From Thermithiobacillus tepidarius DSM 3134 (lineage in GTDB: Bacteria; Pseudomonadota; Gammaproteobacteria; Acidithiobacillales; Thermithiobacillaceae), in NCBI RefSeq assembly GCF_000423825.1, contig NZ_AUIS01000028.1, positions 1 through 32,307 on the forward strand: DNA of 32,307 bases, given 5' to 3'. A program made the position numbers and the translations under genes. The notes under the pieces are model-generated. The model saw only the letters and a program-made list of their open reading frames with translations. It searched no databases and was not told the origin of the DNA. Shown here piece after piece: positions 1 to 32,307 of this stretch. Position 1 is the stretch's first letter. Each line of letters opens with the position of its first letter.

Positions 1-240
1 AAGGTCGAACCCATGAAGGAGGTCGCCGCCATGGTCCGTCGCCACCTCGAGGGCATCGTCGCCTGGGCCCAGACCCGCCAGACCAACGGCTTCCTCGAAG
101 CGCTCAACGGCCTGTTTCAGTCCGCCAAGCGCCGCGCTCGCGGCTTCACCCGCTTCACCACTATCAGAACCGTCATCTTCCTGATCGCCGGCAAGCTCGA
201 CTTCGCAGTGATCAACCCTCATGCCCGGCAACCCACTTGA
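1..240 (+). pseudogene. C-terminal end of an ISL3-family transposase (cut by window edge)
   Basis: The frame is open from the left edge of the window to a TGA at 238-240, giving the last 79 residues of a protein. The segment TNGFLEALNGLFQSAKRRARG followed by FLIAGKLDF is the conserved C-terminus of ISL3-type DDE transposases, where the N-G-x-x-E-x-x-N motif contains the last catalytic acidic residue (E). Whether the full gene is intact cannot be seen here; it is listed as partial rather than demonstrably broken. There is no passenger gene between it and the presumed element end about 14 bases downstream. Confidence 0.8.
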
Positions 241-254
241 AATTCAACAGAGCC
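1..254 (+). mobile_element. Right end of an ISL3-type insertion sequence
   Basis: The transposase ends at 240 and is followed by ATTCAACAGAGCC. Read from the outside inwards (minus strand) this is GGCTCTGTTGAAT, which resembles the GGCTCTTT-like tips of ISL3-family terminal repeats, so I place the element end near 254. The partner repeat and any 8-bp target duplication (expected to match about 255-262) lie outside the window, so the exact boundary is an inference. Confidence 0.55.
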
Positions 255-308
255 CCTCGGTTGCATATGGCATAACGCTTTTCGCTTGATTGAGAACAGA
301 CCCTAGGC

Positions 309-341
309 AAAAAAATCGGGCGCTCCATGCCCGGAGCGCCC
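309..341 (-). terminator. Rho-independent terminator of the LuxR gene
   Basis: On the minus strand a 9-bp perfect stem (318-326 with 333-341; GGGCGCTCC / GGAGCGCCC) with a 6-base loop is followed by seven Ts (309-315). It lies 16 bases beyond the stop codon of the LuxR-type gene and separates it from the insertion sequence. Confidence 0.9.
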
Positions 342-356
342 GGCGCGCGTCGCCCT

Positions 357-1490
357 TCAGATTTGCACCGGCTCGGGCAGGCTGGCGGCACCTCCGGCGC
401 TGCCCCGGCTGGTTTGGCTCGCCACCGAAGCACCGAGCTTCCTCAGCAGCTCGACCCGGTTGTGGATGTCGAGCTTGCCGTAGATCTTCCGGATGTGGTC
501 CACCGCCGTATGCACGCTGACGTGCAGGAACTCGGCAATCTCGCCTTTCGAGCAGCCGCGGGCCAGCAGCAGACACACCTCCTTCTGCTTCAGGGACAGG
601 GGCAGCCGCTTGACGGCACGCAGCCATTGCAACTGCTGCGGCTCCTGGAAATGCACCATGATCCCGACCAGCGAGCTGTCGTCCAGCCGGCTGCCGGGCA
701 GCCAGTAAGCGCGGAACACGAAACCGCCCCAGGCATTGTGATGGCGCGCCATGGGGATCGGCATCGGCAGACCGGGATCGCTCAGCTGCTGCCGCCATCC
801 CCGGAACAGGGGAGCCAGCGACGGCAGCGTGAAAAAATTGTCGGGCATGGACGGGGGCACGCTCTGGGTATCGGCGTGCATGGCCAGGTACAGGAGCTTC
901 TGCCCCTGCGGGCAGATGAAGCGGATCCTGCCGTCCGGCTCGCACACGATCATCCCCGACTGGCCGCTGTCCACCCAATCCAGCTCATGGCCGCCCGGTC
1001 TTGCCTGCAGGCTCTTGGCCGCGTAGGGCAGGATGTCGGCGATCAGCTCGGCATCCCGTCTGGTGAAAGGCGCCAGGCGGGACTTCCGGTACAAGTTGAG
1101 AGTGCCCAGGCCGCCTTCCTGCTGCTGGAGCCTGGCCTGCAGGATCGAGTACTCCCCCGCGGCAGCGATCAGGACGGCGTGTCCCCGCCTTTCAAGAATC
1201 TGGGTGGTTTTCGGGCTGCCGGGGCCGCCCTCTCCCGCGACCGGCACCAGTGGCAGCATGGGCGCCGCCAGGGCCGGCCCGGGGCCCAGGCAAGCGATCT
1301 GCTGATAAAGGACGGCGATCTCGCTGTAGAGATTGCAAAGCCGGTGGTGCGCATCATGCCAGAAAAAGGCATTGAAATTGGACTGCACCAGCTCATGCAG
1401 GGTCCGGAGCAGTTCCGGCATGATTTGCTGAGCACCCAGCCCCAAGGCGCATATCTGGCGAACATAACCTACGCTGGCCAATAGGCTCAC
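357..1490 (-). CDS. LuxR-family transcriptional regulator with long N-terminal sensor region
   Basis: A 377-residue protein. Residues 296-352 form a typical LuxR/GerE helix-turn-helix (LSLKQKEVCLLLARGCSKGE, then the recognition segment HVSVHTAVDHIRKIYGKL). The first 290 residues show no receiver signature or membrane segments. They look like a cytosolic GAF/PAS-type sensor, but I cannot name the domain or ligand. Translation starts at a GTG (1490) preceded by AGGGG at a good distance; no in-frame ATG with a better site is visible. The gene is monocistronic, has its own terminator (309-341) and lies next to an insertion sequence. The role is DNA-binding regulation of unknown targets. Confidence 0.85.
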   Translation of the reverse strand: MSLLASVGYVRQICALGLGAQQIMPELLRTLHELVQSNFNAFFWHDAHHRLCNLYSEIAVLYQQIACLGPGPALAAPMLPLVPVAGEGGPGSPKTTQILERRGHAVLIAAAGEYSILQARLQQQEGGLGTLNLYRKSRLAPFTRRDAELIADILPYAAKSLQARPGGHELDWVDSGQSGMIVCEPDGRIRFICPQGQKLLYLAMHADTQSVPPSMPDNFFTLPSLAPLFRGWRQQLSDPGLPMPIPMARHHNAWGGFVFRAYWLPGSRLDDSSLVGIMVHFQEPQQLQWLRAVKRLPLSLKQKEVCLLLARGCSKGEIAEFLHVSVHTAVDHIRKIYGKLDIHNRVELLRKLGASVASQTSRGSAGGAASLPEPVQI

Positions 1491-1714
1491 GCTGCATCCC
1501 CTATGGATGGCTAGTGCGTTTTCCGATTAGATGCCAGAAGACTACCTGAATGGCAAATAGGCATCCATGCGACAAAAGTCCTGATTCTCAGTAAATTATA
1601 TGATTGAATAAAAAATAATGCAGTTTGTTTGAAATTTATCCATTTTGGAATGATTTTATTTCGTTTGCTAAAAATTCATGAGCAACCCAAACTCAACCAA
1701 GCTCGGCCATGTCG
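1491..1714 (-). promoter_or_regulatory. AT-rich promoter and leader region of the LuxR gene
   Basis: This intergenic stretch, especially 1570-1690, is far more AT-rich than its surroundings. On the minus strand a perfect TATAAT (1600-1595) could be the -10 element of the LuxR gene; the -35 position is poor (CTGCAT at 17 bp). The implied 5' leader is about 100 bases and contains nested inverted repeats (GATGCC 1530-1535 with GGCATC 1560-1565, and TGCCA 1532-1536 with TGGCA 1551-1555), which could be an operator or an RNA hairpin. No gene is seen here. Confidence 0.5.
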
Positions 1715-2614
1715 CTACAGCGCCCGCAGATGCCAGGCGCGGCCGTCCCAGCGGCGCAAGGGCTGCACGCCGTCCGCCAGCAGCGCGAAGCCGTGCTCCC
1801 GCGCCAGCCGGCCCACATCCGCCCGATCCGCCGCCGCATCGCCGCGATAGGAGAAGTTGAGGATCACGAAATCACCGCCCGGGCGCAGCACGCGGGCGGC
1901 TTCCGCGAAGTGACGCTCCACCAGCCCCGGCCCGGCGAGATGCAGATAGGGCATGCTGTCCACCGCGTAGATGAGGTCCATGGTGTCGGCGGCGAAGGGC
2001 GCCAGGTCCCGCCCCGAGCAGACGGACAGGTGCACGTTGGCCAGCGCAGCGCAGCGGCTGCGCGCCGCCGCGATCATGGCCGGCGAGATGTCGATGCCGT
2101 GGGCCTCGCCCACCCGTCCGGCGAAGGCCGCCTCGAAGCGGCCGATGCCGCAGCCGATCTGCAGGATGCGCCGATCGGGCCCAAGCAAGTCCCAGGCCTC
2201 GAAGAGCGCCGCCATCTCCGCCGTCGCCTCGGCCAGCAGCGCCTCGCTGCCCAGGGAGTACAGCGCCACGCTCGCCGCCGGCGAGCGGGCCAGCGCTGCG
2301 TCGAAAAACCCGGCCCAGCGGGCGATGCCCTCCGTCGCCGAAGCCGCGCCGGCCCCGTCCGGCTCCTGCGCCAACAGGGCCTCGATGCGGGCGCAGCCGT
2401 CGCGGTGCTCGCGCAGCAGCCGCCGCATCTCGTCCAGGCACGAGTCCGGCGCATCCGGACAGGCTTCCAGCGCCATTGCCGCCCGCGCCGCCGAGCGGGT
2501 CGCGAGCAGCAGGCTCATCACCGCCAGCGCCGGCGACATCTCCCCGGCCCGGCAGCGGTCCAGGAGCTGGCGCAGGGCGAGCTTGACGGCGGTGCCGGAC
2601 CCGTTCTGCGTCAT
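1715..2614 (-). CDS. Class I SAM-dependent methyltransferase, substrate unknown
   Basis: A 299-residue protein. The C-terminal half is a Rossmann-type methyltransferase: motif I ILQIGCGIGRFEAAFA, then an acidic residue at the end of the second strand (HGIDIS), and the post-motif region RVLRPGGDFVILNF typical of Methyltransf_11/25 domains. About 130 N-terminal residues before motif I are alpha-helical-looking and unassigned, so this is longer than a minimal methyltransferase. The ATG at 2614 was chosen because upstream frame content is low-complexity shadow sequence; the ribosome-binding site there is weak. It lies 47 bases downstream of mscL on the same strand and may be co-transcribed. The substrate cannot be inferred. 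Confidence 0.78.
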   Translation of the reverse strand: MTQNGSGTAVKLALRQLLDRCRAGEMSPALAVMSLLLATRSAARAAMALEACPDAPDSCLDEMRRLLREHRDGCARIEALLAQEPDGAGAASATEGIARWAGFFDAALARSPAASVALYSLGSEALLAEATAEMAALFEAWDLLGPDRRILQIGCGIGRFEAAFAGRVGEAHGIDISPAMIAAARSRCAALANVHLSVCSGRDLAPFAADTMDLIYAVDSMPYLHLAGPGLVERHFAEAARVLRPGGDFVILNFSYRGDAAADRADVGRLAREHGFALLADGVQPLRRWDGRAWHLRAL

Positions 2615-2661
2615 GGCCAAATCGGATTGCGCACGGGAAATGCTCGAGGGCAAGCCGCCCC

Positions 2662-3105
2662 CTACGCCCGCTCCAAGGTCGACGTGCAGTGGGGACAGCG
2701 GCTGGCCGCCAGCGGAATCTTCAGGCGGCAGAAGGGACACTCCTTTTCGGTCGGGGCCGGCGGCGCGGCCTCCTCGCGGGCGCGGACCCGGTGATAGGCC
2801 TGCACCAGCAGAAAGACGGCGAAGGCCACGATCAGGAAGGAAATGACGTTGTTGAGAAACACGCCGTAATTGAGGGTGGCCGCCCCGGCGCGCTTGGCCT
2901 CGGCCAGGGAGGCGTAGTGCGTGCCCGAGAGGCTGATGAAGAGATTGGAGAAATCCACCCCGCCGCTGAGCAGGCCGATGGGCGGCATGAGGATGTCGTC
3001 GACGAAGGATTTGACCACCGAGGTGAACGCGGCGCCGATGACGATGCCTACCGCCAGATCGATCACGTTGCCGCGAGCAATGAACTTGCGAAATTCCTGC
3101 AGCAT
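2662..3105 (-). CDS. mscL: Large-conductance mechanosensitive channel MscL with C-terminal zinc ribbon
   Basis: A 147-residue inner-membrane channel that opens under membrane tension on osmotic downshock. Residues 1-45 match the MscL N-terminus and first membrane helix ([20 protein letters not shown]), and residues about 80-103 form the second helix ([20 protein letters not shown]). After the usual cytoplasmic linker the protein continues into CPFC at 123-126 and CPHC at 137-140, a four-cysteine zinc-ribbon-like tail that E. coli MscL lacks. The ATG at 3105 has GGGAGG seven bases upstream. It is the first gene of a possible pair with the downstream methyltransferase. Confidence 0.93.
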
Positions 3106-3337
3106 GGCCGGCCTCCCGATGAGAAGACTGCACGCAAAATCCGCCTGGGCGCAGGGTCGGGCGCGCCGCCCCGGCCATCCAGTGTACCGGCTGGATGCGC
3201 CGGCACGCGAGACGGCCGAAGGTCGGAGACGGCCGCCGGCGAGCGCCCGCGATCGGCCCGCCGTGCGCCCCCGCCAAAGCTGAACTTTCGGGGCCCAGGC
3301 GCGACCAAAAGGTAGAATTCCGTGCACAGGAGGCATT

Positions 3338-3790
3338 ATGAAACGCGTAATCGCGCTCTTGGACAATCACATGGCCGCGAACGGCCTGGTCTCGGGGCTG
3401 CTGGACCAGGGCCTGCGCGCGGATGACGTGAACCTTTTCGACGCCAGCCCGGACCTGCGCGCCGCGCAGCAGGCGCATCCGCAGCTCGATTACCTGGCCG
3501 GCCTGCGCAGCCTTCTCGACCGGGAAGAACTCATCGACGGCGGCAGCGGCCGGCCGGTGCCCGCCGAGCTGCGCCCGGCCTACGCCGAAGGCGTGGCCCT
3601 GGGCGGCTTCCTGGTGACGGCCGATACCGGGGATGACGCGCTGGAGCGGGTGCTCGACGTCATGCGCAGCTACAGCCCCGAGCCCGTGCCCGCGATCCTG
3701 GATCAATGGCGCGGGCCGGCTGCGGGCCGCGACGCCCCACGGACCGGCATGGCCAGCATGCGCGGCGCGAGCCAAGCCTCGACGAGCTGA
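3338..3790 (+). CDS. Conserved-looking small cytoplasmic protein of unknown function
   Basis: A 150-residue protein with a very good ribosome-binding site (AGGAGG six bases before ATG 3338) and a possible -10 TAGAAT at 3313-3318, so it is very likely real. There is no signal peptide or membrane helix. The start [20 protein letters not shown], with two further short beta-alpha units and a glycine-rich stretch near residues 86-95 ([10 protein letters not shown]), recalls the ferredoxin-like folds of heat-induced or general-stress proteins, but no family is firmly recognised. It is monocistronic, divergent from mscL and convergent with groEL. Confidence 0.72.
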
Positions 3791-3805
3791 CGCGGCCGGC
3801 GCCGC

Positions 3806-3833
3806 AAAAAGAAAAGCCCCGCTTGCGCGGGGC
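3806..3833 (-). terminator. Rho-independent terminator of groESL
   Basis: The stem GCCCCGC / GCGGGGC (3816-3822 with 3827-3833, loop 4) is followed on the minus strand by TTTTCTTTTT (3815-3806). It lies about 30 bases after the groEL stop. On the plus strand it is followed only by CTTTCC, so it may also serve weakly for the converging 3338-3790 gene. Confidence 0.85.
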
Positions 3834-3861
3834 CTTTCCGGACGAGTCCTGGCGGGGGCGC

Positions 3862-5526
<1,665 letters not shown>

Positions 5527-5555
5527 TTAAGGGGTAATGGAATGAAGCGGGGCGC

Positions 5556-5846
5556 TCAGGCCTCGATGACGCCCATGATGTCTTCTTCGCGCATCACCAG
5601 CAGTTCCTCGCCTTCCACCTTGACCTCGGTGCCGGCGTACTTGGCGAAGAGCACGCGGTCGCCGACCTTGACATCCAAGGGGCGGACGCTGCCGTTTTCC
5701 ATGATTTTACCGTTGCCCGCAGCGACAACCTCGCCCTGGATGGGCTTTTCCTTGGCGGTGTCGGGGATCAGGATGCCGCCGGAGCTCTTCTGCTCCTCTT
5801 CCACGCGGCGGATGACAACGCGATCATGCAAGGGGCGAATCTTCAT
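5556..5846 (-). CDS. groES: Co-chaperonin GroES (Hsp10)
   Basis: A 96-residue lid protein of the GroEL chamber. It shows the mobile loop [20 protein letters not shown] and the conserved start [15 protein letters not shown] chose the ATG at 5846 because AAGGAGGA lies at usable distance from it; a TTG nine bases further upstream (5855) would sit almost on top of that site. It is first gene of the groES-groEL operon, expressed from a consensus-like sigma-70 promoter overlapping a CIRCE element. Confidence 0.98.
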
Positions 5847-5898
5847 AAAGAACAATCCTCCTTATTAAGGTTCTTGCTACGGTAGTGGGCCGGCGTTG

Positions 5899-5925
5899 TT
5901 AGCACTCGACCCGAGTGAGTGCTAA
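5899..5925 (-). promoter_or_regulatory. CIRCE operator (HrcA binding site)
   Basis: TTAGCACTC (5899-5907), a 9-base spacer, and GAGTGCTAA (5917-5925) make a perfect match to the CIRCE inverted repeat bound by the heat-shock repressor HrcA. It starts right at the -10 element of the groESL promoter, so bound repressor would block transcription initiation. The hrcA gene is not in this window. Confidence 0.97.
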
Positions 5926-5952
5926 TCATAATGAAGCGCATGGGGCTGTCAA
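5925..5952 (-). promoter_or_regulatory. Sigma-70 promoter of groESL
   Basis: On the minus strand a perfect -35 TTGACA (5952-5947), a 16-base spacer and TATGAT (5930-5925) form a strong housekeeping promoter. The -10 element shares its last base with the CIRCE operator. I see no separate sigma-32 promoter, so heat control is probably by HrcA repression. Confidence 0.88.
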
Positions 5953-6028
5953 GCGGTGCACCTGCTTTGGCCGCGGCACCGCCCGCCACGCGGCGGACCG
6001 CGATGGATGCCGATGCCGGGCTGCCGGC

Positions 6029-6454
6029 TCAATCCTCGCGCCGGTACTCCCCCGGCAACGTGTGCGGGCCGCGCGGCGCGTGGCGCGCGGCGAAGGGCCG
6101 CAGCCAGCGCGGCAGCAAGCCGTGCGCCAGGCGCGCGCGCAGGCCGGGCAGCAGCAGCGGCAGGGCAAGCAGATCGCTGACCAGGCCGGGCATGAAGAGC
6201 AGCAGCCCGGCCAGCAGCACCAGCATGCCTTCCAGCAACTCGATGGCGGGCAGCTCGCCCGCCATCAGCCGCCGATAGAGACGGCTCACGGTATCCATGC
6301 CCTGGCGGCGGATCAGCGACACGCCCATCACGAAGCCGAGCAGGATCACGGCCAGCGCCCACAGCACGCCCCAATGGCGGCCCACGGCGATGAGGCTGAA
6401 GAGATCCAGCCCGATCACCGCCACCGCCATCCACACCAGCGCCAGTCTAAACAT
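6029..6454 (-). CDS. fxsA: FxsA family inner-membrane protein
   Basis: A 141-residue hydrophobic protein. It has an N-terminal pair of membrane helices (about 2-20 and 24-45), then the charged FxsA loop with RRQGMDTV, then a long hydrophobic stretch (LLEGMLVLLAGLLLFMPGLV) and a final helix, which is the FxsA pattern. E. coli FxsA is linked to suppression of F-plasmid exclusion of phage T7; its cellular role is unclear. Start ATG 6454 is favoured by AGAGGA upstream; ATG 6463 is the alternative. It overlaps the end of the upstream hydrolase by 8 bases, so the two are translationally coupled. Its position just upstream of groES mirrors E. coli. Confidence 0.88.
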   Translation of the reverse strand: MFRLALVWMAVAVIGLDLFSLIAVGRHWGVLWALAVILLGFVMGVSLIRRQGMDTVSRLYRRLMAGELPAIELLEGMLVLLAGLLLFMPGLVSDLLALPLLLPGLRARLAHGLLPRWLRPFAARHAPRGPHTLPGEYRRED

Positions 6455-7229
6455 GTCTCCCATCCTCTTGCGGCCACAGGGCGTCCACGGCATCCAGCAA
6501 TGTCCGCTCCTGGCCGCTCAGCCGGTGATCCGCACCGGGCAGCACCTCCAGGGTGATATGGGGACTGTCCACGGCTTTTGCAAATGCCTCGCTCACGGCC
6601 ACCGGCACCACCTCGTCGGCGCCGCCGTGCAGGATGCGCACCGGGCAGTGCAGGCTGGGCGGCCAGCGCAGCAGGTCGTAGCGCCAGGCATCCGCGACGA
6701 TGTCGAAGTTGAGGTCGTAGTCGGGACCGCCATAGCGATCCTGGAAGCGGTGCATGCCGCGTCGAGCCCACTCCGCGCGCACCGTTGCCGGCAGCTCGCC
6801 GTACCAGCGCTGCACGAAGTTGAAGCTCGGCGCGAGCAGCAGCATGGCCCGAACCTGCTCGGGCCAACGGCTGGCGGCCAGCACGGCCAGCCAGCCGCCC
6901 AGGCTGGAGCCGACCAGCACGGCGGAGCGCGGAGCGATGAGCTTGAGCAGCAGGCGGACGTCGGCGAGACAGCGGCTCAGGGTGAGTGCCGCGAAGCTGC
7001 CGTCCGACACACCCGTGCCGCGCTGATCGAAACGGATCCAGCTGCGGCCGCGCGCCTGTGCCGTTTGGGCCAGCAGCCGGGCCTTGTTGCCCTGCATGTG
7101 GGAGGCGAAGCCGGGAATGTAGATGCCCACCGTGTCGCCGCGGGTCTCGTGGATGAGGCCGCGCAGGCGTTCGCCGTCGGGGTGGACCAGGGTGAAAGGC
7201 CGTTCGGGAGCGAAGTGCATGGCCGCCAT
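6447..7229 (-). CDS. Alpha/beta hydrolase, ABHD10-like serine esterase/thioesterase
   Basis: A 260-residue alpha/beta hydrolase. The nucleophile elbow is GSSLGG (Ser109), the acid is probably Asp205 (HGGADEVVP) and the base His235 (GADHRL), a complete catalytic triad in the expected order. The segments YIPGFASHMQGNKA, IRFDQRGTGVSDG and LVGSSLGGWL closely recall the ABHD10 group (acyl-protein/acyl-glucuronide esterases), a family-level match only; the bacterial substrate is unknown. Start ATG 7229 or 7220; neither has a strong Shine-Dalgarno. The gene begins only 35 bases downstream of the terminator-like hairpin of repeat copy 1 and overlaps fxsA. Confidence 0.85.
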   Translation of the reverse strand: MAAMHFAPERPFTLVHPDGERLRGLIHETRGDTVGIYIPGFASHMQGNKARLLAQTAQARGRSWIRFDQRGTGVSDGSFAALTLSRCLADVRLLLKLIAPRSAVLVGSSLGGWLAVLAASRWPEQVRAMLLLAPSFNFVQRWYGELPATVRAEWARRGMHRFQDRYGGPDYDLNFDIVADAWRYDLLRWPPSLHCPVRILHGGADEVVPVAVSEAFAKAVDSPHITLEVLPGADHRLSGQERTLLDAVDALWPQEDGRHV

Positions 7230-7263
7230 GATAAGGGCAAGGGAGCGGAAGGGGAAACGCGCA

Positions 7264-7333
7264 ATAAAAAAGGGCGGCAAGGTGATTGCCGCCCCAAACC
7301 ACAAAGGAGGAAAGAAACATGCGCTTGCAACCA
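7264..7333. repeat. 70-bp direct repeat, copy 1
   Basis: Identical over 70 bases to 7499-7568, same orientation, 235 bases apart. Contents in plus order: six As (7266-7271), a 9-bp stem with 5-base loop (7272-7280 with 7286-7294), AAAGGAGGAAAGAAAC, and ATGCGCTTGCAACCA. Similarity continues imperfectly to 7361. A perfect match over both a hairpin and its flanking single-stranded part suggests a recent duplication or strong constraint. Confidence 0.97.
7266..7294 (-). terminator. Rho-independent terminator in repeat copy 1
   Basis: On the minus strand GGGCGGCAA-TCACC-TTGCCGCCC followed by TTTTTT: a 9-bp perfect stem, 5-base loop and U-tract. No conventional protein gene runs leftward into it, which points to a short transcript starting inside the intergenic region. 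Confidence 0.8.
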
Positions 7334-7346
7334 ACCTTGGCTGCTC
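7266..7346 (-). ncRNA. Candidate small RNA (twin B), paralogue of twin A
   Basis: Same architecture as the RNA at 7501-7579. The 5' hairpin is GCAGCC-AAGGUU-GGUUGC (7344-7327), where the stem is kept but the loop differs in sequence and length from the twin. Then come the same anti-Shine-Dalgarno stretch with CCUCC and the same terminator with six Us (7271-7266). Its upstream region (CAGTAA in place of CATAAT) is a weaker promoter. Its terminator lies 35 bases before the hydrolase start, so it may also act as a transcription attenuator for that gene. Confidence 0.38.
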
Positions 7347-7498
7347 ACGTTTACTGAGACCGCAGGCACCCGGAATGGTTCCACGGTCGGAAGAAATTTT
7401 AACGGCGGGGGCGGGAGGGCCGGCAATCAGCCTTCCGGCGGGGTGGGCCGGCGGGCCGAAGGAAACCTTCTGGGCCGGCAGGCATCAAAGCTGCGGAC

Positions 7499-7568
7499 AT
7501 AAAAAAGGGCGGCAAGGTGATTGCCGCCCCAAACCACAAAGGAGGAAAGAAACATGCGCTTGCAACCA
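7499..7568. repeat. 70-bp direct repeat, copy 2
   Basis: Second copy of the element at 7264-7333, identical over 70 bases. The stem lies at 7507-7515 with 7521-7529, and the six As at 7501-7506. Similarity continues imperfectly to 7594. It lies 71 bases upstream of the cutA start. Confidence 0.97.
7501..7529 (-). terminator. Rho-independent terminator in repeat copy 2
   Basis: Identical to the terminator in copy 1 (stem 7507-7515 with 7521-7529, Ts at 7506-7501 on the minus strand). The only annotated gene on its upstream side, cutA, runs the other way. Confidence 0.8.
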
Positions 7569-7579
7569 GATGGCTGCTT
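7501..7579 (-). ncRNA. Candidate small RNA (twin A) with anti-Shine-Dalgarno stretch
   Basis: Read on the minus strand, a possible -10 CATAAT (7591-7586) places a start near 7579. The RNA would begin with a hairpin GCAGCC-AUCU-GGUUGC (7577-7562), continue with an unpaired pyrimidine-rich stretch containing UUUCUUUCCUCCUUUG (about 7552-7537), and end in a 9-bp terminator hairpin (7529-7507) followed by six Us (7506-7501), about 79 nt in all. The 5' stem needs a G-U wobble on this strand but has an A-C mismatch on the plus strand, which favours minus-strand transcription. The -35 is poor. No known sRNA family is recognised. Confidence 0.45.
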
Positions 7580-7639
7580 ACGCCTATTATGACCAGCCCC
7601 CCGCCAAAAAGTTCACCGACAATTTGCAAGGAGCACGTC

Positions 7640-7999
7640 ATGCCCACCAGCACCGATCCGCACGGACCTGGCAACGAGGCTGTTTATCTGGTCTACTGCA
7701 CCTGCCCCACCCGCGCCAAGGCCGAGGAAATCGCCCTGGCCGCGGTGCGGGCCGGGGCGGCGGCCTGCGCGCACCTGCTGCCGGCCGGCCAGTCCTTTTA
7801 CCTTTGGGAAGGCGAGCTGCAGATGGCCGAGGAGCTGACGCTGCTCTTCAAGAGCGCGGCGGCCCGCTACGCGGACCTCGAAGCCCTGATCCGCGCGCTG
7901 CATCCCTATGAGGTGCCGGAGATCCTCGCCGTGCCGGTGGCCGCCGGGCTGCCCGCCTATCTCGACTGGGTCCGGGCCAGCGGGCAGCAATCGGCCTGA
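7640..7999 (+). CDS. cutA: CutA1 divalent-cation tolerance protein
   Basis: A 119-residue member of the CutA1 family, small trimeric ferredoxin-like proteins linked to copper tolerance in E. coli and related in fold to PII. Seen here: YLVYCTCPTRAKAEEIA at the N-terminus, the conserved RAGAAACAHLL with the family cysteine, YLWEGELQMAEEL (usual W-x-G-x-x-x-x-x-E-E core), and HPYEVPEILAVPV near the C-terminus. The ATG at 7640 has AAGGAG seven bases upstream. It is followed by dsbD, 54 bases later on the same strand; cutA-dsbD linkage is also known in E. coli. Confidence 0.96.
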   Translation: MPTSTDPHGPGNEAVYLVYCTCPTRAKAEEIALAAVRAGAAACAHLLPAGQSFYLWEGELQMAEELTLLFKSAAARYADLEALIRALHPYEVPEILAVPVAAGLPAYLDWVRASGQQSA

Positions 8000-8053
8000 T
8001 TTTTGCTTACACTTAAGACGGGAATGAGATCGATTCAAAACCGAGGAGCCCGA

Positions 8054-9883
8054 ATGCGCCGCACCTTTCAGCATGTCATCACCCTGTGCCTCGTCGTCCT
8101 TTTCGCCTTCGGCAGCGCCGCGGCCCCGGCCCAGGACGAGTTTCTCGATCCGGACGCGGCCTTCGGCTTTTCCGCGCGCCTGATCGACCAGGGCCACGTG
8201 GAAGTCTCCTGGCGCAGCGCGCCGGGCTATTACCTGTATCGCGACAAGATCAAGCTGAGCGTCAGTCCCGACACGGTCAAGCTGGCCGACTTCCAGTTGC
8301 CCCAGGGCACCTGGCACGAGGACGAGACCTTCGGCCGCCAGCAGGTCTATAAGGGCACCACCATCAAGCTGACGGTGCCGCTGCAGTACAGCGGCGCCAA
8401 GCCGGACAAGATCACCGTCACCAGCAAGTACCAGGGCTGCGCCGAGGCGGGCGTGTGCTACCCGCCCACCACCAAGGACGTGAGCCTGACCCTGAGCGGC
8501 GCGGCGACCGGCGGCGGGGCTGCCTCCCAAGCCGCACCGGCCGCCGGTGCGCCGGCGGCGCCCGCCTCGGAGCAGGACCGCTTCGCCCAGATCCTGCAGG
8601 GCAGCCTGTGGGTCACCGTCGGCCTCTTCTTCCTGGCCGGCCTGGCGCTGGCGCTGACGCCCTGCGTCTTTCCCATGATCCCGATCCTGTCGGCCATCAT
8701 CGTCGGCCAGGGCCAGAGCGTCAGCACCGGCCGCGCCTTCGGCCTGTCCCTGGCCTACGTGCTGGGCATGGCCCTGACCTACACCGTGGTCGGCATGATC
8801 GCCGGCGTCACCGGCGCCTACCTGCAGGCCTTCTTCCAGAACCCCTGGGTGCTGGCCACCTTCAGCCTGGTCTTCGTGCTGCTGGCGCTGTCCATGTTCG
8901 GCTTCTACAACCTGCAGATGCCGGCCGGCATCCAGGCCAAGCTCTCCAGCGCCGGCAAGGGCGGCAACCTGGCGGGCACCTTCATCATGGGCGTGCTTTC
9001 GGCGCTGATCGTCGGCCCCTGCGTGGCCGCGCCCCTGGCCGGCGCCCTGCTCTACATCTCGCAGACCGGCGATGTGGCCCTGGGCGGCGTCTCCCTCTTC
9101 GCCCTGAGCCTGGGCATGGGTGCGCCCCTGCTCGCCATCGGCGCCTCGGCGGGCCAGCTGCTGCCGCGCGCCGGCGCCTGGATGGACGCCGTCAAGCACT
9201 TCTTCGGCGTGCTGCTGCTGGCGGTGGCCATCTGGATGCTGTCGCGCATCCTGCCGGCCTGGGCCACCATGGCCCTATGGGCGGCCCTGCTGATCATCTC
9301 CGCCGTCTACCTGCGCGTGCTGGACAGCCTGCCGGAATCGGCCAGCGGCTGGGCCCGGCTGGGCAAGGGCATCGGCGTACTGCTGCTGGGCTACGGGCTG
9401 CTGCTCGGCCTGGGCGCGGCCACCGGCGCCCAGGACCCGCTGCGCCCGCTGTCGGGACTGTCCTTCGGTACCGCCGGCGGCACCCCGCAGGCCGCCGAGG
9501 CCAGCGCTCTGAATTTCCGTGACGTGAAGACCGCCCAGGACCTGCAGCAGGCCCTGGCGGCGGCGCAGGGCAAGCCGGTGCTGCTGGACTTCTACGCCGA
9601 CTGGTGCGTGGAGTGCGTGCGCCTGGAGCGCACCACCTTCCAGGACCCGCAGGTGCAGCAGGCGCTCGGCTCCTTCGTGCTGCTGCGCGCCGACGTCACC
9701 GACAACACCGCGGAACAGCGCGCCCTGCTGCGCCAGTTCCAGTTGATCGGTCCGCCTGCTATCCTGTTCTTCGACCCCAACGGGCAGGAAGTCCGCGCCA
9801 GCCGGCTGGTCGGCTACAAGGATGCCAGCGAGTTCCTGACCCATCTGCGCGGCGTGACCGCCTCCACCCCGGCAACAAGCTAG
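8054..9883 (+). CDS. dsbD: Thiol:disulfide interchange protein DsbD
   Basis: A 609-residue inner-membrane protein that carries electrons from cytoplasmic thioredoxin to periplasmic thiol proteins. In order: signal peptide (1-27), N-terminal periplasmic domain with Cys129 and Cys135 (CAEAGVC), a membrane domain from about residue 185 with Cys204 (TPCVFP) and Cys323 (GPCVAAP), and a C-terminal thioredoxin domain with active site Cys518-Val-Glu-Cys521. All six redox cysteines of the family are present. ATG 8054 follows GAGGAG and starts a clean signal sequence, so I prefer it to the upstream in-frame start. It is co-transcribed with the next TlpA-like gene. Confidence 0.97.
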   Translation: MRRTFQHVITLCLVVLFAFGSAAAPAQDEFLDPDAAFGFSARLIDQGHVEVSWRSAPGYYLYRDKIKLSVSPDTVKLADFQLPQGTWHEDETFGRQQVYKGTTIKLTVPLQYSGAKPDKITVTSKYQGCAEAGVCYPPTTKDVSLTLSGAATGGGAASQAAPAAGAPAAPASEQDRFAQILQGSLWVTVGLFFLAGLALALTPCVFPMIPILSAIIVGQGQSVSTGRAFGLSLAYVLGMALTYTVVGMIAGVTGAYLQAFFQNPWVLATFSLVFVLLALSMFGFYNLQMPAGIQAKLSSAGKGGNLAGTFIMGVLSALIVGPCVAAPLAGALLYISQTGDVALGGVSLFALSLGMGAPLLAIGASAGQLLPRAGAWMDAVKHFFGVLLLAVAIWMLSRILPAWATMALWAALLIISAVYLRVLDSLPESASGWARLGKGIGVLLLGYGLLLGLGAATGAQDPLRPLSGLSFGTAGGTPQAAEASALNFRDVKTAQDLQQALAAAQGKPVLLDFYADWCVECVRLERTTFQDPQVQQALGSFVLLRADVTDNTAEQRALLRQFQLIGPPAILFFDPNGQEVRASRLVGYKDASEFLTHLRGVTASTPATS

Positions 9884-9891
9884 GAGAATCG

Positions 9892-10443
9892 ATGAAATCC
9901 AAGGCACTCATCTGGGCCCCGCTGCTGCTCGTGCTGGGCGCGCTGATGGGCTGGGCCGGACACAAGGCCTACCAGCATTTCTTCTACTCCGCCCCCTCGC
10001 TGATGGACAAGGTGGCGGACCCCGACAACATCTCCCTGCCGTCCCTGATCCTGCCGGATCTGAACGGCAAGGAGACGGGCCTGGCGGACTTCAAGGGCAA
10101 GGTGCTGGTGGTCAACCTGTGGGCCAGCTGGTGCCCGCCCTGCCGCAAGGAGACCCCCGAGTTCATCGCTCTGCAGCAGGAACTGGGCAGCAAGGGCGTA
10201 CAGTTCGTCGGCATCGGCGTGGACGAGGAGCCCGCCATCCGCGCCTTCGTCAAGGAAATGGGCGTGACCTACCCGATCCTGCTGGCCGGCGAGCAGGGCG
10301 ACCAGATCCTCATGGCCTTCGGCGACGTCCAGGGCGTGCTACCCTACACCCTGGTCCTCGACCGCGAAGGCAAGGTGCGGGAGCGCCACCTGGGCTATTA
10401 CCCGCAGGAGGAGCTGCGGCGCGTGCTCATGTCGCTGATCTGA
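9892..10443 (+). CDS. TlpA-family membrane-anchored thioredoxin
   Basis: A 183-residue protein with an N-terminal membrane anchor (about 5-22) and a periplasmic thioredoxin fold of the TlpA/ResA type. The active site is WASWCPPCRKE with Cys81 and Cys84, and the cis-proline region is seen as GVLPYTLVLD. It starts 8 bases after the dsbD stop, its ribosome-binding site (AGGAG) overlapping that stop codon. The natural inference is that DsbD keeps its cysteines reduced, for cytochrome c maturation or repair of oxidised envelope proteins. Confidence 0.93.
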   Translation: MKSKALIWAPLLLVLGALMGWAGHKAYQHFFYSAPSLMDKVADPDNISLPSLILPDLNGKETGLADFKGKVLVVNLWASWCPPCRKETPEFIALQQELGSKGVQFVGIGVDEEPAIRAFVKEMGVTYPILLAGEQGDQILMAFGDVQGVLPYTLVLDREGKVRERHLGYYPQEELRRVLMSLI

Positions 10444-10453
10444 GCGGGCGCCC

Positions 10454-11881
10454 ATGAAAAGCGCCCTCGGTCCGCTGCTCTGCGCCTGTCTGCTGGCGGG
10501 CGCGAGCGGGCCCGTGGCGGGCGCCTCGCCCTTCGACGACCCCTTCGGCGCCGCGCACCAGACCACGCCCAACCCCGCGCAGGCCTGGGGCGGCGCCCCG
10601 GGCGGCCCCTGCCCCGTGTCGCTCCCCGCGGAGCGGCCCTGGCACCTGGCCGAGGTGGTCGATCTCGCCCTGTGCCACAATCCGCAGACGCGGGAAGCCT
10701 GGGCCAATGCCCGCGTCCGGGCCGCGCAGCTGGGCGAGGCGCAGGCCGGCTATCTGCCCAGCGCCACCCTCTCCGCCACCCTCGCCCGCACCCAGACCTC
10801 GTCCAGCGGCGGCTTTCAGATTCCGCCGCAGACCCAGTTCCGGCCGCTCCTGTCCCTGAACTATCTGCTCTTCGACTTCGGCAGCCGCGACGCCACCGTC
10901 GAGGCCGCGCGCCAGAGCCTGATCGCGGCCAACTGGACCCAGAACGCCACCCTGCAGAACGTGCTCTTTTCCACGGTGCAGGCCTACTATCAGCTCTTCG
11001 CCACCCAGGCCGCCGTGGACGCCGCCCGCGAGTCCGAGCGCGCCAGCCTGGAGAGCCTGAACGCGGCGACCTTCCGCCATCAGGTCGGCGCCGCCACCCT
11101 GGCGGACAAGCTGCAGGCGCAGACCGCCTACTCCCAGGCGCGCCTCAACCGCCAGAAAGCCGAAGGCGATGCCCGCGTCGCCCAAGGAGTGCTCGCCAAT
11201 CTGCTCGGCCTGGACGCGGACCGGCCCCTGCGCGTCGTCCCGCCGGTCTGGCAGGCGCCGGGCGCGGGACCGGACGACAACGTGCGCCGCCTGATCGAAG
11301 CGGCCAAGCGGGCGCGCCCCGACCTCGCCGCCGCCGAGGCCCAGGTCCGCGCCGCCGAAGCCAACATCCAGGCGGCGCGGTCGAGCGGCAAGCCGAGCAT
11401 CTCGCTCTTCGCCAATTACGGCTACAATTACTCCAGCGTGCTGAACGACACGCGCAACTGGTCCACCGGCCTGACCCTCAATTTTCCCCTCTTCACCGGT
11501 TTCGCCACCACCTACCGGGTGCGCACCGCCAGAGCACAGCTGGACGCCCAGGCGGCCGGCCGGGACCGGCTGGCGGACCAGGTCGCCCTCGATGTCTGGC
11601 GCGCCTACCAGAACCTGAACACCAGCCGGGACACCTGGGCCAGCACCGAGGACCTGCTGGCCAGCGCCATCCAGTCCGAGCAACTGGCCCTCGGCCGCTA
11701 CAAGGCCGGCGCCGGCAACATCCTGGAGCTGCTCAATGCCCAGGCCAGCCTGGCCAATGCCCGCCTGCAGCGCGTGCAGGCCCAGTACAACTGGCAGATC
11801 GCCCGGGCGGCCTTGAGCCAGGCCGTGGGGCAACTGGACCGGGACAGCGCCGTCCCGCCGCAGGCGGCGGCCACACCATGA
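10454..11881 (+). CDS. TolC-family outer-membrane efflux protein
   Basis: A 475-residue protein with a signal peptide ending near AGA-SP (residues 23-26) and two homologous OEP repeats rich in alanine, glutamine and arginine coiled-coil helices (about 65-255 and 275-460). Segments such as NYLLFDFGSRDATVEAARQS and GLTLNFPLFTGFATTYRVRT are typical outer-membrane beta-strand/helix transitions of TolC proteins. It begins 11 bases after the TlpA-like gene and is followed 13 bases later by a MacA-like adaptor, so it probably is the outer-membrane exit duct of that exporter. Confidence 0.94.
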   Translation: MKSALGPLLCACLLAGASGPVAGASPFDDPFGAAHQTTPNPAQAWGGAPGGPCPVSLPAERPWHLAEVVDLALCHNPQTREAWANARVRAAQLGEAQAGYLPSATLSATLARTQTSSSGGFQIPPQTQFRPLLSLNYLLFDFGSRDATVEAARQSLIAANWTQNATLQNVLFSTVQAYYQLFATQAAVDAARESERASLESLNAATFRHQVGAATLADKLQAQTAYSQARLNRQKAEGDARVAQGVLANLLGLDADRPLRVVPPVWQAPGAGPDDNVRRLIEAAKRARPDLAAAEAQVRAAEANIQAARSSGKPSISLFANYGYNYSSVLNDTRNWSTGLTLNFPLFTGFATTYRVRTARAQLDAQAAGRDRLADQVALDVWRAYQNLNTSRDTWASTEDLLASAIQSEQLALGRYKAGAGNILELLNAQASLANARLQRVQAQYNWQIARAALSQAVGQLDRDSAVPPQAAATP

Positions 11882-11894
11882 ACGGGGAGTCTGA

Positions 11895-13063
11895 ATGGCG
11901 CGATTTCATCTGAACTGGCGCAAGCTGCTGACCTGGACGCTGCTGCTGGCGCTGGCCGCGGGCGGCTACTACTACTGGCGCCAGCAGCAGATCGAGCCGG
12001 CGGCGGCGCGCTACCGCACCGCGCCGGTGGAGCGCGGCGACATCACCCAGACCGTCTCCGCCAACGGCACCCTGAACCCGGTGGTGCTGGTCAGCGTCGG
12101 CACCCAGGTCTCGGGCACGGTGCGGCGCATCTACGCCGACTTCAACGAGCGGGTGCGCCAGGGCGAGGTGCTGGCCGAACTGGATCCCTCGCTGATCGAA
12201 GCCCAGCTCGCCCAGAGCCGGGCGGCGCTGGCCAACGCCGAAGCCAGCCTGCGCCTGGCCGAGGCCAACGAGCAGCGCGCCCGTGCCCTGTACGCCAAGG
12301 ATTACATCGCGCGTGCCGAACTGGACCAGGCGCGCCAGGCGCTGGAGACGGCCCGCGGCCAGGTGGCCTCGGCCCGGGCCCAGATGGCACGCGACCGCAC
12401 CAATCTCGGCTACACGGTGATCCGTTCGCCGGTGTCGGGCGTGGTGGTGTCGCGGGACGTGGACGTGGGGCAGACGGTGGCCGCCAGCTTCCAGACCCCC
12501 ACCCTCTTCAAGATCGCCCAGGACCTGCGCCGCATGCAGATCGACACCAGCGTGGCGGAAGCGGACATCGGCAGCGTGCGCGTGGGCCAGCCGGCGCGCT
12601 TCACCGTGGACGCCTTCCCCAACCGCCAGTTCCAGGGCGTGGTGCGGCAGATCCGCCTGAATCCGACCATCCAGCAGAACGTGGTGACCTACAACGTGGT
12701 GATCGGGGTGGACAACCCGGAGGAGATCCTCCTGCCGGGCATGACCGCCTTCGTCACCATCGTCGTCGAGCAGCACCGCAATGTCCTGCGCGTGCCCAAC
12801 GCCGCCCTGCGCTTCCGGCCGGCCGCCGCGGACGACGAGGGCGAGCGCCGCCCGGCCGAAGCTCGCCGGACAGGCGGCACCACGGTCTACCGCCTGGAAG
12901 GCGAGCGGCTGACGCCGGTGAGCATCCGCACCGGCATCACCGACAACCGCCATACCGAGGTGCTGGCCGGCGCGCTGCGGCCCGGCGACCGCCTGGTGGT
13001 CGCGGACCTGAGCGCCAAAAAACAGGAAAGGAATCAGGGCAGCCGCTTCCGGGTCGGCTTCTG

Positions 13064-13064
<1 letters not shown>
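11895..13064 (+). CDS. macA: MacA-like periplasmic adaptor of an ABC exporter
   Basis: A 389-residue membrane fusion protein. It has an N-terminal membrane anchor (about 10-27), a split lipoyl domain (VGTQVSGTVRRIYADFNERV and RSPVSGVVVSRDVDVGQTV), an alpha-helical hairpin between them (about 100-165) and a beta-barrel plus proximal domain behind it. The overall plan and sequence are MacA-like. Its stop codon overlaps the start of the ATPase gene (TGATG), so expression is coupled. It would bridge the MacB-type pump and the TolC-type duct. Confidence 0.92.
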
Positions 13065-13779
<715 letters not shown>

Positions 13780-13783
<4 letters not shown>

Positions 13784-15003
13784 TCGCGCCGGCCATGATC
13801 GGCGAGGCCTGGCGCGCCCTCGGCGCCAACCGCCTGCGCACCGCCCTGACCATGCTCGGCATGATCATCGGCGTCGGCGCGGTGGTGCTCATGCTGGCCA
13901 TCGGCCAGGGCGCCCAGTACACCGTCAACCGCTCCATCGCCTCCATGGGCAGCAATCTCTTCATCGTGCTGTCGGGTGCCTCCACCTCCGGCGGCCTGCG
14001 CTTCGGCGCGGGCACCGTCCCCACCCTGACCCTGGGCGACGCGGAAGCCATCGGCGAACTGCCCTCGATCGGGGCCGTGGCGCCGGTGGCGCCCGGCAAC
14101 GCCCAGTTCGTCTACGGCCCCAACAACTGGAGCACGGTGGTCAACGGCACCACCCCCGACTACCTGCGCGTGCGCGACTGGGCGGTGAGCGCCGGCCAGC
14201 CCTTCACGGCCAACGACGTGCGCACCGCCAATCGCGTGGTGCTGCTCGGCCAGACGGTGGTGGGCAACCTCTTCGGCAACGAGGACCCGGTGGGCAAGAC
14301 CGTGCGCATCCGCAACAGCCCTTACCTGGTGGTCGGCGTGCTGGCGCCCAAGGGGCAGAGCCTGGACGGCCGCGACCAGGACGACACCGCCCTGGTGCCG
14401 GTCACCACCGCGCAACGCAAGCTCTTCGGCAACCAGTTCCCCGGCAGCGTGCGCTTCATGATGGTGCAGGCCGCCTCGGCCGCGCTCATGGACCAGGCGG
14501 AGCAGGACATCACCCAGTTGCTGCGCCAGCGCCACCGCCTCAACCCCAATCAGGAAGACGACTTCACGGTGCGCAATCTCACCGCCATGGCCGAGGCGGC
14601 CGCCAGCACCGCCCGCGTCATGTCGCTGATGCTCGGCGCCATCGCCTCCATCTCCCTGCTGGTGGGCGGCATCGGTATCATGAACATCATGCTGGTCTCC
14701 GTCACCGAGCGCACCCGCGAGATCGGCATCCGCATGGCCATCGGCGCGCGCCAGCGCGACATCCTGCTGCAGTTCCTGCTGGAAGCCATGGCCATTTCCA
14801 TCATCGGCAGCATCATCGGCATCCTGCTGGGCGTCGGCGGCGCCTGGCTGGTCAGCCGGGCGGCCGACCTCACCGTGGTGGTGACCCTGAGCGCCGTGGC
14901 CCTGGCTTTTCTGGTGGCGGCCGGCATCGGCATCTTCTTCGGCTTCTATCCGGCGCGCAAGGCGGCGCGCCTGCGGCCCATCGAGGCCTTGCGCTACCAG
15001 TAA
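13780..15003 (+). CDS. MacB-type ABC transporter permease subunit
   Basis: A 407-residue permease beginning at a GTG overlapping the ATPase stop. It has one membrane helix near residues 20-45 (MIIGVGAVVLMLAIGQGAQY), a large MacB_PCD periplasmic domain (about 50-265), and three C-terminal helices of the FtsX domain starting at SLLVGGIGIMNIMLVSVTER. The ending RKAARLRPIEALRYQ is typical of MacB. Together with the preceding adaptor and TolC-type protein it makes a complete tripartite exporter. The substrate (macrolide, peptide, lipid) cannot be told from sequence. Confidence 0.95.
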
Positions 15004-15207
15004 AGGCGACTAATACAGATTGGCGAACGTTCGCCGCGGCCGGCCAGGGCTGGACCTTGCGTCCCCTTTGCGGCAGACTTGGCGAAAATTCCAAAAGGAG
15101 CTTTCTATATATGCGCTTGTTTGGTTCGTCGCCGGGCCCCGGGTCCGCGGCGACGCCGAACCGGCCTGTTTTTGTGGATGGTTCCGGACTCGAGGGGGAG
15201 ATTTTTG
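15004..15207 (+). promoter_or_regulatory. Leader region upstream of aroQ-accBC
   Basis: This gap contains a perfect 14-bp palindrome GGCGAACGTTCGCC (15022-15035), a candidate operator. It also contains a strong Shine-Dalgarno (AAAAGGAG, 15093-15100) followed by an ATG at 15111, whose frame runs on out of phase into aroQ and has no recognisable product. A TATATA at 15106-15111 could be a -10 but no good -35 is spaced for it. The region probably carries the promoter for aroQ-accB-accC-prmA; the exact elements are uncertain. Confidence 0.4.
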
Positions 15208-15699
15208 GTGACGGGACAGGCGCACAATCCGCCGGCGGGCGCAGGACGCATCCTGGTGCTGCACGGGCCCAATCTCAATCTGCTGGGCGTTCGCGAGCCC
15301 GGCCATTACGGCCGGCAGAGCCTGGCCGAGATCGATGCCATGCTGGCGGCGCAGGCGCAGCGCTGGGGCCTGCGCCTGGCATCCTTCCAGAGCAACGCCG
15401 AGCACGCGCTGATCGAGCGCATCCATGCCGCCCGCGGCCAGACCGATTGCATCATCATCAATCCCGCCGCCTTCACCCACACCAGCGTCGCCCTGCGCGA
15501 CGCGCTGGCGGCGGTGGCCATCCCCTTCATCGAGATCCACCTGTCCAACGTGCACGCGCGGGAACCCTTCCGCCGGCATTCCTATTTCTCCGATCTGGCC
15601 CTCGGCGTCATCAGCGGTTTCGGCGCCCACGGCTACTGTCTGGCGCTCGATGCCGCCCGGCACTTTTTACAGGCCCGACAAACAGATACTCAACCCTAA
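15208..15699 (+). CDS. aroQ: Type II 3-dehydroquinate dehydratase
   Basis: A 163-residue enzyme of the shikimate pathway, converting 3-dehydroquinate to 3-dehydroshikimate as a dodecamer in the cytoplasm. The family signature [18 protein letters not shown] holds the catalytic Tyr34; [31 protein letters not shown] and [17 protein letters not shown] hold the remaining active-site residues, including His111. The start is a GTG (15208) with GGGGGAG seven bases upstream; an ATG-led extension upstream would add about 43 residues unlike the family. The aroQ-accB-accC order is widely conserved in gamma/betaproteobacteria. Confidence 0.96.
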
Positions 15700-15712
15700 C
15701 CAGAGAAACCCC

Positions 15713-16186
15713 ATGGACCTTCGCAAAATTCAACGCCTGATCGAGATCCTGCAATCCTCGGACGTGACCGAAATCGAAGTCACCGAGGGCGAGCAAAGCA
15801 TCCGCATCAACCGCGGTGCGCCCGCTCTCATGCAGGCGCCGGCCGCCACCGTCTACACCGCCATCCCCAGCGCCGCGCCGGCCGCAACGCCCGCCGCCGG
15901 AGCGGCGGGTGCCGCCCCGGCGCCGACCAGCGCGGAACCGGCCGGCCACGCGCTGAAGTCCCCCATGGTCGGCACCTTCTACCGCGCGCCGACGCCCGAT
16001 GCCGCGCCCTTCGTGCAGGAGGGCGACATGGTCAAGGCGGGCCAGACCCTATGCATCATCGAGGCCATGAAGCTCCTGAACGAGATCGAGGCGGACGTGA
16101 GCGGGCGCGTGGTGAAGATCCTGGTGGAAAACGGCCAGCCGGTGGAATACGGCGAGCCGCTCTTTATCATCGACACGAACGTTTGA
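15713..16186 (+). CDS. accB: Biotin carboxyl carrier protein of acetyl-CoA carboxylase
   Basis: A 157-residue carrier whose biotin arm moves carboxyl groups in the first step of fatty-acid synthesis. It shows the N-terminal dimerisation segment (1-35), an Ala/Pro-rich flexible linker (about 36-78) and the biotinyl domain, with the biotinylation site EAMKLLNE (Lys120). The usual thumb region ([19 protein letters not shown]) is also present. It lies 13 bases after aroQ and 3 bases before accC. Confidence 0.98.
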
Positions 16187-16189
16187 ATC

Positions 16190-17536
16190 ATGTTTGACAA
16201 GATCGTCATCGCCAACCGGGGCGAGATCGCCCTGCGCATCCAGCGTGCCTGCCGCGAGCTGGGCATCAAGACCGTCGCCGTCCACTCCGAGCCCGACCGG
16301 GATCTCACCCACGTCAAGCTGGCCAACGAATCCGTCTGCATCGGTCCCGGCCCCTCGGACCAGAGCTACCTCAACATCCCGGCGGTCATCAGCGCCGCCG
16401 AGGTCACCGATGCCGAAGCCATCCACCCGGGCTACGGCTTCCTGTCGGAGAACGCCGACTTCGCCGAGCGCGTGGAAAAGAGCGGCTTCGTCTTCATCGG
16501 CCCGCGACCGGAGACCATCCGCCTGATGGGCGACAAGGTGGCGGCCAAGGCGGCCATGAAGGCCGCCGGCGTGCCCTGCGTGCCCGGCTCGGACGGCGCC
16601 CTGCCCGAGGACGAGGACGAAATCCGCCGCCTGGCCCGCGAGATCGGCTACCCGGTCATCATCAAGGCGGCCGGCGGCGGCGGCGGGCGCGGCATGCGCG
16701 TGGTGCACACCGAGGCGAACCTGCTCAGCTCTGTGAACCTGACCCGCGCCGAGGCCGCCAAGGCCTTCGGCAACAGCATGGTCTACATGGAGAAGTTCCT
16801 GGAGACGCCGCGCCACATCGAATTTCAGGTGCTGGCCGACGCGCACGGCAACGTCATCCACCTGGGCGAGCGCGACTGCTCCGTGCAGCGCCGCCACCAG
16901 AAGGTCATCGAGGAGGCCCCCGCCCCCGGCATCAGCGAGAAGGTGCGCAAGCAGATGGGCGAGGTGGTGGTGAAGGCGTGCAAGCGCATCCACTATCGCG
17001 GCGCCGGCACTTTCGAGTTCCTCATGGACACCCGCGACGGCAAGTTCTATTTCATTGAAATGAACACCCGCGTCCAGGTGGAGCATCCCGTGACCGAACT
17101 GATCACCGGCATCGACATCGTCAAGGAGCAGATCCGCATCGCCGCCGGCCTGCCCTTGTCCGTGCGCCAGGAGGACGTGCGCTTCCAGGGCCACGCCATC
17201 GAATGCCGCATCAACGCCGAGGACCCGGAACGCTTCGTGCCCTCGCCGGGGCGCATCACCGGCTATCACGTCCCCGGCGGCCCCGGCATCCGCGTGGACT
17301 CCCACATCTATGCCGGCTACACGGTGCCGCCCTATTACGACTCCATGATCGGCAAGCTCATCGCCCACGGCAAGGACCGCGACGAGGCGCTGGCGCGCAT
17401 GCGCAGCGCCCTGACCGAGTTCGTGGTGGACGGCATCAAGACCACCATTCCGCTGCACCGGCGCATCCTGCACGAGGCCACCTACATCCAGGGCGGCGTC
17501 AACATCCACTATCTGGAAGGATTGCTCAGCCAGTGA
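16190..17536 (+). CDS. accC: Biotin carboxylase subunit of acetyl-CoA carboxylase
   Basis: A 448-residue ATP-grasp enzyme that carboxylates biotin on AccB using ATP and bicarbonate. The N-terminus [16 protein letters not shown], the ATP glycine-rich loop [14 protein letters not shown], and the catalytic [16 protein letters not shown] are all intact, and the length is standard (449 in E. coli). The stop overlaps the GTG start of prmA by 4 bases. Co-expression with accB is expected from the 3-base gap. Confidence 0.99.
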
Positions 17537-18441
17537 CGAACACTCCGGACGCGCCGCGCGAATGGCTGCAACTGCGCCTGGACGCCCCGCAGCGGGAACA
17601 GGAGGCGCTGGAGGAGGCGCTCTTCGCCTGCGGCGCCCTGTCGGTCACCCTGGAGGACGCCGGCGACGAGCCGGTCTTCGAGGAGGGCCAGACCTGGTCC
17701 CAGGGCATCTTCAAGGCTCTCTTCGACCCGGCGGAGACGGATGCCGGCGCGGTGCTGGCCTGCCTGCGCGAGATCGTGCCGCAGTTTTCCGGCACGCCGC
17801 GCTTCGAGCAGATCCAGGAACAGGACTGGGTGGCCGCGACCCAGGCGCAGTTCCAGGCCCAAGCCTTCGGCCCGCGCCTCTGGGTGGCGCCCACCTGGGC
17901 CACGGCGCCGGACGCGGCCGCCGTGCTCCTGCGCCTGGACCCCGGCCAAGCCTTCGGCACCGGCGCCCATCCCACCACGGCCCTGTGCCTGAGCTGGCTG
18001 GACGCGCAGGTGCGCGGCGGCGAGACGCTGCTCGACTATGGCTGCGGCTCGGGCATCCTGGCCATCGCCGCCCTGCTCCTGGGCGCCCGGCAAGCCTACG
18101 GCGTGGACACGGACCCGACCGCCCTGGCGGTGGCGCGGGAGAACGCCCTGCTGAACGGCGTGGCCGAGCGCCTGTGGCTGGGTTCCCCCGAGGACTTCGC
18201 CGCCGCCCACGGCGCGCTACAGGCGGACCTGGTGGTGGCCAACATCCTCGCGGGCCCGCTGCGGGAGCTGGCGCCGGTCCTGGCCGCCCACTGCCGCCCC
18301 GGCGGCGCTCTGGCCCTGTCCGGCATCCTTGCCGAGCAGGCCGACTGGGTGGCCGAACCTTACGCTCCGCACTTTGCGCTGCATCCACCCATCCAGCAGG
18401 AGGAATGGATCCGGCTGGACGGCATCCGTCGATCATCATAG
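17533..18441 (+). CDS. prmA: Ribosomal protein L11 methyltransferase
   Basis: A 302-residue SAM-dependent enzyme that trimethylates ribosomal protein L11. The N-terminal substrate-recognition domain (about 1-95) includes [13 protein letters not shown], and the catalytic domain has [13 protein letters not shown], motif [21 protein letters not shown] and the NILAGPL motif, all characteristic of PrmA. It starts at GTG 17533, overlapping accC. The accC-prmA pairing is widely conserved in gamma/betaproteobacteria. Confidence 0.97.
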
Positions 18442-18456
18442 CCCGAGTGTTCGCCC

Positions 18457-19071
18457 ATGGAGATCGCCTGCCCTCGTTGTGATACCATCTTCGCCGCTCC
18501 GGCCAACCAGTTGAGGGCCCACCTGGGACGGGTCCAGTGCGGCCACTGCGAACTCGTCTTCGAGGCGGTGCCGGCCCGCCCGGCGGTCGCCGCCCGGCCG
18601 GCGCGGCGGCCCCGCTACCTGCTGCTCCTGAGCCTGGCCTGGCTGCTGGCCCTGGGCCTGCTGCTGCAGCTGCTGTGGTGGACGCGCGGCTACCTGGCCG
18701 CCGTGCCCGGGGTTCAGCCCGTGCTCGTCGGCGCCGCGGATGCCCTGTCCCTGCGCATTCCCTGGCCGCAGGATCTGAACCGGATCAGCATCCGCAAAAC
18801 CCAGTGGGTGGAAACGCCCCATGGCTTGGCGGTGCACGGCCAACTCTACAACCAGGCGGAATTCGTGCAGGCCATGCCCCGCCTGCGCCTGCTCCTGACC
18901 GGCGCCCAGGGGGAACTGCTGCGCCATTACGCCTTCACGCCGGAGCGCTACCTGGCCGCGCCGCAGCACGCCCGCGCCGGCCTCGCCCCGCGCGCGGCGG
19001 TGCCGTTCCGCCTGGAGCTGCCGCCGGGCAGCCGGAGCTCCGGTTATCAGGTGCTGCTGCTGCCGAACTGA
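18457..19071 (+). CDS. Zinc-ribbon membrane protein with DUF3426 domain
   Basis: A 204-residue protein with an N-terminal MJ0042-type zinc finger (Cys5, Cys8, Cys28, Cys31; CPRC and CGHC), one membrane helix (about 53-75) and a C-terminal periplasmic DUF3426 domain (about 100-204) containing the typical HGQLYNQAEFVQAMPRLRL. The function of the family is unknown. Its place directly after prmA (15-base gap) is a recurring arrangement in gamma/betaproteobacteria. Confidence 0.9.
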   Translation: MEIACPRCDTIFAAPANQLRAHLGRVQCGHCELVFEAVPARPAVAARPARRPRYLLLLSLAWLLALGLLLQLLWWTRGYLAAVPGVQPVLVGAADALSLRIPWPQDLNRISIRKTQWVETPHGLAVHGQLYNQAEFVQAMPRLRLLLTGAQGELLRHYAFTPERYLAAPQHARAGLAPRAAVPFRLELPPGSRSSGYQVLLLPN

Positions 19072-19236
19072 GACTGCACGCCGGGCTGGAGCGCGGCAAA
19101 GCAGCGATTATACTAGGATGACGCCTTGGCCGGCCTTGCTTTTCCGGCAATTCGACTATTCTTTTGCTACGGGACGCCACGCCTGCGGCGCCGAATGCGT
19201 GCGGCATCCCGCACGACCACCACAGAGGCAGTGAAC

Positions 19237-19536
19237 ATGCTGAACATTATCGACCTGTCCACGGACGAGGGGAAAAACAACGATCTCTGCCTGGCCGAGT
19301 GCGTCAGCCAGGCCATCAACCGCTATCTGGCCGATCTCGGCGACTCCACGCCCCACAACCTCTATGCCCTGGTCCTGGAGGAAGTGGAGCGCCCCCTGCT
19401 GCTGGAGGTCCTGCAGCGCTGCCAAGGCCACCGCAGCCTCGCCGCCCAGTGGCTGGGCATCAACCGCAATACCCTGCGCAAGAAGCTGCAAACCCTCGGC
19501 CTGGACGAACGCCTGGCATCCGACGACGCCGACTGA
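19237..19536 (+). CDS. fis: Nucleoid-associated DNA-binding protein Fis
   Basis: A 99-residue protein, close to the 98 residues of E. coli Fis. The C-terminal helix-turn-helix (residues 67-88, SLAAQWLGINRNTLRKKLQT) is almost canonical, and the dimerisation helices with LYALVLEEVERPLLLEVLQ precede it. The N-terminal beta-hairpin arm is recognisable but divergent. The ATG at 19237 (AGAGG upstream) is preferred to a GTG two codons earlier. In many relatives fis follows dusB; here the 165 bases before it carry no dusB. Confidence 0.96.
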   Translation: MLNIIDLSTDEGKNNDLCLAECVSQAINRYLADLGDSTPHNLYALVLEEVERPLLLEVLQRCQGHRSLAAQWLGINRNTLRKKLQTLGLDERLASDDAD

Positions 19537-19577
19537 CCGGCCAGCAGCCGCAGCGACGCCCCCTCTGCCGACCATTC

Positions 19578-19606
19578 TTGTTTAACGCGCCCGGGCGCAC
19601 TAAAAT
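19578..19606 (+). promoter_or_regulatory. Likely purH promoter with palindromic spacer
   Basis: TTGTTT (19578-19583), 17 bases, TAAAAT (19601-19606) forms a plausible sigma-70 promoter about 50 bases before the purH start. The spacer contains a perfect 12-bp palindrome GCGCCCGGGCGC (19587-19598), positioned where a regulator could compete with RNA polymerase. A weak hairpin GCAC/GTGC plus six Ts (to 19617) overlaps it and could be a short fis terminator. Confidence 0.45.
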
Positions 19607-19660
19607 TGTGCTTTTTTCCGCGCGAATCGCGGCGCGGTTGGCCGATTGGAAGGGAGCACC

Positions 19661-21229
19661 ATGGGCACGATCAAACGGGCGCTGATCAGCGTCTCGGACA
19701 AGACCGGCGTCGTCGCTTTTGCGCAGGCGCTGCATCGCTTTGGCATCGAGATTCTCAGTACCGGGGGCACCGCCAAGCTGCTGGCGGAAGCGGGCATTCC
19801 CGTCATCGAAGTGGCCGACTACACCGGCTTTCCCGAAATGCTGGACGGCCGCCTGAAGACCTTGCATCCCAAGATCCACGGCGGCCTGCTCGGCCGGCGC
19901 GACCTGCCCGAGCACGTGGCGCAGATGGCCGAGCACGGCATTCCGCCCATCGACCTGCTGGCGGTCAACCTCTATCCTTTCGAAGCCACCGTGGCGCGGC
20001 CCGACTGCCGCCTGGAAGACGCCATCGAACAGATCGACATCGGCGGCCCCACCATGCTGCGGGCGGCGGCCAAGAACCACCAGGCCGTCACCGTGGTGGT
20101 GGACGCGGCGGACTACGAGCGCGTCCTGCACGAGATGGAGCGGACCGGCGGCGCCGTCGGCGCGGAACTGCGCTTCGAGCTGGCGCGCAAGGTCTTTGAG
20201 CACACTGCCCGCTATGACGGCGCCATCGCCAACTATCTCGGCAGCGTCCGCGCCGACGGCGGGCGCGACCCCTTCCCGCATACCCTGAACCTGCAGTTCG
20301 AGCGGGTGCAGGCTATGCGCTACGGCGAAAACCCCCACCAGCGCGCCGCCTTCTACTGCGACCCGGGCGCCGCCGATTCCGGCATTGCCGGTGCCCGCCA
20401 GCTCCAGGGCAAGGAGCTGTCCTTCAACAACGTGGCCGACCTGGATGCCGCCCTGGCGCTGGTGCAGGAATTCCAGGAACCGGCCTGCGCCATCATCAAG
20501 CACGCCAACCCCTGCGGCGCCGCCAGCGCGGCCAGCCTGGCGGATGCCTACGAGCGTGCCTTCGCCTGCGACCCGCTGTCCGCCTTCGGCGGCATCATCG
20601 CCTTCAACCGCCCCCTGGATGAAGCCACGGCGCAGGCCCTCTTGCGGCAGTTCATGGAAGCGGTCATCGCCCCCGAGGTCACGCCTGAGGCGGCGACGGT
20701 GCTGAGCGGCAAGAAAAACGTGCGCGTGCTGGCCACCGGCGCATTGGGCCGGCCGGCGGACAGCGCCTGGGACTACAAGCGCGTGCGCGGCGGCCTGCTG
20801 GTCCAGGATGCCGACCTGCGCCGCCTGCGCGACGACGACCTCGGCGTGGTCACCGAGCGCGCGCCCACCGCCGAAGAGCTGGCCGACCTGCGCTTTGCCT
20901 GGGCGGTGGTCAAGCACGTGCGCTCTAACGCCATCGTCTACGCCCGCGCCGGCCAGACCCTGGGCATCGGCGCCGGCCAGATGAGCCGCGTGGACGCCGC
21001 CCGCTTCGGCGCCCTCAAGGCCCAGGACGCCGGCCACGACCTCACCGGCTGCGCCCTGGCCTCCGACGCCTTCTTCCCCTTCCGCGACGGCATCGACGCC
21101 GCCGCCCGGGCCGGCGTCCGCGCCATCATCCAGCCCGGCGGCTCGATCCGCGACGAGGAAGTGATCCAGGCGGCCAACGAGCATGGCATCGCCATGGTGT
21201 TCACCGGCGTGCGGCACTTCAAGCATTGA
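19661..21229 (+). CDS. purH: Bifunctional AICAR transformylase / IMP cyclohydrolase
   Basis: A 522-residue enzyme for the last two steps of purine synthesis. The N-terminal MGS-like IMP cyclohydrolase domain (1-about 190) has [18 protein letters not shown] and [18 protein letters not shown]; the C-terminal AICAR transformylase domain has the catalytic KHANPCGAA and the late [14 protein letters not shown] motif. The end (GVRHFKH) is canonical. ATG 19661 follows AAGGGAG. The fis-purH order is common in gamma/betaproteobacteria. Confidence 0.98.
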
Positions 21230-21290
21230 GGGCTCGCGCGGCGGAACCAGGAACACGGCTTCCGCCGCAAAGCGCATGCGATGCCCACCA

Positions 21291-21314
21291 CAGGAGCGGG
21301 CCAGCCCGCTCCTG
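21291..21314. repeat. REP-type palindrome after purH
   Basis: CAGGAGCGGG-CCAG-CCCGCTCCTG: a perfect 10-bp stem with 4-base loop, about 60 bases after the purH stop. The core GGAGCGGG/CCCGCTCC is shared with the REP elements further on. It has no T-tract, so it is not a classical terminator, but it could stabilise or end the purH message. Confidence 0.75.
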
Positions 21315-21448
21315 CCCCTCTGGACGACGCGCGGCCCGGAAATGCCAAACTGACGCCGCCCACCGCCGGCCCCACCCCCAATCCCCCAAAGCGGCACGCG
21401 GCCGTCGACGCGGCTCGGTCCGCCAGGCGCCTCTCGCGCCGGCACCGC

Positions 21449-21467
21449 TATCGCGAGCCAGCTCGCG
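21449..21467. repeat. Partial REP element
   Basis: TATCGCGAGCCAGCTCGCG contains the palindrome GCGAGC-CA-GCTCGC (21453-21466), the same core as in 27203-27226 and 27290-27306, but without the flanking GCTCCTAC. Confidence 0.6.
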
Positions 21468-21541
21468 CTGCCCCTCGCCGGTTTGGCAACTGGAGCGGCC
21501 GCGCCCCGGCGGCGGAAGGGGAAAGCGGCAACACCCGACAT

Positions 21542-21574
21542 CTGTTGGGCTTCGTTGCACTCAGCCCAACCTAC
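21542..21574. repeat. Hairpin repeat with GTTGGGCT / AGCCCAAC arms
   Basis: The arms GTTGGGCT (21544-21551) and AGCCCAAC (21563-21570) flank a 11-base loop. Reverse complement begins GTAGGTTGGGCTGAG. Hairpins of this sort recur in intergenic DNA of many proteobacterial genomes; this is a recollection of pattern, not a search result. Only one copy lies in this window. Confidence 0.6.
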
Positions 21575-21720
21575 CCGTCTCAATCCACCCGATCCCTCGG
21601 CGCTTTGGTGCAAACCGGTGCCCACGCCCACAGACCCGCTCCCGCCGGGCGCGGGCCGGATAAGGGGATGCGCCGTGGCAGGTCCCTGCAGCGGGCTGGT
21701 TCGCGCTGCCGCCCGCGGCT

Positions 21721-21787
21721 GTAGGAGCGATCTTGCTCGCGATTCGGTGGCGACCGGCCGGGGAATTGCGGACAAACCCGCTCCTAC
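21721..21787. repeat. REP pair (inverted, BIME-like)
   Basis: GTAGGAGC (21721-21728) opens and GCTCCTAC (21780-21787) closes a 67-base unit. The left half continues as GATCTTGCTCGCGAT and the right half as GCGGACAAACCC. This is the same head-to-tail-inverted layout as 21895-21962 and 27244-27312 with some decay of the inner palindromes. It resembles Pseudomonas-type REP elements. Confidence 0.8.
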
Positions 21788-21894
21788 GATCTTGTTCAGC
21801 CGCAGTGGGGCCCTGGATCGCGCTGACCCTCACCCTGCGGGCGCCGGCAGCGGAGAAGGGGCGCCTGAGCCTGAGCGGGTGCCGGTGAGGACGT

Positions 21895-21962
21895 GTAGGA
21901 GCGAGCTTGCTCGCGATCCCTTGTGCCGACATGCAAAAAATCGCGGGCAAGCCCGCTCCTAC
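21895..21962. repeat. REP pair (inverted, BIME-like), best conserved copy
   Basis: GTAGGAGC at 21895-21902 and GCTCCTAC at 21955-21962 bound the unit. Each half has an intact inner palindrome: GCGAGC-TT-GCTCGC (21901-21914) and CGGGC-AAG-CCCG near 21944-21956. Such units are spread by RAYT-type transposases in pseudomonads; no RAYT gene is present in this window. Confidence 0.85.
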
Positions 21963-22298
21963 GCTCGGAGGCGACAGGCGGATGGCTTGCGCCGTGCCGC
22001 TGCCGCCGCGAACGAACCCCGGGCGCGGCAAAACGAGCGCAGCGAAGTTTCGTGAGCGCAGCGAAAGCGACCAAAGGGAGCGGCAAAACGACCGGCCGTC
22101 GGGCCACTCCCGACATCCAATCCCGCCTGCGGGCGCCAGTCGCGCGTCTAAGGACAACCTGCACGCCCGTATAAAAATTTTGCTTTCCCCGGAGGCGCAA
22201 AACTAAACGGCCGGCATATTGCGGCGGCTGGCGGCGGCACTAGACTGGAAGTGAAGCTGCCGATACGAACACACATAAGTTGGCCAAGGAGGTGCAAA

Positions 22299-22835
22299 GT
22301 GGATACAGCCCATGACGGTTTCGCGGCGGAGCAGATCGACGGCTACGCAGAGGCACTGGCACCCATCACCCAGAATCCGATCGGCGTGGTGCGCAGCGAC
22401 ATCAAGGAGCCCGAGTACATCAGCTGGCAGGCGGTGGACTCCGAGATCGTGCTCAAGCCGGAGTACGGCGAAGCACTGATCGAGCTGCGGGATTTCTCGC
22501 ACGCCATCGTGCTCTTCTGGATGCATCAGGTGTGCATGACCAAGCTGCGGCACGTGCCGCAGGGCAAGGCCCGGCAGGTGCCCGAGGTGGGGATCTTCGC
22601 CTGCCGCTGTCCCCACCGGCCCAATCCGATCGGCTGCACGACGGTGCGCCTGCTGGAGGTGCGGGACAACCACATCCGGGTGCGCGGGCTGGATGCCGTC
22701 GACGGCACGCCGGTGATCGACGTCAAGCCCTATACCCCGCAGTACGATTGCGTGTGCAGCGACGACGAGCAGGTCATGCGCGCGATCGCGGCCAGCGTCC
22801 GGGTGCCGGCCTGGATCGCGCGCCTGACCTACTGA
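22299..22835 (+). CDS. TrmO/TsaA-family tRNA methyltransferase
   Basis: A 178-residue protein of the TsaA-like beta-barrel family, which in E. coli (TrmO) methylates N6 of the t6A37 nucleotide of tRNA-Thr using SAM. Seen here: QNPIGVVRSDIKEP at the N-terminus, the signature HRPNPIG (106-112) and PVIDVKPYTPQYD. It is shorter than E. coli TrmO (235) and lacks its C-terminal domain. It is unusually cysteine-rich around the signature (ACRCPHRPNPIGC; CVC at 151-153), where relatives usually have T-R-S. The GTG start (22299) has AAGGAGG upstream. Family is sure, exact substrate less so. Confidence 0.85.
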   Translation: MDTAHDGFAAEQIDGYAEALAPITQNPIGVVRSDIKEPEYISWQAVDSEIVLKPEYGEALIELRDFSHAIVLFWMHQVCMTKLRHVPQGKARQVPEVGIFACRCPHRPNPIGCTTVRLLEVRDNHIRVRGLDAVDGTPVIDVKPYTPQYDCVCSDDEQVMRAIAASVRVPAWIARLTY

Positions 22836-22849
22836 GCCGCCCGGCTCAG
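22832..22849. terminator. Shared palindrome over two convergent stop codons
   Basis: CTGAGCCG-CC-CGGCTCAG is a perfect 8-bp stem with a 2-base loop that includes the TGA of the TrmO-like gene (22833-22835) and, symmetrically, the TGA of the LuxR-type gene (22848-22846 on the minus strand). It lacks T-tracts, so it may act as a weak bidirectional terminator or 3'-end stabiliser. Confidence 0.5.
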
Positions 22850-23622
22850 CTCACCAGCGGATCCTTGATGACCGGGGGCTCGCCTTTCGCCAAGCGGCGC
22901 TTGTCCAGGGCGATGCGGAACAGGCGGATCATGTTGTTGACCGGACAGACCCTGGCGAAGGTCATCAGGATCAGCTGGGAGCGGTTGGTGACGTCGAATT
23001 TCTTGAAGATGTTGCCCAGATGCAGCTTGACCGTGGGCTCGGACAGGCACATCTTGTCCGCGATCTCCTTGGTGGACAGCCCTTCCAGCACGAGCCGCAG
23101 CAGCTCGGCCTCCCGCTTGGTCAGCAGCTTCTGCAGCTCCTGAATGCGGTCCTTGACGCTGTCCTCGATCAGCCTTTCCACTTCCAGGGCCGAATAGACG
23201 AGTTTTTCGAGCACGCGCTTTTCGATCCAGAGTCCGCCGTGGCGGACCTCCTTGACGGCTTCGAGCACCTGCTCGCTGGTCATGTTCTCATGGATGTAGC
23301 CTTGCGCGCCGGCGCGAATGAGATTGTAGATGAGCTCATCGTCGAGGCCGTGCCCGAACACCAGGACGGGCAGCTTCCCGGCGGCCGCCCGGAAGCGCGC
23401 CAGGAAGTCGCTCAGGGGGTACTGGAGGGCGCCGGTGTGCACCAGCAGCACATCGGGCCGCATCGCGCGAAACTGCTCCAGGCACAACGCCCCGGGCGCC
23501 ACGCAGGCAACCACCGCGATGTCGCGCTGCTGGGACAGGATCTGCACGAGGCCATCCACGTAGATGCCCGGATTGGCCAGGACGAAGATGCGAACCTGGG
23601 GTGCTGCTGGCTCGTCTACCAC
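22846..23622 (-). CDS. NarL/LuxR-type regulator with degenerate receiver domain
   Basis: A 258-residue protein. Residues 166-220 are a GerE-type helix-turn-helix (LTKREAELLRLVLEGLSTKE, recognition helix SEPTVKLHLGNIFKKF). Residues 10-125 have the fold pattern of a response-regulator receiver, but the catalytic residues are replaced: Ala16-Asn17 for the acidic pair, His62 for the phospho-accepting Asp, Phe89 for the Thr/Ser, and Glu112 for the Lys. It should therefore not be phosphorylated in the usual way. A long helical linker (about 125-165) joins the domains. GTG start with AAAGGAGG upstream. No kinase gene is nearby. Confidence 0.9.
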   Translation of the reverse strand: MVDEPAAPQVRIFVLANPGIYVDGLVQILSQQRDIAVVACVAPGALCLEQFRAMRPDVLLVHTGALQYPLSDFLARFRAAAGKLPVLVFGHGLDDELIYNLIRAGAQGYIHENMTSEQVLEAVKEVRHGGLWIEKRVLEKLVYSALEVERLIEDSVKDRIQELQKLLTKREAELLRLVLEGLSTKEIADKMCLSEPTVKLHLGNIFKKFDVTNRSQLILMTFARVCPVNNMIRLFRIALDKRRLAKGEPPVIKDPLVS

Positions 23623-23649
23623 GCACGACCTCCTTTGTCTCTGGAGGAG

Positions 23650-23677
23650 AATTGTATCGTTGCCTGGAAGCGCTTCC
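23650..23677 (-). promoter_or_regulatory. Promoter region of the orphan LuxR gene with 12-bp palindrome
   Basis: On the minus strand TACAAT (about 23656-23651) is a good -10 element about 30 bases before the GTG start. Just upstream lies the perfect palindrome GGAAGCGCTTCC (23666-23677), within the -35/spacer zone, where the -35 hexamer itself is poor. That suggests an activator or autoregulatory site, by inference only. Confidence 0.45.
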
Positions 23678-23779
23678 TGCGTCCGGGTGCATGCCGGGCT
23701 GCCAAGACAAGTGCCCAGCTTCCCGGCGTCTTTCTATCAGCATAGCACCGCCGCGAGCCTGGCCGTGGGCCTTGCTACC

Positions 23780-24646
23780 TTAGCCCGAGTCCGCCGCCAC
23801 CTTGAACGGCAGCACCAGCACCGGGCATGGGGCATCCCGGATCACCGCCTTGAGGATGAGCGCCCGATCCGGCGCCAGGCTGCCGTGCCAGGGCAGGACG
23901 ATCAGATCGGCATCGCGCTCCGCGGCCAGGCGCAGAATCTCGGCGCCCGGCTCGCCCTTGGCCAGGAAGAGCTTCAAATCCAGCTCCGCCGGGAAGTGGC
24001 ACATGCCGCGCACGCGATCGAGAAACTCCCGGCTCCAGGCGGGCCATTCATGCTGCGGCTGGTCCATGTAGCGGGGCACGGTCAGCGCCCCGGCTTCCTC
24101 GGACGCCGCCATCGCCGGACCCGCCACGTGCAGCACCAGGAGCTCCGCGCCGGCGCGGTGCGCCAGGTGGATGGTCGGGCCAATGGCGGTGGCGGTGCCG
24201 GGCGTGCCGTCCTGGGGCAGGAGGACCTGCTCCAGCCGCCACGCCGCCGGCAGGCGCTCCGGGGGCACCAGCAGCACGGGACACGGCGCCGTGCGCAGGA
24301 CCCCTTCGGCCACCGAGCCCAGGCCGCTGTCGGCGTCGGGCCGGCCTTCGTGCATGGCCATGACGATGAGTAGGCTGTGCCGCTCGGCCGCCAGGCGCAC
24401 GATGCCGGCGGCCGGCGCGCCCGTGACCGCGTCCAGGACGGCGCCGGCCAGCGTGTCGGCATCCAGGACGAGGCGTTCGCGCAGCTCGTCCGGCGCCAGG
24501 GTACTTTCGGCGGCATGCACGATGTGCAGCGTGGCGCCGGCCAGCTCGGCCATTCTGCGGGCGACGGGCAGGGCCGCCAGGGATTGGCGCGTGCCGTCCA
24601 GGGGCAGGAGCACGGTTGAGGCCGGCTCCACATGGCCGTCATTCAT
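23780..24646 (-). CDS. Tandem universal stress protein (two UspA domains)
   Basis: A 288-residue protein made of two UspA folds (about 8-128 and 137-283). Both show the USP end motif: SVAEGVLRTAPCPVLLV in the first and LILKAVIRDAPCPVLVLP in the second. The first retains an ATP-loop-like GLGSVAEG; the second (WHGSLAPDRALILK) is less canonical. USP domains bind nucleotide and act in stress survival, but the partner is unknown. ATG 24646 has AAGGAGG upstream and overlaps the end of the GH65 gene by 8 bases, so the two are co-translated. Confidence 0.92.
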   Translation of the reverse strand: MNDGHVEPASTVLLPLDGTRQSLAALPVARRMAELAGATLHIVHAAESTLAPDELRERLVLDADTLAGAVLDAVTGAPAAGIVRLAAERHSLLIVMAMHEGRPDADSGLGSVAEGVLRTAPCPVLLVPPERLPAAWRLEQVLLPQDGTPGTATAIGPTIHLAHRAGAELLVLHVAGPAMAASEEAGALTVPRYMDQPQHEWPAWSREFLDRVRGMCHFPAELDLKLFLAKGEPGAEILRLAAERDADLIVLPWHGSLAPDRALILKAVIRDAPCPVLVLPFKVAADSG

Positions 24647-26999
24647 GCGGTACCTCCTTCCAGCTGTCCCGGGCGACGCGCTGCCAGCGCCGCCGTTGCC
24701 CGGGCGCGAGTTTCACCGGCGCGGCGTCGGCGACGGCGACCATGAGCGGCGCCGGCCCCTCGGCCCCGAGCTCGACCAGCGCCGGCTCGATGCGCACCCG
24801 CAAGCGGCGGCCGCGCCACTGCACCGCAAAGCTCAAGGCCTGCCAGCCGGCGGGCAGGTGGGGGGCAAAGGCCAGTCCATCCGGGCGCAGATCCATGCCG
24901 GCGAAGCCGAACACGGCGGCCTGCCACAGTCCGCCCAGCGCCGCCGCATGCACGCCGCCCGCCGCGTTGCCCATCTTGTTGGACAGGTCGATCTCGGCCG
25001 CCTGGCGGAAATAGCTGAGCGCCAGCTCCGTATCCCCCAGGCGCGCGGCCAGCAGGGCGTGGATCGCCGGACTGAGCGAGCTGCCGTGGGCGGTGCGCGG
25101 CTCGTAGAAGCGGAAGTTGGCGACCCGCGCCGCCGGCGGGATGCGCTCCCACAGCAGATGGACGAGCATGAGCACGTCCGCCTGCTTGACGATGCGGGAC
25201 TGCTGGACGCGCGCCTGGCCCAGGAGCACGTCCATGGCCAGCCCGCGTTCGCAGGCCGAGAGGTCGATGTCCTCCAGTTGATAGTAGCCGCGGAACTGCT
25301 CGATCAAGCCGGTCTGCGGATCGACGCCGGTGTAGAGGCGCCGGGCGGTGTCCCGCCACTGGCGCAGCTCCGCCTCGTCCAATCCGAGGCGGCCGGCCAG
25401 CCCCGCCCATTGCGCCGGCCAGCATTTTTCGAGCAGTGCGGCCAGCTCCAGGGCGCATTCGAGATTCCACTGGGCCATGGTGTTGGTGTAGGCGTTGTCG
25501 TCCACGCCCTCGTGATACTCGTCCGGGCCCATGATTCGGCGGATGTGGTCGCGGCCATCCGCGCCCGGCTCGACCCGGCTGGCCCAGAAGCGCGCCGTTT
25601 CGAAGATGATCTCGGCGCCGGCGTGCAGCAGGAAGTCCGCGTCGTGGGTGGCCTGCCAGTACTGCCAGACCGCGTAGGCGATGTCGGCGCTGATATGCTG
25701 CTCCTGCTGGCCGGATAGCACCTGCAGCACCTGGCCGTCCGGGGCGATGGCGTAGAGCGGCGTCACCTCCTCGCCCGTGTCCGCCGATTCCCAGGCGTAG
25801 AGCGCCCCGCGATAGCCCAGGCGCTGGGCCTTGGCGCGGGCGGCGGGCAGGGTGTGATAGCGGTACATGAGCAGGGCACGGGCGGTGGGTGGATCGGTAA
25901 AGACGTAGAAGGGCAGCATGAAGATCTCGGTGTCCCAGAACACGTGCCCCTTGTAGGACGCCCCGGTGAGGGCGCGGGCGCCGATGGAGACGCGCTCGTC
26001 CTCGGCGTTGGCGGCGGCGATCAAGTGATAGCAGGCGAAGCGCAGCGCCCGCTGGGCCGCGTCGTCGCCCGCCACGGCCACCTCGGCGTGCTGCCAGCGG
26101 GCCGCCCAGGCATGCACGTGAGCCGCAATGAGGGCATCCGTATCGACGGATCGCAGCCGCTCCAGATGCTGCGTGGCCGCTTGCTCCGGCTGCGGCACGT
26201 CGCGCGAGGTGTACACCACCACCACCCGGTCGAAGCGGTAGGTCCGGCCCATTTCCACGTCCAGCGTCCAGGTCTCCCCGCTCTCGTGGCGGGCGCGCTG
26301 CAGCGGCGCCGCCGCCGCGCTGCCGCAGACGCGCAGCCGGTTGACGGCGGCGAAGATCACTGCCGTCCCGCGGCGGGTGCGCAGCACCAGCTGTTGCGCC
26401 GGGCCGGCCGCAGCCCCGCCGGCGGGGGCCGCGGGCATCAGCTCCACCCGGCCGGGCTCGTCGGCGGGGGGATCGAGGCCGATCTCCAGGTGCACGCGGC
26501 CGCTGTGATTGACGGGCGTGAACAGCATGGATTGCACCAGGACGTGGCGGTCGGCCAGGGAGGCGAAGCGCAGGCCGTGCAGGCGGCTGATGCGCCCGCT
26601 CGGATCCTGGAACAGCCACTCGCGCCAGAAGATGCCCTGCTTGAGGTCGAGGATGCGGCGATGCGCCAGGGTCGTGCTCTGGTCGAGCTTCACCTCGCTG
26701 CCATCCACGCTGCCGCGCAATTGCATCCAGTCGGGCGCCACCGCCAGCGCCGGCACGGGATCGCCGGGGTCGCAGTCGAAGATGCCGGCGACGAAGGTGG
26801 CCGGCGCCGAGAGCGGGCTGCCTTCGGCCAGCGAGCCGCGCGTGCCGACATAGCCGTTGGACACGGCAAAGAGGGACTCGATCTCGTGCTCCCGGGCCAG
26901 CGTGAAGCCCTCTTCCACGAGCAGCCAGGCGGGATCGGCGGTGGGGGCAAAGGCGCAGTCCGTGGCGGGCATGGCTTGCGTTCGGGCGTCGTCCATCAT
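24639..26999 (-). CDS. Glycoside hydrolase family 65 protein (disaccharide phosphorylase type)
   Basis: A 786-residue GH65 enzyme; the family contains maltose, trehalose and kojibiose phosphorylases. In order: N-terminal beta-sandwich (about 20-280), linker, (alpha/alpha)6 barrel with SYKGHVFWDTEIFMLPFY and the catalytic-acid motif MGPDEYHEGVDDNAYTN (Glu494), the phosphate-site-like HGSSLSPAIHA, and a C-terminal beta-sheet domain. The exact sugar cannot be told. Start ATG 26999 (or 26996) follows GGGGAA; an ATG at 27038 would add 13 unlikely residues. No beta-phosphoglucomutase, the usual partner, is next to it; instead a USP gene overlaps its end. Confidence 0.92.
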   Translation of the reverse strand: MMDDARTQAMPATDCAFAPTADPAWLLVEEGFTLAREHEIESLFAVSNGYVGTRGSLAEGSPLSAPATFVAGIFDCDPGDPVPALAVAPDWMQLRGSVDGSEVKLDQSTTLAHRRILDLKQGIFWREWLFQDPSGRISRLHGLRFASLADRHVLVQSMLFTPVNHSGRVHLEIGLDPPADEPGRVELMPAAPAGGAAAGPAQQLVLRTRRGTAVIFAAVNRLRVCGSAAAAPLQRARHESGETWTLDVEMGRTYRFDRVVVVYTSRDVPQPEQAATQHLERLRSVDTDALIAAHVHAWAARWQHAEVAVAGDDAAQRALRFACYHLIAAANAEDERVSIGARALTGASYKGHVFWDTEIFMLPFYVFTDPPTARALLMYRYHTLPAARAKAQRLGYRGALYAWESADTGEEVTPLYAIAPDGQVLQVLSGQQEQHISADIAYAVWQYWQATHDADFLLHAGAEIIFETARFWASRVEPGADGRDHIRRIMGPDEYHEGVDDNAYTNTMAQWNLECALELAALLEKCWPAQWAGLAGRLGLDEAELRQWRDTARRLYTGVDPQTGLIEQFRGYYQLEDIDLSACERGLAMDVLLGQARVQQSRIVKQADVLMLVHLLWERIPPAARVANFRFYEPRTAHGSSLSPAIHALLAARLGDTELALSYFRQAAEIDLSNKMGNAAGGVHAAALGGLWQAAVFGFAGMDLRPDGLAFAPHLPAGWQALSFAVQWRGRRLRVRIEPALVELGAEGPAPLMVAVADAAPVKLAPGQRRRWQRVARDSWKEVPHE

Positions 27000-27202
27000 T
27001 TCCCCGAGTGAACCAGCCGGCGCGAAATGCCGGCACATGGGATATGGAACACCCGCGCTCCAGAGGTGTTAATCGGGCCTTGGTCGGGGAGCGGCGGAAA
27101 CGAGGCGCCGTGCGCGAATCAGGAGCTCGATCCGTTGGATTTCGCTCTGCCGGCGGCAGGCACTGACTGGCCCGCGATCTCGCGGCGAGCGGGTGACATC
27201 GT

Positions 27203-27226
27203 TATCGCGAGCCAGCCCACTCCGAC
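27203..27226. repeat. Partial REP element
   Basis: ATCGCGAGCCAGCCCACTCC followed by GAC is a decayed version of the REP right half (ATCGCGAGCCAGCTCGCTCC...). It lies 17 bases before the next REP pair. Confidence 0.6.
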
Positions 27227-27243
27227 GGTACGTGCCGGACGTC

Positions 27244-27312
27244 GTAGGAGCGGGCTTGCCCGCGATCCGTCGTGCCGGCCGCCGCTGTTATCGCGAGCCA
27301 GCTCGCTTCTAC
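27244..27312. repeat. REP pair (inverted, BIME-like)
   Basis: GTAGGAGC (27244-27251) opens the left half with inner palindrome GCGGGC-TT-GCCCGC (27250-27263). The right half contains GCGAGC-CA-GCTCGC and ends in CTTCTAC (27306-27312), a one-base variant of the usual CTCCTAC. Same layout as 21895-21962. Confidence 0.85.
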
Positions 27313-27379
27313 CAAAATGTAGACCGTGGCGGACATCGGCCCGGAACGATACGGCGACCCTGCCCGCTCGCATCGCGAC

Positions 27380-28576
27380 TCACGTCTCACGCCCCGCGAT
27401 CCGCACGCCGTCCTTCACCGCGTCGCTGGGATAGACGATCACCTGCTCGCCGGGCGCGAGTCCCTGCACCACCTCGGCCTCCAGTCCGCCGCGGCGGCCC
27501 AGCCGCACCCGGCGCGCCTGCGCGCGGCCGTCCGCCGCCACGAAGACGGCCCACTGCTCGCCCCGGCGGAACAGGGCGCTGGACGGCACCTTCACCACGT
27601 CGTCGCGGCGGTAGACGACGATGCGCGCGTCCACCCGGTAGTTGTCCCCCAGCGCCTGCCACTGCGCGCGCGGGGATACGATGTCGATGAGCACGTTGAC
27701 CCGCTGCTCCTCCACCCCGAGGGCCGAGATCTTGGTGAAGGCGGACGGCTCCACCAGGCGCACCCGGCCCTGCAGCGGCGCGCCGCCGTAGCGCTCGATG
27801 CGCGCCGGGTCGCCCGGCTTGATCTGCAGCGCGTCGGTGGTGAGCACGTCCACCACCACTTCCAGGTCGGCGGGGTCGCCCAGCTCCAGCAGCGGCTCGC
27901 CGAGGGGCACGTCGCCCTCGCTCTCGTGCAGCACTTTCAGCACCCGCCCGGCGACGGGCGCGCGGATGTCCCAGCGCACCCCGGGCATCGCACCCTGCCG
28001 CGCCTGCGACAGCGCGGCGCGGGCCTGCGCCACCTCGTGCGCCGCCACCTGCAGCTGGAAGCGCGCCGCCTCCAGCTCCCGGGCGTTGAGCTCGACCGCC
28101 AGGGCGTCGCGCTCGGCCTGGGAGCGCGGCAGGAAATTCTGCGCCGCCAGCTCGCGGCTGCGCGCGTAGTCGGCCCGCGACTGGCTCAGGGCGGCCTGGG
28201 CGCTGGCCACGGCGGTCGCCGCCCGGGCGCGGGCCGCCTCCGCCGCCCCCAGGCGCGCCCGCAACTCCTGCTCGGTGCGCGCGTCCAGCAGGGCCGGCGC
28301 GCTCGGCACGATGGTGGCCAGCACCTGCCCCGCCCGCACTGGGTCGCCGGCCTCGAGCACGATGCGCTGCAGGCGGCCCGCCAAGGGCGCGGCCACCACG
28401 TAGCGCTCGCGCACGCGGGTCTTGCCGTCTTCGTCCACCGTCTGCTCGAAGCTGCCGCGCGTCACCGGCGCCAGGTCCACCGGCACCGGCTGCGGCAGAA
28501 AGGCCATCACCACCGCCGCCAGCACGGCCACGGCGGCGAGGATGACGAGCACGCGCTTGATCCAGACCATGTTCAT
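27380..28576 (-). CDS. HlyD-family periplasmic adaptor of an ABC exporter
   Basis: A 398-residue membrane fusion protein. It has an N-terminal anchor (about 6-26), lipoyl halves around residues 55-85 (VVAAPLAGRLQRIVLEAGDPV) and 205-235 (WDIRAPVAGRVLKVLHESEGDVP), a long alanine-rich coiled-coil hairpin between them, and a beta-barrel domain behind. It is the last gene of an ATPase-permease-adaptor operon; its ATG overlaps the permease stop by 4 bases (ATGA). No outer-membrane partner is encoded next to it; the TolC-type protein at 10454 or another one could serve. Confidence 0.9.
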   Translation of the reverse strand: MNMVWIKRVLVILAAVAVLAAVVMAFLPQPVPVDLAPVTRGSFEQTVDEDGKTRVRERYVVAAPLAGRLQRIVLEAGDPVRAGQVLATIVPSAPALLDARTEQELRARLGAAEAARARAATAVASAQAALSQSRADYARSRELAAQNFLPRSQAERDALAVELNARELEAARFQLQVAAHEVAQARAALSQARQGAMPGVRWDIRAPVAGRVLKVLHESEGDVPLGEPLLELGDPADLEVVVDVLTTDALQIKPGDPARIERYGGAPLQGRVRLVEPSAFTKISALGVEEQRVNVLIDIVSPRAQWQALGDNYRVDARIVVYRRDDVVKVPSSALFRRGEQWAVFVAADGRAQARRVRLGRRGGLEAEVVQGLAPGEQVIVYPSDAVKDGVRIAGRET

Positions 28577-30933
28577 TCTCTCGTTTTCAGGACGGCCACC
28601 AGGTCCAGCTGGTCCACGCGGCGCCGCACGATCAGCGCGCTCACGATGCCCGCCACCACGGTGACCAGGGCGGCATAGGCGTAGGTTTTCGGCGTGATGA
28701 TCACCGGGATGGAAAAGGTCTCGGTGTGGGTCAACGCCACAATGGTAACGGACAGCAGATAACCGAGCCACAGGCCCAGGGGAATGGCCAGCGCGAGCTC
28801 GACGGCAAGCTCGCCCAGCAGGAGGCCGGACACCTCCCGGCGAGTGAAGCCCAGCACGCGCAGGCTGGCCAGCTCCCAGGCCCGCTCCGCCAGGGAGATG
28901 CGGGCGCTGTTGTAGACCACGCCGATGGTCATGGCGCCGGCGAACACCGTGACGATGGTGGTGTAGAAGAGCACGTTGCGGGCGGTGGTCTCCTGAAAGC
29001 TCTGCAGCAGCGAGGCCTTGATGGCGACGGTGGCGACCTTGGGCATCTCCTTAAGCCGGGCGTAGAGCGACTGCGCCTGCGCCTCGTCCAGCGACACGCC
29101 CACCGAGGAAATGGCGTCGCCCTCGTTCATGAGCCGGTTCAGGGCGCGGATGTCCATGTAGCCCGAGATGCCGAGGAGTTCATCGACCAGGCCGACCACC
29201 GGGACATCGCGCTTGGCCCGGTTGCCCTCCAGCGCCTCCACCTGGATGCGGTCGCCGACCTTGACCCGCAGGCGCTCGGCCAGGCGATCGGTGAGAAGAA
29301 TGCCCTCGGCCGGCAGGGGCACCGGGCGCAGGTCGGCGTTCAGCAGCCGCCGCAGCTCCCGGTCCGGCGGCAGGCCCAGCACCGCCGTGCGATAGCTGCG
29401 GTGCCCCGCGCGCAGGCGCACCGGCACGCTGCGCGCGGCCTCGGCATACAGGACGCCGGGCAGGTGCTCGATGTCGAAGCGGGCACTGCCAGCCACCGGA
29501 TCGGTGAACACCACGCTCACGTCCTGCCGCTCCGTGTCATAGAACTGCACCCGGATCAGGTAATCCAGGGCGTCGCCCCAAAAGGTGCCGGCCACGATGA
29601 TCGCCACCGAGCTGGCGATCCCGAAGGTGGTCAGCACGGTGCGCAGGAGACGGCGCTCCAAGGTGCGGATCACCATGCGCGCCCGCGGCGGGAGCAGGCC
29701 GCCGAGGCCGATGCGCTCCAGCAGCATGCGCTTGAAGCGCGCCGGCGCGGGCGGGCGCATGGCCTCCGCCGGCGCCAGGGAGGCCACCCGGCGCACGGTG
29801 TCGAGGGCGCCCGCCGTGGCGGCCACCAGACTGATCCCGGAGGCCAGCAGCGGGATCCAGGGCTGAACGCGGTAGGTCAGCCGCGGGAAGTGGAAGAACG
29901 CGGTGTACATCCCGGTCATGTAGTAGCCGAGCCAGGCGCCGATGGCGATGCCGGCGACGATGCCCAGGAATACGATGACCAACACCATCTTGAGGTAATG
30001 CAGCCCGATGGCCAGGTTGCCGTAGCCCATGGCCTTGAGCGCGGCAATCGGCTCGCGCTGGGTCGCCACCTGTCGGGAGAGCACCACGTTCAGCAGGAAG
30101 GCCGCCACGCCCAGGAAAATCGTCGGAAAGATCATGGCCAGGGTGCGCAACTGGCTGATTTCCTGGCTGAGGATCTTGTCGGAGAGCTGCTCGTCGCGCC
30201 CATGGGCGCCCAGCGCGCCGTAGGGCTCCAGCAGCCGGTCGAGGGCGGCGATCACCGCCGCCTCGCTGGCGCCCGGCGCGAGGCGCATGACCGCATGGTT
30301 GAAGGCGCCCTCCATGTCGAAGGCGGACGCCAGGTATTCGCGGTCCATCCAGAACACGCCGAAGCTGCGGTCGTCGGACAGGGCGCCGCCGCGCGCGGAA
30401 AAAATGTATTCCGGCGACAGCACCACGCCGACGATGCGCAGCTCTTCCCGCTTGCCGTTCAGGATGGCGGCCAGCCGGTCGCCGGGCCGCAGCCCGCGCG
30501 CCTTGGCGAAGGCCTCGGACACGAGCGCCTCCCGGCTTTGGCCGGGCTCGATGAAGCGACCGCGGCGCAGCGTGAGCCGGTTGAGCTGCGGCTGGCGGGC
30601 GTCGGTCAGGCCGATCATGCGCCCGATCACCGGCTCGGCCACGCCCGGCACGTCCAGGGTGGCATCGAAGACCACCGTGCTCTCCAGCTCCGCCACGCCG
30701 GGGATGGCGGCGATCTGCCGCTCCACTGCCTTGGGCGCGCGCTTCACGTCGGCGAAGACTTCCGCGAAGCGCGCCGCCTCGTAGTAGGACGCCCGCAGCC
30801 AGCGCAGCGAATCGTAGGTGGACAACTGGGCGACGGAAGCGCCGATGCCGGCCGCCACCACGAGCGCGATGGTCAGCACCTGGCTCTTCATCAGCCAGAG
30901 ATCGCGCAGCAGCTTGCGATCGAGCATCTTCAC
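28573..30933 (-). CDS. FtsX-type ABC transporter permease, two-module form
   Basis: A 786-residue permease with two FtsX-type modules. It has an N-terminal helix (about 18-36), a periplasmic domain (about 45-255), three helices in the middle (about 265-385), then a second helix near 430-450, a second periplasmic domain and three C-terminal helices ending at [11 protein letters not shown]. This is about twice the MacB-type permease at 13780. The GTG start at 30933 overlaps the ATPase stop by 4 bases; an ATG two codons later is an alternative. Such permeases work in lipoprotein, lipid or peptide extraction and export; the substrate is unknown. Confidence 0.92.
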
Positions 30934-31646
30934 CAGCTCAGCTCCGCGGGCGTGAGTTTGCGGGTGTTGGTCTCGATTGTGGTGATGCGCCCGTCGGCCA
31001 GGTGCAGCACCCGGTCCGCCATGCCGGCGATGGCGGCGTTGTGGGTGATCACCACCGCCGTGGTGCCGAGTTCCTGGTTGATGCGGGCGATCACCTCCAG
31101 CACCACCTTGCCGGTCTCGTAGTCGAGAGCGCCGGTGGGCTCGTCGCAGAGCAGCACGTCGGGCCGCTTGGCGATGGCGCGGGCGATGGCCACGCGCTGC
31201 TGCTCGCCGCCGGAAAGCTGGGAAGGAAAGTGATCCAGGCGCTGCGCCAGGCCGACCAACTGCAACGCCTCCTCCGGCGCCATCGGCTGCGGGGAGATTT
31301 CCGTCACCAGCGCCACGTTCTCGCGCACCGTCAGGCTGGAAATCAGGTTGTAGAACTGGAACACGAAGCCCACGTGCTCGCGCCGGTAGCGGGTCAGCTC
31401 GCCCTCGTCGGCGCGGCTCAGGTCGTGGTCGCGCCAGAAGGCCTCGCCGCTGGTGGGGGTGTCCAGCCCGCCCAGGATGTTGAGCAGCGTGGACTTGCCG
31501 CTGCCCGACGGCCCCAGCAGCACCACGAACTCGCTTTCATATATCTCCAGGTCCACGCCGCGCAAGGCATGCACCTCGACTTCGCCGGTGCGGTAGGTCT
31601 TGGTCAGGCCGTGGGCGATGAAGACAGGCTGCGGCTCTTGCGGCAT
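30930..31646 (-). CDS. LolD/MacB-type ABC transporter ATPase
   Basis: A 238-residue nucleotide-binding subunit. It has Walker [11 protein letters not shown]-loop FVFQFYNLI, signature LSGGEQQR, Walker [12 protein letters not shown] and switch His in VITHN, all intact. ATG 31646 has AAAGGA upstream. It is the first gene of the operon ATPase-permease-adaptor, each pair overlapping by 4 bases. It is a separate system from the tolC-macA-macB set at 10454-15003. Confidence 0.95.
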
Positions 31647-31858
31647 GAAGGGTCCTTTACGGGCTGCCTAGCACACTTGGTCTCCTATCATGACCCAAAG
31701 CAGGGTCCGGGAAAACGCCGAAAACCGGCGGAGCGGCCGCGCTCAGCCGCCGAATGGCCTAGGCAGTTCGCCCCATGGCAGGGGCGGTGGCGTCCTCTAA
31801 GCTGCTCCTTCCGCTGCTGCACCAGCGCGTTTCCCCGTGGATACTCAAGGAGTCAGCC

Positions 31859-32307
31859 ATGCTACGTCACCACGCCCAACCGCTGTCCGCATTGACCGTG
31901 CAGCGCCTCCTCTTCCTGGCCCTGCTGGCGCTCGCCGCCCTGGCCGCCCGGCCCGCCGCCGCGCACATCAACGTTCCGCCCGAGGTCGCCCGCAGCTATG
32001 AAGTGCTGTACATGCAGAGCATGATCGATCACCACGCCATGGCAATCGAGATGGGCGAGATCTGCCTCAAGCCCGGCAACGCCAGCCATCCGGAGCTGCG
32101 CACCCTGTGCAGCAACGTGGTCAAGACCCAGACCCAGGAGATCCAGCAGATGCAGGCCTGGCTGCGCGACTGGTACAACATCAACTACACACCGCGCATG
32201 TCCCCCGCCGACCAGCAGATGCTGCGCGAGCTGGATGCCCTGAACGGCGCGGATTTCGAGAAAACGTTCATGCGCGAGATGAGCGACCATCACTGGATGG
32301 CCATCGA
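31859..32307 (+). CDS. DUF305 exported protein (3' end outside window)
   Basis: The frame starts at ATG 31859 (AAGGAG six bases upstream) and is still open after 149 residues at the window edge. Residues 1-35 are a signal peptide (basic start, LLFLALLALAALAARPAAA). The mature part shows the DUF305 pattern: YMQSMIDHHAMAIEMGEI (His58, His59) and, in the second half, MREMSDHHWMAI, the paired methionine/histidine motifs of this ferritin-like family. Function unknown; a metal-related role is often suggested. It is divergent from the ABC exporter operon. Confidence 0.88.
   Translation, partial: MLRHHAQPLSALTVQRLLFLALLALAALAARPAAAHINVPPEVARSYEVLYMQSMIDHHAMAIEMGEICLKPGNASHPELRTLCSNVVKTQTQEIQQMQAWLRDWYNINYTPRMSPADQQMLRELDALNGADFEKTFMREMSDHHWMAI

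What the first reader, a model, noticed from the sequence alone, without database searches (positions are those of the whole stretch)
7264..7594. Twin small-RNA candidates with an anti-Shine-Dalgarno core between hydrolase and cutA
Seen: a 70-base element occurs twice, identical, 235 bases apart. On the minus strand each copy reads 5' hairpin (GCAGCC...GGUUGC), unpaired pyrimidine stretch with CUUUCCUCCUUUG, then a 9-bp stem and six Ts. The 5' stem is kept in both copies although the loops differ (AUCU against AAGGUU), and it pairs fully only on the minus strand (G-U there, A-C mismatch on the plus strand). No protein gene runs into these terminators. Known: tandem sibling sRNAs with exposed CCUCC-type motifs that block ribosome binding occur in several bacteria. 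Inference: these are two paralogous trans-acting sRNAs; they match no family I recognise.
Basis: partly seen in the sequence, partly recalled or inferred. Interest (0 to 1): 0.78.

Follow-up and report, generated by a model that had tools for sequence, protein, structure and literature searches.

The report
Tandem anti-ribosome-site sRNAs in Acidithiobacillales
Two small RNA genes next to each other, conserved across a whole order of sulfur-oxidising bacteria, carry a stretch that can stick to the ribosome-binding sites of mRNAs, and one of them has a promoter of the cell-envelope stress type, so they probably lower the production of many proteins under stress.

Summary
A 70-nt element occurs twice, identical, 235 nt apart. 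On the minus strand each copy reads hairpin, open CUUUCCUCCUUUG, terminator. The genome is Thermithiobacillus tepidarius (size matches exactly). The element is an order-wide RNA family: a model finds it in 27 of 31 Acidithiobacillales genomes, as a tandem pair in 26. The 5' stem is paired in 99.6% of cells over 43 sequences, with compensatory changes and 67 G-U cells, which fixes the minus strand. No plus-strand frame is conserved. New here: the first copy (A) has GGAACTT-N16-TC(T/C)AA in 24 of 24 Acidithiobacillaceae loci, an RpoE (sigmaE) type promoter, while the second copy (B) has TTG-N17-TAATAT. In Thermithiobacillus both have sigmaE-like boxes. B ends 9-20 nt before an alpha/beta hydrolase gene in Acidithiobacillaceae, so it is also that gene's leader. 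Best reading: sibling trans-acting sRNAs that block Shine-Dalgarno sites, A under envelope stress, like NmsRA/B of Neisseria but not members of that or any Rfam family at threshold. No single conserved target was found. A second anti-SD RNA sits upstream of rplM in many other gammaproteobacteria.

The parts
7500..7581 (-). sRNA copy A (first transcribed), about 82 nt: 5' hairpin, anti-SD core, terminator
   Evidence: R1 model 83.1 bits; fold; orthologue of copy A by position
7265..7348 (-). sRNA copy B (second transcribed), about 84 nt
   Evidence: R1 model 83.6 bits; fold
7609..7617 (-). sigmaE-like -35 box GGTGAACTT of copy A
   Evidence: sequence; corresponds to the invariant GGAACTT of 24 of 24 A copies in Acidithiobacillaceae
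7587..7592 (-). sigmaE-like -10 box TCATAA of copy A, spacer 16
   Evidence: sequence; position as TC(T/C)AA in relatives
7376..7382 (-). weaker sigmaE-like -35 box GGAACCA of copy B
   Evidence: sequence; same layout in G001
7355..7359 (-). -10 box TCTCA of copy B, spacer 16
   Evidence: sequence
7572..7577 (-). 5' stem left arm GCAGCC, copy A
7562..7567 (-). 5' stem right arm GGUUGC, copy A
7339..7344 (-). 5' stem left arm GCAGCC, copy B
7327..7332 (-). 5' stem right arm GGUUGC, copy B
7537..7559 (-). conserved core GCGCAUGUUUCUUUCCUCCUUUG, copy A; contains anti-SD CCUCCUUU
   Evidence: mostly invariant columns in alignment A1; mean unpaired probability 0.89
7302..7324 (-). the same core, copy B
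7500..7530 (-). intrinsic terminator, copy A (10-bp stem and T run)
7265..7295 (-). intrinsic terminator, copy B
6447..7229 (-). alpha/beta hydrolase gene downstream; syntenic with the sRNA pair in the relatives read
   Evidence: (weak hits to several hydrolase families)
7640..7999 (+). cutA, divergent, other side of the pair
   Evidence: NF007930, NF041095: below their cut-offs, but clear E-values

Best explanation
Two sibling small RNAs are transcribed from the minus strand (about 82-84 nt each). Each has a 5' hairpin at its start, an open stretch GAGCGCAUGUUUCUU(U)CCUCCUUUG that can pair with Shine-Dalgarno regions up to the start codon, a U-rich step (GUGGUUUU) and an intrinsic terminator with a U tail, the usual layout of an Hfq-bound sRNA. 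Shown by computation: the RNA genes, their strand, structure, conservation, promoter boxes and terminators. Inferred: that they act in trans by covering ribosome-binding sites of several mRNAs with Hfq. Also inferred: that copy A is made by RpoE (sigmaE) RNA polymerase when the cell envelope is stressed, while copy B in Acidithiobacillaceae is made by the housekeeping polymerase and doubles as the terminated leader of the hydrolase gene. In the window's species both copies have sigmaE-like boxes.
For: Found in 27 of 31 genomes of the order, tandem in 26. 5' stem 99.6% of 258 cells paired, 4 pairs with changes on both sides, covariation score above all shuffles and slides; 67 cells are G-U, which would be A-C on the other strand. 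Core nearly invariant across 43 sequences and mostly unpaired (0.87-0.89 for B and window copies, 0.67 for A). Plus-strand ORFs from the matching ATG run 7 to over 34 codons with no shared sequence after the start. Copy A: GGAACTT-N16-TC(T/C)AA in 24 of 24 loci, 16 distinct sequences, with a varying spacer. The pattern GGAACTT-N15/16-TCNAA sits at copy A in 10 of 10 Acidithiobacillaceae genomes, with 3 other sites in all. RpoE above cut-off in 29 of 31 genomes, followed by rseA in those read. RpoE consensus GGAACTT/TCAAA in the literature (PMC12153292, PMC4890791). Hfq, one copy, in 30 of 31. The core pairs better with start regions than with gene interiors or when shuffled.
Against: No expression data. 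No specific conserved target: pattern searches gave hits near the level of the reversed-pattern controls, and the test is biased because starts were chosen with help of the SD. rpoE itself has no such box upstream in the loci read, so the sigma assignment rests on consensus alone, and total matches to the pattern are not above the reversed control. The boxes in Thermithiobacillus are weaker. Copy B lies in the leader of a gene, so a cis role is possible.
Confidence: 0.72

Rival explanations
1. Copy B (and A before it) is first of all a cis element: a terminated leader that attenuates transcription of the hydrolase gene (and of the chaperone genes behind it), and the short RNA is a by-product.
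For: B's terminator ends 9-20 nt before the hydrolase start in Acidithiobacillaceae, too close for another promoter, so the hydrolase must be read through B or A. The pair keeps its place before the hydrolase even where dsbD/cutA and groESL are not next to it.
Against: Copy A has its own promoter and terminator and no gene directly behind it, yet carries nearly the same core; the core is complementary to SD regions in general; terminator arms and loop vary freely, and no alternative pairing that would open the terminator was evident in all rows (inspection; not tested exhaustively).
Confidence: 0.15
2. The sRNA pair is real, but copy A's GGAACTT-N16-TCTAA box is not used by RpoE; it is a housekeeping or other ECF promoter.
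For: No such box before rpoE in the loci read; the pattern is rare in these genomes and total matches are at the control level.
Against: Both half-sites are conserved over 24 loci with a varying spacer and match the RpoE consensus in the literature; one TIGR02939 protein per genome.
Confidence: 0.22
3. The plus strand codes for a small protein with a perfect SD (AAAGGAGGAAAGAAACATG).
For: SD and ATG at good spacing on the plus strand in nearly every copy.
Against: ORF lengths 7 to over 34 codons and no conserved residues after the start; terminators and promoter boxes point the other way; G-U pairs in the stem fit only the minus strand.
Confidence: 0.02
4. The repeat is a mobile or repetitive element (REP-like) without function.
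For: Two identical copies in one intergenic region.
Against: No further full copies in the genome, the same place in the relatives read, structure and promoter boxes under selection.
Confidence: 0.01

Closest known systems
NmsRA/NmsRB (RcoF2/RcoF1, NgncR_162/163; Rfam RF02877), Neisseria
   Same: Tandem sibling sRNAs of similar size, hairpin then open UC-rich anti-SD stretch then terminator; reported to block SD regions of several mRNAs (PMC5362039)
   Different: Sequence does not reach the family: 21.4 bits against a gathering score of 52. NmsRs have two anti-SD regions, one in a loop; sigma70-type promoters and a RelA link, RpoE not mentioned in that paper; different genomic place (near lrp)
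Betaproteobacteria toxic small RNA (RF02278), 'double-hairpin RNAs' ncS03/05/27/62 of Burkholderia
   Same: Short, CU-rich open regions complementary to RBS, terminator; excess ncS27 slows growth (PMC5688073)
   Different: Not in tandem, scattered over the genome; not among the window's matches up to E 5. The rplM-linked RNA seen here in passing is nearer to it (33.5 bits against 50)
RpoE-dependent sRNAs MicA, RybB, SlrA of E. coli
   Same: RpoE-regulated, Hfq-dependent small RNAs that repress translation (PMC4651636)
   Different: No match to their Rfam families; targets there are mostly outer-membrane proteins through specific seeds, here a general anti-SD core
SorY (RF02651) and suhB/mmgR (RF00519), alphaproteobacteria
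   Same: Similar layout with CCUCC before the terminator; best weak Rfam matches (28.4 and 25.7 bits)
   Different: Far below gathering scores (111 and 41); other bacterial class

Membership tests
Any Rfam 15 family | Score at or above the gathering score | tested here: not met
   No match in the window; best sub-threshold matches listed
NmsRA/B (RF02877) | Covariance-model score of 52 bits or more | tested here: not met
   21.4 and 19.7 bits
NmsRA/B (RF02877) | Tandem sibling copies with an exposed anti-SD stretch | tested here: met
NmsRA/B (RF02877) | Second anti-SD region in the loop of stem-loop 2 | tested here: not met
   Only one CCUCC per copy, open or in a weak CC/GG hairpin
RpoE-dependent sRNAs (class by regulation) | Promoter with RpoE -35/-10 boxes and spacer | tested here: met
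   24 of 24 A copies in Acidithiobacillaceae; weaker in the window itself
RpoE-dependent sRNAs (class by regulation) | Expression depends on RpoE | not testable with these tools
   needs an rpoE or rseA mutant
Hfq-dependent trans-acting sRNAs (class by function) | U-rich stretch before an intrinsic terminator with U tail, Hfq present | tested here: met
   GUGGUUU(U), terminator, T run in the rows; Hfq in 30 of 31 genomes
Hfq-dependent trans-acting sRNAs (class by function) | Binds and represses mRNAs in trans | not testable with these tools
   duplex energies only
Betaproteobacteria toxic sRNA (RF02278) | Score of 50 bits or more | tested here: not met
   Not among matches up to E 5 in 7200-7650

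The most novel reading that the evidence does not exclude
An envelope-stress sigma factor drives a general anti-Shine-Dalgarno RNA that throttles translation initiation broadly, while its sibling is built into the leader of a hydrolase gene (often with groESL behind it), so that one locus couples envelope stress, a global translation brake and chaperone supply; and this is one branch of a wider gammaproteobacterial set of anti-SD RNAs that includes one upstream of the ribosomal protein genes rplM-rpsI.
Probability: 0.15. Interest if true: 0.75.

Novelty: new variant of a known kind. Interest (0 to 1): 0.55.

Why it matters
It gives a defined, order-wide sRNA pair in acidophilic and thermophilic sulfur oxidisers, where the library searched holds hardly any sRNA work, and ties one copy to envelope stress by its promoter. 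It makes testable whether anti-SD siblings are a common design in proteobacteria (Neisseria, Burkholderia, now Acidithiobacillales and, by the rplM-linked RNA, many gammaproteobacteria), and whether a stress sigma factor can use one to turn down translation widely.

Tried and rejected
Plus-strand small protein: rejected. Repetitive element: rejected. Known Rfam family: none at threshold. A single conserved perfect target: searched with G-U-tolerant patterns in 12 genomes; besides the sRNA genes themselves only scattered hits at about control level; the few start-codon-anchored ones were not shared across genera. Autoregulation of rpoE by the same box: not found. Porin_4 genes as targets: present only in the two Thermithiobacillaceae genomes of 12 searched, not pursued. 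The joint MAFFT alignment of A and B is off by one column in the terminators, so only the 5' stem was counted on it; the terminators were judged by single folds.

Full report
What is there. The window holds two identical 70-nt copies, 7264-7333 and 7499-7568. Read on the minus strand, each gives GCAGCC-loop-GGUUGC, then AAGCGCAUGUUUCUUUCCUCCUUUGUGGUUU, then a 10-pair stem and six T. Folding energies are clearly better than shuffles on the minus strand (z -2.8, -4.2) and less so on the plus strand. The window's genome has 2,958,498 bases, the size published for Thermithiobacillus tepidarius DSM 3134 (PMC5037610), and its named relatives with the element are Acidithiobacillus and Igneacidithiobacillus.

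Distribution. BLAST in 57 genomes found the element only in the order. A covariance model (R1) finds it in 27 of 31 genomes of the order, in 26 of them as a tandem pair; of the four without, three are 61-71% complete and one (G012) is 99% complete and may lack it. In the genomes read, the pair lies in front of an alpha/beta hydrolase gene; in several Acidithiobacillus species dsbD lies on the other side and groES-groEL follow the hydrolase, as in the window with cutA-dsbD on one side and fxsA between hydrolase and groES-groEL on the other.

Structure and strand. In 43 distinct sequences the six pairs of the 5' stem are standard pairs in 99.6% of cells, four pairs have changes on both sides, and the covariation score exceeds all 500 shuffles and all slid versions. 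67 of 258 cells are G-U; on the other strand they would be A-C. Terminator arms differ between A and B and between species but stay paired. The core GCGCAUGUUUCUU(U)CCUCCUUUG(G)UGG hardly changes and is mostly open: mean unpaired probability 0.89 in the window pair and their Thermithiobacillaceae relatives, 0.87 in B, 0.67 in A, where CC and GG of CCUCCUUUGGUGG can form a weak hairpin. The ATG that the core presents on the plus strand does not open a conserved frame.

Promoters. In Acidithiobacillaceae every copy A examined (24 of 24) has GGAACTT, exactly 16 nt, TC(T/C)AA; over 16 distinct sequences both boxes are invariant except for that T/C while the spacer varies. This fits the RpoE consensus (GGAACTT and TCAAA; PMC12153292, PMC4890791). 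In 10 Acidithiobacillaceae genomes the pattern GGAACTT-N15/16-TCNAA occurs 13 times, 10 of them at copy A; the total is no higher than the reversed control (15), so it is the shared position, not the number, that argues for function. Copy B has TTGnnn-N17-TAATAT in 24 of 24, with GC directly before the -10 box. A palindrome CCGACCGGTCGG lies between A's terminator and B's -35 box. In the window both copies have sigmaE-like boxes with spacer 16 (GGTGAACTT/TCATAA at 7617-7587; GGAACCA/TCTCA at 7382-7355), and similar boxes precede both copies of the sister genome G001. In these two genomes the two copies are also nearly identical to each other, which suggests gene conversion or a recent duplication, whereas A and B of Acidithiobacillaceae have diverged. 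RpoE is present once per genome in 30 of 31, followed by rseA in the loci read, but has no such box upstream there. Hfq is present in 30 of 31.

Function. The core is the complement of a full ribosome-binding site from SD to start codon. No single target was found that is shared across genera. In a 400-kb sample of one genome the core of A pairs with start regions at -18.5 kcal/mol on average, against -16.3 for gene interiors and -16.8 (sd 0.16) for shuffled cores; B gives -16.6, -14.1 and -15.3. Starts were chosen partly by SD, so this shows consistency, not proof. I therefore propose a general anti-SD action on a set of mRNAs, with A induced by envelope stress. Since B ends 9-20 nt before the hydrolase start in the Acidithiobacillaceae loci parsed, the hydrolase mRNA must be read through B, so B is also a terminated leader; a cis role is the main rival.

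Comparison. NmsRA/B of Neisseria are the nearest by design: tandem siblings, hairpin, open UC-rich anti-SD stretch, blocking of SD regions tested by mutation (PMC5362039). By sequence the window copies do not belong to that or any Rfam family. RF02278 RNAs of Burkholderia are similar in mode but scattered (PMC5688073). The sigmaE control recalls MicA and RybB (PMC4651636). I found no paper on this pair in the library searched; older Acidithiobacillus sRNA surveys in journals not held could mention it.

A wider set. R1 also matched 48 genomes outside the order at E 0.01 or less per genome, where about 4 would be expected by chance in 369 (E-values from this model are rough). The sixteen read are RNAs with ATCCTCCTTTGGTGGTT and a terminator, most of them with a further CTCC just before, and many with a TTGACA-like promoter. 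Five of these loci lie directly upstream of rplM, and an OsmC-family gene is on the other side in two further loci. The one tested against Rfam at low threshold matches RF02278 best, below its gathering score. Whether they descend from the same ancestor as the window pair cannot be told from some 16 shared letters and a terminator.

Noticed in passing
L077, L079, L080, L083, L086 (by context probably also L084, L088, L090, L091): A single-copy anti-SD RNA (CTCCTCCATCCTCCTTTGGTGGTTT plus terminator, TTGACA-like promoter) just upstream of rplM in several gammaproteobacterial families; the one tested (L091) is a sub-threshold RF02278 match (33.5 bits against 50). Possibly a widespread undescribed sRNA or rplM leader.
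   Followed up: partly
L003:1500-1585 (G000:C39:8389-8474, -) and G001:C7:141151-141226 (+; in L111): Third anti-SD RNA in Thermithiobacillaceae (TTCCTTCCTCCTTTGGTGGTTT plus terminator), next to a MauG-type cytochrome peroxidase gene and 3-4 kb from the only Porin_4 gene found.
   Followed up: partly
between copies A and B in Acidithiobacillaceae loci, e.g. L028, L016: Palindrome CCGACCGGTCGG just upstream of the -35 box of copy B; the same or a near motif also precedes efflux-type genes (L211, L213, L214), so it looks like a TetR-type operator.
   Followed up: partly
G330:C107:2412-2486 and 2692-2766 (+): Another tandem pair of model R1 matches, 280 nt apart, outside the order (family f69).
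   Followed up: no
G012: A 99% complete genome of the order in which model R1 finds no copy; possible loss.
   Followed up: no
window 7264-7568 and L014: The two copies are nearly identical within each Thermithiobacillaceae genome but differ between the genomes, which points to gene conversion or recent duplication.
   Followed up: partly
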